Below, piece after piece: positions 1 through 49,764 of a DNA stretch of 49,764 nucleotides (positions are counted from its first letter, which is position 1; each line of letters begins with the position of its first letter). The DNA is from a virus. A model generated the notes under the pieces. The model saw nothing but the letters and a program-made list of their open reading frames with translations. It had not been told where the DNA came from and searched no databases. The stretch is from IMG/VR virus record IMGVR_UViG_3300046000_011647, positions 1 to 49,764 of that record. The stretch is one strand, 5' to 3'. The position numbers and the translations under genes were made by a program.

Positions 1-68
1 GCAAGTTCCTGTGTAAGCTTTTCTAGTGAGCTTTTACCAGAAGTCTTTTTTAGTGCAGAAAAGTCCAT
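1..68 (-). CDS. 32: ssDNA-binding protein gp32, N-terminus only (partial)
   Basis: Only the first 22 codons are inside the window; the gene runs off the left edge. The peptide starts MDFSALKKTSGK, rich in Lys and Ser like the N-terminus of gp32 in T4-like cyanophages and rhizobiophages. A ribosome binding site TAAGGAA lies about 10 bases before the ATG. In T4 the order 32-59-33 is conserved and the same order follows here, which is the main support. gp32 coats ssDNA at the fork and recruits the gp59/gp41 helicase complex. Only the start is visible, so domain content cannot be checked. Confidence 0.75.
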   Translation of the reverse strand, partial: MDFSALKKTSGKSSLEKLTQEL

Positions 69-144
69 TTATATATTCCTTATATTTTGTATGTATAGTA
101 TATTTGTATATTTTTACAGAGGGTCTTACCTCTATACTTATTTA
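69..144 (-). promoter_or_regulatory. AT-rich leader between gp59 and gp32
   Basis: This short gap is nearly all A and T, with a small AGAGG...CCTCT inverted repeat around 119-133 and a GATAAATA sequence (139-146, one mismatch from the T4 late box) at the end of gp59. In T4 the gp32 leader carries an autogenous translational operator. An equivalent here is possible but not shown. Confidence 0.3.
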
Positions 145-723
145 TCACGAAGTAGAGAATCTGTCAAGGCATATTTTCTTTATTTTCTCAACATCGTAAT
201 GAATAAACGGTTTGGTCTTAATTATCTTTTTGTTTACATCATCCCAGATAAAATCATCCTTCATTTTTTTGCACCAATGTGGAATGCATCCAGAAATTGT
301 AGTTAAAATAATAAGACTTTCTAATGAAAGTTTATCCGATAAAAATAGTTTTAGTAATGGAGGATGATTACCTGAAACTACTTTAAAGTTTGAATCAAAA
401 TTATCATCCAACAACCAAAGCTCAGATTCAACAAGTCTTGTTATTGATTGTGTTTTTTTGATCCATAAGTTATAGTTTTCTTGTGCCTTATCACTAACTA
501 ATTCTTTTATCCATATATCTTTGGATTTTAATAGATTAGCAAGTATAACACCGTGTGGGTCACGGTGTTTTGAAAGTTTTTCAAAGAAGAATTTATCTTT
601 TCGCTTTTCAAATGTATCTCTTTTAGCACTAACTTTACCATTATATTTAAAATAATCATATGACTCTGTGGTAAAATGTCTTTTAAGCGCTAAATAGTCA
701 ACATAGCACTCATACGGTGTCAT
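145..723 (-). CDS. 59: gp59-like loader of the replicative helicase
   Basis: The 192-residue product resembles T4 gp59, which loads gp41 helicase onto gp32-coated forks. The recognisable block is near residues 22-52, where a YFKYN...KRKDKFFFEKLSKH stretch parallels the T4 KYN...KRRDKYFFQKLSEK region; the remainder is a mostly helical Lys/Leu-rich protein of the right length (T4 is 217). It starts with ATG overlapping the gp33 stop (ATGA) and is followed by gp32, which is T4 order. Recognition is by motif and synteny only. Confidence 0.8.
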   Translation of the reverse strand: MTPYECYVDYLALKRHFTTESYDYFKYNGKVSAKRDTFEKRKDKFFFEKLSKHRDPHGVILANLLKSKDIWIKELVSDKAQENYNLWIKKTQSITRLVESELWLLDDNFDSNFKVVSGNHPPLLKLFLSDKLSLESLIILTTISGCIPHWCKKMKDDFIWDDVNKKIIKTKPFIHYDVEKIKKICLDRFSTS

Positions 724-944
724 ACTGGAAGTTGCGCTGTTCTTTTTAGAATATTAAGACTCTCAGCATCCGCTTTAATTTTGGAATGTAAAACCATATC
801 TTTTTTAATTAAATCTGCTGCATATTCAACTTCAATATTATTGTCTTCGCACCACATCACAACAGCATCAATGTAGTTGATCTTCTTTTCACTAATAAGA
901 ACTTCAATTTCAATATTAAAGTTATTCATTTTATTCAAAATCAT
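720..944 (-). CDS. 33: gp33-like late transcription coactivator
   Basis: This 74-residue acidic-to-mixed protein ends with an ILKRTAQLPV tail and carries YIDAVVMWCEDNNIEVE in the middle, a pattern typical of gp33 in distant T4-like phages. gp33 bridges the sliding clamp and host RNA polymerase at late promoters. It sits between a small gene and gp59, as in T4. Two starts are possible: ATG 944, preceded by AAGGGAA, or ATG 929, immediately after the stop of the upstream gene. TATAAATA late promoters elsewhere in the window fit its presence. Confidence 0.65.
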   Translation of the reverse strand: MILNKMNNFNIEIEVLISEKKINYIDAVVMWCEDNNIEVEYAADLIKKDMVLHSKIKADAESLNILKRTAQLPV

Positions 945-1101
945 TTTCTAAGGTTCCCTTGGCTCTTCTATTAATATTATCAAGCATCTCATCAATTTCT
1001 GTGCCTGAATACCCATGCCTAAGAAAATTTATTCTAAAAGCACTCCTTAGCATACCTATTTCAATTTCTAAAAGCTTTTTTTCTATGTCGGGAACCAACA
1101 T
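931..1101 (-). CDS. Conserved small protein, 56 aa
   Basis: A 56-residue reading frame runs from ATG 1101 to a TAA at 931-933 and exactly fills the space between the membrane-protein gene (overlap 19 bases) and gp33. It is predicted helical (LLEIEIGMLRSAFRINFLRHG) and ends with acidic LENDFE. I do not recognise the family. Tight packing on both sides and T4-type context support a real gene, perhaps a small transcription or replication accessory factor, but no function can be read. Confidence 0.5.
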   Translation of the reverse strand: MLVPDIEKKLLEIEIGMLRSAFRINFLRHGYSGTEIDEMLDNINRRAKGTLENDFE

Positions 1102-1313
1102 TTCTTAGCCTTATCAATCCAAAATTTAGCACTTAAAAAACACATTATGCAGAAAACAAATGACATAAATCCGGTAAGGGGAGCGGATAAGATTTGAATA
1201 AGTGGAATGATGCAGTATAAACTGATGACAAACCAAAGTGTTCCGAGGGTAATGTCACGTTTGGGCTTTTTTCGTGTGGCCCATTGTGCATTGTTGCTAG
1301 ATCCATCTTGCAT
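1083..1313 (-). CDS. Small membrane protein
   Basis: The 76-residue product has a basic, polar N-terminus (residues 1-22, including RKKPKR) followed by two hydrophobic segments (about 24-46 and 49-65) separated by SAPLTG, so it is probably a two-pass inner-membrane protein with a short hairpin. GGAG lies 8-9 bases upstream of the ATG. Function unknown; a lysis or superinfection role would be speculation. Confidence 0.55.
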   Translation of the reverse strand: MQDGSSNNAQWATRKKPKRDITLGTLWFVISLYCIIPLIQILSAPLTGFMSFVFCIMCFLSAKFWIDKAKKCWFPT

Positions 1314-1344
1314 TTGGAAAACTCCACACTATACGTTGAATAAT

Positions 1345-2016
1345 TCATGACCATAGAGATTCATAATACTTTGCAAAAAGCATCCTCCCCTTATACATTC
1401 GTTCTTGATGTTGCAATACACCTTCACGATTTACTTTAAATGTATGATTAGGCCCCTGGATCATTTTAGATAACCCACCATCCGTCTTTTCAAATTGAAT
1501 ATCAGATTTTCCAGAGTAATATTCAGCTTCCCAATCAAAAGTGCTTTGTTCAAAAGCCCAGATCATTTCATCTAGAACCCAATCCCATCGCTTGAAGTAA
1601 TTATCGTCAACTGATCCGGAATTCTTTTCTTCTTCAGTCAATGGTTTAGCACTGGTTGACTTTAGTTCTTCTGGAACATCTACATCATCAACGCCACCTG
1701 CACTGTGTTTATTTTCTTTTAGCTGCTTTAAAATTGGAACAACTAACAGTGCAATAGTATTATCGGCTGACCATGTATCATATGGATCAACCCGTACATT
1801 GACTTTACGAACTCGATTACTATACCATTCACATAGTTTTAATAACCCTGGAATCTTTTCCAAAAGCAATCCAAAGTTATGAATATCATCATAATCTTTG
1901 TGCACATCTAATGGATTGGTTTCGTTTGGTTTATACTTATCTTTCCAAAAGAGGATCTTTTCTGCTATATGAAAAGGGGTAAGGTATCCAATATGTGGTC
2001 CGATATTTACCTTCAT
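1345..2016 (-). CDS. Conserved phage protein of unknown function
   Basis: This 223-residue protein has features I recall from a widespread phage family: an HIAEKILFW N-terminal block, the VRVDPYDTWSADNTIALLVVP stretch near the middle (Asp-x-x-Asp-Thr-Trp), and a later KRWDWVLDEMIWAFE helix before a YYSG motif. The family has no assigned function. AGGA is positioned seven bases before the ATG. The gene is read from a minus-strand operon and ends close to the small gene at 1313. Confidence 0.7.
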   Translation of the reverse strand: MKVNIGPHIGYLTPFHIAEKILFWKDKYKPNETNPLDVHKDYDDIHNFGLLLEKIPGLLKLCEWYSNRVRKVNVRVDPYDTWSADNTIALLVVPILKQLKENKHSAGGVDDVDVPEELKSTSAKPLTEEEKNSGSVDDNYFKRWDWVLDEMIWAFEQSTFDWEAEYYSGKSDIQFEKTDGGLSKMIQGPNHTFKVNREGVLQHQERMYKGRMLFAKYYESLWS

Positions 2017-2049
2017 AATATATCCTATATCTTAAAAATGTCAATATAT

Positions 2050-2244
2050 TTATCGGACTCTAAATGCACTACAACGAACTTTAAAGTTGCCAACAGGATT
2101 ATTAATTACAGCATACTTAATATCGCCACTGATATAATCAATCACTTTAAATACTTGAGCCAATTCTTCAGTACCCCATGGAGTTTTCACCATCTCTGCT
2201 TTTCCGATTGGAGCATCTAGAGGCTTTTTGACTTCGATTTGCAT
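2050..2244 (-). CDS. Hypothetical protein, 64 aa
   Basis: The 64-residue product is predicted all-beta (alternating VFKVIDYISGDIKYAVI and FKVRCSAFRVR strands), compatible with a small barrel. It is coupled to the upstream gene by a TAATG stop-start overlap at 2244-2248. No recognised family. Confidence 0.55.
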   Translation of the reverse strand: MQIEVKKPLDAPIGKAEMVKTPWGTEELAQVFKVIDYISGDIKYAVINNPVGNFKVRCSAFRVR

Positions 2245-3386
2245 TATACCACCTTCAGTAGAATTACATTTTCATTGATACGTTCCTGCAGAATAGGAAA
2301 CTCTTTGAGTTCTGCAAGTGTTTTGGATAAAACCCTTTTACCACCAGACAGGATGGTTTCAAGTGTATCCTTGACTTTCTTTGATGTAAGTTTATATGTT
2401 TTGGTATCACCATTATACTTGGTAATAGTCATTCTGTCAACATCTAATCCACCACGATCAAGCGCAATAAACCTTGTGAGTGTATTATACTTAATATTGA
2501 ATGCCCATAGTTCTTGACAACCAAGGACTTTTTCTGGATTGATGGAAACTAGCTTGTGTTCTTTGCTTTCACGCATAAATTTAAAATGCTTTAATTTCTT
2601 TTCTGCTGTCATGGGCTTCGGGGTGCGTTGTTGCTTTTGCTTCTTGACGTTGCCTGCATAACGATCACAATCATCCAAAATGGATCTATAAAAAGCAGCC
2701 CTTTGCTTGATCTGTTCCTTGGTTAGATGATTGAAACCCTCTTTGAGTTGAGGATTGCAATCTTTTTTAAGGAGTTCCTGCGCTTCATCAGCAATAGGTT
2801 TGAAAAATTCTGCTACTCGATTGGCTAGGGTAGGTTGAATTTCATGCTTTTCAAGCATTTCATACATTGAAATTGTATATCCACACTTATCAATTTCTTC
2901 ATCAAATAGACCAATGAAGTTTGACACTTTTTCTTTGATGCGATCTTGGATATTAATTACTTTTTTAGTCTCAACCTTTTCCTCTTTCCCAGTAGAGTGC
3001 TTGAGCATTTCTACCAGCTTGAGGTTCATATGATTATATGAACGCTTGGTAAGCGGTACGCCACGAGAAAGCATACGAGCAATCCAACCGGCATGCTCAA
3101 TAAACTTGTTATCCGGTACCGACTTTAAATTTTTAAGATCAATCAGTCGATTGGTATTCTTTAGATAGGTTTCTAGATATTCACGTGAATCAGATCTAGA
3201 ACACATGTAATTATACCAAGATAAAGCAGAACTGTACTCTTGGTCAGTTAATTGCCTATCAGTAGAAAAAGTTGGTTCTTCACCCATATACTTGATATTA
3301 ATCAGATATTGCTCTGTCCTAGTCGTCTTGACTTTGACAGACTTTTTTACCTTTAAGGACTTTGGTGTTGCTGCAGCACGTGCCAT
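2244..3386 (-). CDS. Hypothetical protein with basic N-terminus, 380 aa
   Basis: This 380-residue protein begins with a strongly basic tail (Lys/Val repeats, residues 8-25), then a largely helical middle and a C-terminal beta-rich part from about residue 285. Lys-rich linkers (KKQKQQRTPK near 245) suggest nucleic-acid contact, but no catalytic motif is visible. Similar-sized conserved proteins occur in other T4-like phages. It is followed by a TAATG-coupled small gene and preceded, one base away, by the stop of the 58-residue gene. Confidence 0.6.
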   Translation of the reverse strand: MARAAATPKSLKVKKSVKVKTTRTEQYLINIKYMGEEPTFSTDRQLTDQEYSSALSWYNYMCSRSDSREYLETYLKNTNRLIDLKNLKSVPDNKFIEHAGWIARMLSRGVPLTKRSYNHMNLKLVEMLKHSTGKEEKVETKKVINIQDRIKEKVSNFIGLFDEEIDKCGYTISMYEMLEKHEIQPTLANRVAEFFKPIADEAQELLKKDCNPQLKEGFNHLTKEQIKQRAAFYRSILDDCDRYAGNVKKQKQQRTPKPMTAEKKLKHFKFMRESKEHKLVSINPEKVLGCQELWAFNIKYNTLTRFIALDRGGLDVDRMTITKYNGDTKTYKLTSKKVKDTLETILSGGKRVLSKTLAELKEFPILQERINENVILLKVV

Positions 3387-3387
3387 A

Positions 3388-3564
3388 TTAATTTCCTAAA
3401 TCTTCGTCAAATGTGCTAATATACTTATATAAAGTAGAGATGAAAACTTTATCCCAAATAAGCATTGCAACTTTATTTTGGGTATCTGCAGAAGTAGTAT
3501 CTTGAACTTTATTAAAAGCGTGTGAATATTGACAACTACGAATATCTGAAATAACAGTTTTCAT
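3388..3564 (-). CDS. Small protein, 58 aa, partly repeat-like
   Basis: ATG 3564 to TAA 3388 gives 58 residues. The stretch NKVQDTTSADTQNKVAMLIWDKVF carries NKV/DKV spacing reminiscent of the tetrapeptide repeats in the genes just upstream, so it may be a decayed member of that family or a product of repeat expansion. It lies directly between the repeat genes and the 380-residue gene with almost no intergenic space. Confidence 0.5.
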   Translation of the reverse strand: MKTVISDIRSCQYSHAFNKVQDTTSADTQNKVAMLIWDKVFISTLYKYISTFDEDLGN

Positions 3565-3578
3565 AATTTACCCATAAT

Positions 3579-3779
3579 TTAATTTCGGGTTTGAACATAG
3601 AATTCATCACAGACTTGATCACAGACTTGAAATCTGACTTGATCACAGACTTGAAATCTGACTTGATCTTCTACTTGATCCCAGATTTGATTCCGGACTT
3701 GATCTTCTATTTGATCCCAGATTTGATCCCATACTTGAAATCTGATTTGATTCCAGACTTGACCCCTGACTTGGTTCAT
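3579..3779 (-). CDS. Tetrapeptide-repeat mini-protein (cascade member 4)
   Basis: From ATG 3779 the 66-residue product is almost entirely [DN/RF]-Q-[VI]-[WREC] tetrapeptides (for example WDQIWDQIEDQVRNQIWDQV), about 14 copies. The start overlaps the stop of the preceding repeat gene as ATGA; an in-frame ATG at 3791 would extend it by four residues but breaks the pattern. There is no clear ribosome binding site, so translation probably depends on termination-reinitiation. At DNA level the unit is 12 bp. Function unknown; regular spacing of V/I every fourth residue suggests a solenoid or elongated fold. Confidence 0.55.
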   Translation of the reverse strand: MNQVRGQVWNQIRFQVWDQIWDQIEDQVRNQIWDQVEDQVRFQVCDQVRFQVCDQVCDEFYVQTRN

Positions 3780-3958
3780 GACATGTCCCATATTTGATCC
3801 TTGACTTGAATCCTAGTTTCAATCGTTACTTCAGAATAAACTTTATCCAAAACTTGATCGGTAGTTTTATCCCAAATTTGATTACTAACTTGATAATAAA
3901 CCTTATTATAAACTTGATGCCAAATATTAGCTAAGATCTTATCTCGAATACTATTCAT
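3776..3958 (-). CDS. Tetrapeptide-repeat mini-protein (cascade member 3)
   Basis: This 60-residue product is a degenerate version of the repeat (IWHQVYNKVYYQVSNQIWDKT...), with K and E replacing Q at several positions, which suggests selection for the hydrophobic spacing rather than the exact unit. It starts at ATG 3958 overlapping the previous stop by ATGA and ends in the next ATGA overlap at 3776-3779. Confidence 0.5.
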   Translation of the reverse strand: MNSIRDKILANIWHQVYNKVYYQVSNQIWDKTTDQVLDKVYSEVTIETRIQVKDQIWDMS

Positions 3959-4134
3959 GGATTCAGTACTTGACTTCGGACTTGACGGCGGACTTGATCC
4001 GAGACTTGATCCCAGACTGGATCCACGACCTGATTTCGGGTTTGTCTCTCGATTTGAACCATGACTTGTTTCATAATTTTAGTCCAGACTTGACCCCTAA
4101 CAAAGCTCACAACTTGATCTTGAACATAATTCAT
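3955..4134 (-). CDS. Tetrapeptide-repeat mini-protein (cascade member 2)
   Basis: From ATG 4134 the 59 residues read MNYVQDQVVSFVRGQV and then repeat units to ...RRQVRSQVLNP. A longer frame beginning at 4197 exists, but its extra 21 residues are Ser-rich out-of-frame repeat DNA, and ATG 4134 forms the same ATGA overlap with the upstream repeat gene seen throughout this run, so 4134 is chosen. Confidence 0.5.
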   Translation of the reverse strand: MNYVQDQVVSFVRGQVWTKIMKQVMVQIERQTRNQVVDPVWDQVSDQVRRQVRSQVLNP

Positions 4135-4292
4135 AGGGCTTGATCTTCTACTTGATCCCAGATTTGACTTCTGACTTGAAGTCTGACTTGACCCCATACT
4201 TGACTCCTGACTTGATCACTGATTTGATTTTCTACTTGATCCCAGACATGTTCCCAAATTTGACCACAAATTTGTTCCCAGACTTGTTTCAT
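4131..4292 (-). CDS. Tetrapeptide-repeat mini-protein (cascade member 1)
   Basis: A 53-residue frame from ATG 4292 to TGA 4131 is pure repeat: MKQVWEQICGQIWEHVWDQV and onwards, 12 or more units. Upstream, 4293-4330 holds one more repeat fragment that ends in the same ATGA arrangement (TGA overlapping ATG 4292) but has no start, so the cascade may once have been longer. This is the first gene of four consecutive overlapping repeat genes. Confidence 0.5.
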   Translation of the reverse strand: MKQVWEQICGQIWEHVWDQVENQISDQVRSQVWGQVRLQVRSQIWDQVEDQAL

Positions 4293-4334
4293 AGGTTTTG
4301 ATCTTTGACTTGACGCTAATATGGTTTATAGTAC

Positions 4335-4589
4335 TTATTCCTCAGGGCGAAGAACTACAACATTATCACTCTGAACGGCATCATCAGTTACCAGACCACT
4401 AAATTCTAGATGACCATTGAACTCATAACCTAGACTCTTAAGCATCACTTCAACTTTTTCTAAAACAGAAAAATAAGTGGCTTCATCAGTAATGGTAAAA
4501 GTATGTTGATATGATTCACCCATTACAGTATTTGGATTTTGATTTTCAGGAAAGCGATTATAAGATAGTGTGATTTGAATATTATCCAT
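4335..4589 (-). CDS. Hypothetical protein, 84 aa
   Basis: The 84-residue protein (MDNIQITLSYNRFPENQN...) has an alternating beta N-terminal half and an acidic C-terminus ending LRPEE. A good ribosome binding site (TTAAGGAA) precedes the ATG. It separates the two runs of repeat mini-genes and contains no repeat itself. Not recognised. Confidence 0.55.
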   Translation of the reverse strand: MDNIQITLSYNRFPENQNPNTVMGESYQHTFTITDEATYFSVLEKVEVMLKSLGYEFNGHLEFSGLVTDDAVQSDNVVVLRPEE

Positions 4590-4598
4590 TTTTATTCC

Positions 4599-4784
4599 TT
4601 AATTTAATTCAGTCAATTGATCCTTGATAGGCATCTGAACTTGATCCCAGACTATACTAAAAATACTAGATTGTTCCCAAATATAATTTACGGATTCATT
4701 GTCAATTTTAATACAAACTTGATGCCAGAGTTGTATATAGAATTTATCAAGACATTGAGTGGAAACTTTACGCATTTGTATCAC
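4599..4784 (-). CDS. Degenerate tetrapeptide-repeat mini-protein
   Basis: The 61-residue frame starts at GTG 4784, overlapping the previous stop as GTGA, or at ATG 4775. Repeat units are recognisable but decayed (LWHQVCIKI, VWDQVQMPIKDQL). It is the last member of the second repeat-gene run and is followed by a normal gene with its own ribosome binding site. Confidence 0.45.
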   Translation of the reverse strand: MIQMRKVSTQCLDKFYIQLWHQVCIKIDNESVNYIWEQSSIFSIVWDQVQMPIKDQLTELN

Positions 4785-4897
4785 AGATTATCTTCTAAAA
4801 TTTTAGAATAGATTTGATCTTCTATTTGTGCTATAATTTGATCATAAATTCTATAACTTATCAAGTTTATGGATCGAGTAAATACATCTTTTTTCAT
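4781..4897 (-). CDS. Short repeat mini-protein, 38 aa
   Basis: ATG 4897 to TGA 4781 encodes 38 residues: a non-repeat N-terminus (MKKDVFTRSINLISYR) followed by repeat-like IYDQIIAQIEDQIYSKI. It overlaps its neighbours by ATGA on the upstream side and GTGA on the downstream side. Confidence 0.4.
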   Translation of the reverse strand: MKKDVFTRSINLISYRIYDQIIAQIEDQIYSKILEDNL

Positions 4898-4938
4898 TTG
4901 TTCTCTAACTTGACTTGATTATAAACTTTTTTATTCAT
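4894..4938 (-). CDS. Possible 14-residue linker ORF in the repeat run
   Basis: ATG 4938 to TGA 4894 encodes MNKKVYNQVKLENK. It is tiny but is bounded by start-stop overlaps with the genes on both sides, so if the cascade is translated by reinitiation, ribosomes would have to pass through it. It may equally be a frameshift scar. Confidence 0.25.
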   Translation of the reverse strand: MNKKVYNQVKLENK

Positions 4939-5104
4939 TTGAATTTATGACTTGATCATAAACTTGACGATAGACTTGATCCCAAACTTGATTCCAAACT
5001 TGAAGTCTGATTTGATCTTCGACTTGGCGCAAGACTTGATCATAGACTTGACGCCGGATTTGACCATAGACTTGATCCCAAACTTGATCCATAATCCCAT
5101 TCAT
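4931..5104 (-). CDS. Tetrapeptide-repeat mini-protein after DUF6745 gene
   Basis: ATG 5104 to TAA 4931 encodes 57 residues, nearly all canonical repeat (MDQVWDQVYGQIRRQVYDQV...) with a short non-repeat end INSNE. It begins 18 bases after the DUF6745 stop. In bacterial DUF6745 proteins, as I recall them, a Q-L-x-x tetrapeptide stretch is internal to the protein; here the DUF6745 protein lacks it and this separate gene supplies similar repeats. Confidence 0.55.
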   Translation of the reverse strand: MNGIMDQVWDQVYGQIRRQVYDQVLRQVEDQIRLQVWNQVWDQVYRQVYDQVINSNE

Positions 5105-5111
5105 AAAGGTA

Positions 5112-5134
5112 GTCCGGACTTTTTAGGTCCGGAC
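5112..5134 (-). other. GTCCGGAC hairpin around the DUF6745 stop codon
   Basis: Two copies of the self-complementary octamer GTCCGGAC (5112-5119 and 5127-5134) form an 8-bp stem with a 7-base loop containing the TAA stop of the DUF6745 gene. There is no following U-tract, so it is unlikely to be a strong terminator; it could affect coupling to the repeat gene downstream. Confidence 0.4.
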
Positions 5135-5968
5135 CTCAAGTGTCTTAAGAAGATCAGGATCAATATCGTAGGTCCATGCATTAGCACCAAGTGCTGTAGT
5201 CATATCCGGTGGGACCGGAATGGCAAACTCACGACCAGTACCGCAAAGAACCTTGAGGAACTTCTCCCGACCAATCTCGGGAATATCAACCTCCAGAAGA
5301 GTACCAATCTGGGGATCTTCATCCTCATCAATTACCTTGGCGTTTAGTGCACCAAGGATATTGACCCAACCAAGGATTTCACAAGCGGCTCGACGCTGCT
5401 CCATGTTTTCCCAGGTAAGAGCCTTCTGAGCAGTCAGACTAGTCTTATCCTCAATCCATTCGGAAGGAATTCGAACGCCATGCCAAGCATAGACAGCAAA
5501 ACCATCGGCATATAGAATGGCAGGACCAGTTTCACAATGGAGTCGGTTGTCCTCATCCATCTTGATATGGACTGGGCGATCCTGCACTACTGCAAGAGTA
5601 TCGTAGCAGGATACCCAACCACAAGTTTTGGCAACAGCCCAGAGACCATCAAGCTTACCATCAAGGTCAATACCAACTTCATTCTGCATGAAGTCATAAA
5701 AGGAAAGCCAAGCGGCCTCATGAGAGCCGTATACACAACTCTCCGTAACCGATCGGCTACCTAGAAGCTTCTTAGCATGCAGAGGACCGTTAGCAAACAC
5801 GATCTCATCAGGTGCGTTAAGACCACCGCACTTATACAGAAGTTCTACAGCAGCCTTAGCTGCATCTGGATCAACTCGGTCGGTGGAAAGACCGATCTTG
5901 ATCCACTTGTCACGATACACCTCGAGCTGAGCGGTCTGTTCTGCAGTAAGCTTGTCGATCTTCTTCAT
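5123..5968 (-). CDS. DUF6745-family protein lacking internal repeats
   Basis: The 281-residue protein matches what I know of DUF6745. The N-terminal part is LTAEQTAQLEVYRDKWIKIGLST followed by DPDAAKAAVELLY. Then come HEAAWLSFYDF and CGW near the middle, RLHCETGPAILYADGFAVYAWHG at about 150-172, and a C-terminal VPPDMTTALGANAWTYDID. Family members usually carry a Gln-Leu tetrapeptide stretch between the N-terminal and HEAAW regions; here that position holds only a short linker (LHAKKLLGSRSV). AAGGGAA precedes the ATG. The gene follows the RQREY-motif gene and precedes repeat mini-genes. Its function is unknown. GC content is higher than in the surrounding phage genes. Confidence 0.75.
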   Translation of the reverse strand: MKKIDKLTAEQTAQLEVYRDKWIKIGLSTDRVDPDAAKAAVELLYKCGGLNAPDEIVFANGPLHAKKLLGSRSVTESCVYGSHEAAWLSFYDFMQNEVGIDLDGKLDGLWAVAKTCGWVSCYDTLAVVQDRPVHIKMDEDNRLHCETGPAILYADGFAVYAWHGVRIPSEWIEDKTSLTAQKALTWENMEQRRAACEILGWVNILGALNAKVIDEDEDPQIGTLLEVDIPEIGREKFLKVLCGTGREFAIPVPPDMTTALGANAWTYDIDPDLLKTLEVRT

Positions 5969-6007
5969 AATATAATTCCCTTTTATGGATTCACAGAGTA
6001 AGAAAGA

Positions 6008-6361
6008 TTAGTCCTGAGCCCGACGGAAACCCTCGGCAACATATTCACGCTGGCGGCGAACAGTATAGTTACCAGGAGGAACCAGAAGAGTCTCGTGGGT
6101 ATCAAAGGTACGAAGATGATTGATCTCTGTAGGAGCCTCAACGGAGAGGAACATCTCATAAAGATCAACGTCCTTGGTACCAGTAGTCTTGTAGGCGGTT
6201 ACACGGTCGGCAACCATCACGTGGTCATGACCGGTTTCGGAATGTGCAACCACAATGTGGTTACGGTCATTTGGTGCGAGGCGCTCGACATTTGCGGGAA
6301 TATCATTAATCCGCAGAATGATGAAATCGCCCTGGGCAGCCATACGAGTAAAAGTTTTCAT
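6008..6361 (-). CDS. RQREY-motif partner of DUF6745
   Basis: This 117-residue beta-rich protein has the order AAQGDFIILRINDIPA, then a VVAHSETGHDHVMVADR block (Gly-His-x-His), FLSVEAPTEINH, THETLLVPPGNYTVRRQREY. Small proteins with GD(V/F)..., GHxH and a terminal RxQREY motif are, from memory, common direct neighbours of DUF6745 genes in bacteria, so the pair appears to have moved as a unit. The GHDH pattern suggests a cupin-like or metal-binding fold. AAGGAA lies before the ATG. Function unknown. Confidence 0.65.
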   Translation of the reverse strand: MKTFTRMAAQGDFIILRINDIPANVERLAPNDRNHIVVAHSETGHDHVMVADRVTAYKTTGTKDVDLYEMFLSVEAPTEINHLRTFDTHETLLVPPGNYTVRRQREYVAEGFRRAQD

Positions 6362-6381
6362 AGTTGTTTTTCCTTGTGTTT

Positions 6382-6421
6382 TTCAGTTGTATAGAGATGA
6401 CTTCAGTTGTATAGAGATGAC
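6382..6421. repeat. Two tandem copies of a 20-bp unit
   Basis: TTCAGTTGTATAGAGATGAC occurs twice without a gap, between the microprotein gene and the RQREY gene. The duplication lies in the leader of the latter, upstream of its ribosome binding site. It may be a protein-binding site or simple slippage. Confidence 0.8.
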
Positions 6422-6429
6422 GCTGTCTA

Positions 6430-6507
6430 TTAGTTCACCAATGCCACAACACCACACAACACAAATAGTAGAAGTGATGCCAACAGCACAGAATGAAATT
6501 CGCTCAT
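6430..6507 (-). CDS. 25-residue single-pass membrane microprotein
   Basis: ATG 6507 to TAA 6430 encodes 25 residues: a polar MSEFHS followed by a continuous hydrophobic segment (VLLASLLLFVLCGVVALV) of about 18 residues, long enough to span the membrane. AAAAGGAC is well spaced before the ATG, and a strong sigma70-like promoter sits 36 bases upstream. This combination makes a real early-expressed microprotein plausible. Targets such as host membrane complexes are unknown. Confidence 0.5.
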   Translation of the reverse strand: MSEFHSVLLASLLLFVLCGVVALVN

Positions 6508-6542
6508 ATTATTTTAGTCCTTTTCTATGTTTTGATAAGTTA

Positions 6543-6571
6543 CTTATATATCAGGTAGTAAGTTTTGTCAA
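6543..6571 (-). promoter_or_regulatory. Sigma70-like promoter for 6507 microprotein and downstream genes
   Basis: On the minus strand TTGACA (6566-6571) and TATAAG (6543-6548) are 17 bases apart. The predicted start lies around 6536, upstream of the microprotein and of the RQREY/DUF6745/repeat genes. Confidence 0.65.
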
Positions 6572-6579
6572 CCGTTTTT

Positions 6580-7533
6580 TTAGGCGTTTGCCATTTCGAT
6601 GGCAGTCTCTAGCGCCCGGGTCTTCATGTTACGACCATTGCCGTACCAAGCAGAGGTTAGACGAGAGTCTTGAGTGCGACCCATCAGATGATCAGCAGTA
6701 TAGGTCACCGTATTGAAGAGCTGCCAGAAGGATCCACGAGCAAAGTCTGCACCGGGCTGAGTATCGACCACGGACAGAGCAACCTTAGCATTCTTGCTAA
6801 GTTCCTTCTTAGCATCCGGACCACCAGCAACAGGGAACACACGCTTGAAGTAGTCGACCATATTCTCGTTGGTGTAGCGCTTGGTGCCGAGGAAAGCAGC
6901 CATTTCCTTATACTTAGCAAGCTTCTCTTGAGCAATACCAAGCATGAGCTTTACGTTGTCACCGTTGAACTCACGGCGATGACTAATCTTGACAAAGCGC
7001 TCGACCTTGGTGTTAAGAGAAAGCGTTAGGGTGTTATTGCAGACCACACGAATCGGAGTGAACCGAACGTCAGTGGAGAAGCCATACTTGTGGAAGTTGG
7101 TGAAGTGCAGATACGATTCGACCTCATCACCACCGAACAGGTCAAAGCCGTCCTTGACCTTAGCCAGAGCCCAGACAATCTGACCATCAGCCAGAGAGCC
7201 AGCGGTGTGCATTTCCATGTCACCCTCGGCGATGAAGTCGTTGAAGAATTCAAACGCTTCAGCGTTCTGCACCGGATTCCAGTCGTTCGACACGATGTCT
7301 AGAATCTTGTTGTCACTCTTACGGACAAGAGCCGAACGACCCACGTCGATGTTCTTACCACCGACCTTAGCATAGGCCTTGATCTTCTCAACTTCCCAGT
7401 TGATACCAGCAGCCTCAAGCATCTGATCTGGAGTAAGATCAGCAGGAACCTCACGGCCCAGACCATGCCACGGGGTTTCACCCACATATGCCATCTGAGC
7501 CTTGCCGTCAACCATTTCAATGTTGTGAGCCAT
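6580..7533 (-). CDS. DUF932 phage/plasmid-type protein
   Basis: The 317-residue product has the DUF932 signature: AYVGETPWHGLGREVP near residue 15, a KIKAYAKV...RSALVRKSDNKIL segment, VQNAEAFEFFNDF, ALAKVKDGFDL, and RVVCNNTLTLSL with a C-terminal helical part. DUF932 proteins are common in phages and plasmids; the biochemical role is unsettled. It has its own promoter (7566-7593) and an AT-rich 5' leader, and its sequence is noticeably GC-richer than the replication genes. Confidence 0.85.
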   Translation of the reverse strand: MAHNIEMVDGKAQMAYVGETPWHGLGREVPADLTPDQMLEAAGINWEVEKIKAYAKVGGKNIDVGRSALVRKSDNKILDIVSNDWNPVQNAEAFEFFNDFIAEGDMEMHTAGSLADGQIVWALAKVKDGFDLFGGDEVESYLHFTNFHKYGFSTDVRFTPIRVVCNNTLTLSLNTKVERFVKISHRREFNGDNVKLMLGIAQEKLAKYKEMAAFLGTKRYTNENMVDYFKRVFPVAGGPDAKKELSKNAKVALSVVDTQPGADFARGSFWQLFNTVTYTADHLMGRTQDSRLTSAWYGNGRNMKTRALETAIEMANA

Positions 7534-7565
7534 TTTTAAGTCTCCGTGTTTGTTTTGATAGTAGG

Positions 7566-7593
7566 ATTATATCTTAACTAGGTTTAAAGTCAA
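7566..7593 (-). promoter_or_regulatory. Sigma70-like promoter of the DUF932 gene
   Basis: TTGACT (7588-7593) and TATAAT (7566-7571) with a 16-base spacer on the minus strand. The -35 overlaps the TGA of the upstream small gene (7590), a packing also seen at 9635. Confidence 0.7.
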
Positions 7594-7766
7594 CCACTTT
7601 TTTCGGTTTTGAAGCCAGTGATAGGAGAGAATCCAGCAAGGACTTCACCCTTCTCGGTCATCAGCAGTGCCTCAAGGCATGCCCTCTCCATATAAGTCAG
7701 AGCTTGTTCCTTATTGGAAAAGTCCTTAGTATAACCAAAGTTGGTAAAACTAACCAGATACATCAT
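7590..7766 (-). CDS. Small hypothetical protein, 58 aa
   Basis: ATG 7766 (or 7763) to TGA 7590 encodes 58 residues: MMYLVSFTNFGYTKDFSNKE then a helix with ALTYMERACLEALLMTEKG and a terminal VLAGFSPITGF. It overlaps the stop of the repeat mini-gene by ATGA, so the two are probably translationally coupled and share promoter 7969-7996. No family recognised. Confidence 0.5.
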   Translation of the reverse strand: MMYLVSFTNFGYTKDFSNKEQALTYMERACLEALLMTEKGEVLAGFSPITGFKTEKSG

Positions 7767-7936
7767 TCTATCTCCATCAAGACTTGATAACAGATTTCAT
7801 TCCAGACTTGATTATAGACTTGATTATAGACTTGATCAAAGATTTGATCCTGGACTTGATTCAAGGCTTGATTATAAACTTTTTTATCCACTTGACCCAT
7901 GACTGAACCCAAGACTTGATTCTTAACTTTTTCCAT
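7763..7936 (-). CDS. Tetrapeptide-repeat mini-protein, third locus
   Basis: ATG 7936 to TGA 7763 encodes 57 residues. The N-terminus is a decayed repeat (KNQVLGSVMGQVDKKV) and the middle is canonical (NQVQDQIFDQVYNQVYNQV). The gene has its own strong promoter and sits at the head of a two-gene unit. It is separate from the 3.6-5.1 kb arrays, so the repeat has dispersed within the genome. Confidence 0.5.
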   Translation of the reverse strand: MEKVKNQVLGSVMGQVDKKVYNQALNQVQDQIFDQVYNQVYNQVWNEICYQVLMEIE

Positions 7937-7968
7937 AACCTTATACCATCATTATTTGGTCACTAACC

Positions 7969-7996
7969 ATTATACCAGGTTATGGAAAAAAGTCAA
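7969..7996 (-). promoter_or_regulatory. Sigma70-like promoter flanked by inverted repeat
   Basis: TTGACT (7991-7996) and TATAAT (7969-7974) are 16 bases apart on the minus strand. A 10-bp inverted repeat, TTCCATAACC (7931-7940) and GGTTATGGAA (7979-7988), brackets the -10 and predicted start, and TTATACCA is directly repeated at 7941 and 7970, so a repressor operator is possible. Confidence 0.65.
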
Positions 7997-8001
7997 TAGG
8001 C

Positions 8002-8175
8002 TTATGCACCGACAAAGCGGGAAATCACCGAGACTTCCTCTGAGGTCAGCTGAGCCTCAAACGGCCCTTGGTGCGCCAGACGGTCGGCGGCCCGGGCAAC
8101 CTCATTAGAGGCCACATCGTCCTTGGTGGTCTTGGCGAAGGCGTACATACGGGACAGAACGGTCGAGATATCCAT
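8002..8175 (-). CDS. Small early protein, 57 aa
   Basis: The start is ATG 8175 (MDISTVLSRMYAFAK...), preceded by AAGGAG and by its own promoter; longer upstream frames run through that promoter and are not real. The 57-residue product is helical with an acidic LTSEEVSVISRFVGA end. Function unknown; the single-gene promoter and GC-rich codon usage match the other early genes around it. Confidence 0.65.
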   Translation of the reverse strand: MDISTVLSRMYAFAKTTKDDVASNEVARAADRLAHQGPFEAQLTSEEVSVISRFVGA

Positions 8176-8202
8176 GTTGGTAGTCTCCTTGTTATAACTT
8201 AA

Positions 8203-8231
8203 CTTATATCTTAATCTGGAATTAAAGTCAA
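8203..8231 (-). promoter_or_regulatory. Early promoter, TTGACTTTAAT family
   Basis: TTGACT (8226-8231), 17-base spacer, TATAAG (8203-8208). Nearly identical over about 30 bases to the promoter at 8498-8526, including the spacer TTAAT...CAGATTAAGA, so the spacer may also be recognised. Confidence 0.8.
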
Positions 8232-8236
8232 CCCAC

Positions 8237-8461
8237 TCAGTCGAGATAGGACGGCTTTTCCGTCCGGCTCCACTTCTTATGCTTCTTGCGGCCGGGAGCA
8301 CCGTCGTAGTACCCATCGGTGCCGAACGATGTGGAGCCGTACTCCTCAAGATTGGTCTTCCGCAGATCGCCCTTGCGGTACTTGTCACGGGAGGTGTGGT
8401 AGCGCCCATCGGATGCCATGGTCACGTTGGTCTTGGCCTTGTCGCCGGAAAATTCGGTCAT
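8237..8461 (-). CDS. Small basic early protein, 74 aa
   Basis: The start is ATG 8461 (MTEFSGDKAKTNVTMASDGR), just downstream of a strong promoter; longer frames cross the promoter. The 74 residues are hydrophilic and basic, with Lys/Arg clusters (GRKKHKKWSR near the C-terminus) and Gly/Tyr-rich GTDGYYDGAPG, so it is likely disordered and may bind nucleic acid. Unknown function. Confidence 0.6.
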   Translation of the reverse strand: MTEFSGDKAKTNVTMASDGRYHTSRDKYRKGDLRKTNLEEYGSTSFGTDGYYDGAPGRKKHKKWSRTEKPSYLD

Positions 8462-8497
8462 TGTAGGTCTTTCGTTGGTGTTGTTGGTATGACTTAA

Positions 8498-8526
8498 CTT
8501 ATATCTTAATCTGAGATTAAAGTCAA
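8498..8526 (-). promoter_or_regulatory. Early promoter, TTGACTTTAAT family
   Basis: TTGACT (8521-8526), 17-base spacer, TATAAG (8498-8503) on the minus strand, with the same extended sequence as 8203-8231. Confidence 0.8.
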
Positions 8527-8534
8527 TAGGTAAT

Positions 8535-8780
8535 TTAGCGAGGGTTGTAAATTTTGTCAAAAAGATCTTTGCCGAGAGCTTTTTTAGCATCACGCTTGGT
8601 ATAGATATCAATCTCAGTTACATCATGACCAAGATCTTTAAGCACACGAATGGCGTTGATTCTAAAGTAACTGCTATAAACTTTGGGTTCTTTACCATCG
8701 GCCATAACCACATACACTTTATAGTCAAGGTTACCATGTGAGAAAGATTTGTTTCTGAGGTCATAGACCGTGATGGTCAT
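8535..8780 (-). CDS. Small early protein, 81 aa (left divergent gene)
   Basis: The chosen start is ATG 8780 (MTITVYDLRNKS), preceded by AAGGA; the in-frame ATG at 8798 lies at the predicted transcription start. The 81-residue product looks alpha/beta: VYDLRNK, YKVYVVMADGKEPKVYSSYF, then INAIRVLKDLGHDVTEIDIYT. Its promoter and leader mirror those of the + strand gene at 9278. Function unknown. Confidence 0.65.
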   Translation of the reverse strand: MTITVYDLRNKSFSHGNLDYKVYVVMADGKEPKVYSSYFRINAIRVLKDLGHDVTEIDIYTKRDAKKALGKDLFDKIYNPR

Positions 8781-8804
8781 GTTCGTTTCCTTCATCATAG
8801 TCTC

Positions 8805-8833
8805 TTTATAACCCCATATGAGATAAAAGTAAA
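8805..8833 (-). promoter_or_regulatory. Left divergent promoter
   Basis: TTTACT (8828-8833), 17-base spacer, TATAAA (8805-8810), followed by AGAGACTATGATGAA. The + strand promoter at 9225-9253 has the same core and leader, so one is a copy of the other. Confidence 0.75.
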
Positions 8834-8918
8834 CCCCTGCTTTGTCAATGGGTTAGGCTTAAGTCATTGATATGATTGAGGAAAAAAATTGCATTTTTTT
8901 GAAAAAAGTTTGAGTCCT

Positions 8919-9048
8919 AATGATATCAATGGGTTAGGATGGCAACCGTGCTCTAGTCGTGCTAGGTGGTCCTAGCGGTATGATAACCCATCCACAGTGG
9001 CTTAGACTGCCGAGAACCGTCGTGAGCACCTAACCCATTGATATCATT
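8919..9048. other. Inverted-repeat element A (20-bp arms)
   Basis: AATGATATCAATGGGTTAGG (8919-8938) is the exact reverse complement of 9029-9048, enclosing 90 bases. Inside are a perfect 6-bp hairpin GCTAGG-TGGT-CCTAGC (8961-8976), a CAGT/ACTG stem (8995-9009) and a GGATGG/CCATCC pairing (8937-8942 with 8988-8993). No coding frame was found. It could be a structured RNA, a replication origin cruciform or a regulatory site. Confidence 0.75.
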
Positions 9049-9065
9049 GACTTTTATAAAACTGC

Positions 9066-9187
9066 TAACCTATTGAAAAGATTAGGTTTTACCATCTTGA
9101 GTGCGGTGAGCAGGTCCATGACCGATGGTCGATCGAAAAAAGTTTTGGTGCACCGAAAAAAGTTTTTATAATCTTTTCAATAGGTTA
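9066..9187. other. Inverted-repeat element B (19-bp arms)
   Basis: The 19-base arm TAACCTATTGAAAAGATTA (9066-9084) pairs perfectly with 9169-9187. The interior has ACCATC/GATGGT (9091-9096 with 9124-9129) closing over GGTC-CAT-GACC, and two direct copies of CGAAAAAAGTTTT (9134 and 9154, period 20) separated by the palindrome GGTGCACC. A third GAAAAAAGTTT is at 8901. Iteron-like copies beside long inverted repeats resemble a replication or transcription control region. Confidence 0.75.
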
Positions 9188-9224
9188 AGGCGTCTACCTG
9201 GCTAACCCATTGATATCCTTAGGA

Positions 9225-9253
9225 TTGACTTTTATCTTGGGTGGTGGTATAAA
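9225..9253 (+). promoter_or_regulatory. Right divergent promoter
   Basis: TTGACT (9225-9230), 17-base spacer beginning TTTATC, TATAAA (9248-9253), then AGAGACTATGATGAA. It matches the left divergent promoter. Confidence 0.8.
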
Positions 9254-9277
9254 GAGACTATGATGAATGAGGTAGAC

Positions 9278-9508
9278 ATGATCATTACCGCCTCCGACGT
9301 GACCGAACACAAGGTGCACTGCTTCAGCGCTGAAGCCTCTGAGCTGCGCATGCGCCCGGGTGAATGGCCCAACAGCATCAGGACCACTCTGGGTAACAAG
9401 CAGCCCTTTCTCCGTATAAGCGCTAAGATGACACCTGGTGGCGACCTCGGCGCTATGCTGTATCAGCAGAGCATGGGTTGCATCACCCTCACAATCTGGA
9501 ATGACTGA
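9278..9508 (+). CDS. Small early protein, 76 aa (right divergent gene)
   Basis: ATG 9278 (MIITASDVTEHK) has GAGGT five bases upstream; the earlier in-frame ATG 9260 falls at the predicted transcription start. The product is beta-rich with EHKVHCFSAEASELRMRPGE and a C-terminal LYQQSMGCITLTIWND. GC-rich codons. Function unknown. Confidence 0.6.
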   Translation: MIITASDVTEHKVHCFSAEASELRMRPGEWPNSIRTTLGNKQPFLRISAKMTPGGDLGAMLYQQSMGCITLTIWND

Positions 9509-9515
9509 AAGGTTA

Positions 9516-9638
9516 ATGAACATATCCTATCCCGACGATTTTGACCTCGAGGTTTCCTGTGAGGAAGCTTACGAGCCGACCGCTGCCGACCTTGCTGAAT
9601 ACGAAGAATACCTCTCCACCATCGAAAATAACGGTTGA
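9516..9638 (+). CDS. Small acidic protein, 40 aa
   Basis: ATG 9516, preceded by GAAAGG, gives a 40-residue very acidic protein (MNISYPDDFDLEVSCEEAYE...). An upstream ATG at 9501 overlaps the previous gene and has no ribosome binding site. Small acidic early proteins are often inhibitors of host nucleic-acid-binding proteins or DNA mimics, but nothing specific is visible here. Confidence 0.5.
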   Translation: MNISYPDDFDLEVSCEEAYEPTAADLAEYEEYLSTIENNG

Positions 9639-9663
9639 CTTTAATCCCAATCTGGGATAAGGT
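9635..9663 (+). promoter_or_regulatory. Early promoter of the AAA ATPase gene
   Basis: TTGACTTTAATCCCA begins at 9635 as in the minus-strand early promoters; the -10 is weaker (GATAAG at 9656 or TAAGGT at 9658). The -35 overlaps the stop of the upstream acidic gene. Confidence 0.55.
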
Positions 9664-9689
9664 TTGCTTATACACAAAAGGACACTGAC

Positions 9690-10565
9690 ATGCCCCGTGG
9701 CGTTCCGAAAAATGGCTACCGTAAGACCCGCACCGCTAAGACGGACAAGATGGACAAGATCATGAACGTGGTTCAGCCCTCTGAGCCCGTTATCGTTGAG
9801 ACTGACGAGGAAATTGAGCAGAAGCTCAACGACCGTTTTGAAATCCTCTCCGACATGGCAAATGCAGCCATCGACGGTGACGTTCGTGCGCTGATCGTGT
9901 CCGGTCCTGCCGGTCTCGGCAAGTCGTTCACCGTCGAGAAGGCGCTCGAGGCATGGGATCCCAATGCCACCTCCCATCGTATCGTGAAGGGCTACGTCAA
10001 GGCTCCGGCACTTTACAAGCTGCTGTATCAGCATCGTACTGCTGGTTCGGTGCTCGTGTTTGACGATGCCGACGATGTGTTCCTTGACGAGACTGCCATC
10101 GGTCTGCTCAAGGCCGCTCTGGACACTACCGACAAGCGCATCATCTCGTATATGACCGAGGGTACGCTGATTGACGATGAGTCGGCCGAGCGCATGCCCA
10201 AGAGCTTTCAGTTCGATGGTACCGTGATCTTTATTACCAACTACGATTTTGACGCCATGATTGACCGTGGGTCCCGGCTTGCGCCGCATCTTTCGGCTCT
10301 TGTGTCTCGTGCTCATTATATCGACCTGGCAATGAAGAATCAGCGTGACTACCTCATCCGTATCCGTCAGGTGGTACGTGGTGGTCTGCTGCAGAATATC
10401 GGCCTGGATGCTACTGCTCAGGCCGATGTGCTCAACTTCATCGAAAAGAATGCAACCCGACTCCGTGAGCTCTCTCTCCGTGTGGCTCTTAAGATTGGTA
10501 TCCTTCGCCGTAAGAATGATGCCAATTGGATGAAGCGTGCCATTGTCACTTGCTGCAAAAACTAA
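9690..10565 (+). CDS. AAA+ ATPase
   Basis: The 291-residue protein has a basic N-terminus (RKTRTAKTDKMDK), Walker A GPAGLGKS at residues 72-79, Walker B VLVFDDAD at 121-128, a sensor-1 FITNYD near 181-186 and an Arg-finger candidate SRAHYID around 206-212. This layout fits AAA+ ATPases that act as loaders or remodelers. The position beside a possible origin and the early promoter suggest a DNA replication or takeover role (inference). AAAGGACA precedes the ATG. GC-rich codon use differs from the gp43/UvsX block. Confidence 0.8.
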   Translation: MPRGVPKNGYRKTRTAKTDKMDKIMNVVQPSEPVIVETDEEIEQKLNDRFEILSDMANAAIDGDVRALIVSGPAGLGKSFTVEKALEAWDPNATSHRIVKGYVKAPALYKLLYQHRTAGSVLVFDDADDVFLDETAIGLLKAALDTTDKRIISYMTEGTLIDDESAERMPKSFQFDGTVIFITNYDFDAMIDRGSRLAPHLSALVSRAHYIDLAMKNQRDYLIRIRQVVRGGLLQNIGLDATAQADVLNFIEKNATRLRELSLRVALKIGILRRKNDANWMKRAIVTCCKN

Positions 10566-10569
10566 ACCT

Positions 10570-10752
10570 ATGGTTGGAGCTAAATATAATCTTAAAACTA
10601 AACTTTTAATGAGTGCTGGCAATAAAATATATATGAATGTAAGTCAACGATGTATGCGTGATGTCGCCGATAAAACATATGATATAACTTGGTCTATATT
10701 CCAAAATCAGATTGCACATCTTATAAAGGGTGAAATAAATGAACGAGAATGA
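10570..10752 (+). CDS. Small hypothetical protein, 60 aa
   Basis: ATG 10570, four bases after the ATPase stop, gives 60 residues: MVGAKYNLKTKLLMSAGNKI then YMNVSQRCMRDVADKTYDIT and a helical end. No clear ribosome binding site, so coupling to the ATPase gene is likely. Composition returns to AT-rich here, marking the right edge of the GC-rich module. Confidence 0.45.
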   Translation: MVGAKYNLKTKLLMSAGNKIYMNVSQRCMRDVADKTYDITWSIFQNQIAHLIKGEINERE

Positions 10753-10798
10753 TGTCGGCATCATCATGACAAACGCCATTGATAATTTAAATGAATAG
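10739..10798 (+). CDS. Possible 19-residue peptide
   Basis: ATG 10739 to TAG 10796-10798 encodes MNENDVGIIMTNAIDNLNE. AAAGGG is eight bases upstream, and the gene overlaps both the preceding gene and the start of the repeat gene. It may serve as a coupling leader for the repeat gene. Confidence 0.3.
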   Translation: MNENDVGIIMTNAIDNLNE

Positions 10799-11087
10799 AG
10801 TCTCGGATCAAGTCTTGCGCCAAGTCGAAGATCAAATCAGTGATCAAGCCTGGAATCAAATCTGGCATCAAGTCAGGAATCAAGTCGACAATCAAATCAG
10901 TGATCAAGCCTGGAATCAAATCTGGCATCAAGTCAGGAATCAAGTCTATGATCAAATATATGATGAAGTATGGGATGAAATTGAAAATCACTCTTCAAGA
11001 CGTCTTAGGGTTGAGATTCGAAATAATGTCTCACCATTTTTTTTGAATCAAATTTCACTTGAAGTTTATTATCAAATTAGGAATTAA
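10791..11087 (+). CDS. Tetrapeptide-repeat protein on the + strand, 98 aa
   Basis: ATG 10791 encodes 98 residues. Residues 4-62 are repeat units (SDQVLRQVEDQISDQAWNQI...), followed by a non-repeat C-terminus (SSRRLRVEIRNNVSPFF) and a short return of repeat-like spacing (LNQISLEVYYQIRN). A 60-bp segment is duplicated in tandem, so expansion is recent. It is the longest repeat protein in the window and lies opposite in strand to the others. Confidence 0.6.
   Translation: MNRVSDQVLRQVEDQISDQAWNQIWHQVRNQVDNQISDQAWNQIWHQVRNQVYDQIYDEVWDEIENHSSRRLRVEIRNNVSPFFLNQISLEVYYQIRN
10831..10946 (+). repeat. 60-bp tandem duplication inside the repeat gene
   Basis: A 56-base segment at 10831-10886 is repeated exactly at 10891-10946 (period 60 bp, five tetrapeptides). 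Exact identity contrasts with the diverged 12-bp units elsewhere. Confidence 0.9.
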
Positions 11088-11089
11088 AA

Positions 11090-11365
11090 GTGTACAATGA
11101 ATGTCAAGATTGTGATAGAATGGATTGCAGAGATCGTGGATGCATAGCGCCTACTTCTGCATCCAATTCTAGTAAGATTAATCATGAGTATACAAAAAGA
11201 CCACGTGTAAAAATACCCAAATCACGTGACTTATATGAAGGATCATATACTTTAAATGCATCTAAAAAAGCTAAAGAAGAAGCAGAGAAAACATTGTTAA
11301 ACAGCGCTATGAGTAAACTTAGTAAGGAAGAACTTGAAGTACTAAAAAGAAACTTAAACAAGTAA
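11090..11365 (+). CDS. Hypothetical protein with Cys/Asp-rich N-terminus, 91 aa
   Basis: The start is GTG 11090 (TAGGAAT about 8 bases upstream). The first 18 residues carry four Cys (YNECQDCDRMDCRDRGC), a possible metal-binding knuckle; the C-terminal half is a Lys/Glu-rich helix (SKKAKEEAEKTLLNSAMSKL). It is the last gene of the + strand unit and ends at an intrinsic terminator. Not recognised. Confidence 0.6.
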   Translation: MYNECQDCDRMDCRDRGCIAPTSASNSSKINHEYTKRPRVKIPKSRDLYEGSYTLNASKKAKEEAEKTLLNSAMSKLSKEELEVLKRNLNK

Positions 11366-11391
11366 GGGGAAGCAATGCTTCCCCTTTTTTT
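11366..11391 (+). terminator. Intrinsic terminator ending the + strand unit
   Basis: GGGGAAGC (11366-11373), loop AAT, GCTTCCCC (11377-11384), then seven T. It separates the + unit from the convergent minus-strand operon. Confidence 0.9.
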
Positions 11392-12028
11392 AGTTGAAAA
11401 GTTCTAGAACTTTATCCTTATAGTCATCTCGATTCTTTATAAAAGTTTGAACTTCATAGTCATCATTTGATATAATAATGACTATTTGCGGGAACTTTAA
11501 ATTGGTCAACTCTTCAGCCATCATAGAGTAAATGGTTGCTTGTAGAAAATAGTTTTGAATCCACTCTTCTTTCTTCTCTTTTCTAGAAGTCTTAAAATCT
11601 ACAATAGAATTTACGCCATTATATTCTGCTAATAAATCTGAAGTACCAGCTGTGTTTAGTTTCTTTGAATATAATGCCGCTTCAACTCCATATACTTTAT
11701 TGATATTTTTATCAAGAATTGGCTTAATGGTATTAAAGGTCATCATATTAAATGGCATGACTTTACGAGAATCAATGACGTCATTCATTAAGTAGTCTTC
11801 ACAAAGTTTGTGTACGGCAGAACCTCTTGTGGCTGCTTGTCTGGAAATCTGTTCGGCTTTTTCTACACCAACTTTTGCTTTCCAGAGTTCTAATCCGGAT
11901 TTATCTAACTTTTCACCTAATACTGTAGTGACGGAAGGAAATACTCCATCTGGTGTGATGTAGTATCTCTTTCCGTCTTTTTCAGTACGCTCTAGTGTAG
12001 CTAGATTTAGTAATTCATGAATGAACAT
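11390..12028 (-). CDS. PD-(D/E)XK exonuclease of the RecB/Cas4 type
   Basis: The 212-residue product has FPSVTTVLG near 30, RGSAVHKLCEDYL near 69-81, GVEAALYSKKLNTAGTSDLLAEYN with Asp in GTSD, and VDFKTSRKEK with the D-x-K pair about residues 143-152, followed by QATIYSMM (motif QxxxY). This is the order expected for RecB-family PD-(D/E)XK nucleases carried by many T4-like phages. It overlaps the terminator of the + unit by two bases. Confidence 0.8.
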   Translation of the reverse strand: MFIHELLNLATLERTEKDGKRYYITPDGVFPSVTTVLGEKLDKSGLELWKAKVGVEKAEQISRQAATRGSAVHKLCEDYLMNDVIDSRKVMPFNMMTFNTIKPILDKNINKVYGVEAALYSKKLNTAGTSDLLAEYNGVNSIVDFKTSRKEKKEEWIQNYFLQATIYSMMAEELTNLKFPQIVIIISNDDYEVQTFIKNRDDYKDKVLELFN

Positions 12029-12031
12029 TAT

Positions 12032-12289
12032 TTAATCCCATGGTGCTTTAAACATTGGAGCCCAATGTGTAGGTTTATCACTATCATTATGACCTTCTGA
12101 ATATTGAGCGTTTTCGGTGGTACCTGAATAGTACCACCGATTTAACCCAGGATATAATCTACCAAATCTAATCCATTTTTTATGCTTATTTGCAACTACA
12201 ACAAATCCATGTTCTTTAGGATTATAATCTTCAATTGATTGCCAATTAAGCGGCAATCCCAAGTCTGTCTTTTTCAATGATGTAGTCAC
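12032..12289 (-). CDS. DUF551-like small protein
   Basis: The 85-residue product ends with DSDKPTHWAPMFKAPWD, resembling the THWMPLPEPP end of DUF551 proteins, and starts its domain with LNWQSIEDYNPKEHGFVVVANKH. Start is uncertain: GTG 12289 overlaps phoH by 44 bases, and internal TTG codons could also serve. Function unknown. Confidence 0.55.
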   Translation of the reverse strand: MTTSLKKTDLGLPLNWQSIEDYNPKEHGFVVVANKHKKWIRFGRLYPGLNRWYYSGTTENAQYSEGHNDSDKPTHWAPMFKAPWD

Positions 12290-13019
12290 GAACTAAATCA
12301 CTCCTCAAAATATCATTCTTATTAAATTCAACAAATTTAAAGCTTTTTATACCACGAATGATTTTCATAAATTGTGGAAGACCATTTCTTTCTTTTTCAT
12401 TGGTGAAATCACTTTGGGTAAAGTCACCAGAGAATATAATTTTACAATTTTTACCAACACGTGTAATAACAGAATCTAATTCATGAAGAGAAGCATTTTG
12501 CATCTCATCTAAAATAATAATACAATCGTTTAGAGTTATGCCTCTAATAAATGAGGTTGATATAAATTCAATTATATTTTTTTGTTTTAGATAATCATAA
12601 GCATCACCACGCTTAAAAAGTTCTGAACATATAGCATAATATGGTGCTTCATATACTTTAGATTTTTCTTTGTTGTTGCCAGGAAGAAATCCCATATCTC
12701 TTGTAGGCACAACTGATCTTACAATATATAATTTTTTATAAGGAGAATCTTCACTGAGTATTTGATTGAGTGCTAGGTACATAGAAATATAACTTTTCCC
12801 AGTACCTGCAATACCATGAAGCATTAAATTTTTTCCTTGATCATAAGAATTAAACGTTAGTTTTTGATTCTCTGTTAAAGGAAAAACTTCCTGAAGATTA
12901 AAATTTATTTTATCTCCTACTGCTCCATTGCTCTCTTTATTTTGTCTTTTTTCTCTACGAGATAGTCTTTTTTTCGGTGGTGCTGACATTAAGTGAAACC
13001 TTTTTTGGTTCACGAGCAT
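12246..13019 (-). CDS. phoH: PhoH-like ATPase
   Basis: This 257-residue protein has Walker A GIAGTGKS at about 69-76, a YIVRSVVPTRDMGFLPG block and IIILDEMQN (Walker B) in the second half, then SGDFTQSD. These are hallmarks of PhoH-family ATPases common in marine and T4-like phages; the proposed role is RNA-linked. The N-terminus (residues 12-30) is very basic. ATG 13019 directly follows the previous stop; ATG 12989 (MSAPPKKR) is an alternative start. Confidence 0.9.
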   Translation of the reverse strand: MLVNQKRFHLMSAPPKKRLSRREKRQNKESNGAVGDKINFNLQEVFPLTENQKLTFNSYDQGKNLMLHGIAGTGKSYISMYLALNQILSEDSPYKKLYIVRSVVPTRDMGFLPGNNKEKSKVYEAPYYAICSELFKRGDAYDYLKQKNIIEFISTSFIRGITLNDCIIILDEMQNASLHELDSVITRVGKNCKIIFSGDFTQSDFTNEKERNGLPQFMKIIRGIKSFKFVEFNKNDILRSDLVRDYIIEKDRLGIAA

Positions 13020-13268
13020 TTAAAAAGTATTTACGGTACTCTTGGATATACCACGACTATGGTGCTTCTTTATCTCTCTAAGGCGATCTCTGAAGCCATC
13101 ATCGGGTTTACGGAGTCCCAGACGAATTGGATCGCCTATACTTGGTGCACCGTGAACAAGTTGTGTGATATTTGGATTATCTTCTAGATACTTGTCCCTC
13201 TCTGTTATTGACATGAAGAGTTCAACCTCTTCGTCGGTATTTATATTTTTAAAAAGATAAGTGGGCAT
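13020..13268 (-). CDS. Conserved T4-like phage small protein, MPTY type
   Basis: The 82-residue sequence MPTYLFKNINTDEEVELFMS...LVHGAPSIGDPIRLGLRKPDDGFRDRLREIKKHHSRG closely fits a small protein I recall from T4-like cyanophages, related in its first residues to FmdB zinc ribbons but without the Cys pairs. Overlaps the upstream gene by one base (TGATG). Function unknown. Confidence 0.7.
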   Translation of the reverse strand: MPTYLFKNINTDEEVELFMSITERDKYLEDNPNITQLVHGAPSIGDPIRLGLRKPDDGFRDRLREIKKHHSRGISKSTVNTF

Positions 13269-13441
13269 CAGTCTTCCTCGTCTTCTTCGAGATACATTAA
13301 ATCTTTGATATTTTTAGATCGAAGTGCATTAGCAAGTCGCTTATTTTTTCTACGTTCCTGATCCCTAAGAACATTTTTACGATATTCATCCTCATCATAA
13401 CCATCAAGCTGGTCTATATAATTTTTCTTATTTTTACTCAT
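13268..13441 (-). CDS. Conserved small charged protein, 57 aa
   Basis: ATG 13441 to TGA 13268 encodes 57 residues, Lys/Arg/Asp/Glu-rich (DEDEYRKNVLRDQERRKNKR) with a conserved-looking LRSKNIKDLMYLEEDEED end. Small proteins of this kind lie between the MPTY-type and DUF6433 genes in other T4-like phages. It overlaps the DUF6433 stop by four bases (ATGA). Confidence 0.6.
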   Translation of the reverse strand: MSKNKKNYIDQLDGYDEDEYRKNVLRDQERRKNKRLANALRSKNIKDLMYLEEDEED

Positions 13442-13851
13442 GGAAGTAGACCTGGAAAAGCCTCCTTAATAACATCCTCGGTAATCCCGGGATATGGGAT
13501 ATGTTTATCTTTTATAGCCAACAGTAGTTTAGCATCTTTTGGATCAAGACGTTCAAGCATCTGAACAAATAATGCTTCTCGACGGAGTGGTTTTAGATCA
13601 TTATTACCACCTTCAATAAACAGATACATTTTTCTACATTCAGAAAAAAATACATGTTGTTGATCCACTAAATCATTTGGTTTATATGGTGGTGCACCTT
13701 CCGGAAGAAGCCACTTAATTTTGGGATCAAATGCTCCTTGAAAAACCGTATGCAAAGGAACTGAACTGTTGACTTGTAGATATCTGATTCTTTCATTTCT
13801 ATCAGTTATCTGGGAAGCTGCTTCGAGGACTTCGGAGACACCTAGTTTCAC
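13438..13851 (-). CDS. DUF6433-like phage protein
   Basis: The 137-residue protein has the pattern YLQVNSSVPLHTVFQGAFDPKIKWLLPEGAPPYKPND, RREALFVQMLERLDPKDAKLLLAIKDK and a terminal VIKEAFPGLLP, which matches DUF6433 proteins of T4-like cyanophages as I recall them. Function unknown, but the family travels with the FEN-type nuclease gene as here. Confidence 0.7.
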   Translation of the reverse strand: MKLGVSEVLEAASQITDRNERIRYLQVNSSVPLHTVFQGAFDPKIKWLLPEGAPPYKPNDLVDQQHVFFSECRKMYLFIEGGNNDLKPLRREALFVQMLERLDPKDAKLLLAIKDKHIPYPGITEDVIKEAFPGLLP

Positions 13852-13863
13852 TTAGTGTCTCCA

Positions 13864-14724
13864 TTAAATAAATTCATTAATATGCTCCATTAAATTCTTT
13901 AGTCGATTAGCAATAAAATAGTTCATTAAATTTGAAGATGAGGCTTTAGCCGCTTGATCATGGTAGGTCTCCATGATCTTTGTAGAGACTTCTACAGGAA
14001 TTTTAGATAGATCAATGAGTTGCTCATTGCGCTTATAATTACGCAGTTGTTCTAGTGTGCAACAAAATTCATGTGGTGTCTTTTTTAGATATTCTTCTAG
14101 CCTTTTTTGTGTTACAGGCTTTTGGCGAATACTCAGAACAAAGGAATTATCTGGTGAAAGAAAATTAGGCACGCCATCACCAGCATCACCTTTGATAATA
14201 TGTTCCTTAAGGAACTTATCCGGATCATTACAAACAATTGACTTTTTAAGAACTGGACTATATTGATGAACGTTCATATAGTGCTGCAGTTGTTGAAAGT
14301 CCTTATCACCAGAAATAATCATAAGCTTTTCTGATGTATTTCCATATTCATGACAAAGTGTAGCAATAATATCATCCGCTTCTGCTGTATCAACACGAAC
14401 AACAGCATATGGAAAATATTCTAAAAGTTCATCACGAATCTTATTCAGGCACTCAAAGATAGCTTTCCAATCAAGTTCGGAAGCAGCTTGTGATTTCTTT
14501 CTATTAGCTTTATAATACGGAAAGACTTGACGACGCCAATAATTTGTAGCATCACAGGCAATTACAATTTTACCATATTCAGCACCAAACTTGGTTTTAT
14601 ATAACCGAAGAGAGTTTAATACCATATGGCGGCACATGTTTTCATCAACTTGGGCATTTGTATGATTGCCCAGCTGAACCATAATATTTGATAGCATAAC
14701 CTGGGAAAAATCTATGATGATCAT
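13864..14724 (-). CDS. rnh: RNase H / FEN-family 5'-3' exonuclease
   Basis: The 286-residue protein has the metal-site motifs of T4 RNase H: MIIIDFSQ at the start, CDATNYWRR with PYYKANR, AEADDIIATL near 117-126, IISGDKDFQQL near 138-148 and a GDAGDGVPNF block near 185-194. It removes RNA primers from lagging strands. The C-terminal third is helical. It is adjacent to conserved T4-like small genes. Confidence 0.9.
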   Translation of the reverse strand: MIIIDFSQVMLSNIMVQLGNHTNAQVDENMCRHMVLNSLRLYKTKFGAEYGKIVIACDATNYWRRQVFPYYKANRKKSQAASELDWKAIFECLNKIRDELLEYFPYAVVRVDTAEADDIIATLCHEYGNTSEKLMIISGDKDFQQLQHYMNVHQYSPVLKKSIVCNDPDKFLKEHIIKGDAGDGVPNFLSPDNSFVLSIRQKPVTQKRLEEYLKKTPHEFCCTLEQLRNYKRNEQLIDLSKIPVEVSTKIMETYHDQAAKASSSNLMNYFIANRLKNLMEHINEFI

Positions 14725-14735
14725 GATATAATGGG

Positions 14736-15113
14736 CTATTCGCCCTTACCTTCCTTTGGAGTTATAATGATTTTAACTTTATCGGATACAGCTAAACCGT
14801 CATCGGTTTGAACAAATAAATTATCAGCAATTAATTGGAGAGGATGATTGATCCCTCGAACCATACAAAGTAGTGATCTAATAGATTCCACCACCATTGC
14901 CGAATGTTTAAGGATTTCTTCATCATCTTCATCAGGAAGAAACCCTGCAATATTTAGTTGGTCAAATAATGACGGCACAATAGTCTCAATTGTCTCTTGA
15001 ATATGAAACTGTTTCACCAAATCAATGGTCTCATCCACTTCTTCAAGTGTTTGCGGACCATTGTATTTGTTATTTTTGGTTGGGAATAGGATAACATTAT
15101 TAGAGGTATTCAT
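14736..15113 (-). CDS. Hypothetical acidic protein, 125 aa
   Basis: This 125-residue protein starts MNTSNNVILFPTKN and has helical, acidic central sequence (LPDEDDEEILKHSAMVVESIRSLL) and a beta end VKIIITPKEGKG. Similar proteins occur in other T4-like phages. Its promoter's -10 ends six bases before the ATG, so the message may be leaderless, and there is no ribosome binding site. Confidence 0.6.
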   Translation of the reverse strand: MNTSNNVILFPTKNNKYNGPQTLEEVDETIDLVKQFHIQETIETIVPSLFDQLNIAGFLPDEDDEEILKHSAMVVESIRSLLCMVRGINHPLQLIADNLFVQTDDGLAVSDKVKIIITPKEGKGE

Positions 15114-15118
15114 AGTTT

Positions 15119-15147
15119 ATAATACCACATATTAGGATGTTTGTCAA
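15119..15147 (-). promoter_or_regulatory. Sigma70-like promoter close to ATG 15113
   Basis: TTGACA (15142-15147), 17-base spacer, TATTAT (15119-15124). The expected start coincides with the ATG of the downstream gene. Confidence 0.6.
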
Positions 15148-15156
15148 CATTTTTAG

Positions 15157-16161
15157 TCATGATGTTTTATAAACAAACATCTGTTTAATAAGTTTTCTAC
15201 TTTCTGGTGTGGGATATTTTTCTAGCAATTCTTTTAGCATGACTTCCCATTGAAATTTAATTCTACCTAGATTATACCTATTATCAATATAGATTTTATT
15301 AAATCTGGTAATATCAGTGTGCTTCTTATCTTTTACAAACTGAATGGCGCCTTTTAAATGTGCCGCAAAGGTTGTAGCATGCTCTGATCTATTCGAAGAA
15401 CCTTGATACATTAAATTTAAAGAACCAGATGTATCCGGAAGAGCACCGTAATTTGGGTGCACACATACTAATTGTGCCGACATTGCTTCAAGCATTGCTC
15501 TACAACTAGTTTCCATCCAAGTAGATGGATAGGCAAAAATATCACATGAGTTTAGATGATTTTTTAATTCATCATTTGGTTTAAAACCATGGTAGGTCAT
15601 ATTAGGATGATTTCTAATTCTATCATATAGTGGCTCAAATTGTTTATCTGCTTCATCCCATCCATAAATCTTGAAGCTAGAAAACACGTCTAAATGAATA
15701 TCTAGATCAGTTTGCGCTAGATGTTCAAAAACATCAACTAGAATATCTAGACCTCTTTGTGGGGTAGAAGTATATACAATCCGAATTTTATCATCACCAT
15801 GTGACCATCTTGCTAGTGGGTCTGCTGGTTCAATCCCATGTTCTAGAACAATTGATCTATTGTCGTATGGAATACCATGGAATAGTTGAAATTGACTCAT
15901 TTGCCAATTTGAAATATAAACAAACTTATGGAATTTATCTCTAAATCCTGGTTCACGAAGTTTTGCAATTTCATTGTCATTTGGTAGATCATGAAACCAC
16001 AGAACCCTTATCTTAGACTCATCTAGTTCTCTTGGTCGAGAACTTATAATTTGAAAATGATCTAGAAGTGAGGGATCAATTATTGATCCCAGTTTTCTTT
16101 TAGCAATCTCTGTCCCACCATTTGCTTTTAGTGAAACTTCATTCTCTTCAAAAGCTGTCAT
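15157..16161 (-). CDS. GT4-type glycosyltransferase
   Basis: The 334-residue product has NGGTEIAKRKL near the start, IRVLWFHDLPN, FVYISNWQ, VLEHGIE, then the second Rossmann half with IRIVYTSTPQRGLDILVDVFE (about 160-180) and the donor-site motif IFAYPSTWMETSCRAMLEAMS (about 235-255, E-x7-E). This is GT-B fold, family 4-like. Phage-encoded GT4 enzymes may modify phage DNA or virions, or host surface glycans; the substrate cannot be read. Confidence 0.85.
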   Translation of the reverse strand: MTAFEENEVSLKANGGTEIAKRKLGSIIDPSLLDHFQIISSRPRELDESKIRVLWFHDLPNDNEIAKLREPGFRDKFHKFVYISNWQMSQFQLFHGIPYDNRSIVLEHGIEPADPLARWSHGDDKIRIVYTSTPQRGLDILVDVFEHLAQTDLDIHLDVFSSFKIYGWDEADKQFEPLYDRIRNHPNMTYHGFKPNDELKNHLNSCDIFAYPSTWMETSCRAMLEAMSAQLVCVHPNYGALPDTSGSLNLMYQGSSNRSEHATTFAAHLKGAIQFVKDKKHTDITRFNKIYIDNRYNLGRIKFQWEVMLKELLEKYPTPESRKLIKQMFVYKTS

Positions 16162-16171
16162 TAACTAACCT

Positions 16172-16534
16172 TTATTCTGGCGCCTGACGATGCATAAAGA
16201 ATTTATTAAACCTTTGAGCACCAAAATATTTTACCACTAAATCTTCTACAATTTGCGGATCATATTCCTTGCATGAAAATACATCTAGATAAACTGCATT
16301 TGTTTCATCCACAAAATGAGCGCAGATATTTGAAGTTTCAATAAGTTGAACTAGTGTATAACCAGCTTTATCATCCGTACCAAATTTGACAATTTTTGGA
16401 TCCTTATACGGAATCATATCAATTGCAGGGACTAGTTCTGTAATAAAATTCTTAATTACTTTTCGTGTTTTAATTGCTTTTGGATCACAACCAGAAGCAT
16501 CTAGATGAAAATGATAACCCCAATATTTACCCAT
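16172..16534 (-). CDS. SpeD-like (S-adenosylmethionine decarboxylase) protein
   Basis: The 120-residue product begins YWGYHFHLDASGCDP and has LIETSNICAHFVDETNAVYLDVFSCK in the core, matching the AdoMet decarboxylase/SpeD family found in cyanophages. In active SpeD the cleavage region is ES-H...H. Here it reads TSN...H, so the serine is retained but the Glu before it and the His after it are replaced. The downstream Cys (DVFSC) is kept. It may not self-cleave to a pyruvoyl enzyme. AAGGAA precedes the ATG. Confidence 0.75.
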   Translation of the reverse strand: MGKYWGYHFHLDASGCDPKAIKTRKVIKNFITELVPAIDMIPYKDPKIVKFGTDDKAGYTLVQLIETSNICAHFVDETNAVYLDVFSCKEYDPQIVEDLVVKYFGAQRFNKFFMHRQAPE

Positions 16535-16552
16535 TATTTTATTCCTTAATAA

Positions 16553-16822
16553 CTATTGAATAGCTTGTGTATAAATGACGGAATCAATCCGGAAGGAACG
16601 CCAGCCATTGTTTTCTAGATCCCAACATGCAATCACATCTTGATTAACTTGATGAAATTGCTTTTCAGCGGTTTGTTCTTCAAGACTAGCACGATAGGTT
16701 TCTGGTAGTAGTGATGGGACTAGAGTGCAACGCATTTTACGTTCCTCGCCATTTACCTTTGTAAATGTTACATCTAGAATACTCTGTCGTAGGTCTCTTA
16801 GTAAAGTATCACGAGTATACAT
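16553..16822 (-). CDS. WYL_2 / Sm-like SH3-barrel small protein
   Basis: The 89-residue protein has FTKVNGEERKMRCTL near 20-34 and VIACWDLENNGWRSFRIDSV near the end, the recognisable form of the phage DUF2693/WYL_2 family (Sm-like barrel). Members are common in T4-like phages; exact role unknown. AAAGGATATATA precedes the ATG. Confidence 0.75.
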   Translation of the reverse strand: MYTRDTLLRDLRQSILDVTFTKVNGEERKMRCTLVPSLLPETYRASLEEQTAEKQFHQVNQDVIACWDLENNGWRSFRIDSVIYTQAIQ

Positions 16823-16836
16823 TATATATCCTTTTA

Positions 16837-17094
16837 CTATTCATTTAATAGTTGTTGAGAATTATTATTTTTTTCTTCAATAATAATCTTAAGTTGATTA
16901 TATCCGCCAATGAAATATCCGTCAAGGACTATTACAGGAAAAGTTACAGCGGTTGGAAATTTTTCTTTTAAAATCTCTTTAGTAAAATCCCGATCAAGCA
17001 TATTTTCTGTATATTGAATCTGATTACTAAGAAGAATTTGTTTAGCTAAAGAGCAATATGAGCAATTAGCTTTTGTGTATAGTTCAACTATCAT
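16837..17094 (-). CDS. grx: Glutaredoxin
   Basis: From ATG 17094 the 85 residues begin VELYTKANCSYCSLAKQILL, a classic CxxC active site (CSYC, residues 10-13), and carry the TFPVIVLDGYFIGGYNQL cis-Pro and GG motifs. The upstream in-frame extension to 17154 is non-coding-like and overlaps the 50-residue gene. Phage glutaredoxin supplies electrons to ribonucleotide reductase, which is also encoded here. Confidence 0.85.
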   Translation of the reverse strand: MIVELYTKANCSYCSLAKQILLSNQIQYTENMLDRDFTKEILKEKFPTAVTFPVIVLDGYFIGGYNQLKIIIEEKNNNSQQLLNE

Positions 17095-17236
17095 AAAGTA
17101 AGGTGTCCTGCATTTCTTCTGGTAATTTATTTGCCCAAAAAAAGTTGATATCATCCTTATTTAAGGGATTAAGATTTTCTTTCAACATTTCATCAACAAT
17201 AATTTGTTCAAAATTACCGTAAAATAAATTTTTCAT
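17084..17236 (-). CDS. Small protein, 50 aa
   Basis: ATG 17236 to TGA 17084 encodes 50 residues (MKNLFYGNFEQIIVDEMLKE...). It overlaps the glutaredoxin start by 11 bases and abuts the upstream gene with a TAATG overlap, so it fits the operon tightly. No family recognised. Confidence 0.5.
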   Translation of the reverse strand: MKNLFYGNFEQIIVDEMLKENLNPLNKDDINFFWANKLPEEMQDTLLYDS

Positions 17237-17742
17237 TATCGAATTTCTTCCGATACAGATGCATATGCAACAATATAAGTTTCAGTTGATGTATTTAAAC
17301 TTGAAAAATACGTTGAAAACTTTTGAATTGCTTCATTACCACTGTGTGCCCAAACAATTCTACGTTGATCGGATTGAGCCATTCCACTACCTGGCTGATT
17401 TGGTCTCATCTGAACAACACCCTCTACTAAGTAGAGCTTCAGGAATTGATCCACTGATCCAACAGTCATTACATGCATTGGTCCAGCTGTAATAGTATTT
17501 TCTTTTCCCGGCTCGATCCAATTTGGTCCTAATCCCTGCTCAACTAGTTCCTGTTCATAGTCATAAGGCTTTTGTTCCATTACATTTTCTTTCTTTTTAG
17601 GTCTTGCATTACTACGCCCACGTCGATAATCAGAATTATTCTTCAGAAATTCTTCCACTTCATCTTTATCGACACGAATATCTACAACTCCATTAGTATA
17701 CCACTGAAAACCGCCTAACTTGGCTCGTGTTGCTTCATCCAT
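17236..17742 (-). CDS. Hypothetical protein, 168 aa
   Basis: The chosen start is ATG 17742 (MDEATRAKLGGF), which has AAAGGAAAAA upstream; ATG 17772 would add ten residues and overlap the RlpA gene stop. A basic linker (RRGRSNARPKKKEN) separates a short N-terminal region from a C-terminal domain with a beta-rich VMTVGSVDQFLKLYLV and IVWAHSGNEAIQKFSTYF. Function unknown. Confidence 0.55.
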   Translation of the reverse strand: MDEATRAKLGGFQWYTNGVVDIRVDKDEVEEFLKNNSDYRRGRSNARPKKKENVMEQKPYDYEQELVEQGLGPNWIEPGKENTITAGPMHVMTVGSVDQFLKLYLVEGVVQMRPNQPGSGMAQSDQRRIVWAHSGNEAIQKFSTYFSSLNTSTETYIVAYASVSEEIR

Positions 17743-17771
17743 AAATTTTTCCTTTAACCATTTTAAAATCA

Positions 17772-18152
17772 TTACCCTAGTATTTCTATTTTAACAGTTG
17801 CAACACCATTCTTTTTTACACCAAGAACATAAGCACATTTTACAGTCATATCAAATTCTCTACCTTTAATAAAAGGACCGCGGTCATTGACCCTAGCTAT
17901 TAATCTAGCATTTGTTTCGAGATTAGTGAACCTAACAAGTGTTCCGAACGGTAAAGTTCGATGAGCTACTGTGTATTTATTTGGATTAAATTCTTCACCA
18001 TTAGCGGTCACACGACCGTACTTATACCATGAAACTTTAGCTTTATAAGATTTCACGATTTTGACCGCAGTATGTTGTTGATCGTGCGCATTGGCTATCA
18101 TCGGCGATAATAGCCCTAGTGCAAGAAACACACCAAACATGCGTTTTCTCAC
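17772..18152 (-). CDS. Secreted RlpA-like double-psi beta-barrel protein
   Basis: The 126-residue precursor has a clear signal peptide (MRKRMFGVFLALGLLSPMIANA, cleavage after ANA at about 22). The mature domain reads AKVSWYKYG, TANGEEFNPN, TVAHRTLPFGTLVRFTN, ARVNDRGPF and AYVLGVKKNG, the RlpA/expansin-like pattern. Bacterial RlpA acts on peptidoglycan glycan strands. A phage copy exported to the periplasm may assist lysis or interfere with septal peptidoglycan; the acidic catalytic residues were not confirmed. It is not a lipoprotein (no Cys after the signal). Confidence 0.8.
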   Translation of the reverse strand: MRKRMFGVFLALGLLSPMIANAHDQQHTAVKIVKSYKAKVSWYKYGRVTANGEEFNPNKYTVAHRTLPFGTLVRFTNLETNARLIARVNDRGPFIKGREFDMTVKCAYVLGVKKNGVATVKIEILG

Positions 18153-18176
18153 CGTTCATACTCCTTTATTGTTTTT

Positions 18177-18647
18177 TTAAGCTGCGATAAGTTCCTTGAG
18201 CCTATCGGCGCATATTGATGCAGCAAATGCCTGAGGTTTTACTCGAGGTGTAATATTACACGCACCTCTAATATAGCCTATAGCTTGATTTACTACACAT
18301 GAGGATCCATATCTTTCTGATGGATTGATATCCAAATGAAGTTCTACATATCTAGAACCAATAGCATCAACAAGTTTTTCATACATGTCATGTACTAGAT
18401 AAACTTCATTCATCAATCTCATAGCAGGTCGACCGACTTTTGCATCAAAGTCTTTTTGTCTAGTGACCTCACCAAAGACTTTACATCCATGTTTGCCGTC
18501 TTTGTGAATGATTACGGCAACACAGTAGTCAGCATGCCAGACTCCAAAATGCTTAAAGCGTTCGGAGTCTGATCCGATGTAAATTTTTGACTCAAGTGAA
18601 GAATCTGAAATAAATTGCTTCACTTTTTCAAGGTCAAACTTTTGCAC
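18177..18647 (-). CDS. RNase H-like fold protein (DUF458/YkuK type)
   Basis: Starting at GTG 18647 after GAGGTAGT, the 156-residue protein has IYIGSDSERFKHFGV (Asp in GSDS), a CVAVIIHKDGKHG strand pair, EVYLVHDMYEKLVDAI with an acidic helix, VELHLDINPSERYGSS, and VKPQAFAASICADRL at the end. This is the layout of DUF458, a predicted RNase H-like nuclease family. A phage role in RNA processing is possible. Confidence 0.7.
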   Translation of the reverse strand: MQKFDLEKVKQFISDSSLESKIYIGSDSERFKHFGVWHADYCVAVIIHKDGKHGCKVFGEVTRQKDFDAKVGRPAMRLMNEVYLVHDMYEKLVDAIGSRYVELHLDINPSERYGSSCVVNQAIGYIRGACNITPRVKPQAFAASICADRLKELIAA

Positions 18648-18651
18648 AACA

Positions 18652-18744
18652 CTACCTCTTTCTATTTAAACGACGTTTTTTTCGTTTACTTGAACCGATT
18701 TTTCTTCGGCCTTTACCTGATTTAGATTTATGTGCCCAAGGCAT
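18652..18744 (-). CDS. Very basic 30-residue peptide
   Basis: ATG 18744 to TAG 18652 encodes MPWAHKSKSGKGRRKIGSSK... with 15 Lys/Arg in 30 residues. GGAGAAG is correctly placed and a strong promoter lies 20 bases upstream, so it is probably translated. It resembles Arg/Lys-rich tails of nucleic-acid-binding proteins. Comparable small basic proteins occur in T4-like phages. Confidence 0.6.
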   Translation of the reverse strand: MPWAHKSKSGKGRRKIGSSKRKKRRLNRKR

Positions 18745-18764
18745 GTGCACTTCTCCTATACTAT

Positions 18765-18793
18765 TATATATCATATGTATGTAGAAAAGTCAA
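18765..18793 (-). promoter_or_regulatory. Sigma70-like promoter for basic peptide and RNase H-like gene
   Basis: TTGACT (18788-18793) with TATATA (18765-18770, spacer 17) or TATAAT (18763-18768, spacer 19). It overlaps the 3' end of the GIY-YIG-like gene. Confidence 0.65.
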
Positions 18794-19193
18794 CACTTTT
18801 TAAATGTTCTTTTCTGACTCTAACATATATCCAAGAATTATAATACTTATCAGATTCTAAAGCGCCTCTTATAATTTGCTCTTTAAGCTCAAAGTATGTT
18901 AATTCACTTTTATTTTTGCAAAATCGGATTATTTCACGTTTAAAATTTTTGGATCCATGTTCTTGAACTTCTTTTTTCAGAACATCATTTGAACCATAAT
19001 AGGTTTGCCAATCAGACTCAACAAGTATCTTTTTCTTTTTACCCTTGAGTGTTTTTGTTTTTTTAAATTTTAAAAGCTTTTTACCAATATATTTTTTATC
19101 ATTTAGTGTATTTGTTATTAAATACACAAATCCTATATAATTTTCTATATTTTCCAATTCTATAGGTTTATCATTATAAAGCCAAGTATTCAT
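18771..19193 (-). CDS. GIY-YIG-like endonuclease-type phage protein
   Basis: From ATG 19193 the 140 residues include GFVYLITN and KKYIGKKLL, a GIY-YIG-like pair, then a Lys-rich loop, ESDWQTYYGSND, KREIIRFCKNKSEL and YYNSWI. Such proteins are conserved and widespread in T4-like phages, so this may be a domesticated nuclease rather than a mobile element. The start codon lies at the base of a strong hairpin with the ribosome binding site in its loop. Confidence 0.7.
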   Translation of the reverse strand: MNTWLYNDKPIELENIENYIGFVYLITNTLNDKKYIGKKLLKFKKTKTLKGKKKKILVESDWQTYYGSNDVLKKEVQEHGSKNFKREIIRFCKNKSELTYFELKEQIIRGALESDKYYNSWIYVRVRKEHLKSVDFSTYI

Positions 19194-19214
19194 GGGGGAG
19201 TCTCCTTCCCCCAT
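19192..19214 (-). promoter_or_regulatory. Hairpin presenting the ribosome binding site of 19193
   Basis: ATGGGGGA and TCCCCCAT form a perfect 8-bp stem (19207-19214 with 19192-19199); the 7-base loop AGGAGAC holds the ribosome binding site and the stem ends inside the start codon. There is no U-tract, so control of translation rather than termination is likely. Confidence 0.6.
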
Positions 19215-19225
19215 ACTTATACTAC

Positions 19226-19489
19226 TTATCTAAAGTTTTCTCTGCCGCCGTCGTCCCAAATTTCTTCATCTGGATCTTCATCCGGGTCATCAATATTATA
19301 AACTTCTTTGAGAACAGCATCTAAAGCATCACTAATACCTAAGCATTCATCTAAGGTATCAGCATCAAAATCTTCAAATGATGATATCATTTCATAATAA
19401 ACATTTATTTTAGTCTGTTCATCATGTACATGTCGTTCAATACTTTCTGCTATTTCAGAAAATAATTTACTTCCTGTTGCCCAACCCAT
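19226..19489 (-). CDS. Conserved small acidic phage protein
   Basis: The 87-residue protein MGWATGSKLFSEIAESIE...YEMISSFEDFDADTLDECLGIS belongs to a recurrent phage family (GWATGSxLFxEI) of unknown function. The C-terminal third is very acidic (DDPDEDPDEEIWDDGG). GGAGAATTAA precedes the ATG. In the ancestral arrangement this gene probably followed nrdB directly, since the displaced nrdB end lies immediately upstream. Confidence 0.7.
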   Translation of the reverse strand: MGWATGSKLFSEIAESIERHVHDEQTKINVYYEMISSFEDFDADTLDECLGISDALDAVLKEVYNIDDPDEDPDEEIWDDGGRENFR

Positions 19490-19499
19490 TTAATTCTCC

Positions 19500-19581
19500 T
19501 TACAATTTAAAATCTTTTAGTGATTCAGTTGAAACATCATTTTTTACACCACCGATAATATATGAAGTTATCTGTGTTTTC
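19500..19581 (-). pseudogene. nrdB: Displaced 3' end of nrdB
   Basis: On the minus strand this stretch reads TQITSYIIGGVKNDVSTES then LKDFKL and stop, the same peptide as the end of the intact nrdB at 20961-21043. Nucleotide match is about nine-tenths by eye, with most differences silent. It has no start and follows immediately after the homing endonuclease stop, so it is a leftover 3' end. Confidence 0.85.
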
Positions 19582-20961
19582 TTATCCTTTTGCGGGATTT
19601 TTAAATACAAGTTCACCCGAAATATATCTTGGATCGTTCTTTTTTACCCTAAAAATATTATGATTATTATCTTCTACAATAACATAATCTTTATTTACTG
19701 ATATGTATTCACCAGAGATATATCTTGGATCATCTTTTTTCATTCTTGTTGTTGTATTTTTTTCTTTATCGCTTACTATTATAAAACCTTTATTATCACC
19801 AAAAGTACTTATTCCTCGCCCCTTAATAAACCCTTTTGGAACTATTTTTACTTTGTGTTCTAGTTCCCAATCTTGACATCTAAATGTTTCTTTAGTTTCA
19901 GGATGATGAAACCATAACAAAGGACTTGTTATAAGATTTGCATTGAACCTCTCTACAAAAACTTCTAATGCATATCTTCCGGAAAATCTAATACCCTGTT
20001 TTAAAATATTTGTTTGTATATTATTATTTTTTGTCCACCAGTTCCATTTTGTTCTACTTATTTGGCCATTAAAAAAATCACAAAAGTTTTTACCATATTC
20101 TAAAACTATTTCTTCGGTTAAAGCTTGCGCAGCAGAAGCAACACCTATTTTTCTTTTACTTTCTTCTGTATGCTTTTGTCCTTTAAAATATCCGCCACGT
20201 GCTCTTTGTTGTTTGGCTTTATATTCTTTTATTTCCTTACCTTTTTCGTAACCATATATTTCTTCATAAGTTTTATCTTTCCAGTTAGGCGGTCTAGAAT
20301 CTATAGTAATATTGGTTAGTATACCGTTTTCTTCATAATATTTTCTACCGTATTTTTTAATAAGTGATGCTTCTATATCATATGCTATATGTTCATCATC
20401 AATATTTTGAGCATAAAATATTACGCTTGGTTCATATCCTAAAGATTTAAGCTCTTTAATCATATCAACTTTTTTTGTTGATATTTCTTTTTCAAAACAT
20501 TTATTGCTATAATGGTATTTCCAACGATCGCCTTTACCTTTACCTATATAAAAAGGTAGATTTGTTCTAGAGTCTATTAATCCATAAACGTAATACATAT
20601 CTTGATCTCCAAGTTTTTCTTTATTTATAAAAACTTGGTTTTCAAGATACATAATAGACTCAAAAGAATATTTTAAATCTGGACCATAACCAAATATATT
20701 ATATGTTCTATTATCAAAAGTGGGTGTTACATCTATAAGTTTTTCGCCTAGATTTAAAACACTGTGTTTATAAGCATATAATATATTAGTATTATAATCT
20801 TTGATAAAATAATATCCAAGAACAGGATTATATGAACAGTTATCGTGGCACCTATAAGGTAAATCAAACTCTCTGGGTTCAATAGAAACTTGAACTAGTT
20901 CATTACAACCCATATTTTTAGCAAAATCAAGACACTCTTCTAGTTTTGGTGTTATAAACAT
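19582..20961 (-). CDS. Fusion of a phage protein and a GIY-YIG homing endonuclease
   Basis: The 459-residue frame starts at ATG 20961 (TAATG overlap with nrdB). Residues 1-120 resemble a separate conserved phage protein (EPREFDLPYRCH, YFIKD, AYKHSVLN, ELIDVTP-type motif). From Met122 (ATG 20598) it is a homing endonuclease: YYVYGLIDSRTNLPFYIGKG (GIY-YIG), a NUMOD3-like GQKHTEESKRKIG, and two C-terminal copies of a DDPRYISGE module typical of T4 Seg enzymes. Met122 has its own ribosome binding site and a late promoter in a hairpin, so the endonuclease is probably also made alone. No stop separates the two parts. Confidence 0.8.
   Translation of the reverse strand: MFITPKLEECLDFAKNMGCNELVQVSIEPREFDLPYRCHDNCSYNPVLGYYFIKDYNTNILYAYKHSVLNLGEKLIDVTPTFDNRTYNIFGYGPDLKYSFESIMYLENQVFINKEKLGDQDMYYVYGLIDSRTNLPFYIGKGKGDRWKYHYSNKCFEKEISTKKVDMIKELKSLGYEPSVIFYAQNIDDEHIAYDIEASLIKKYGRKYYEENGILTNITIDSRPPNWKDKTYEEIYGYEKGKEIKEYKAKQQRARGGYFKGQKHTEESKRKIGVASAAQALTEEIVLEYGKNFCDFFNGQISRTKWNWWTKNNNIQTNILKQGIRFSGRYALEVFVERFNANLITSPLLWFHHPETKETFRCQDWELEHKVKIVPKGFIKGRGISTFGDNKGFIIVSDKEKNTTTRMKKDDPRYISGEYISVNKDYVIVEDNNHNIFRVKKNDPRYISGELVFKNPAKG
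20599..20638 (-). promoter_or_regulatory. Late promoter inside an RBS-sequestering hairpin
   Basis: On the minus strand CCAAGTTTTT (20629-20638) pairs perfectly with AAAAACTTGG (20609-20618). The late box TATAAATA (20622-20629) spans the loop, and GGAG (20607-20610) begins within the 3' arm, eight bases before ATG 20598. Read-through RNA would hide GGAG; RNA started at the late promoter would lack the 5' arm. T4 I-TevI is controlled this way. Confidence 0.7.
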
Positions 20962-22061
20962 TACAGTTTAAAATCTTTTAATGATTCAGTTGAAACATCA
21001 TTCTTCACTCCACCGATAATGTAGGAAGTTATTTGTGTTTGCTGAGGTGCAACTTGTACTTCTCCACCAGAAATCCATTTGCTTGTCCATGGTAATGGAT
21101 TAGAACCAGTCTTATATAGATTTGGAAGACCAACTGCAGTCAAACGACGGTTGGTAATCCACTCTACATATTCATTTAGAAGTTGCTTATTCAGACCAAT
21201 CATTGATCCATCTTTAAATAGATATTCAGCCCATGCTTTTTCTTGTTCTGCTGCATCTTTAAACATTTCAAGGCATTCTGCTTTTGTTTCTTCTTGAATT
21301 TTCTTGAAATCAGGATCATCTAGCGGAAGTACTTTTAGAAGTTGTTGTGTACTAGCTAGATGTAGATTTTCATCACGGCAGATAAGCTTGATAATTTTAG
21401 CATTACCTTCCATCTTCTTCAACTCAGCAAATGCCCATGAACAAGCAAAACTGACATAAAAACGGATACCCTCAAGAATATTGACTGACATGAGAGTCAA
21501 CCAGAGGGCTTTCTTATGATCATAAGGATCCATTGAAAAACTTGAAAGTGGGCTAAGTGTACTATTGAGTTCAATTAGCGCATTATAGTTCTTGCTGATA
21601 TCTTTGGCACAATCAACAATTTCCTGCATATCTAGAATATCATCCAGAATCTTTGATGGATCGGAATATACATTACGAATGATATGCGTATAGGATCGTG
21701 AATGAACAGTTTCACTAAATGTCCATGCCACAATCCAGTTTTCAAGTTCAGGTAAAGAACAGATCGGACCAAATGCTGCAGTTGGTGCTCGACCTTGCAC
21801 AGAATCAAGCAGAATTTGGCGCTTTAGATTACTGGTAAAAATATGTTGTTCATGCTTTGATAGTTCACGAAAGTCTTTTGAGTCCTTTAGAAGATCAACT
21901 TCCTCCGGAACCCAAAAGAAACTCATTTGCTGTCGAGTTAGTTTTTCTAGAAAAGGATACTTTTGTTTGTCAAACCTAGCAATAGTAGGAGGTTCATCAA
22001 AGAAAAGTCGAGATTTAAGATGACTCTTTTTATTTGAAGAATCAAATACATTATAAGCCAT
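20961..22061 (-). CDS. nrdB: Ribonucleotide reductase class Ia small subunit NrdB
   Basis: The 366-residue beta subunit has the iron-site motifs KHEQHIFTSNLK, SFSETVHSRSYTHIIRN (ligand Glu/His and the probable radical Tyr), and LICRDENLHLASTQ in order. It makes the tyrosyl radical used by NrdA to reduce ribonucleotides. The C-terminal KNDVSTESLKDFKL is the NrdA-binding tail. Its last 27 codons are duplicated beyond the downstream endonuclease, so the present 3' end was probably acquired with that element. Confidence 0.97.
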   Translation of the reverse strand: MAYNVFDSSNKKSHLKSRLFFDEPPTIARFDKQKYPFLEKLTRQQMSFFWVPEEVDLLKDSKDFRELSKHEQHIFTSNLKRQILLDSVQGRAPTAAFGPICSLPELENWIVAWTFSETVHSRSYTHIIRNVYSDPSKILDDILDMQEIVDCAKDISKNYNALIELNSTLSPLSSFSMDPYDHKKALWLTLMSVNILEGIRFYVSFACSWAFAELKKMEGNAKIIKLICRDENLHLASTQQLLKVLPLDDPDFKKIQEETKAECLEMFKDAAEQEKAWAEYLFKDGSMIGLNKQLLNEYVEWITNRRLTAVGLPNLYKTGSNPLPWTSKWISGGEVQVAPQQTQITSYIIGGVKNDVSTESLKDFKL

Positions 22062-22064
22062 TTT

Positions 22065-22253
22065 TTACCTACCTATAGTAATGTTTTTTTGTATCTTTAT
22101 TTGTCTATTAGACCAAGTCCAACATTCACTTGTTTCATCTTGAAAACACACCCAAAGTAGATCATGCTCAAGTCCATAATCTATCATAAAATGTGCCCAT
22201 GCTTTACCTTGAGGTGTTTCAAGGGGAAGTGGTGGATTAAGTTGAAGTATCAT
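22065..22253 (-). CDS. Conserved small phage protein (WVCF type)
   Basis: From ATG 22253, overlapping the nrdA stop as ATGA, 62 residues read MILQLNPPLPLETPQGKAWA, then HFMIDYGLEHDLLWVCFQDE and CWTWSNRQI. This is a recurrent phage family often seen in nucleotide-metabolism regions, as I recall; function unknown. Confidence 0.65.
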   Translation of the reverse strand: MILQLNPPLPLETPQGKAWAHFMIDYGLEHDLLWVCFQDETSECWTWSNRQIKIQKNITIGR

Positions 22254-24538
22254 ATGGTACAACTATCACAAGTTTCATCTTGAATTTTGGATTGTTCTAA
22301 CTCTGGTAGTACTTCTTGTTCACCAGCACCATCAAATGTATTGAAGTAATATAGATTTTTACCACCCATTTGATAGAATTGAATGATATCCTTCATTAGG
22401 ACTGACATTGGAATTTGATCACTGTCATAATGCTTAGGATTATAACTAGTATTTACCGAGATAGCTTGGTCGATAAACTTTTGTAGTACTGCACAAATTT
22501 GCAGATAACCTTCCGGAGACTTCTGATCCCATAGAAGATCATATTTATTTTTAAGTCTTTTAATGTCTGGTACAACCTGCTTGAGCACTCCATCCTTACT
22601 TTGTTTAATGGAAATAAGTGATCGTACTGGTTCAATACCATTCGTTGAGTTACTAATCTGTGCAGAGGTCTCGGCAGGCATCAGAGCCATCAGTGTGGAA
22701 TTACGGATTCCACATTCTGATAGTTGAATACGCAGAGAGTTCCAATCCAATTTATAAACCGGATCCACCAAATTGTCAACATTTTTCTTGTAAGTATCAA
22801 TCGGCAGAACACCCAAAGAGTACTTAGTTTCAGTTGACTTAGGGCAAGCACCTTTTTCCTTTGCTAGATCAGCAGAAGCCTTAATTAGGTAATACGACCA
22901 GGCTTCAGCAAACTCATGGACTTTCTTTAGACCTTCTGACCCTATATTAGAATAAGTAAGATCATTTTTAGCAAGCCAGTAAGCAAAATTGATAATGCCA
23001 ACACCGAGAGGGCGACGTGCCATGGTAGAGTTTTTTGCTGCCAAAACAGGGTAATCTTGATAATCAAGCAACTCATCAAGAGCACGGACAATAAGTTTAG
23101 CAGGACGCTCAAAGTCAGAAGTAGCACGAATTTTACCCCAGTTGATTGCAGCAAGTGTGCATAGACTAATTTCACCATCCGGATCAAAAACATCTCGTAA
23201 TGGTTTTGTAGGAAGTGCTATTTCTGCACACAAATTACTTTGATAAACAGGTGCAACTTCTTTAATAAAAGCTCCATGATCATTTGCATGATCCACATTC
23301 ATTAGATAAATTCTACCAGTATCTTTACGTTCCTGGATGAATGAACCAAATAAAGTTAAAGCTGAAATACTCTTTTTACGAATATTTGGGTTTTGCTCAG
23401 CTTCTTCATAAAGATCTTTGAACTTGTCATAATTTACAAAGAATGCCTCATATAGACCTGGAACATCATGTGGTGAAAATAGTGTAATATTACCACCAGA
23501 TAGTAGACGTTCATACATAAGTTTATTAAATTGAACGCCATAATCTACATTTCTGATTCTATTATCCTCAGTACCTTTATTATTCTTTAGGACTAGAAGA
23601 TCTTCCACCTCATAGTGCCAAACCGGATAATAAAGAGTTGCGGCACCGTTTCGTACGCCACCTTGAGAGCAGGAACGAACAGCAGCTTGAAACATCTTGT
23701 AGAATGGAATCACACCGGTGTGAGTTGCATCACCATTACGGATTGGAGATCCAATAGCACGAATTCGGCCTGCATTGATACCAATACCTGCCTTCTGTGA
23801 AACATACTTTACAATAGATGATGTAGTAGCATTAATAGAATCTAGAGAATCATCCGAATCCACCAACACACAAGAACTAAATTGCTTTTGTGGACTGCGT
23901 AGACCAGCCATGATAGGAGTCGGCAGAGAGATTTCGAAAGTCGAGGTTGCATCATAAAAGTCCTTTACCCACTTCAGACGTTCATTCTTTGGATATTTGT
24001 GAAACAGAACCATAGCAATGAGCATATAACTCATCTGTGGTGTTTCATAATATTTATTTGTGGCACGGTTTCTGATTAGATACTTACCACGAAGTTGTTC
24101 CATTCCTGCATATGGGATATTGAAATCTCTATCATGTACTAGATAACCATTCAGGATTTTGTATTCGTCATCATCGTACCATGATAATAGATTTTGTTCA
24201 TAATATCCATCAGAAACTACATTTACAACATGTTGAAAAAGAGAACATGGGTTTGGACCATTATAGACTTGCTTGCGTAGGTGATAGTTGATAAGCCGTG
24301 AAGCAACATACTGATAGTTTGGAGTTGCTTCTGTGATTAGTTCTGAAGTGGCTTTAATAAGTGTTTCTTGAATATCAGATGTTTTGATATTATTATAGAA
24401 TTGAATTTGTGATTTAATTTCTACTTCAGACTCGGAAACATTTGATAACCCTTCACATGCCCAACGCACAACCCTATGAAATTTTTCTAAATTTAGTGGT
24501 TCAACAGTACCATCTCTTTTTATTACATTGATTACCAT
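22250..24538 (-). CDS. nrdA: Ribonucleotide reductase class Ia large subunit NrdA
   Basis: The 762-residue alpha subunit carries the ATP-cone at the N-terminus (MVINVIKRDGTVEPLNLEKF), the redox Cys in QKQFSSCVLVDSDDS, GIGINAGRIRAIGS, NLCAEIALPT with the second active-site Cys/Glu, MPAETSAQISNSTNGIEP and a C-terminal tail DETCDSCTI with the thioredoxin/glutaredoxin-reducible Cys pair. Full length and no interruption are seen. Together with NrdB, ThyX and glutaredoxin it forms the deoxynucleotide supply of the phage. Confidence 0.97.
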   Translation of the reverse strand: MVINVIKRDGTVEPLNLEKFHRVVRWACEGLSNVSESEVEIKSQIQFYNNIKTSDIQETLIKATSELITEATPNYQYVASRLINYHLRKQVYNGPNPCSLFQHVVNVVSDGYYEQNLLSWYDDDEYKILNGYLVHDRDFNIPYAGMEQLRGKYLIRNRATNKYYETPQMSYMLIAMVLFHKYPKNERLKWVKDFYDATSTFEISLPTPIMAGLRSPQKQFSSCVLVDSDDSLDSINATTSSIVKYVSQKAGIGINAGRIRAIGSPIRNGDATHTGVIPFYKMFQAAVRSCSQGGVRNGAATLYYPVWHYEVEDLLVLKNNKGTEDNRIRNVDYGVQFNKLMYERLLSGGNITLFSPHDVPGLYEAFFVNYDKFKDLYEEAEQNPNIRKKSISALTLFGSFIQERKDTGRIYLMNVDHANDHGAFIKEVAPVYQSNLCAEIALPTKPLRDVFDPDGEISLCTLAAINWGKIRATSDFERPAKLIVRALDELLDYQDYPVLAAKNSTMARRPLGVGIINFAYWLAKNDLTYSNIGSEGLKKVHEFAEAWSYYLIKASADLAKEKGACPKSTETKYSLGVLPIDTYKKNVDNLVDPVYKLDWNSLRIQLSECGIRNSTLMALMPAETSAQISNSTNGIEPVRSLISIKQSKDGVLKQVVPDIKRLKNKYDLLWDQKSPEGYLQICAVLQKFIDQAISVNTSYNPKHYDSDQIPMSVLMKDIIQFYQMGGKNLYYFNTFDGAGEQEVLPELEQSKIQDETCDSCTI

Positions 24539-24546
24539 ATAGTCCT

Positions 24547-25200
24547 CTATTCTTTTGTTAAAAATGTGAAGTATTTACCAATCTCTGCCCAAGCAGATTC
24601 TGCAACTAGTTGATGTTCTTTCTGTGTGCCATTGGACATTCGCAATTCACAATAATGAATCCAGCTACGAAGTGTGCCATTCATATACATTCGTGAAATT
24701 GTAAGACCTTCTGGAAGAATAGCACGTGCTTGTTCTTTAGCAATGCCGTTGTCAATAGCCCATTTATAGTTATCTTCTACAATATCTAAAATATAATTTT
24801 GTCTATTGAGCCATTCCATACTTAGAAGTACATCAACATTTTCAATGCTATTTTGTCGGTTCTTTTTATCTTGAAGTCGTGCTTCACGAGTCACAAACCC
24901 AAGGTCCTTAGTAGGATCAGCATATCGTTGTGAAAATTCTTGGAATGAAAATGAACGATGACGTAGGATTTGTCGAGCAATATCCCTAGATGTATTAACT
25001 TCCATTACTACATTTATCATTTCAAAGATGCTGAAATGCTTATTCCGAATGCAGTATTTTAAAAGTTTTTCTGATGTATCCGTATTCATCTGATTGGATG
25101 GATTTGAAACTCTGGCAGTATAGGCAATAAACTCGTCGGCAGATTTTACTCCGTCGACGAGTGGATTAGTTATGGCTATAATTTTTGCATTATTCATCAT
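24547..25200 (-). CDS. thyX: Flavin-dependent thymidylate synthase ThyX
   Basis: The 217-residue protein has the ThyX signature RHRSFSFQEFSQRYAD (RHRx7S, about residues 79-94) and the typical SWIHYCELRMSNGTQKEHQLVA region. It converts dUMP to dTMP using FAD and methylene-THF. Starts MMNNAK at 25200 (or the second Met), overlapping the Cys-rich small gene by 11 bases. Confidence 0.95.
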   Translation of the reverse strand: MMNNAKIIAITNPLVDGVKSADEFIAYTARVSNPSNQMNTDTSEKLLKYCIRNKHFSIFEMINVVMEVNTSRDIARQILRHRSFSFQEFSQRYADPTKDLGFVTREARLQDKKNRQNSIENVDVLLSMEWLNRQNYILDIVEDNYKWAIDNGIAKEQARAILPEGLTISRMYMNGTLRSWIHYCELRMSNGTQKEHQLVAESAWAEIGKYFTFLTKE

Positions 25201-25333
25201 TTAATCTTTTCAATGTCTCTTTTGTCTCTTTGACTTTATTTTTATTGTCGATCCTATATGGATAACAATTACACAGATCACCACACCAAAGATGGCAAGG
25301 AAGTTGTGTAAACTTATCAAGCTTTATTATCAA
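25190..25333 (-). CDS. Cys-rich small protein, 47 aa
   Basis: The frame ending at TAA 25190 contains PCHLWCGDLCNCYPYR (four Cys within about ten residues), suggesting a metal-binding knuckle, then a Lys-rich tail. No ATG is available within the gene space; TTG 25333 overlapping the upstream gene is the most likely start. Confidence is limited by the start. Confidence 0.4.
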   Translation of the reverse strand: MIIKLDKFTQLPCHLWCGDLCNCYPYRIDNKNKVKETKETLKRLNDE

Positions 25334-25688
25334 AAAATGACCTAGCCACAATAAGAATTTGTAGTGCATCATGACACGTATCGGATAGCGTGTCAATAAT
25401 AAGTTTATCATTATATGATATTGGAAACTCAGTCATTCTATCTTCTAGAACTTTAATTGCATCATCAATATATGCAACTGCAACATCATACATTGGCTCC
25501 GGTGGAGTATCTTTAACATCTTCAATAAATTGATCAACATCATCAATAATAATATCTTCAACACTATCTTTAAGCACTTTGATAATACCAACGCTAGCAA
25601 ATTTCTTTAGAGTTTCTTGATCCATATCCACCGTAAGAGTGGCAGAACCGTCATCATTATCTTCAATGTTTAGTACTTCTAGAATCAT
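25317..25688 (-). CDS. Hypothetical acidic protein, 123 aa
   Basis: The 123-residue acidic protein begins with a beta-rich MILEVLNIEDNDDGSATLTV and DMDQETLKKFASVGIIKVL, then helices ending ALQILIVARSFFDNKA. It overlaps the membrane-protein stop by ATGA. Unknown. Confidence 0.6.
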   Translation of the reverse strand: MILEVLNIEDNDDGSATLTVDMDQETLKKFASVGIIKVLKDSVEDIIIDDVDQFIEDVKDTPPEPMYDVAVAYIDDAIKVLEDRMTEFPISYNDKLIIDTLSDTCHDALQILIVARSFFDNKA

Positions 25689-26116
25689 TGTTTTGTTTCC
25701 ATCTTTTTCTTGATTTCAGCGGTTTCATTCTTCATCCAAGTGGTAATAAGTTCAATACCTGGATCCACAACATTAGTTACTTTTTCACTATTAAGAACCT
25801 TTTCACCCATTTCAGATCCAGCAATGAGAAGAACAGTTTGACGGGTAGGAATAAAATTACAAATTAAACCTGTAAAAACAGCAAGCAAAGCAAACTTAAC
25901 AGCACGTTTACGCCAAAGTTCACGTGTTTTCCTGCATTCAACTAGCGCATCACCTGTGTACGAACGGAATGATGAATCTGTTTCATCATGATAAACAAGC
26001 CAAAAAATAATAGAACCAATCATTGGTACCATTAGTAATGCTGTAATGGTAGCAAAAAAAGCACCAAGATTACTTACAGCACCAGCAAAATAAATCAGGA
26101 TACTGAGATTATTCAT
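25685..26116 (-). CDS. Two-pass membrane protein with C-terminal coiled tail
   Basis: The 143-residue protein has hydrophobic segments at about residues 5-42 (long, possibly a hairpin) and 72-92 (FALLAVFTGLICNFIP), separated by a charged loop with RKTRELWRKR, and an amphipathic Glu/Lys tail. It is likely an inner-membrane protein. Similar proteins occur near nrd genes in T4-like phages. Function unknown. Confidence 0.6.
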   Translation of the reverse strand: MNNLSILIYFAGAVSNLGAFFATITALLMVPMIGSIIFWLVYHDETDSSFRSYTGDALVECRKTRELWRKRAVKFALLAVFTGLICNFIPTRQTVLLIAGSEMGEKVLNSEKVTNVVDPGIELITTWMKNETAEIKKKMETKQ

Positions 26117-26128
26117 AATTTAAATCTT

Positions 26129-26470
26129 TTATGAGAAGTGGATTAAGCTGACAAGCTTAAAAGGTTCTGATCCTAGAAGATGCACATGCTCGGGAAACTT
26201 TTTACCAAATTCTTCACGGTACTTGGTTTCAAGTTCTTTAAGATTATCTACATTGATTTCCTTGAAGAAATCTCCATCATCAAATCCCCACCTAAGATTA
26301 CCAGACTCAAATAATGGAATACCGAAAATATTATATTTACCACTCATTCCGTCTACTAGAATCCATGGTGTATCTTTATCATCATAAACTAAATCATACT
26401 TATCATGGAACTCATCATCCCACTCAGTCTTTACACCGTAAATTGTGTAAAAATAAGTATCAATCCCCAT
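26129..26470 (-). CDS. Hypothetical protein, 113 aa
   Basis: The 113-residue protein MGIDTYFYTIYGVKTEWDDE... is rich in aromatic and acidic residues and looks like a small alpha/beta domain. It overlaps the zinc-ribbon gene by 11 bases. Family not identified. Confidence 0.55.
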   Translation of the reverse strand: MGIDTYFYTIYGVKTEWDDEFHDKYDLVYDDKDTPWILVDGMSGKYNIFGIPLFESGNLRWGFDDGDFFKEINVDNLKELETKYREEFGKKFPEHVHLLGSEPFKLVSLIHFS

Positions 26471-26672
26471 AATTTAAACCTTTCCTAATCCAACCACATT
26501 TCTTGCAAAGATATTGACCGATCAAATCTTCACCCCAATGATCGGTGGTCACCAGATAATAACCATTCTCATGGAGACAACATTTTTTACACCAGGTGTT
26601 GTGATGTTCATCATATGCATGAACCCTGGTATCATTACATGCATCGCATTTTAAGCGGTTATTTTTTTCCAA
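26460..26672 (-). CDS. Small zinc-ribbon protein
   Basis: The 70-residue protein has CDACNDTR (CxxC), HNTWCKKCC and LCKKCGW, giving three Cys pairs consistent with one or two zinc ribbons. It overlaps the displaced primase end by 22 bases and the downstream gene by 11. A nucleic-acid binding role is plausible but not shown. Confidence 0.55.
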   Translation of the reverse strand: MEKNNRLKCDACNDTRVHAYDEHHNTWCKKCCLHENGYYLVTTDHWGEDLIGQYLCKKCGWIRKGLNYGD

Positions 26673-26980
26673 TTATTTAACTCCATCTTTGCTCTTAGAT
26701 CACAAAATGTGTGAGTGTCAATGACATACCTAACAAAATCTGAACTAAGACCAGATAAAATCATCTCGTTCACATCTTTTGAATCTAGATTGGATGGCCA
26801 TATACAAACATTATATCCATTCATAATGGCTTTGTCAATCTTTTTTACGGTGTCACGATTACGTGGTTCATTGTCATAAATGATGACAAAATTTTTCTTT
26901 TCAAATCCAGTAATACCAGAAACAAGATCACCACCTGCGGTTGCAATAGCATTTGGAATAAACATGGAGTCGATTGGTCC
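26651..26980 (-). pseudogene. 61: Displaced 3' end of the primase gene
   Basis: This reads [20 protein letters not shown] and continues through IIYDNEPRNRDTVKKIDKAI, NGYNVCIWPSN to WKKITA and stop, co-linear with the last 107 residues of the intact primase at 27717 but clearly diverged. Similarity begins abruptly at 26980 inside the TOPRIM motif (EG-x-x-D). An in-frame ATG at 26965 could allow a fragment to be made, but no good ribosome binding site is present. Confidence 0.85.
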
Positions 26981-26995
26981 TAAATTAATTTATTT

Positions 26996-27003
26996 TATAA
27001 ATA
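26996..27003 (+). promoter_or_regulatory. T4-type late promoter for the + strand endonuclease
   Basis: A perfect TATAAATA box on the + strand lies 61 bases upstream of ATG 27065. The leader contains GTCCAT/ATGGAC (27009-27014 with 27033-27038), which could fold before the AAGGGAA near 27051. Confidence 0.65.
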
Positions 27004-27064
27004 GTATTGTCCATCACGGAACGGCAATTCCCATGGACTCTATGCTTAAGAAGGGAAACACAGC

Positions 27065-27736
27065 ATGCAAAAACAATTAAAGACTGAATTTAGATATTAT
27101 GTATATGCTTATCTTAGAAAAAATGGAACACCATATTATATAGGTAAAGGAACAGGTAATAGAGCATGGGATAAACACAGAATAACAGCACCAAAGGATA
27201 AGTCAAAAATTATTATTTGTGAAAATAATTTATCTAATATTGGTGCATTGGCATTAGAAAGAAGACTAATACGTTGGTATGGTCGAAAAGATAGAAATAC
27301 CGGTATATTACATAATATGACAGATGGTGGAGAAGGGGCTGCTGGGGAAGATAATCCTATGTATGGTTCAGCCAGATTTGGTGAAAAAAATCCATTTTAT
27401 GGTAAAAAACACTCAAAAGAATCTTTAAAAAAAATTCAAATAGCTAGATCATATCAAATTATTACCGAAGAAACTAAACTAAAAATGATAGTTGATAGAA
27501 CAGGTAAATTTTGGTGTAATGATGGCACAAATGAATATTTTGTTAGAAAATTACCTGAAGGCACTTTTCTTGGTAGATTAAAAAAGTCAAGAAAAAAGAA
27601 TAGTGTACCTTCAGGGAGAATCGGTAAAAAATATTACAATGACGGCGTAAAAAACTATATATGTTTACCTTCTGAAGCTAAAATTTTCTGGAAGGAGGGT
27701 ATGGTACCTAGAAAATTTAAATTTTCTTCCACATAG
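27065..27736 (+). CDS. GIY-YIG homing endonuclease at the primase locus
   Basis: The 223-residue protein has [19 protein letters not shown] (GIY-YIG, residues 11-29), [12 protein letters not shown], two NUMOD3-type [17 protein letters not shown] motifs and two C-terminal WCNDGTNEY / YYNDGVKNY modules typical of T4 Seg-type enzymes. It runs on the opposite strand to primase and overlaps its 3' end by 20 bases. It lies between the intact primase and the displaced primase end, which marks it as an active or recent mobile element. Confidence 0.85.
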
Positions 27737-28742
27737 TTAATTTAAGTTTAGCATTAAGATCATGATAAGTATTTGTATCTATAATATGTTTAATAAATTC
27801 TGTACTTAACCCTGCTATAATAGCTTCATTAATATCTTTATATGTAAAATTCTCAGGCCATATACATACTTTATAACCATTGTATATGGCCTTTTCAATT
27901 TTATTAATTGTGTGCTTGTTTCTATTTTCATTGTCATAAACAATAATCATATTGGTTTTGGTCATATCTTTAATTCCTGATACTATATCCCCACCTGCAG
28001 TTGCAATAGCATTTGGTAGAAAAATTGCATCTAAAACACCTTCTGTAACATAAGTCTTTTTTGAAGAATCAACTGTATCTAGTCCATATACCTTTGGTTG
28101 ACTTTCATCTAGAACAATAGTAATATACTTAGTTTTAGATTTTGAGTCTAGTGACCTACCTTGAAAAGCATGCATTTCACCATTCTTATTTAAGAAAGGG
28201 ATAAGAAGTCGTGGTTCGTCATAGAGTAAAGACTCATCATCAAACTTATCAGGGATAAAACTATTTACCCATGAAAAGAACTTAGGTACTTTAAACATCT
28301 TTGCATGATATGGATTTGGGATTTTGCGTTTTGATACAAGAAGCTTAATAGGATCATCAGGATCTAGTTGACTAATTTTCCGAAGACCCTTGAGTGGCTC
28401 AGTCTTCATAAAGTTTGGCTTCTTCATTTTTGCAACAAATTCTTCTAGATCAACTTGTTGCGGGGACTTGCTGTCCTTTAACTTTTCAAGTGCATATTCA
28501 TTGAAAATGGATTCATCAATTAATTTTAAAAAATTTTCAAACCCTTTTGTTGCATTACAATTATGGCAATGGAATAGGGTTTTACTTTGCTTTTCATAGA
28601 TATAACCTCTGGCTTTCCTTTTATCGGACTCAGAGTCATTGCAAATTGGGCATGAGAAATTATATAAACCAGAGGACTTCCTTTTGAAGTTCCTTAGTCG
28701 ATTTGACAAAAGTCCAATATATTTTTGTTCAAGCCATAACAT
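27717..28742 (-). CDS. 61: DNA primase (T4 gp61-like)
   Basis: The 341-residue protein has an N-terminal zinc finger ([18 protein letters not shown]...FHCHNC), a [15 protein letters not shown] region, [14 protein letters not shown] (TOPRIM Glu), and [12 protein letters not shown] (TOPRIM DxD-like). It makes RNA primers with the gp41 helicase. The C-terminal third diverges from the displaced native copy at 26651-26980, so it appears to be replaced by a donor sequence that came with the endonuclease. Confidence 0.9.
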
Positions 28743-28775
28743 AATCTTATTACCATCATTGTTGTGTCAATCCTG

Positions 28776-28803
28776 ATTATACCATGGTTGGCAAAAATGT
28801 CAA
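28776..28803 (-). promoter_or_regulatory. Sigma70-like promoter of primase
   Basis: TTGACA (28798-28803), 16-base spacer, TATAAT (28776-28781). Consensus hexamers. Confidence 0.75.
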
Positions 28804-28808
28804 TAGGT

Positions 28809-29201
28809 TTATTGCAATATTTTTGCTGCATTTAGCCCTAAGTGAATGAGGTATCCAATTACAGCTGAACCACCCATGACCATCCACTGCCATTTTTCTA
28901 GTCTTGAAATTTTTTCATTTGCGCCATCTATTTGTTTATCTCTGGCATCAACTATTTTTTTAATTTCTTGCTTTATGGATTCATCGCCGGATTTTATAGT
29001 TTCATAGACCAAATCAAATTTTTTGTCTACTTCATCTTTTCTTTTTTCAAGTTGGGCACCAATAGTATCAGACATTTTTTCTTGTTGCTGAAGTCTTTGA
29101 TCATGCACAGCAAGCATTCTGGACATGTCGGATGCAACAGAAGATAACCTTGATATTGCTTCTTCTATTTTATCAAATCGCTGATCTTCTGACGGTGCCA
29201 T
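28809..29201 (-). CDS. Coiled-coil protein with C-terminal membrane anchor
   Basis: The 130-residue product is a long coiled coil (about residues 8-105, Glu/Lys/Gln-rich) ending in one hydrophobic segment (WMVMGGSAVIGYLIHLGL, about 106-124). XhlA-type phage proteins with this architecture are linked to lysis, so a holin-accessory or membrane-tether role is possible, but homology is not visible. It is the first gene of the late region. Confidence 0.55.
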   Translation of the reverse strand: MAPSEDQRFDKIEEAISRLSSVASDMSRMLAVHDQRLQQQEKMSDTIGAQLEKRKDEVDKKFDLVYETIKSGDESIKQEIKKIVDARDKQIDGANEKISRLEKWQWMVMGGSAVIGYLIHLGLNAAKILQ

Positions 29202-29209
29202 ATTCTTAC

Positions 29210-29377
29210 CTATTTAATTGGAGTTAATCTTTTAAGTGGTGTTTTTGTTAAAATAACTTGACGTAGCTTTTTCTTAGGATAAACACCAGGCTCACCTTGA
29301 GATCCAACACCAATACCAGCAACAGAACCAGACCCAGCTGCATTTGCAGGTGTTGCTACTTGTTCTTTAACCTTCAT
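29210..29377 (-). CDS. Small Gly/Ala- and Lys-rich protein, 55 aa
   Basis: ATG 29377 to TAG 29210 encodes 55 residues: MKVKEQVATPANAAGSGSVA then GIGVGSQGEPGVYPKKKLRQ and a basic end. It overlaps the upstream gene by 11 bases. Low-complexity and probably disordered; possibly virion-associated given context. Confidence 0.5.
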   Translation of the reverse strand: MKVKEQVATPANAAGSGSVAGIGVGSQGEPGVYPKKKLRQVILTKTPLKRLTPIK

Positions 29378-29768
29378 TGTTAATCTTTCTAAGTGCTTTT
29401 ATAATATTTAGATCCATTGGAATTGAGTCCGTATATACAATGATTTCATCACCAACATTGTGTATAATAGCTGGTAAAGCATCAATTAAAACAAGAAAAG
29501 GTTTTACAAAATGAAATTGTTTTTTCATTTTTAAATAGAGGATTTTTGCCAAGTAAACACCAAAACAATTATGAAGAGTTATGATGTGATTTAAAATCAA
29601 TCTTTCATTAATATCTTTTGATTCACTATATCTTGTTATAAGTTTTTTAATATACTTTATTCTATGAAGATCTTCAAGAAATTCCTCAGATGTTAACATC
29701 TGAGGATTATCATATATCTTAGCACAATATATTAGAAAATTATCTTCAGTTAATTTTTCGTGAATCAT
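29367..29768 (-). CDS. Conserved late-region protein, 133 aa (DUF7207-like)
   Basis: From ATG 29768 the product reads MIHEKLTEDNFLIYCAKIYD and ends with IVYTDSIPMDLNIIKALRKI. It is helical throughout and matches a small protein family that sits among structural genes in T4-like cyanophages. Start is set by a TAATG overlap with the upstream structural gene. Function unknown. Confidence 0.65.
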   Translation of the reverse strand: MIHEKLTEDNFLIYCAKIYDNPQMLTSEEFLEDLHRIKYIKKLITRYSESKDINERLILNHIITLHNCFGVYLAKILYLKMKKQFHFVKPFLVLIDALPAIIHNVGDEIIVYTDSIPMDLNIIKALRKINNEG

Positions 29769-30052
29769 TACCAAGAAAGAGTAAGTGATGCTCTTCCCCA
29801 TGTATTATTGGCTACACAAACAAAGACATAATTGTTGTTATAAGCAATTTGCCCTGGGCTACCATTGGATGTATTACTAGTTGGCACTACATTTGAAATA
29901 AATTTAGCTGCCACACTATTAGCAAAATTTGATGTTGTAATAGTCTTAACATTTGCTGTGGTAGAGGGACTCACAAGTACCACCACTCTATCATTTGCAG
30001 ATAGAGTGGTGGCGACGGCTAGTTCAGAAATTTTCTTAGCGTCATTTGCCAT
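29768..30052 (-). CDS. Virion structural protein, small
   Basis: The 94-residue product has KISELAVATTLSANDRVVVL and ISNVVPTSNTSNGSPGQIAYNNNYVFVCV...WGRASLTLSW, a pattern typical of tail or fiber base segments in T4-like phages. The beta-rich, Ser/Thr/Asn-rich composition fits a structural role. Confidence 0.65.
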   Translation of the reverse strand: MANDAKKISELAVATTLSANDRVVVLVSPSTTANVKTITTSNFANSVAAKFISNVVPTSNTSNGSPGQIAYNNNYVFVCVANNTWGRASLTLSW

Positions 30053-30067
30053 TATATTGACCTAATA

Positions 30068-30784
30068 TTAGGAATCAGGTAGAATTGTGTCATCGGAAGC
30101 ATCAGCAACAAGTGCTGGTGTTCCATATGGCGCTGTCTGTGCACCAAGGCTTCCCATAGCTACAAGAGTTTCAAAGTGAACTCTTCCTGCTCTACCACCA
30201 GCTCTTGCAATAAAGTTTGTGACGGTTGTATTACCAGCAGCAGTACCACCAGTTGAATTTGTCACAGAAATATTTGAAGTTGGAATAGTAGCCGAAGTGA
30301 AACCTGCACCAACATTTGACACGGTAAATACAAGATTACCACCGGTTGAATTTGTTGTAAAGGTTACGGTAGCATTACCACCAGCTTGTAGAGATCTAAC
30401 GGTAATAATGTCAGCATTATTATATGCAGTAGCTGTTACTGAAGTATTAATTGTGAATGAAGCAAGTGAACCTGTTCCGGCTCTACGGACAAGCCAACCG
30501 GCATGGGTTAATTTAGTAAAAGCGGCTTCGGCAGCATCAGCACCAAAAATACCTACTGCCTGACCTGTTATAAATGCGCCAGGTGTGGTATTATTGAACA
30601 TTCTTACATCAACGTTTGCACGTGATTGTGCTGAGGTATTACCAAAGTGAGCATTGGCACCAGAAGTACGCCCAACTTGGTCGCCTTTTACTAGTACATA
30701 AGTTCCAATTGGAGCCCCGTTTGAGGACTCCCTTGTTGTTGTGGAATTAGCTGTTACGGATTGATCGTTTCTTCCCCAAAGCAT
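30068..30784 (-). CDS. Virion structural protein, MLWGRNDQ type
   Basis: The 238-residue Ala/Thr/Gly/Val-rich protein starts MLWGRNDQSVTANSTTTRES and contains GNTSAQSRANVDVRMFNN and QAVGIFGADAAEA, then Ig-like beta repeats (TVTFTTNSTGGNLVFTVSNV). Similar proteins are virion proteins in cyanophages. A late promoter candidate lies 83 bases upstream within the end of the neighbouring endonuclease gene. Confidence 0.7.
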   Translation of the reverse strand: MLWGRNDQSVTANSTTTRESSNGAPIGTYVLVKGDQVGRTSGANAHFGNTSAQSRANVDVRMFNNTTPGAFITGQAVGIFGADAAEAAFTKLTHAGWLVRRAGTGSLASFTINTSVTATAYNNADIITVRSLQAGGNATVTFTTNSTGGNLVFTVSNVGAGFTSATIPTSNISVTNSTGGTAAGNTTVTNFIARAGGRAGRVHFETLVAMGSLGAQTAPYGTPALVADASDDTILPDS

Positions 30785-30789
30785 ATGAT

Positions 30790-31419
30790 TTATCCTTTTC
30801 TCTTTTTTAATCTTCCTGGGAGATAATTATTTGGTTTTTCATTTTCAAAAAAATAAAATTCTTTATTATTTATAGGGTCATGGTACCATTTTTTACCTAT
30901 TGAAGCCCCTATTTTACCATATCTTGGATGAAGACTACCCTTAACACCATACATAGCATTATTTGCACCCGAATTAACAATTGATAATTTAATTCTTACT
31001 TCAGATTTTCTTGAGGGATTTAAATCACCAACCTTTAATTTATTCAATTCAGATAATTTTATATTTTTAACACCTTTTCGGATTATTTTCATTCTCTCAG
31101 ATGTTTTTTTATTTGTTTCATCTGTATTAATAATTGCTATATTATTTGTTTTATTAAGATAATCTTTTCTTTTATGGGCATTTAGTTTTGTTATCACCTT
31201 TTGCTCCCAGGATCTAGCTTCTTTAATACAATTAAATTGTTTTCTAATTTGTATTATATCTGGTTCACCATATTCTTTTCTATATGCATTAACATATTTT
31301 GATGACGTAAAATATGTTTTCCATAATTCACTGGGACTGCAACCTTTAGCATATCTTATACCATAATAAGACATATCAGTAGCACTCCATTTTACCCTAT
31401 ATGTATATGCCACTGACAT
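30790..31419 (-). CDS. Homing endonuclease of GIY-YIG/NUMOD3 type in the late region
   Basis: The 209-residue protein opens YTYRVKWSATDMSYYGIRYAK, a divergent GIY-YIG-like start, followed by ELWKTYFTSSKYV, an EARSWEQKVI catalytic-helix candidate, NUMOD3-like repeats (GDLNPSRKSE, NNAMYG, HPRYGKIG) and a C-terminal WYHDPINNKEF module similar to that of the 27065 enzyme. It is inserted between two structural-type genes. AT-rich. No duplicated flank was found, unlike the other two elements. Confidence 0.8.
   Translation of the reverse strand: MSVAYTYRVKWSATDMSYYGIRYAKGCSPSELWKTYFTSSKYVNAYRKEYGEPDIIQIRKQFNCIKEARSWEQKVITKLNAHKRKDYLNKTNNIAIINTDETNKKTSERMKIIRKGVKNIKLSELNKLKVGDLNPSRKSEVRIKLSIVNSGANNAMYGVKGSLHPRYGKIGASIGKKWYHDPINNKEFYFFENEKPNNYLPGRLKKRKG
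30867..30874 (-). promoter_or_regulatory. T4-type late promoter candidate inside endonuclease 3' end
   Basis: TATAAATA on the minus strand, 83 bases before the 30784 structural gene start. It lies within coding sequence, so either dual use or chance is possible. Confidence 0.45.
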
Positions 31420-31451
31420 TTTAATATCCTTTGAAAAGTTTCTTTTATTTA

Positions 31452-32612
31452 TTATTGACCAAGAGCACTTTTCATAGAATCATGACTCTTGTGCATCTTG
31501 GATTCGAAGTCTTGTTTTTCAGCGGCAGTCTTCATGGCGGAGTGTTTATTCAAAGCATGCTGAGCAAGTTGTGGTGTAATCTTTGTGGATTTACCATCAA
31601 GATGCTTGACTGATAAAGCACCATGAGTTGAGACAACTTTACGAAGCTGCATAATAACATGTTCATGTTCTTCTTGTTCATCATCTGGTGTTGGGTTCTT
31701 CTTTGGGCGCCCACGCTTTGCTTCATCTAGTTCAAGTTCTTCTTTATGAAAACCAATTTTTTTCATATGGTTTTCAGCATCAATTCTAGTATTATGATGT
31801 TTTTGTGAAATATGACCATATCCAGGAATAGCGCCTTTTATTTTGGTAACATAATTTCTACCTAATTTTTCAATTTCACCTTTTACGCCAGATGTGTGTT
31901 TAAAATATATTTTATCTTCATCTAGTTCAAGTTCTTCTTTCTTCATCTTCTTTGAATCGGAAATGGTATAATCAGTAGATGTGCTCTTGGTGTTTTCACC
32001 AGACTGATCTTGATTAGCACCACGGATAGGAGCTGAAACAATAGTTGGCTTTGCTTCATCTAGAGATTGAGCAATAGCATCTAGACGTGCAAGTTCTTCA
32101 TCAGATAGTTCAACTTCTTCATTGCGTTGCTTAGCATAGTATGCACCGAGAGCCATTTGCATACGCTTCTTCTTTGACTTGCCAGCAAACTTTGGATTAT
32201 CAGACTTAACAAAGTCTTTAATCCATTCACCTGCAGGTTGTGACTTCTTTAATGCTTCTTCAAGATCTTCTTCAGTCAGAGACTCTAGATCAACTTCTTC
32301 CTTAGCAATAACACCACGACCAACCATCACATCTTTATGAGTGATCTTATCCTTTGGTGAAGCAAGAGCGGCAAGCTTCTTTTCTTTATCAGTCTTTGGA
32401 ACGGTATGCTCTTTACCTTCTTTCATAGACTTCTTTTTGTCATCATAGTCTCTAGTATCATCATCAGTTTTTGGTTCTAGTTCTACTTTAGTTTTTCCAC
32501 CCTTCATCATTTTAGGGTCGATTTTATCTTTATCTTCTTTTTCTTCACCTAAGATACCACGTGATGCAGCAATTAAGCTGCTTGAAAGTCCAAATCGCTT
32601 ATCGCTGAACAT
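31452..32612 (-). CDS. Lys/Glu-rich head-region protein, 386 aa
   Basis: From ATG 32612 (AGGAG upstream) the product begins MFSDKRFGLSSSLIAASRGI, as in a family found in cyanophage structural clusters. The rest is highly charged with repeated KEELELDE and KEEVDLES-like acidic boxes (near 103, 224 and 291) separating small domains, including a KKMQMALGAYYAKQ helix. The repeated boxes could be processing or binding linkers. Capsid-associated function is inference. Confidence 0.55.
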   Translation of the reverse strand: MFSDKRFGLSSSLIAASRGILGEEKEDKDKIDPKMMKGGKTKVELEPKTDDDTRDYDDKKKSMKEGKEHTVPKTDKEKKLAALASPKDKITHKDVMVGRGVIAKEEVDLESLTEEDLEEALKKSQPAGEWIKDFVKSDNPKFAGKSKKKRMQMALGAYYAKQRNEEVELSDEELARLDAIAQSLDEAKPTIVSAPIRGANQDQSGENTKSTSTDYTISDSKKMKKEELELDEDKIYFKHTSGVKGEIEKLGRNYVTKIKGAIPGYGHISQKHHNTRIDAENHMKKIGFHKEELELDEAKRGRPKKNPTPDDEQEEHEHVIMQLRKVVSTHGALSVKHLDGKSTKITPQLAQHALNKHSAMKTAAEKQDFESKMHKSHDSMKSALGQ

Positions 32613-33328
32613 TAAGTTTTCTCCTGTTTCTGAAATGTTGATACCCAACCATGTTTGATGGGTGGTTTTTCTACTGGTTTATAATCCGATATTCTTCTAA
32701 GTTTTGGCTTATCCAATAACTTACCTTTAGCTTTAACTACTGGTTTATCACCATGAGATTTATTTAAATGAGATGATAAACTCATTTGATCATGAAAAGC
32801 GTGGGTTTTGCCATTTGAATCCTTATGAATGGCATGAAAAAAACCACTGTTCTTAATACTTAAAGTATCACCATCGGGGTGTTTAAATGTAGTATAATTT
32901 TCAGATGATGATACTTTTTTATAAGACTTTAAATGCTCAGACTCAAATAGTATACGTTCCTCAACTATTTTTCTGATAATTTCAGCGGTCTTTGATAGCT
33001 TTGACTTACCTGAAGTTGGAACTACATCATCTGGGCGACTAACATTTTTGATCTTGGTTCTTATTTTGGTACCAGATGATTCAGTTTCTTCCATTTGATT
33101 GATTCTCTTTTCAGATTCTTTTTTACGTTTAGCTATTTCTTTTTCTTTTTCTGCTTTACGTTCCGCATCTTGTTCCTTTGATGCTTTTTCATGAGCAGTA
33201 TTACGTCTTGCTCCAACATCTAGTCCATGATCATGTCTTCCTCTACCAGAAGATTTTGAGGATTGACGAAAAGCGCCATCTCTAGCACCTATAATTCTAC
33301 CCTGAGAAATTATGGCTGCTTCTTTCAT
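32612..33328 (-). CDS. Charged late-region protein, 238 aa
   Basis: The 238-residue product starts MKEAAIISQGRIIGARDGAF, has a Lys/Glu coiled-coil (EKASKEQDAERKAEKEKEIA) and a C-terminal domain containing ENYTTFKHPDGDTLSI and IHKDSNGKTHAFHDQ. It overlaps the next gene by TAATG. Unknown function; nucleic-acid or scaffold binding is possible. Confidence 0.5.
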   Translation of the reverse strand: MKEAAIISQGRIIGARDGAFRQSSKSSGRGRHDHGLDVGARRNTAHEKASKEQDAERKAEKEKEIAKRKKESEKRINQMEETESSGTKIRTKIKNVSRPDDVVPTSGKSKLSKTAEIIRKIVEERILFESEHLKSYKKVSSSENYTTFKHPDGDTLSIKNSGFFHAIHKDSNGKTHAFHDQMSLSSHLNKSHGDKPVVKAKGKLLDKPKLRRISDYKPVEKPPIKHGWVSTFQKQEKT

Positions 33329-33762
33329 GACTTACCCATTGACTTTAGGAACCATCCGTGCTTAGCATGAATGTCTATTCTATCCTGTAGAAAATTGGAA
33401 AGACCGGCTTCATTAGCTTTTTCTGCTAGTAAATAAGCTTTTACTATTTCATTTTTAAGCTTACTGTTATCAGCTTCAAGTTCTTTAATCATATTTAATG
33501 ATGTTGGAATATTAATTTGATCATCAATAACTGATAATTGTGAGAATCTTAATAAACTTCCTGGTGCATAAACACCAAGTATTCTGATATGTTCAGCTAT
33601 AGTATCAACTGCACCCCAGAGTTCACCATACAAGTCGCCAAAATATGTGTGATACTGAACAAAGTTAGATCCTTCTACATTCCAATGAAAGTTATGAGTC
33701 TTTAGATATAAAGCAAATGTGCTAGCTAGCACAACTTTCATCTGATCAACTAATTCCGTCAT
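33325..33762 (-). CDS. Dps/ferritin-like protein
   Basis: The 145-residue all-helical protein has KTHNFHWNVEGSNFVQYHTY then FGDLYGELWGAVDTIAEHIR, which is the Dps ferroxidase-site pattern (His, Asp and Glu on two helices). Dps proteins bind DNA and oxidise iron. It lies in the late structural cluster, so it might be packaged or act on DNA late in infection. AAAGG precedes the ATG; it overlaps the downstream gene by ATGA. Confidence 0.8.
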   Translation of the reverse strand: MTELVDQMKVVLASTFALYLKTHNFHWNVEGSNFVQYHTYFGDLYGELWGAVDTIAEHIRILGVYAPGSLLRFSQLSVIDDQINIPTSLNMIKELEADNSKLKNEIVKAYLLAEKANEAGLSNFLQDRIDIHAKHGWFLKSMGKS

Positions 33763-33763
33763 A

Positions 33764-33871
33764 TTATTTACCTTTTAAGCATCTCTGGCGGCATATAAAT
33801 GTGCACTTGAGATAATTTAATATTTTACGAACCATTTTTTTCACCGGATCTACCACTTTAAACTTTACCAT
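33764..33871 (-). CDS. Possible 35-residue basic peptide
   Basis: ATG 33871 to TAA 33764 encodes MVKFKVVDPVKKMVRKILNY and a Cys-rich basic end. It overlaps the upstream gene by seven bases and abuts the Dps start (TAATATG). Plausible by packing only. Confidence 0.35.
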   Translation of the reverse strand: MVKFKVVDPVKKMVRKILNYLKCTFICRQRCLKGK

Positions 33872-34455
33872 GCTCTGCAGCTCCAATATCTTGCTTTTGT
33901 GCGAGGTCCTGGATTATCACAGTTGTGACGTGCTCTAAAACTTTTTCTACGAGCTGGAATATTCTTTTTAATTGTCATATTAGGATCACCAAAATTGACC
34001 TTAATGGTATTTCCCTTTTCATTCTTCACATAAACTTTGGATTTCTTGACGTCACCCTTCATAGGCTTACCAATAGGAACCGAGCGACCTTGATATTCAG
34101 CTTCAGTAACAGGTGGTTGATGTTTACCACATGTGCAATTTCCATTGCATTCATAAAGAGCTTCTTCAACAACCTTTTTGAGAATACGAAGAGTCTTGGA
34201 AGGATTCTTAGATTGACCTGGTGTTTCGTCTTTATAGGTCTTTACCAATTCATTAGAAGCATCAAATCTAGATGCTGGTTTTCTTGGGTCATTAGAATGC
34301 TTTTCTGCATCTTCTTTCACTTGTGAAGCTTTAAGATCAGCAGCAGTAGGTGCACCCTTTTCACCTGGCTTACGCATGCGTTCACCAGAACCAGACGCTA
34401 TTCTTTTTCTCTTGGCATGGATATTATCCCAGAGTCCTCTTTTTTCGTCTAACAT
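33865..34455 (-). CDS. DUF6321-like late-region protein
   Basis: From ATG 34455 (GGAGATTTCT upstream) the product has LWDNIHAKRKRIASGSGERM, then a linker, a CNGNCTCG cluster, and a C-terminal YQGRSVPIGKPMKGDVKKSK, NFGDPNMTIKKNIPARRKSF and HNCDNPGPRTKARYWSCRAW domain. The C-terminal domain matches DUF6321, as I recall it from T4-like phages; Cys/His positions suggest zinc binding. A late promoter lies 21 bases upstream. Confidence 0.7.
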   Translation of the reverse strand: MLDEKRGLWDNIHAKRKRIASGSGERMRKPGEKGAPTAADLKASQVKEDAEKHSNDPRKPASRFDASNELVKTYKDETPGQSKNPSKTLRILKKVVEEALYECNGNCTCGKHQPPVTEAEYQGRSVPIGKPMKGDVKKSKVYVKNEKGNTIKVNFGDPNMTIKKNIPARRKSFRARHNCDNPGPRTKARYWSCRAW

Positions 34456-34475
34456 AGAAATCTCCAATTTTTTTA

Positions 34476-34483
34476 TATTTATA
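34476..34483 (-). promoter_or_regulatory. T4-type late promoter of 34455 gene
   Basis: Perfect TATAAATA on the minus strand with an AT-rich flank, 21 bases before ATG 34455. Confidence 0.75.
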
Positions 34484-34490
34484 AAAAAAG

Positions 34491-35804
34491 TTATCTCGTA
34501 ATTTCTTCCCAGTCCATAGAAGCAAGTGCATTGACATTATTAACTGATGCTGCCATAGCAATTGTAATTGGTTCTGGAACACCTGTTAAACCATTTCGTT
34601 GCAATTGAAACTTAAATAATGCTTCTTTTAGAACGTCAATTGTCTGCGATGCTTGGTTTGTGATGCCAATATATCCTTGTGCTAATACAGTCCCACCACT
34701 TAAACCTGTTGCTGTCATATCATATTCAACGGAACTATCAGAACTACCTGGGCTCCAAGATGGTGAAGTTAATGTTGCTCCTCTATAAACTCTCCAAGCA
34801 ACGGAACATGGATTGGAATTGATACCCAGAATAGAAAGTGCCGTCAAAATAGCAATTGCTTCAAGACGATCAGATTTCAACCGAATAGAAACAACAGGAT
34901 AATAAGTACCAGCTGTTGTTAATGCTTTAGGTGTTTGAACTGGAGTCCCAACCGCCCACTGTTCACCACGGAGTTCATAACCACCTTCACTAATAACGGT
35001 TGAACACACTTGCTTCATAGTGCTTGAAGATGCTGTTGTTCCGGTATTTTTAATCTCATAACGCAACGGAAGTGATGCTGTTGTCATATATGTTGACGTA
35101 ACTTTATTTGCGTGATGAAATGAATGACAGTGAACCATTTTACCATCAATTACAAATCCACATCTAACGGTCCCTAAACCTAACCATTCAATATCAATGA
35201 ATAGAATTTGTGCTTTTGAAATGTCAAGAGTAATCTGAGAAGGGCTTGAGTCAACGGAACCTAGAAGAGTATCTATATTCCAATCAGCTTGAGCAACACG
35301 TGTTTCATTTACTGCACCACTAATATATGATCTTTCAACAAAATTAAGAGTTGTTCCATCAAGTTCAACGTAAATGCCATTTTGTGCGCCAAAATAACCA
35401 ACACGCTGGCGGAGATTTGCTTTAGCTGCATTGAATACAAATGTACTCATTATCTGCAAAGACTTACCAGGTTGATAAGAAAACACCTTTGTTGTTTCAC
35501 GCACAATCTCGGCATTTGTTGTAGTGGGTAAATTTAGTTCAATTAAACCGGCATTTGCATTATGTGCATATGTTGAACCTGCTGTATTAGAAGTGGACCA
35601 AAGACCATTATCTTTATAACGATGGGAGGAATCAAACAATGTCAAGGGTAGCGACATTCTTGCTCTACCAAAAGCATCAACCGCAGTACCAGAAGGATTT
35701 GCGGGACCGACTAGACTACCGTACTGATCGGCAAGCATTACTACTTCAAAGATAGTTTTACCATCAGCAAGATATTCGTGTCTATCTTTACGAAACTGTG
35801 CCAT
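34491..35804 (-). CDS. Virion structural protein, 437 aa
   Basis: The 437-residue Ser/Thr/Ala-rich protein contains DAFGRARMSLPLTLFDSSHR near the N-terminus, the recurrent opening of a T4-like phage structural protein, then beta-rich sequence with VGYFGAQNGIYVELDGT and SPSQITLDISKAQILFIDIE. Composition and context fit a head decoration, neck or fiber protein; exact location in the virion is not known. Confidence 0.7.
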   Translation of the reverse strand: MAQFRKDRHEYLADGKTIFEVVMLADQYGSLVGPANPSGTAVDAFGRARMSLPLTLFDSSHRYKDNGLWSTSNTAGSTYAHNANAGLIELNLPTTTNAEIVRETTKVFSYQPGKSLQIMSTFVFNAAKANLRQRVGYFGAQNGIYVELDGTTLNFVERSYISGAVNETRVAQADWNIDTLLGSVDSSPSQITLDISKAQILFIDIEWLGLGTVRCGFVIDGKMVHCHSFHHANKVTSTYMTTASLPLRYEIKNTGTTASSSTMKQVCSTVISEGGYELRGEQWAVGTPVQTPKALTTAGTYYPVVSIRLKSDRLEAIAILTALSILGINSNPCSVAWRVYRGATLTSPSWSPGSSDSSVEYDMTATGLSGGTVLAQGYIGITNQASQTIDVLKEALFKFQLQRNGLTGVPEPITIAMAASVNNVNALASMDWEEITR

Positions 35805-35822
35805 TTAATTTAATTCCTTACT

Positions 35823-37874
35823 TTATTTTCTATGCAAGCTTCCGTGCCAAAGCTTAACAAACTTTTTTAAATTGTCATTGGATGAATCAGCAGTAACTTC
35901 TTCTTTAATATCTTTTGCTTTTATAATTTTTGGAGCTTTATTGATATTTTTTACTTTTGTAGCAGTCTTGGTTTCTTCTCTTCGCTTCTGTTCCACCTTA
36001 GCTCTGTGTCCAATTTCATCATTTCTCTTGGCATATCTAGCAAGAGAAATACCAGAAGTTTGAGGTCCAATTTCAATATGCATTGCTTTACGAACTTCAT
36101 CATAAAGTTCCTTAGCATGTTCTGGGTGCACATGACTAGGTATTCCCTTTTTGAACTCAGAGAAATTTCTACCCATAGCATGACCACGCATTTTTGATGC
36201 CGACATACCAGATACACCTTCGGCATCAGGATCTCTTTCACCAGCGGAAACCACGTCTATTCTTTTGAAGTTGAAGTCTTTGCCTGGTCCATTATACTTA
36301 TCCAGAATCTTTTTATATTCATCAACTCTATCAGATCCACCCACCATAATGAGATGGTCTACACCTTGCTTATGAAGCTTTTTTGCATGATGGATAAATG
36401 TTGGTGCTTCATCAGATGCTGCTTCAATATTGGTATTTGGAAAGAATCTTTTGGCGTGCTTTATCTTTTGTTCAGCTGATAGTGGATTCTTTTCCGGATC
36501 TTGTGAGTGCGATAATACTACAGTGTGCTTTGCTTTATTAGCAGAAGCCAATTCTTTCACCTTATCAACTAAAGCACCGTGACCTATTGTTGGTGGATTC
36601 ATTCTACCAAATGCCAATACATGTGGGTTCTTAGTATCCCTTTCGTTTGGCTTTACAGCATCCGGTTCTGCTGGTGTATCTTCACCACGACCTCTATTAT
36701 TAGCAAAATTCAAGCGACTAAATTCTGCTCTATCAACTAGTTTTGTAGGTCTACCATTACGGATTGAAACAAACCCTTCTGGTTTTACTTTTTTACCACC
36801 AACTGTGTGCTCAAATTCCGTAGGATTACCTAAAGCTGAAACCAAAGTATCCTTAGCTTTCTGTAAATGATGATGTATCGCAAACGCTCGGGAGTAGTCT
36901 TGCTTGTTGCTATTAAGGTCATTAATAAGCTCATCATAAACAGAAGCCTTCTTTTGCTTTGCAGCTTCGGTTTTGACTTTTGCAACTTCTTTATCCCTTT
37001 TACTTTCAAGTGATGACTTATAATCATCTACTGATGGAGTGGTTCCATCTCGAACAGTTTGATTTATATAAGGTTTAATATAAGCATCATGCTTACCTAA
37101 GTTCTTTAAAGTATCGGAAGATGTATTTCTAAAATTTTCAGTGGCGGCTTCAATATGTTTTTTGTATATACTTTGCTGAATAGGTGAATAGACCGATTTA
37201 GAAGTATCATTAATTTCTGGATTGACTAAATTTACATCTGGATCTTGTTTAAATTTAGAATGATCCACATCAAATCCAGCTTTCATATCAGTCAGATTTT
37301 TACCATTGTATTTGGTATGAACAACAAAGCCCATTTCTGATGCATTCATTTTTCTGCCCATACCTGAATCTTTTGGCGCAGAATACGTAATTGTATTTGG
37401 TGCAAACTTATACTTACCATCCTCATCTTCAAGATCATTTTTATCATAAAGGAAATCACCCTGATATACACCAGTAGGATTCCCTTTAGTATCAGTAGGC
37501 ATAATCTTAGGTAAGTGTTTTAGTGCTATTTTAAGTTTCTGGGCAAGCCCTGGCGCATGCCCATGATTCTTGTCAATATCTGCTTCTGTATAGTTAATCT
37601 TTGGATTCACATTGAATACAGATTTTGAACCAACAAAAAACTTTCCGTTCTCTGGATTAATCCCAAATGCTACGGATGGGCTGCCATCGTATTTTGTGGT
37701 TACTTTTGATTTAGACTTACCACCAGTAAGAAAATTATGAAGATCATCAAGATTATCAGCAGCATGTACTAATCCTTCTTCACCACCATGAATGATATGA
37801 TCCTCAGCATGCTCTAAGTGTTTGAGCTTATCAACGTCTAGTGATTCTATTAGAAAGTTTGAAAATTGAATCAT
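35823..37874 (-). CDS. Two-domain ligase-like plus nucleotidylyltransferase protein (DUF6267-like)
   Basis: This 683-residue protein combines two nucleotidyl-transfer modules. The N-terminal module has TTKYDGSPSVAFG near residue 60 (motif I, Lys in KxDG), YQGDFLYDK, then EGFVSIRNG and KLVDRAEF (motif IV and V-like) around 370-385, the order seen in ATP-dependent ligases. The C-terminal module has LAFGRMNPPTIGHG near 424-437 (xGH of nucleotidylyltransferases), HLIMVGGSDRVDEY, and MSASKMRGHAM (STKIR-like). The layout matches DUF6267 proteins of T4-like cyanophages, where it lies among structural genes. Substrates unknown. Confidence 0.75.
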   Translation of the reverse strand: MIQFSNFLIESLDVDKLKHLEHAEDHIIHGGEEGLVHAADNLDDLHNFLTGGKSKSKVTTKYDGSPSVAFGINPENGKFFVGSKSVFNVNPKINYTEADIDKNHGHAPGLAQKLKIALKHLPKIMPTDTKGNPTGVYQGDFLYDKNDLEDEDGKYKFAPNTITYSAPKDSGMGRKMNASEMGFVVHTKYNGKNLTDMKAGFDVDHSKFKQDPDVNLVNPEINDTSKSVYSPIQQSIYKKHIEAATENFRNTSSDTLKNLGKHDAYIKPYINQTVRDGTTPSVDDYKSSLESKRDKEVAKVKTEAAKQKKASVYDELINDLNSNKQDYSRAFAIHHHLQKAKDTLVSALGNPTEFEHTVGGKKVKPEGFVSIRNGRPTKLVDRAEFSRLNFANNRGRGEDTPAEPDAVKPNERDTKNPHVLAFGRMNPPTIGHGALVDKVKELASANKAKHTVVLSHSQDPEKNPLSAEQKIKHAKRFFPNTNIEAASDEAPTFIHHAKKLHKQGVDHLIMVGGSDRVDEYKKILDKYNGPGKDFNFKRIDVVSAGERDPDAEGVSGMSASKMRGHAMGRNFSEFKKGIPSHVHPEHAKELYDEVRKAMHIEIGPQTSGISLARYAKRNDEIGHRAKVEQKRREETKTATKVKNINKAPKIIKAKDIKEEVTADSSNDNLKKFVKLWHGSLHRK

Positions 37875-37886
37875 AGCTATGCTTTC

Positions 37887-38960
37887 TTATTTTAATGCTT
37901 TTATTTTAAATTTAGTGTCATTTGGATATTCCCCACCCTTACTATTTCTTATTTCTATTAAGTATTCTGCATAATTATTTGAACACATAATAGTTATCTG
38001 TTTGGATGAAGCAGTAGGATATTTAATATCCGTTACTTTAATATTGGAAGTAAGATTATCTAGTTTTTTTCTATCCAACCAAAATATTTTCCAACCACCA
38101 GATGTTTTTCTTACATAGAAATAATTCATACCCCATGCACGTTCAAATATAGCTTTTATCTTTGATGAATTTATTTTAGCTATAGGTATTGATTTTCTAA
38201 CAATTTTCTTTTTGGCTCTAAGATCATAACCTTCTTGAATTAAATTTAAATTAGCACCGAATGCATTAAGAAACTCAGCACCAGCAGATTTAGGTGCTAA
38301 ATTACCATTATTATCCATCAAACTAGCGGCACCAGAATATGAACTGAATGTATCACCGTTCACATCTTTAAGTGAAATATACCATTTTTCACCAATTGAA
38401 TCGGTCAAAACAATATCTCCGATTATTTCACCAAGATTTTCAATTGGTACGCCTTCTTTTTTAGTTGATCCTGTTCTTTGTTTAACATCAATAATTTCAT
38501 TTTTAGCAAATTTTGGATTTGCGGTTGTGAGTTGTTTTACCAAAGTTTTATAATCAGAACCCAAACCTTTATTTTGAAAAACACCTTGTAGATCTGATAC
38601 AACTTTCTTTTCAAAATTTTCACCTTTATTTGAACCTTTTGAAATGATAACATCAAAACTAGTCCCATCAAAATCAAAAGATACTGATGAATACTTAGAA
38701 CTATTAGATGATAATTCATTAAATTTTATATTTTTAACATCTTCTATTGAGACAGATATTAAATTCATTAAATATTTTTTATATGATTCTGATGTATCAT
38801 TATTAGAATTGATAAGTTGCATTCTATATTCACGGCCACCACGTTTATCAGATGCTGGCTTTCCTGCAGGACTTGTTCTTGCTACTTGAAAATTGTATTT
38901 TAAAGAGATAGAATCTAATACTTCACCTATCTTTTTAAAAGTATTTGAATCAACCGCCAT
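37887..38960 (-). CDS. Late-region protein, possible nuclease fold, 357 aa
   Basis: The start ATG 38960 (MAVDSNTFKKIGEVLDSISL) is supported by the late promoter just upstream; a longer upstream frame crosses that promoter. A central segment KGENFEKKVVSDL, then GDIVLTDSIGEKWYISLKD (Asp followed by SLK), is compatible with a PD-(D/E)XK-type active site, though catalytic residues are not certain. Similar proteins occur in T4-like structural regions. Confidence 0.5.
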   Translation of the reverse strand: MAVDSNTFKKIGEVLDSISLKYNFQVARTSPAGKPASDKRGGREYRMQLINSNNDTSESYKKYLMNLISVSIEDVKNIKFNELSSNSSKYSSVSFDFDGTSFDVIISKGSNKGENFEKKVVSDLQGVFQNKGLGSDYKTLVKQLTTANPKFAKNEIIDVKQRTGSTKKEGVPIENLGEIIGDIVLTDSIGEKWYISLKDVNGDTFSSYSGAASLMDNNGNLAPKSAGAEFLNAFGANLNLIQEGYDLRAKKKIVRKSIPIAKINSSKIKAIFERAWGMNYFYVRKTSGGWKIFWLDRKKLDNLTSNIKVTDIKYPTASSKQITIMCSNNYAEYLIEIRNSKGGEYPNDTKFKIKALK

Positions 38961-38991
38961 ATGTGGTTCCCAAAATATTAAATGTTTTCTA

Positions 38992-38999
38992 TATTTATA
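38992..38999 (-). promoter_or_regulatory. T4-type late promoter of the 38960 gene
   Basis: Perfect TATAAATA on the minus strand, followed by TAGAAAAC; ATG 38960 is 32 bases downstream. It sits right after a terminator that ends the replication operon. Confidence 0.75.
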
Positions 39000-39003
39000 A
39001 AAT

Positions 39004-39034
39004 AAAAAAAGAGCAGACCTTTCGATCTGCTCTT
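39004..39034 (-). terminator. Intrinsic terminator after the helicase operon
   Basis: On the minus strand AAGAGCAGATC and GGTCTGCTCT form a stem closed by GAAA, followed by a run of seven T. It separates the gp41 unit from the late gene. Confidence 0.85.
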
Positions 39035-39060
39035 GAGTTAGACTTTTATTTTTTATGTAT

Positions 39061-39246
39061 TTATGGAGCGCTAATTCCAGCAACAAAAGCTGGCGTCCAC
39101 CCCTGGAAACCTTGTTGCCCTCGGTTCATGAGCTTACAGTACTTCCATGCTTCATTCTTATCCTTGAACTGTCGAATGTAGTTTTCACTAGCTGTTTCAA
39201 AGACATAGTACTGATCATTTGCTTGCTTAACAGTATACATTTTCAT
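39061..39246 (-). CDS. Small hypothetical protein, about 61 aa
   Basis: From ATG 39246 (or GTG 39249), overlapping the helicase stop. The protein reads MKMYTVKQANDQYYVFETAS with YIRQFKDKNEAWKYCKLMNR, an alpha/beta small domain. Not recognised. Confidence 0.5.
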   Translation of the reverse strand: MKMYTVKQANDQYYVFETASENYIRQFKDKNEAWKYCKLMNRGQQGFQGWTPAFVAGISAP

Positions 39247-40646
39247 CACTTAAAATCCTCAAATTGTTGCAGTTCAAACTTAGATTTTTTTCGGTTAGTA
39301 GCTTTTTCTCTCTCGCCGAAATTTCCTTTGTCCATTACAGGTGAATCATCCACCAGATCTTGTGCAGATTCTTCCACATTATACAACTTCATTTTAATTT
39401 TGTCAACCCCTAAAACAAAGCGCTTGCATTTATGTAGATTGGTATATCGGTTTTTCAACTGTTTAGCCATGATTTGTTCTAGCGCTTCAAGTTCTTCAGA
39501 ACTTACTAGAGCAAGCATGAAGTCTACAGTTGCTGGAAGAGCAAAAGACTCTGATGTATCAGTGATATCAACATCTGAATTTCCAAAACCAGACCTTGTG
39601 GTTTGTGTTGCTGAAACAATTGGAACATTAAATTCAACAGCAAGACCTCTTAATTCTTCAGCAATAGCTTTTACATACGTATAACTATTGACATTGGAAC
39701 CCATTTTCAATCTTGAACTTGCACAGATGTTTAGATAATCAATATAAATGATATCAGGAATGAAGTTCTTTTTCAGCTTTAGTTCCATCAAAAGATGACG
39801 GAAGTTTGCAGAACCAGCTGTAGAAGTTGGATATTCTTTGATAATAAGTTTACCTGAAGTCTTACCCTTGACTCGAGCTATCTTTTTATCAAAGAGTTCT
39901 TTGGAAATAGTATCTAGTTCTTCAATGGGAATATCTAGAATATTAGCATCAATACGCCGAGCAATTTCTTCCTCAGCCATTTCCATTGTGATGTAGAGAA
40001 CATTCTTTCCATCAAGAAGATTACCAGCAGCAGTTGAACACATGAATAGTGATTTACCAACATGTGGTCCTGCAAGAATTACATTCAGAGTCTTTTTTGG
40101 AAGACCACCCTTAGTAATTTTATTGAGATAATCAATACGGAATGGGACTCTATCTTCAGTCCTATGATAGTATTCAAAGCGAGGATCGGAATCATCAAAG
40201 AAATCATGTCCAATGTGAGTATCAAAGCTTACACCTAGAGCATCCTGTAGGATCTTTGGGATTGAACCACGATTATTCTTTGGATCCTTATTGTCTAGAA
40301 TTTGAATACTAGACATGATCGCATTATATACTGCTCTCTCTTGACAGAATTTTTCTGTCTTGTCAATTACCCACTCTAAATCCTTAGTAGCATCATATTC
40401 AAGCTCACCAAGTTTTTCCTTGCATTCTTTAAAAATTCGATCATCAAGTTGCATTGAATCGAGATCAAATTTAATAGCTTGTTCATTTGGAAATTTATTA
40501 TATTTTTCAACATATGCATTGATAACATTGAATAATACTTTGTCTGAGTAAGTTTCAAAATATTCTTCTTTTATATAAGGAAGAACTTTGCGACCATATT
40601 CTTCACTGTTTATTAGATTCGCAAAGATCAGATTTGATAGACTCAT
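39246..40646 (-). CDS. 41: Replicative DNA helicase (T4 gp41/DnaB-like)
   Basis: The 466-residue protein has the N-terminal domain FANLINSEEYGRKVLPYIKE, the RecA-like core with Walker A AGPHVGKS near 192-199, IEMAEEEIARRIDAN-type helix, Walker B IIYIDYLN near 300-307, and SATQTTRSGFGNSD (motif H4-like). It is the fork helicase, loaded by gp59 and coupled to primase. GGAGCTCC precedes the ATG. Confidence 0.93.
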   Translation of the reverse strand: MSLSNLIFANLINSEEYGRKVLPYIKEEYFETYSDKVLFNVINAYVEKYNKFPNEQAIKFDLDSMQLDDRIFKECKEKLGELEYDATKDLEWVIDKTEKFCQERAVYNAIMSSIQILDNKDPKNNRGSIPKILQDALGVSFDTHIGHDFFDDSDPRFEYYHRTEDRVPFRIDYLNKITKGGLPKKTLNVILAGPHVGKSLFMCSTAAGNLLDGKNVLYITMEMAEEEIARRIDANILDIPIEELDTISKELFDKKIARVKGKTSGKLIIKEYPTSTAGSANFRHLLMELKLKKNFIPDIIYIDYLNICASSRLKMGSNVNSYTYVKAIAEELRGLAVEFNVPIVSATQTTRSGFGNSDVDITDTSESFALPATVDFMLALVSSEELEALEQIMAKQLKNRYTNLHKCKRFVLGVDKIKMKLYNVEESAQDLVDDSPVMDKGNFGEREKATNRKKSKFELQQFEDFK

Positions 40647-40860
40647 TGGAGCTCCATGGCTTTAGTTTAAGTATACCATTACAGAAATTTTCGGCAATAG
40701 ATTGTGCATAGTGGGTGTTATGCTCTTTGATTTCCACACCACCCACTATCACTTCATCTTGATAAAATTCTACATAAATTGAATTTGATATAGAATTAAT
40801 TACAGCATATTTTCTACCATCGGTACTATAGAATGTATTCAGCCAATTTTTATCATTCAT
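40603..40860 (-). CDS. Small hypothetical protein between uvsX and gp41
   Basis: From ATG 40860 (MNDKNWLNTFYSTDG) the 85 residues are beta-rich (KYAVINSISNSIYVEFYQDEVIV) with a helical C-terminus. It overlaps uvsX by eight bases and gp41 by 44 bases. The long overlap with gp41 is unusual but both frames look real. ATG 40872 is an alternative start. Confidence 0.5.
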   Translation of the reverse strand: MNDKNWLNTFYSTDGRKYAVINSISNSIYVEFYQDEVIVGGVEIKEHNTHYAQSIAENFCNGILKLKPWSSNESIKSDLCESNKQ

Positions 40861-41893
40861 TTTCTTCTTCAATCATATCAGTTGATGATAAACTATACTT
40901 GTTTTTAATCCAAGTTGAGAAGTCTGTGTTTTCTAGAAGAGTTTTCCAGAAATCATTGTTATCAATAATATCTGCTGCACGCTTATTTGGACCTAGTTCA
41001 CCAGTTTCTTTATTCAAAGTTGCATACCAACCTTGCTTTGGTTTTGTAATATACCCTGCTTCCAGAGCTAAGTCAAGGAATCCCGACCACTTATTGATAC
41101 CAGAATCAAAATTTACTGTAATGGGAATCTTAGATTTTTCTTTTACATATCTAGATTTTTCAACATTGATAATAAAGTGATAACCTTTAAGTTCTTTATC
41201 ATCCTTATCTTGTTGACGACCGATGATCCAAATGTTATCGGCAGAATAATATACACCGGTGCCACCACTGACAACTGCCTTAGAATATAGTTCCTGTGTC
41301 ATATAGATATGATTTACAACAACCATAGGAATGTCTTTAAGCGTTAGATGAGGTGTTACCATTCTGAATAGTGACTTGAGTTGTTTAGCCCGAGTCATAT
41401 CAGCAGCAGAACTTCCTTTTAGAGCATCCTCTACTTCTTTCTTTGAAGCAAGATTGCCCACGGAGTCAACCACAATCATAACTTTATCTTCACGCTTAAG
41501 TTCACTCAATTGTTGCATAATATCAAACTTTAATTGTTCAATATCCGTAATTGGTGTGTGGACAACGGATTCTAGTGGAACACCAAATGAAGTAAAATAA
41601 GATTCTGGTGTGCCAAATTCTGAATCATAAAATAGAATTATACCGTCAGGGTATTTCTTAATAAATGAAGAAGCCATAAGAAGACTGAAAGCGGTTTTAA
41701 AGTGTTTTGATGGTGCCGCTAGAACCAATAGGCCTGGTGTAAGTCCACCATCCAAATTACCACTCAGAGCAATATTAATGCCAGGAACTGGTGTGTGGAT
41801 CATATCCTTTTTATTAAAGATCTTTGAATCCGTAAGTGTGGAAGTAAAATCAACTGTGCTATTTTTAATAAGACGAGAACGTAAATCGTTCAT
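40853..41893 (-). CDS. uvsX: UvsX recombinase (RecA-like)
   Basis: The 346-residue protein has LAAPSKHFKTAFSLLMA (Walker A in the UvsX style, with SKHFKT), IILFYDSEFGTPESYF, a VMIVVDSVGNLASKKE Walker B, and VVSGGTGVYYSADNIWIIGR, the order of UvsX. It catalyses strand exchange for repair and recombination-dependent replication. Start ATG 41893, with a strong promoter 29 bases upstream. Confidence 0.93.
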   Translation of the reverse strand: MNDLRSRLIKNSTVDFTSTLTDSKIFNKKDMIHTPVPGINIALSGNLDGGLTPGLLVLAAPSKHFKTAFSLLMASSFIKKYPDGIILFYDSEFGTPESYFTSFGVPLESVVHTPITDIEQLKFDIMQQLSELKREDKVMIVVDSVGNLASKKEVEDALKGSSAADMTRAKQLKSLFRMVTPHLTLKDIPMVVVNHIYMTQELYSKAVVSGGTGVYYSADNIWIIGRQQDKDDKELKGYHFIINVEKSRYVKEKSKIPITVNFDSGINKWSGFLDLALEAGYITKPKQGWYATLNKETGELGPNKRAADIIDNNDFWKTLLENTDFSTWIKNKYSLSSTDMIEEENE

Positions 41894-41921
41894 AATTTCT
41901 CCAATATATCTGCAATAATGA

Positions 41922-41950
41922 ATTATATATTAGTCAATGTCAACTGTCAA
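41922..41950 (-). promoter_or_regulatory. Sigma70-like promoter of uvsX
   Basis: TTGACA (41945-41950), 17-base spacer that itself contains two more TTGAC copies, TATAAT (41922-41927). Confidence 0.75.
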
Positions 41951-42248
41951 CCAAAACATTGATCTTTCCAATAAACTCATCAATTTTCTTGATTCTATCT
42001 TTACCATTCCATTTAATAATATCCTTTTCAGGATTTTGCTTTAAATTTTTTAAGAATGGTAAAATCATAGCCCTAAGCTTTTCGAGCTTTTCGGTTGCGG
42101 TATCAATTTCAGCTGTAAGTTCAGTAGAATCTGCAAATGAGAATCCAAAGTCATGCTCTTGCATTTTTATTTCCTTATATTCACAATTTGGTTCACATTC
42201 ACGATATAATCCACATGGGCATCCAGCGCCATAATCGTACTTAGCCAA
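41940..42248 (-). CDS. Conserved small protein downstream of gp43
   Basis: The long form starts at TTG 42248 (overlapping the polymerase stop) and adds a Cys-rich N-terminus (GAGCPCGLYRECEPNCEY). A better start is ATG 42164, preceded by AAGGAAATAAAA. The conserved-looking part is ATEKLEKLRAMILPFLKNLK then NPEKDIIKWNGKDRIKKIDE, typical of a small family near DNA polymerase in T4-like phages. Function unknown. Confidence 0.6.
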   Translation of the reverse strand: MAKYDYGAGCPCGLYRECEPNCEYKEIKMQEHDFGFSFADSTELTAEIDTATEKLEKLRAMILPFLKNLKQNPEKDIIKWNGKDRIKKIDEFIGKINVLVDS

Positions 42249-44751
42249 AGAACGACTCCAATGTGCTACGCTTTTCTACATCCCAACCAATAATTTCTAC
42301 AATGCCCTTGATTGGTTCTAGAAAAGACTTGTTAAACTGAGAATCATAGTCAATATATTTTGTGAAATCAAGTTCCTCAGGTAGTTCATCAGGAACAGAA
42401 ATAACGTGCTCCATAAGTGGATTTGGTAATTTCAGATAGGCAAACTTGATTTTGTCACCATCACCAATGAGTTGATATTTCTTATCAAGCTCACGTTTTT
42501 TAATCAAGTTATTATAAAGTAGAGCACCCTTTACATGAATTGGAGTGCCTTTAGAATAGATAGTATTACGATCATGATACTTTTCCATCCCATTCATACC
42601 ACGTGGAAATGCAACATCCTCAAATGGAAGTTTCATGAAATCATTCCTAAACCTATCAATGAATTGATGTAGAGTTTCCTCATCATTATTCATAATAATA
42701 CTGAGACACTTTTTAATGTGTGCTCGGCATACTTTAGGAGTAGAGGATCGAACGGCTTCAATACCTTGAATTTTAAGTTGTGGTTCAGTAAATTGAACAC
42801 CCTCAATATTCCAGGCATTTAGAATGTACATCTTTGCTGCTTTCCAGATACCCTTATCAGCAATTGTTTCACGCTTCATAAACATCTTTTTATCATAGGA
42901 ATGCATGTAATCTGCTAAATCATCAAAAGATTTTTTAATTACATTTTGAATCTTTGTATTGCAAAACTTATCTAACACTTCTACAATTTTTAGAGGATCG
43001 GCGACCCCTAGAATATTTACTAGTGGTTCCATATTAATATAGAGTGAGTCTGTGTCGGATGCAATCACATAATCAACTGCTTTGGTTTTAAGAACGGTGT
43101 TAAGATATTCATTGATATATCGTTCAACCCACTGAATAGCAAGCTGACCAGAGGAAGTGATAGCCTCTGCCATATCAAAATCGAACCAACGGAAATATTG
43201 ATTTGATAGAGCACCATAGAAACTGTTCAATTGGATCTTTTTTGCAAGCTGTAGATTATGATATCTAGCAACTTCATTAGTAGTCATTTTTCGTTCCAGA
43301 GAGTCTAGAGCAGTAGTCTCTAGTTTCTTTTTGGCTTCAAGCATTTTGTCTTTATACTTGGCACGATCATTAAACATCTTTTCCATAAGTGCTGGTGCAA
43401 AGCCCTGCTTTTGCTTGGTAAATTTTACACCATTTGCCGCATATGAATATCCATGATCTTCTACAACTGCATGACCACTAATTAAGGAATTAAGAACAGG
43501 CCAATATTGTTCACGCCCAACCTTAGTCTCTGGTGAGATATTATAGTGCATGATAAGATGTGGGTAAAGTGAAGTCAAGTCAAAAGAAACCACCCAACGA
43601 TACATACCAGGCTTAATTTCCTTAACGTGACCACCCATAAGTTGCACATCATTTGTTTTTTTACTAAACTGAGGAACAACAATACACCGATCCATAAGAT
43701 AATTATGAACAATAATATCCCATGGCTTCACTGTGGTCATGGTATCAACATAGTTGACTTTAGCATCATATGCAAAAGCCATGACTAATTCAATGAACCC
43801 AAGCTTTTCCTCAAAGCGATCAATCAGTGCTGTGTCCTGAATGTTATAATCAAAGAATAGTTCCGGATTGCGTTGATATAGATCCTCTAGTGATTCATAA
43901 CCCATGGACTTATAATCCACCTTGCGCTCACCAAGAACCACTTCAGCAATGTTATCAAGCTTATAGCTTTCCTCATTACCAAATGAAAACTTCTTGTATA
44001 ATTGAAGATAGTCTAGAACGTTGATGCCGGCAGGAGTGTAGGTAGTATTTTCCTTACCATGTGAAACAATTTTACGTTCCTCAAGGATTCCCCATGGAGA
44101 TAGTTTTTTAGCTTGTTCCTTGCCTAGGATATTTGTAATCCTATTCACAAGGTAGGGAATATCAAAGAACTCAATATTCCATCCAGTAAGAACATCAGGG
44201 AGGAATCGACCAGATTGCCAAACATGTAGGAACTTATCCAATAGTTCCCACTCATCCTTACAATGAATATAAGTAATTTTATCTGATTTTGGCTTATAAG
44301 GCTTCAGACCAAATACGATCATTTCACCACGACGTGAAATTGTAATAGCAGTTACTTCTTTATCTGCGGTTTCAATATTTGGAAATCCATCATCACTACG
44401 TGTTTCAATATCAAGAGAGATGATATTGATTTTGGATGAATCATAGTTGATTTCACCACGATAATTATCGTAGATATAGAGATATGGAAAATTGGATAAC
44501 CCATGGATTTCCATATTATCCACACCATCGTATCGCTTTAGAAATTCACGGGTATCAGAAATAGAGTCGAACTCTAGTTTTTCGACAGGTTTACCATCTA
44601 GAGTTCGAAACTCGGTGCGTGATTCTTTCCTAGCTGGAATAAAGAGATAGGGTTTGTAATTAACAATTTCCGCAAAGCGGCGCCCATTACGATAGCCACG
44701 AACAAATACACGATCACCACGGCTAAAGACATTAGTATAAAAAACCGACAT
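42241..44751 (-). CDS. 43: DNA polymerase, family B (T4 gp43-like)
   Basis: From ATG 44751 (GGAGAAG upstream) the 836-residue enzyme has exonuclease motifs ISLDIETR, LTGWNIEFFDIPYLVNR and DYNIQDTALIDR, and polymerase motifs FDLTSLYPHLIMHYN, KKIQLNSFYGALSNQYF and VIASDTDSLYI in order. It is close to T4 gp43 in length and order and replicates the genome. A seven-codon upstream extension to 44772 is unlikely because it begins at the predicted transcription start. Confidence 0.95.
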   Translation of the reverse strand: MSVFYTNVFSRGDRVFVRGYRNGRRFAEIVNYKPYLFIPARKESRTEFRTLDGKPVEKLEFDSISDTREFLKRYDGVDNMEIHGLSNFPYLYIYDNYRGEINYDSSKINIISLDIETRSDDGFPNIETADKEVTAITISRRGEMIVFGLKPYKPKSDKITYIHCKDEWELLDKFLHVWQSGRFLPDVLTGWNIEFFDIPYLVNRITNILGKEQAKKLSPWGILEERKIVSHGKENTTYTPAGINVLDYLQLYKKFSFGNEESYKLDNIAEVVLGERKVDYKSMGYESLEDLYQRNPELFFDYNIQDTALIDRFEEKLGFIELVMAFAYDAKVNYVDTMTTVKPWDIIVHNYLMDRCIVVPQFSKKTNDVQLMGGHVKEIKPGMYRWVVSFDLTSLYPHLIMHYNISPETKVGREQYWPVLNSLISGHAVVEDHGYSYAANGVKFTKQKQGFAPALMEKMFNDRAKYKDKMLEAKKKLETTALDSLERKMTTNEVARYHNLQLAKKIQLNSFYGALSNQYFRWFDFDMAEAITSSGQLAIQWVERYINEYLNTVLKTKAVDYVIASDTDSLYINMEPLVNILGVADPLKIVEVLDKFCNTKIQNVIKKSFDDLADYMHSYDKKMFMKRETIADKGIWKAAKMYILNAWNIEGVQFTEPQLKIQGIEAVRSSTPKVCRAHIKKCLSIIMNNDEETLHQFIDRFRNDFMKLPFEDVAFPRGMNGMEKYHDRNTIYSKGTPIHVKGALLYNNLIKKRELDKKYQLIGDGDKIKFAYLKLPNPLMEHVISVPDELPEELDFTKYIDYDSQFNKSFLEPIKGIVEIIGWDVEKRSTLESFFG

Positions 44752-44777
44752 ATGCTTCTCCAGGAATACCAAGAGTA

Positions 44778-44806
44778 ATATTATTACACCCTATCCCAAA
44801 TGTCAA
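44778..44806 (-). promoter_or_regulatory. Sigma70-like promoter of DNA polymerase
   Basis: TTGACA (44801-44806), 17-base spacer, TAATAT (44778-44783). The -35 overlaps the endolysin stop codon. Confidence 0.6.
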
Positions 44807-45414
44807 CCCAAAAGAGTCATACCATAATGGAAAAGATGTTCTCTTTCAGCTAGACCAATAGTACCACCATTAATCTTTTTAGTGACGGTAAGTACATCTG
44901 AATTATCTGCCCATTGGTTAAGATTATTTTTATTCCAATACCAGCCAGCCGACATGGTAGCACCTTCGGGTGTGGAAAGATATTCAACCGCTTCATCAAT
45001 ACTCATACCCATATCTGAAGCAAAAGAAGCATAGTTATTGCGACCAGTGAGCTGAATCAAACCACGCCCACGATACTTATAACCATCACCAGATGCTTCA
45101 TTGCCATTGCCCATTCTACTAGCGTAGACTCTATTAGCAATCTTTTCTGGATTATGAGCATAGGTTGAGGTATTTACATCTTTAAAATATTTTGGAAATA
45201 CAACCGCTAATCTTTCAGCCCTATAGTTTAAATTCTCTTGAATAACACTAAGACCACCTGATTCATGCCCAACTTGAGCAAGAAACATTGCAATTCTTTC
45301 TGTTGTGTTGATTTCAAATTTACCACATACTTCATTCAGTGGATCAACATATGTTTCTAGAACTAATGCCTTGGTTCTCGGAAACATTCCTTGTAGCAAT
45401 TCTAATGTAATCAT
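44803..45414 (-). CDS. GH19 (chitinase-like) endolysin
   Basis: The 203-residue enzyme has AMFLAQVGHESGGLSVIQEN (catalytic Glu in GHES), YRGRGLIQLTGRNNY and WYWNKNNLN, the GH19 layout. It cleaves peptidoglycan glycan strands and is the likely lysis enzyme. No signal peptide, so it needs a holin. A terminator-like hairpin sits just ahead of its ribosome binding site. Confidence 0.9.
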   Translation of the reverse strand: MITLELLQGMFPRTKALVLETYVDPLNEVCGKFEINTTERIAMFLAQVGHESGGLSVIQENLNYRAERLAVVFPKYFKDVNTSTYAHNPEKIANRVYASRMGNGNEASGDGYKYRGRGLIQLTGRNNYASFASDMGMSIDEAVEYLSTPEGATMSAGWYWNKNNLNQWADNSDVLTVTKKINGGTIGLAEREHLFHYGMTLLG

Positions 45415-45424
45415 TATTTTCTCC

Positions 45425-45452
45425 TAAAAAATAAAGGGGCAATAAATGCCCC
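45425..45452 (-). terminator. Terminator-like hairpin directly before endolysin
   Basis: On the minus strand GGGGCA and TGCCCC flank a five-base loop and are followed by TTTATTTTTT. ATG of the endolysin is only about 10 bases beyond. A TCTAAATA sequence (45455-45462, one mismatch from the late box) is upstream. Confidence 0.7.
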
Positions 45453-45457
45453 AGTAT

Positions 45458-45589
45458 TTAGATGTTATGTGGTGTTTGTTTAGACTCTAGTTCACGTCTA
45501 ATTGCTTTAGCTTCTCTATTATCTACTGTTGGCTTAACATTTAAAGATTCAGTGTAAATTGTAAATAATTCGAATAGTTTATAAATCAT
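45458..45589 (-). CDS. Small hypothetical protein, 43 aa
   Basis: ATG 45589, preceded by AAGGAAGGTTAAC, encodes MIYKLFELFTIYTESLNVKP then a charged tail. A longer upstream frame overlaps the DUF1127 gene and is not chosen. Unknown function. Confidence 0.5.
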   Translation of the reverse strand: MIYKLFELFTIYTESLNVKPTVDNREAKAIRRELESKQTPHNI

Positions 45590-45590
45590 G

Positions 45591-45767
45591 TTAACCTTCC
45601 TTAGCTTTGTAATATGCCCTAATTGCAAAATAGTCAATTTGGCATCTAGATATACCAATATCTGCTAAACTTCTGTTTGATAAGCGACCCAGGTCATTAT
45701 GGACACTGTAATACGCATTAATAGCACGGAGTCGCCTAACAAGGCGACCCCAAATATTTTTAATCAT
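45591..45767 (-). CDS. DUF1127-family protein
   Basis: ATG 45767 to TAA 45591 encodes 58 residues: basic WGRLVRRLRAI, then LSNRSLADIGISRCQIDYFA, the DUF1127 signature (L-x-x-R-x-L-x-D-I-G-I/L-x-R). In alphaproteobacteria such proteins act in RNA binding and stress regulation. A phage copy may mimic or disrupt host regulation, or be a recent transfer. Complete length. Confidence 0.8.
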   Translation of the reverse strand: MIKNIWGRLVRRLRAINAYYSVHNDLGRLSNRSLADIGISRCQIDYFAIRAYYKAKEG

Positions 45768-45776
45768 TTTTTTCTC

Positions 45777-46250
45777 TTATTCTTTTGTTTTTTGCTCGGT
45801 TTTTTCAACCACTTCAATATTTTTTACATTTGGTTTTTGTGTTATGGTATCTAGCCAGACACGAAGCATGCCATTAATAAGTTCAGCATTTTGAATCTCA
45901 ACATTATCAGCTAGAGTGAATGCACGAGCAAAATTACGTGCAGCAATGCCTTGGTATAGATATTGCGTTCCCTCTTTATCTTTTGTGTTTAAAGAAGTGT
46001 TACCCTTAATTAAGAGTTTATTATCTTCTAAAGTAATCTCAAGATCCTGTTTGCCAAATCCAGCAACAGCCATCTCGATGACATACTTATTGTCTTGAAT
46101 CTTTTTGATATTGTAAGGTGGGAAATTAGACATTGCTGTATTGGCGACAAATGCCGCACCATCCACCATTTTTTTCATCATAGTATCAACGCCTACAAAA
46201 TAGCGGTCAATATTAGATGTGTCGAAATTATAAGTTTTCCATAAGGTCAT
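45777..46250 (-). CDS. hsp20: Small heat-shock protein (Hsp20/IbpA-like)
   Basis: The 157-residue protein has NIKKIQDNKYVIEMAVAGFG, LEITLEDNKLLIKGNTS, GIAARNFARAFTLADNVEI and ELINGMLRVWLD, the alpha-crystallin domain order. It holds aggregation-prone proteins; Hsp20 is a core gene of T4-like cyanophages. Its leader has both a sigma70-like and a late-type promoter. Confidence 0.9.
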   Translation of the reverse strand: MTLWKTYNFDTSNIDRYFVGVDTMMKKMVDGAAFVANTAMSNFPPYNIKKIQDNKYVIEMAVAGFGKQDLEITLEDNKLLIKGNTSLNTKDKEGTQYLYQGIAARNFARAFTLADNVEIQNAELINGMLRVWLDTITQKPNVKNIEVVEKTEQKTKE

Positions 46251-46308
46251 GTGATACCTCCTAAAAGCAAGGTTATTGATATTTGGATCCCATAAGGCAA
46301 TCCAAGAT

Positions 46309-46338
46309 TATTTATACACCACAATCAACATTTGTCAA
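46309..46338 (-). promoter_or_regulatory. Dual sigma70 / late promoter of hsp20
   Basis: TTGACA (46333-46338), 16-base spacer, TATAAA (46311-46316) that is part of a perfect TATAAATA (46309-46316). Confidence 0.7.
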
Positions 46339-46341
46339 CAA

Positions 46342-46533
46342 TTAGTGAAAAGTATTTTCACTTTTTTCTTTTGTTGTTATATAAACACTATTTTCTTCAG
46401 GATCATAAATATAGATCGGTGTTAATCCAGCTTCTTTGAATAGTTCACCAATGCTCAACAAATGGGCATATGAGCTTCCATACTCAAATTCTTCAGATGC
46501 TAACTTTACAAAATCTTCTTCTAAAATATACAT
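46342..46533 (-). CDS. Small hypothetical acidic protein, 63 aa
   Basis: The 63-residue protein MYILEEDFVKLASEEFEYGS then HLLSIGELFKEAGLTPIYIY is helical-beta and acidic. It is divergent to the spanin genes, with only 22 bases between the starts. Unknown. Confidence 0.55.
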   Translation of the reverse strand: MYILEEDFVKLASEEFEYGSSYAHLLSIGELFKEAGLTPIYIYDPEENSVYITTKEKSENTFH

Positions 46534-46555
46534 TTAAGTTCCTAAGGAAAAAAAT

Positions 46556-46933
46556 ATGCTAGGGATATTCAGCGGAAGCAAAATAGTAATATATGTTTTT
46601 ATAGCAATTACTCTAATTGGATCAGGTTGTGGTATTTATTATGCTTGGAAAAGAGATATAGAGCGCCAAGCACTAATGGATTTTAATCAAAAACAAATGG
46701 AGCAATCACTTAAAGATCAACAAGACTTCTTGGAAAAACAAGAAAAAATATCAAAAGTACAACAAGAAGCAGCACGGGATCTTTTAGAAGAAAATCAAAA
46801 AATATCAAGAAAACTTGAATCAGTGTCCACTTATCTAGGATCAACTGATGCTAAAAGAAATGATAGACCTGCTTCTGATATTCTTAAAAATACAGTTGAG
46901 GGACTTGCAAAGTCTTTGGAGAAGAATAAATGA
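46556..46933 (+). CDS. Rz-like inner-membrane spanin (i-spanin)
   Basis: The 125-residue + strand protein has one N-terminal membrane segment (VIYVFIAITLIGSGCGIYYAW, residues 10-30) and a long periplasmic coiled coil rich in Gln/Lys/Glu. Together with the overlapping lipoprotein gene this is the Rz/Rz1 arrangement, which fuses inner and outer membranes in lysis. AAGGAA precedes the ATG. Confidence 0.85.
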   Translation: MLGIFSGSKIVIYVFIAITLIGSGCGIYYAWKRDIERQALMDFNQKQMEQSLKDQQDFLEKQEKISKVQQEAARDLLEENQKISRKLESVSTYLGSTDAKRNDRPASDILKNTVEGLAKSLEKNK

Positions 46934-47220
46934 GAATCCTATTAGCTGCTATTGTTATATTTTTATCTGGTTGTGCTTCTGAACCACAACAGTTCATTAC
47001 TAAACAAAAACAACTAGTTGTATTACCAGATGAAAAAATGTATAGATGCCCAACAATAGCATTATTTCCAAATTCACAAACACTCACAGATATTCAAGTA
47101 GCAAAGCTTTTAATTCAACTACACACCAATAATTTAGAATGTAAAAATAGCTTAACGGCCGTCAAAGCTTTCCTTGAGAAAGCCAAGACGACCGCTGAAG
47201 CTAATGAAGAGTTGGATTAA
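46930..47220 (+). CDS. Rz1-like outer-membrane lipoprotein (o-spanin)
   Basis: The 96-residue protein has a signal with lipobox LSGC at 13-16 (lipid on Cys16), then a short mature domain with KQKQLVVLPDEKMYRCP. It overlaps the i-spanin stop by ATGA. The pair lies on the opposite strand to the endolysin. Confidence 0.85.
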   Translation: MRILLAAIVIFLSGCASEPQQFITKQKQLVVLPDEKMYRCPTIALFPNSQTLTDIQVAKLLIQLHTNNLECKNSLTAVKAFLEKAKTTAEANEELD

Positions 47221-47330
47221 GCAGCATTCTTCCAGGAACCCACAGTAACCCAACGCCAACCAGAATAATAACCTAGAAGCCAAGTGTGAGTTGTAATATC
47301 ATAGCGAGTAATCATCTTCACGTTAGACAT
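47217..47330 (-). CDS. Trp-rich small protein, 37 aa
   Basis: ATG 47330 to TAA 47217 encodes MSNVKMITRYDITTHTWLLG then YYSGWRWVTVGSWKNAA (four Trp). It follows the upstream stop by one base and its 3' end overlaps the o-spanin gene by four bases in the opposite strand. Confidence 0.45.
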   Translation of the reverse strand: MSNVKMITRYDITTHTWLLGYYSGWRWVTVGSWKNAA

Positions 47331-47331
47331 A

Positions 47332-47523
47332 TCAATTAATCTCCTCAATTACGGGCTTACCAATTAGATTGACTCGAGTCAGACTACGGATAAAGGTATG
47401 GGCCGCATCAAACGACTTAAATTTCATTGAGTTCTCAACAACATAACCATAGTCTGGTGATGTCGAGTCAGTGATCTTTTGGGTAAAGGTCACTAGAAAT
47501 TGGTTGTTTTTAGCGGTAGCCAT
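47332..47523 (-). CDS. Small hypothetical protein, 63 aa
   Basis: The 63-residue protein (MATAKNNQFLVTFTQKITDS...FDAAHTFIRSLTRVNLIGKP) is an alpha/beta small domain. It has its own consensus promoter. Unknown. Confidence 0.55.
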   Translation of the reverse strand: MATAKNNQFLVTFTQKITDSTSPDYGYVVENSMKFKSFDAAHTFIRSLTRVNLIGKPVIEEIN

Positions 47524-47550
47524 TAGATATATCCTTTTATCCTCAATGAG

Positions 47551-47578
47551 ATTATACCAGACTTTAAGAAAAAGTCAA
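47551..47578 (-). promoter_or_regulatory. Sigma70-like promoter of 47523 gene
   Basis: TTGACT (47573-47578), 16-base spacer, TATAAT (47551-47556). Confidence 0.75.
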
Positions 47579-47597
47579 TATTTTATTTAGGAGTTTT

Positions 47598-48110
47598 TTA
47601 GAGATTTTTACGCATTTCCTCTAAAATATTATCCATAGGCATTGGTACATAATCAATGACCTCTACTGATACATTCTTATAGAGTGGATCAGAAAGAGAA
47701 TTGCAGTGCACATGCCCATGAACATTCCCAAGTGCCCACCGCGGTAGCATTGTAGGATGAACCGGAATATGTGTTAGCACCAATGAATCAAACTTCACTG
47801 ATCCATGAACACGCTTGAAGTGCTTCAAGAAGTCAGTGGTCTCAAAGATATCATGATTGCCTAAGACCAGTTCCTTCTTGCCGTTCAAGCGATCAACTAG
47901 ATTTAGATAACGTCGATTGATTACAACATCACCAAGATGATAAACCTTATCATTTGGTGCCACGATATGATTCCAGCGATTGATCATATCTTCATTCATC
48001 ACGTCAACATCTTCCCAGTTTGGGCGAACACGTGAACCATCCTCATTTAGAAACTTGAGAATGTTAGCATGCCCAAAATGGGTATCACTGATAACAAAAG
48101 TTGTGCTCAC
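47598..48110 (-). CDS. Metallophosphoesterase
   Basis: The 170-residue protein has VISDTHFGHANILKFL, YHLGDVVINRR, LVLGNHDIFE and NVHGHVHCN, the metal-ligand order of calcineurin-like phosphoesterases. Starts at GTG 48110, overlapping the upstream stop as GTGA. Possible substrates are nucleotides, RNA 2',3'-phosphates or phosphoproteins; none is indicated. Confidence 0.9.
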   Translation of the reverse strand: MSTTFVISDTHFGHANILKFLNEDGSRVRPNWEDVDVMNEDMINRWNHIVAPNDKVYHLGDVVINRRYLNLVDRLNGKKELVLGNHDIFETTDFLKHFKRVHGSVKFDSLVLTHIPVHPTMLPRWALGNVHGHVHCNSLSDPLYKNVSVEVIDYVPMPMDNILEEMRKNL

Positions 48111-48487
48111 GGTCGTCGACTCCTACTTCCCATAGTTTTAATATCCATTCCATCAGTCACATACACAAGACCACCCTTATTATAAGCAATCTCGGTACGC
48201 TTAGCTTTTTCAAGAATCTTACGTTGAACCGCTACAGATTCTTTATAGAGATTGCTCATAATGGACCTATCCCGCCCACCATCAACAATTGTGTTTGAAA
48301 GTTGAACTTTTTCTGTTTTATAAGAAGGCAAAGTAGTCTTGGCTTTTGGCTTGTGCTTCAGTTGTTCTGGATGAACACCATTACGCTTAAGCCAAGCCTC
48401 ATGTTCTGCTTTAGCCTGAAGTTGTTTAGCAGAGGGTTTAGACTTAGTTGAACCGATATTATTGATATGCGGTTTAAGCAACTGCAT
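48107..48487 (-). CDS. Conserved phage protein (EHEAWLKRNGVHPEQ type)
   Basis: The 126-residue basic protein contains AKAEHEAWLKRNGVHPEQLK and ends with GGLVYVTDGMDIKTMGSRSRR, a pattern I recall from phage hypothetical proteins. It overlaps the next two genes by 14 and four bases. Function unknown. Confidence 0.6.
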   Translation of the reverse strand: MQLLKPHINNIGSTKSKPSAKQLQAKAEHEAWLKRNGVHPEQLKHKPKAKTTLPSYKTEKVQLSNTIVDGGRDRSIMSNLYKESVAVQRKILEKAKRTEIAYNKGGLVYVTDGMDIKTMGSRSRRP

Positions 48488-48656
48488 CTTTTAGTTCCCA
48501 TATAATGGGAGTTTTAATCCCATGATTAATGAAGGTTATCGTATGATAAGTATCATCTGCAATTGTTCTTGTCAATGATGTTTTGATTTTAGAATAAACA
48601 ATGTCATATGCAGAATCCCACAAATCATCTCTAACTTCAATATTAGTATACAGCAT
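48474..48656 (-). CDS. Small protein with EVRDDLW motif, 60 aa
   Basis: From ATG 48656 (a TTG at 48668 is the alternative). The N-terminus NIEVRDDLWDSAYDIVYSKI resembles that of the 48849 gene and has a hydrophobic residue near every fourth position, like the tetrapeptide repeats. The C-terminal half differs (TITFINHGIKTPIIWELKD). Confidence 0.5.
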   Translation of the reverse strand: MLYTNIEVRDDLWDSAYDIVYSKIKTSLTRTIADDTYHTITFINHGIKTPIIWELKDAVA

Positions 48657-48862
48657 CAATCTTGCCAATCACGATGAGCTGGCTTAACACGGCGCATCTT
48701 CTTAAGCTTCTTGTGCTTACTTGCGGTAGGTCTGTGGCTGAAGAACCACGAATCACAATTAAAGCAACAAAAAGTCTTTCCCTTACCCTTATTATGATAG
48801 GCTGTGGTACGAGTGATGCTTTGCTTTTCACAATTACATTGCATATTATTACCCATGGTCAT
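48656..48862 (-). CDS. Small Cys-rich basic protein
   Basis: The 68-residue protein has CNCEKQS and CCFNCDSWFFSHR, a probable zinc knuckle, then a basic Lys/Arg tail (KHKKLKKMRRVK). ATG 48862 or 48856. It overlaps the preceding gene by 14 bases. Confidence 0.55.
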   Translation of the reverse strand: MTMGNNMQCNCEKQSITRTTAYHNKGKGKTFCCFNCDSWFFSHRPTASKHKKLKKMRRVKPAHRDWQD

Positions 48863-49037
48863 CTAAATTATATAATCCTATTCTAACAAACTCATCATGT
48901 GGAAATAATATTCCAAAAAGAATAGAGTCTGTAGCAGCAAGAACATCTAATGAATATCCATACTCACAAACTTCATTAGTTTTATCATAAACCCAGTTCC
49001 ACAAATCATCTCTAACTTCATCCCTCACATTATTCAT
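48849..49037 (-). CDS. Small protein with EVRDDLW motif, 62 aa
   Basis: Begins MNNVRDEVRDDLWNWVYDKT, with V/V/L/V at every fourth residue, then an unrelated C-terminal part (LFGILFPHDEFVRIGLYNL). It appears to be a paralog of the N-terminus of the 48474 gene with a different second half. Function unknown. Confidence 0.5.
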   Translation of the reverse strand: MNNVRDEVRDDLWNWVYDKTNEVCEYGYSLDVLAATDSILFGILFPHDEFVRIGLYNLDDHG

Positions 49038-49040
49038 GAC

Positions 49041-49244
49041 TTAACGATAGTGCCTATAATAGCGGGGACGATAATATGGATTATATGAATTATAGTTATA
49101 GTAAGGTTGAGGGATATAAACAGGTCGTGGAACATAAATCACGGACGATGACGTATATGGTGCACCATATACGTCATCGACGGGCACAGCGACACACCCA
49201 GCAAGAGTGACAGAGATGGTTAGGAGTGATAGAGCTTTTAGCAT
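49041..49244 (-). CDS. Small Tyr/Pro-rich lipoprotein
   Basis: The 67-residue precursor has a signal with lipobox LAGC (Cys17) and a mature part made of Pro/Tyr/Asn (VYIPQPYYNYNSYNPYYRPR). It would be a small lipid-anchored envelope protein. With an early-type promoter just upstream, superinfection exclusion is a possible role; this is inference. Confidence 0.7.
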   Translation of the reverse strand: MLKALSLLTISVTLAGCVAVPVDDVYGAPYTSSSVIYVPRPVYIPQPYYNYNSYNPYYRPRYYRHYR

Positions 49245-49270
49245 AAGATTATTCCATAGGTTATGGATTA

Positions 49271-49299
49271 TATATACACCAACTTGGAATTAAAGTCAA
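49271..49299 (-). promoter_or_regulatory. Early promoter of lipoprotein gene, TTGACTTTAAT family
   Basis: TTGACT (49294-49299) with TTAATTCCA in the 17-base spacer, then TATATA (49271-49276). Same extended -35 as promoters at 8.2-8.5 kb. Confidence 0.7.
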
Positions 49300-49490
49300 C
49301 GCATACTATCAATGAGATCAAGAATAGGTTGCTCTAGAGCATCTACCATTTCACGTACATGGATAAGAATCTCTTCATATCCACAGCTGTGCCCTCGATC
49401 ATAAGCCATCCAGCTGATTGCATTTCTAAGCTGGTACGGAAGGCGCTCAAGGATCTCTGCTTCCTTCTGTTCAAACTCATCTTGAGTCAT
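49296..49490 (-). CDS. Small acidic hypothetical protein, 64 aa
   Basis: Helical acidic protein MTQDEFEQKEAEILERLPYQ ... YEEILIHVREMVDALEQPIL. It ends in the -35 of the lipoprotein promoter. Not recognised. Confidence 0.55.
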   Translation of the reverse strand: MTQDEFEQKEAEILERLPYQLRNAISWMAYDRGHSCGYEEILIHVREMVDALEQPILDLIDSMR

Positions 49491-49502
49491 TCTTAGTCAC
49501 CC

Positions 49503-49730
49503 TTACGGTTCAATTCCCATTGTCAAAAGATCACGCACCCAATCATGTGCTATAGTTTTGGCAAAGTTAAGAGTCATGCTCTCACCCACCTCCTTACCTT
49601 TCCACAAGATTTGGTAACGATGGCCATCTTCCCAATCAGCCCGGAGACGAATTGTCAGCTCGGTGGTGGGTAGTGTAATCTCACCAGGCCGCACAACTTT
49701 CCATTCAGTTTGTGGATTAAAAGAGTTCAT
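49503..49730 (-). CDS. Small hypothetical protein, 75 aa
   Basis: From ATG 49730 (CAGGG upstream; ATG 49748 is the alternative) the product is MNSFNPQTEWKVVRPGEITL then beta strands and a helical end with AKTIAHDWVRDLL. Unknown function. Confidence 0.5.
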   Translation of the reverse strand: MNSFNPQTEWKVVRPGEITLPTTELTIRLRADWEDGHRYQILWKGKEVGESMTLNFAKTIAHDWVRDLLTMGIEP

Positions 49731-49764
49731 CACTTGCCCTGATTGCATAGGTTACAGATGCGCA

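Follow-up and report, generated by a model that had tools for sequence, protein, structure and literature searches.

The described systems that come closest to the protein analysed here are the Rnl2/Rnl5-type ATP-dependent RNA ligases (T4 Rnl2, Naegleria Rnl, REL1 and Trl1), the NMN adenylyltransferases (NMNATs) of the archaeal, NadR and NadM types, the RNA-repair systems of phages, and two gene clusters of T4-like cyanophages. Covalent (lysyl-NMP) nucleotidyltransferases carry a motif I of the form KxDG, a motif IV with E-G and a motif V with K. In the section of PMC7824862 that deals with them (3.4.9), phage RNA-repair systems consist of a ligase, a HAD phosphatase, a polynucleotide kinase and a nucleotidyltransferase; fusions of a HIGH nucleotidyltransferase with a P-loop kinase, the NadR-type riboside kinase, are described in the same source. 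The two cyanophage clusters are T4-GC 71, annotated as hypothetical, and T4-GC 190, annotated as cytidyltransferase (under the name 'cytitidyltransferase'). T4-GC 71 corresponds to DUF6267, a family to which neither Pfam nor PHROGs assigns a function, which is not named in the main text of PMC7824862, and which was not found named in the literature searched.

We analysed a 49,764-base virus record of a T4-like phage (hereafter, the window). In this DNA, the counterparts of T4-GC 71 (D1) and T4-GC 190 (D2) were joined in one chain of 683 residues, as they are in near relatives of the window and in the cultured example of the fused form, S-PM2 (LN828717). The gene order was like that of the cyanophage clusters, which lie downstream of gp41. 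The same protein was encoded at 100% identity on one further contig. Pfam assigned DUF6267 to D1 and CTP_transf_like to residues 420-526, while PHROGs assigned family 455 (unknown) and the cytidyltransferase families 3041 and 395. The coordinates of all features are collected in Table 1.

Table 1. Features of the fusion gene and its surroundings, numbered from the first base of the window.
Feature	Position	Strand	Details
D1-D2 fusion protein gene	35823..37874	(-)	ORF, 683 aa, ATG start
D1, aa 18-393, DUF6267 (PF19782), predicted ligase-superfamily nucleotidyltransferase fold	36696..37823	(-)	Pfam E 9.9e-101; pLDDT 88.3 (modelled alone); VIA-align Z 8.6 to NgrRnl
Motif I, K61-Y-D63-G64; K61 is the predicted AMP-accepting lysine	37683..37694	(-)	K61, D63, G64 identical in 108/108 rows
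Motif III-like, Q138-G/A139-D140	37455..37463	(-)	D140 identical in 108/108 rows; model strand 136-144
Helical insertion between motifs III and IV, aa about 225-350	36825..37202	(-)	Model helices 231-348
Motif IV, E366-G367-F-V	36768..36779	(-)	E366, G367 identical in 108/108 rows
Motif V, K378-L-V-D-R382	36729..36743	(-)	K378, R382 identical in 108/108 rows
D2, aa 415-600, HIGH-superfamily adenylyltransferase	36075..36632	(-)	PF01467 27.7 bits (cut-off 21); Foldseek NadD E 1.4e-4; VIA-align Z 14.3 to PPAT
HIGH-type motif, G423-R424-M-N-P-P-T-I-G-H432	36579..36608	(-)	R424 in 76/79, H432 in 79/79 rows; both invariant in 45
C-terminal signature, G556-M-S-A-S-K-M-R563	36186..36209	(-)	R563 in 78/79 rows; invariant in 45
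C-terminal tail, aa 601-683	35826..36074	(-)	Helical, partly low-confidence (model)
Gene directly upstream of fusion gene	37887..38960	(-)	PHROG_8438, unknown function; ATG at 38960
Gene directly downstream of fusion gene, 18 nt away	34491..35804	(-)	PHROG_1645 'virion structural protein', E 2e-140
Terminator-like site after helicase unit, 11-bp stem + T tract	39009..39034	(-)	
TATAAATA, late-promoter-like octamer	38992..38999	(-)	31 nt before ATG at 38960

The original prediction was that two nucleotidyl-transfer active sites share this chain. Two confident models and fold comparisons supported it, and structure prediction, which had been proposed as the point at which the idea could fail, returned both catalytic folds. 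The full-length model had a pLDDT of 87.3 and a pTM of 0.58, and it does not fix the placement of D1 relative to D2. The predicted motifs K61-Y-D-G, E366-G-F-V and K378-L-V-D were all found, as was SASK within G-M-S-A-S-K-M-R563; the HIGH motif, however, reads T-I-G-H (429-432) instead of the predicted 'GHG', and the second signature ends in R563. Since the key residues are near-invariant or invariant across the D1 and D2 alignments, these motifs are no chance matches.

In D1, the residues K61, D63, G64, P66, D140, E366, G367, K378 and R382 were unchanged in all 108 aligned rows, of which 104 are distinct (contig L001 duplicates the window, and each of three phages contributes two rows) and ten come from named phages, with identity down to about 26%. 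D1 therefore carries motif I KxDG, motif IV E-G and motif V K of the covalent nucleotidyltransferase/ligase superfamily. When D1 was modelled alone from 41 sequences, K61 followed strand 57-60 and preceded strand 67-72, D140 lay in strand 136-144, E366 just before strand 368-372, and K378 in strand 375-379, which we take to be the places where the ligase nucleotidyltransferase fold needs them.

Foldseek alone gave no significant match to the D1 model (best T4 Rnl2, E 0.43). Foldseek's best chains were then aligned to the model with VIA-align, and the best 50 of the 993 aligned were considered. The top row was the Naegleria RNA ligase NgrRnl (190 residues, 4.0 A), with a Z of 8.6 that only just exceeds VIA-align's warning level, followed by Trl1 (7.6), REL1 (7.5) and T4 Rnl2 (7.1), with DNA ligases from 6.2 down. 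RNA or DNA ligases made up 47 of these best 50 of 993 rows, counting four NHEJ complexes whose matching chain we take to be ligase IV; the other three were unrelated proteins. No sequence profile tied D1 to known ligases: a Pfam scan of 41 D1 members up to E 0.1 gave no ligase family and no PF09414, with only DUF6267 above chance level, hhalign against the T4 Rnl2 profile gave a probability of 0.2 over 22 columns, and a PDB sequence search with the D1 profile returned two chance matches only. The 22 columns of hhalign place P-E-G-F-V of D1 on A-E-G-Y-V of T4 Rnl2.

D1 is thus like the Rnl2/Rnl5-type RNA ligases in its predicted nucleotidyltransferase fold and in the order and residues of motifs I, III-like, IV and V, as we take these motifs to be defined. 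Unlike them, it shows no detectable sequence homology to the family, is too small to include an OB or C-terminal ligase domain, and has a helical insertion of about 120 residues and its own conserved N-terminal residues H19, H22 and D25. The stretch of the insertion is shorter in Syn9 (95 residues), P-SSM7 (92) and P-SSM5 (79). A C-terminal OB domain with motif VI is absent: separate D1 ORFs stop shortly after motif V, and in the window D2 follows. Altogether, the model suggests that D1 is a divergent, minimal member of the lysine-dependent ligase/nucleotidyltransferase superfamily and a so far unrecognised relative of RNA ligases. A capping enzyme was considered and rejected: none stood among the best 50 of 993 VIA-align rows, an absence that proves nothing by itself, and the OB domain would not fit; the capping-like role offered at the outset found no support here.

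D2 showed the (H/T)xGH motif, the CTP_transf_like profile and the fold of the HIGH superfamily. The residue counts in Table 1 are from 79 D2 rows including the window, and from a set of 45 D2 members. With D2 of the full model, VIA-align gave Z values for PPAT (14.3), NadM (13.6) and archaeal NMNAT (13.4) that are effectively tied. Residue 416 of the model aligned with residue 3 of the M. thermoautotrophicum (archaeal) NMNAT chains; if no gaps intervene, R424 would fall on R11 and H432 on H19. R11 and H19 are mutated in the structure entries listed. R563 presumably corresponds to R136 of archaeal NMNAT by its motif, an equivalence that the aligned ranges of VIA-align do not confirm. When the 45 D2 members were compared with NCBIfam at E up to 0.01, with model cut-offs not necessarily passed, cyt_tran_rel matched 35, NadR 12, NadD/NMNAT 8, two archaeal NMNAT models 6 and 4, CoaD 2, and any one FAD-synthase model at most 3. 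D2 of the window itself fell below the cut-off of the sole NCBIfam model it matched (27.2 vs 27.7 bits). The D2 profile also touched UPF0348 (E 0.00055), which we take to be a tRNA-modifying HIGH enzyme.

D2 is thus a HIGH-superfamily adenylyltransferase, with NMNATs as its nearest relatives by sequence. NAD synthesis, one of the roles proposed beforehand, fits this placement, whereas FAD synthesis fits less well, with at most 3 of 45 members matching any one FAD-synthase model against 12 for NadR. Glycerol-3-phosphate cytidylyltransferase, which was considered for a cyanophage protein of the D2 type in the text of PMC9146016, was rejected because NMNAT matches fit better. D2 is like the archaeal, NadR and NadM NMNATs in the HIGH fold, the T-x-G-H motif and the conserved C-terminal arginine. 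Unlike them, it is tied to D1, and NAMPT had no match in 20 of 22 D1 records. In the other two, another D2-family gene was found beside or near NAMPT while a further D2-family gene stayed by D1. The copy linked to D1 may therefore be no general NAD enzyme, and is probably more than an NAD salvage enzyme.

The two domains were found together in every complete case. tblastn with the 683-aa protein matched 532 of 50,697 phage records; by domain, D1 matched 465 and D2 532 of them (E up to 1e-5), mostly T4-like cyanophages, and the pair travels together in many marine and freshwater phages. Among 156 loci, D1 and D2 were fused in 49, adjacent (<60 nt) in 44 and further apart in 48, that is, present together in 141; in the remaining 15 the sequence ends within 2.5 kb of D1. 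The repeat contigs L117, L118, L120, L121, L122 and L124, the older S-PM2 record (L082), a 55-aa fragment (L196), the window (L083), and the T4 Rnl2 set (L084 and L087-L116) were dropped before counting. Near-identical loci from different contigs stay in this set and in the 67-locus set used below, and the sample leans to close relatives, having been taken as the best 80 of 117 and the best 80 of 590 matches. PHROG_395 matched in 23 of 23 D1-bearing records (16/16 and 7/7 whole records), a loose family that also matched in 10 of 14 cellular control genomes. The known exceptions to linkage are P-SSM5 and Pseudoalteromonas phage XG4, in which D1 and D2 are both present but lie far apart.

On a D1 tree of 97 sequences, the fused state needed 4 changes, at least 3 of which were forced by well-supported branches, suggesting that fusion or fission probably occurred several times. 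Long branches meet on this tree.

The gene had been placed in a structural cluster. Its neighbours are in fact replication genes, with DNA polymerase, a UvsX-like recombinase, a DnaB-like helicase, NrdA, NrdB, primase, exonuclease, ThyX and PhoH around it, and the one virion-protein family, PHROG_1645, lies directly downstream. When the neighbours of S-SZBM1 were compared with those of the window, no homologues were found. A PADLOC search gave no match up to E 1, and the protein was accordingly rejected as a defence-system protein.

The claim of late expression found support. After the helicase unit, a terminator-like site is followed by TATAAATA, an octamer that we take to be the consensus of T4 late promoters and that stands before the unit containing the fusion gene. 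The start given in the ORF list for the PHROG_8438 gene, a TTG at 39086, precedes the terminator-like site. The octamer was present between helicase and D1 in 54 of 67 loci, with 80 matches against 14.1 expected from the rest of the loci. In the dereplicated loci it occurred in 32 of 40, ranking first of 56 octamers of the same composition (median 7, next 20), and in 24 of 40 it lay 20-50 nt before an ORF start (next best octamer, 11). Over the whole window there was no excess of TATAAATA (7 vs 6.4 expected), so that only its position is telling. However, it was missing before D1 in all three named phages among the 67 loci (HTVC008M, S-SZBM1 and S-PM2), and the late-promoter point therefore holds for the wider lineage of the window, not for all. 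The position of the octamer supports late synthesis of the D1-D2 unit in that lineage.

Proteins resembling end-healing enzymes were found near the pair in a part of the loci. A HAD-like protein was present in 39 of 156 loci and a P-loop kinase-like protein, either as a separate protein or as the portion following D2, in 29, with both in 4; 92 of the 156 loci, including many short ones, showed neither. The HAD-like neighbour matched PHROG_415 'polynucleotide kinase' (E 6.1e-11), with all Pfam HAD phosphatase matches below cut-off; its comparison with the PDB gave nothing informative, and with named phages, one record. In 16 records, the HAD-like gene was present in 4 and only next to D1 (within about 1.6 kb); the four were known beforehand by their D1, and what is new is the absence of further copies elsewhere in the 16. 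The free P-loop protein of HTVC008M matched PHROG_505 'polynucleotide kinase' (8.5e-8) and Pfam Zeta_toxin (3.1e-13)/AAA_33. In other phages the part after D2 is a P-loop or a Pol-beta-like domain; the P-loop domain at this place had only weak AAA matches in Pfam and may be a NadR-type riboside kinase, and a Pol-beta-like domain was found near or after D2 in two loci. No HAD-like or P-loop end-healing protein was recognised by Pfam or PHROGs in the window's own unit. Rnl2-type ligases had no match in 19 of 22 D1 records, and Rnl1-type ligases none in 20 of 22, several of these records being fragments.

By analogy, the HAD-like and P-loop neighbours would fit nucleic-acid end healing. Like the phage RNA-repair systems in section 3.4.9 of PMC7824862, these loci place a ligase-like enzyme near a HAD-like or P-loop protein, with a Pol-beta-like domain in two loci; unlike them, D1 has no match to the Rnl1 or Rnl2 families, and its constant partner is a HIGH adenylyltransferase.

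Proteins of the D2 type have been reported with virions of cyanophages. The virion table of PMC9146016 contains one from S-SZBM1, and the 362-aa product fits a D2 gene, being 37% identical over 193 residues to D2 of the window. Others were described in virion preparations of S-SCSM1 and S-CBWM1 (PMC9602691) and of S-CREM2 (PMC10665884). The S-SCSM1 gene was among our D2 sequence matches, while for S-CBWM1 and S-CREM2 the assignment to the D2 type is that of the papers. The authors of PMC10665884 and PMC9602691 allow that the D2-type protein may have remained with the virions as a contaminant. The S-SZBM1 gene that we take for D1 (number 141, assigned by order and length) is not named in the main text of PMC9146016, and virion carriage of D1 is thus unsupported.

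We consider it about an even chance (roughly 0.5) that D1-D2 is a late, possibly virion-carried repair or counter-defence pair in which D1 represents a new ligase lineage. K61 of D1 would take AMP from ATP (or NAD+), E366, K378 and D140 would hold nucleotide and metal, and the AMP would pass to a 5'-phosphate end, most likely of RNA, which would then be sealed. Without the length for an OB domain, D1 would depend on its helical insertion and on the partner to bind the substrate. D2 is predicted to be an active adenylyltransferase, most like NMNAT (NMN + ATP -> NAD+). Together with a neighbouring HAD-like or P-loop kinase-like protein, the pair could mend the ends of broken nucleic acid and join them, with tRNA cleaved by host defence as a possible target; D2 would meanwhile restore NAD+ or charge a related substrate. 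Because D2 is found with virions in cyanophages and synthesis appears late, the pair may have a further role when the next infection begins. Of the roles suggested at first, repair agrees best with the neighbouring genes. A repair or counter-defence module is also the reading most in line with the pair of conserved adenylyl-transfer sites, the promoter of late type and the neighbours that resemble end-healing enzymes. If DUF6267 is read as a ligase-fold enzyme with an NMNAT-like partner, a gene pair common in marine phages gains a chemistry that can be tested directly, and the recurring 'cytidyltransferases' in cyanophage virion preparations have a possible explanation.

The fusion gene stands beside DNA polymerase, UvsX, helicase and primase, and the gene next to D1, often from one of several families separate by BLASTP clustering, shows nuclease-like motifs by eye. 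Both would suit a D1 that seals DNA instead of RNA, closing nicks or ends in phage DNA with the replication and recombination enzymes. We regard this as unlikely: RNA ligases, with Z values of 8.6 to 6.5, resemble the D1 fold more closely than DNA ligases do (6.2 and below), the length of D1 leaves no space for an OB domain, the unit in the window is split off by the terminator-like site and has its own late-type octamer, and Pfam does not back the nuclease motifs. There is a similarly small chance that neither domain works on nucleic acids, D2 making NAD+ or another dinucleotide and D1 moving AMP to a protein or small molecule, so that the pair would serve metabolism or modify virion proteins. 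The virion-protein family 18 nt after the fusion gene and the contact of the D2 profile with UPF0348 would agree with this, as would D2-type proteins in virion preparations (PMC9146016, PMC9602691 and PMC10665884), with the S-SZBM1 D1 gene not named in the main text of the first; the HAD-like and P-loop neighbours indicate end healing instead, and no family match in the Pfam scan supports a protein or metabolite substrate for D1.

Loss of catalysis in one or both domains, leaving a binding or structural part of the virion, seems very improbable, as the predicted catalytic residues are kept in 108 of 108 D1 rows and in 76 to 79 of 79 D2 rows; D2 peptides in virions (virion table of PMC9146016) and a second D2 copy in L070 (6956-9016) with the degraded motif F-G-Q-F-Q-P-P-T-A-M-H point in its direction. 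We give equally little credence to a single catalytic cycle, in which the D1 ligase would take AMP from NAD+ and free NMN, and D2 with ATP would turn NMN back to NAD+. Such a self-recharging ligase could work in a cell whose NAD+ is destroyed by defence systems, and would explain why an OB-less ligase lineage has an NMNAT-like partner in every complete case and was fused to it more than once. Bacterial LigA has an NMN-binding Ia domain, and D1 has no room for Ia, which argues against the cycle.

Outside phage records, 84,980 bacterial and archaeal genomes were scanned for the pattern, and two loci were found. In one, which lies on a 132-kb contig, UvsX and helicase precede the pair; the other was a short fragment.

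The position of TATAAATA, a late-promoter-like octamer, after the helicase gene was strongly conserved between the window and a set of 67 related loci, 54 of which carried it there. A second copy of the octamer and a perfect match to a sigma-70-type promoter were also located (table). Promoter-like sites in the region showed no excess over shuffled sequences (22 versus 30.3).

Promoter-like sites near the D1-D2 gene
Feature	Coordinates	Strand	Location
TATAAATA	38992-38999	(-)	between helicase gene and D1-D2 unit
TATAAATA, second copy	34476-34483	(-)	just ahead of gene 33865..34467
Sigma-70-type promoter match, perfect 12/12	39406-39378	(-)	within 3' end of helicase gene, upstream of terminator-like site

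The slot beside the gene part coding D1, the predicted ligase-fold domain (DUF6267), was occupied by many families (37887-38960 (-) in the window, position -1 or -2 in related loci), which remained separate in BLASTP clustering. By eye, several of the families at these positions resembled PD-(D/E)XK nucleases; this likeness of the families adjoining D1 was not confirmed by Pfam.

The S-PM2 gene was split into two frames in the older record NC_006820 (L082), while it was open in LN828717 (L086), indicating that the older annotation 'cytitidyltransferase' covers only a part of the gene. In Vibrio phage EniLVp02, the gene following D1 (L200:5056-5943), labelled 'DNA helicase', matched PHROG_395, a loose cytidyltransferase family of the D2 type (E-value 7.1e-21).

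We noticed several variants of D2, the HIGH-superfamily adenylyltransferase domain, in related loci. D2 was followed by a Pol-beta-like nucleotidyltransferase domain in L128:6234-9509 and L141:6232-9066, the match to PF01909 in L128 having an E-value of only 0.023; DUF5824 was also present after D2 in L128. Two tandem copies of D2 each were seen in L070:6297-9016, L076, and L079; in L070, the active-site motif of the second copy was degraded, and this copy also carried a long tail.
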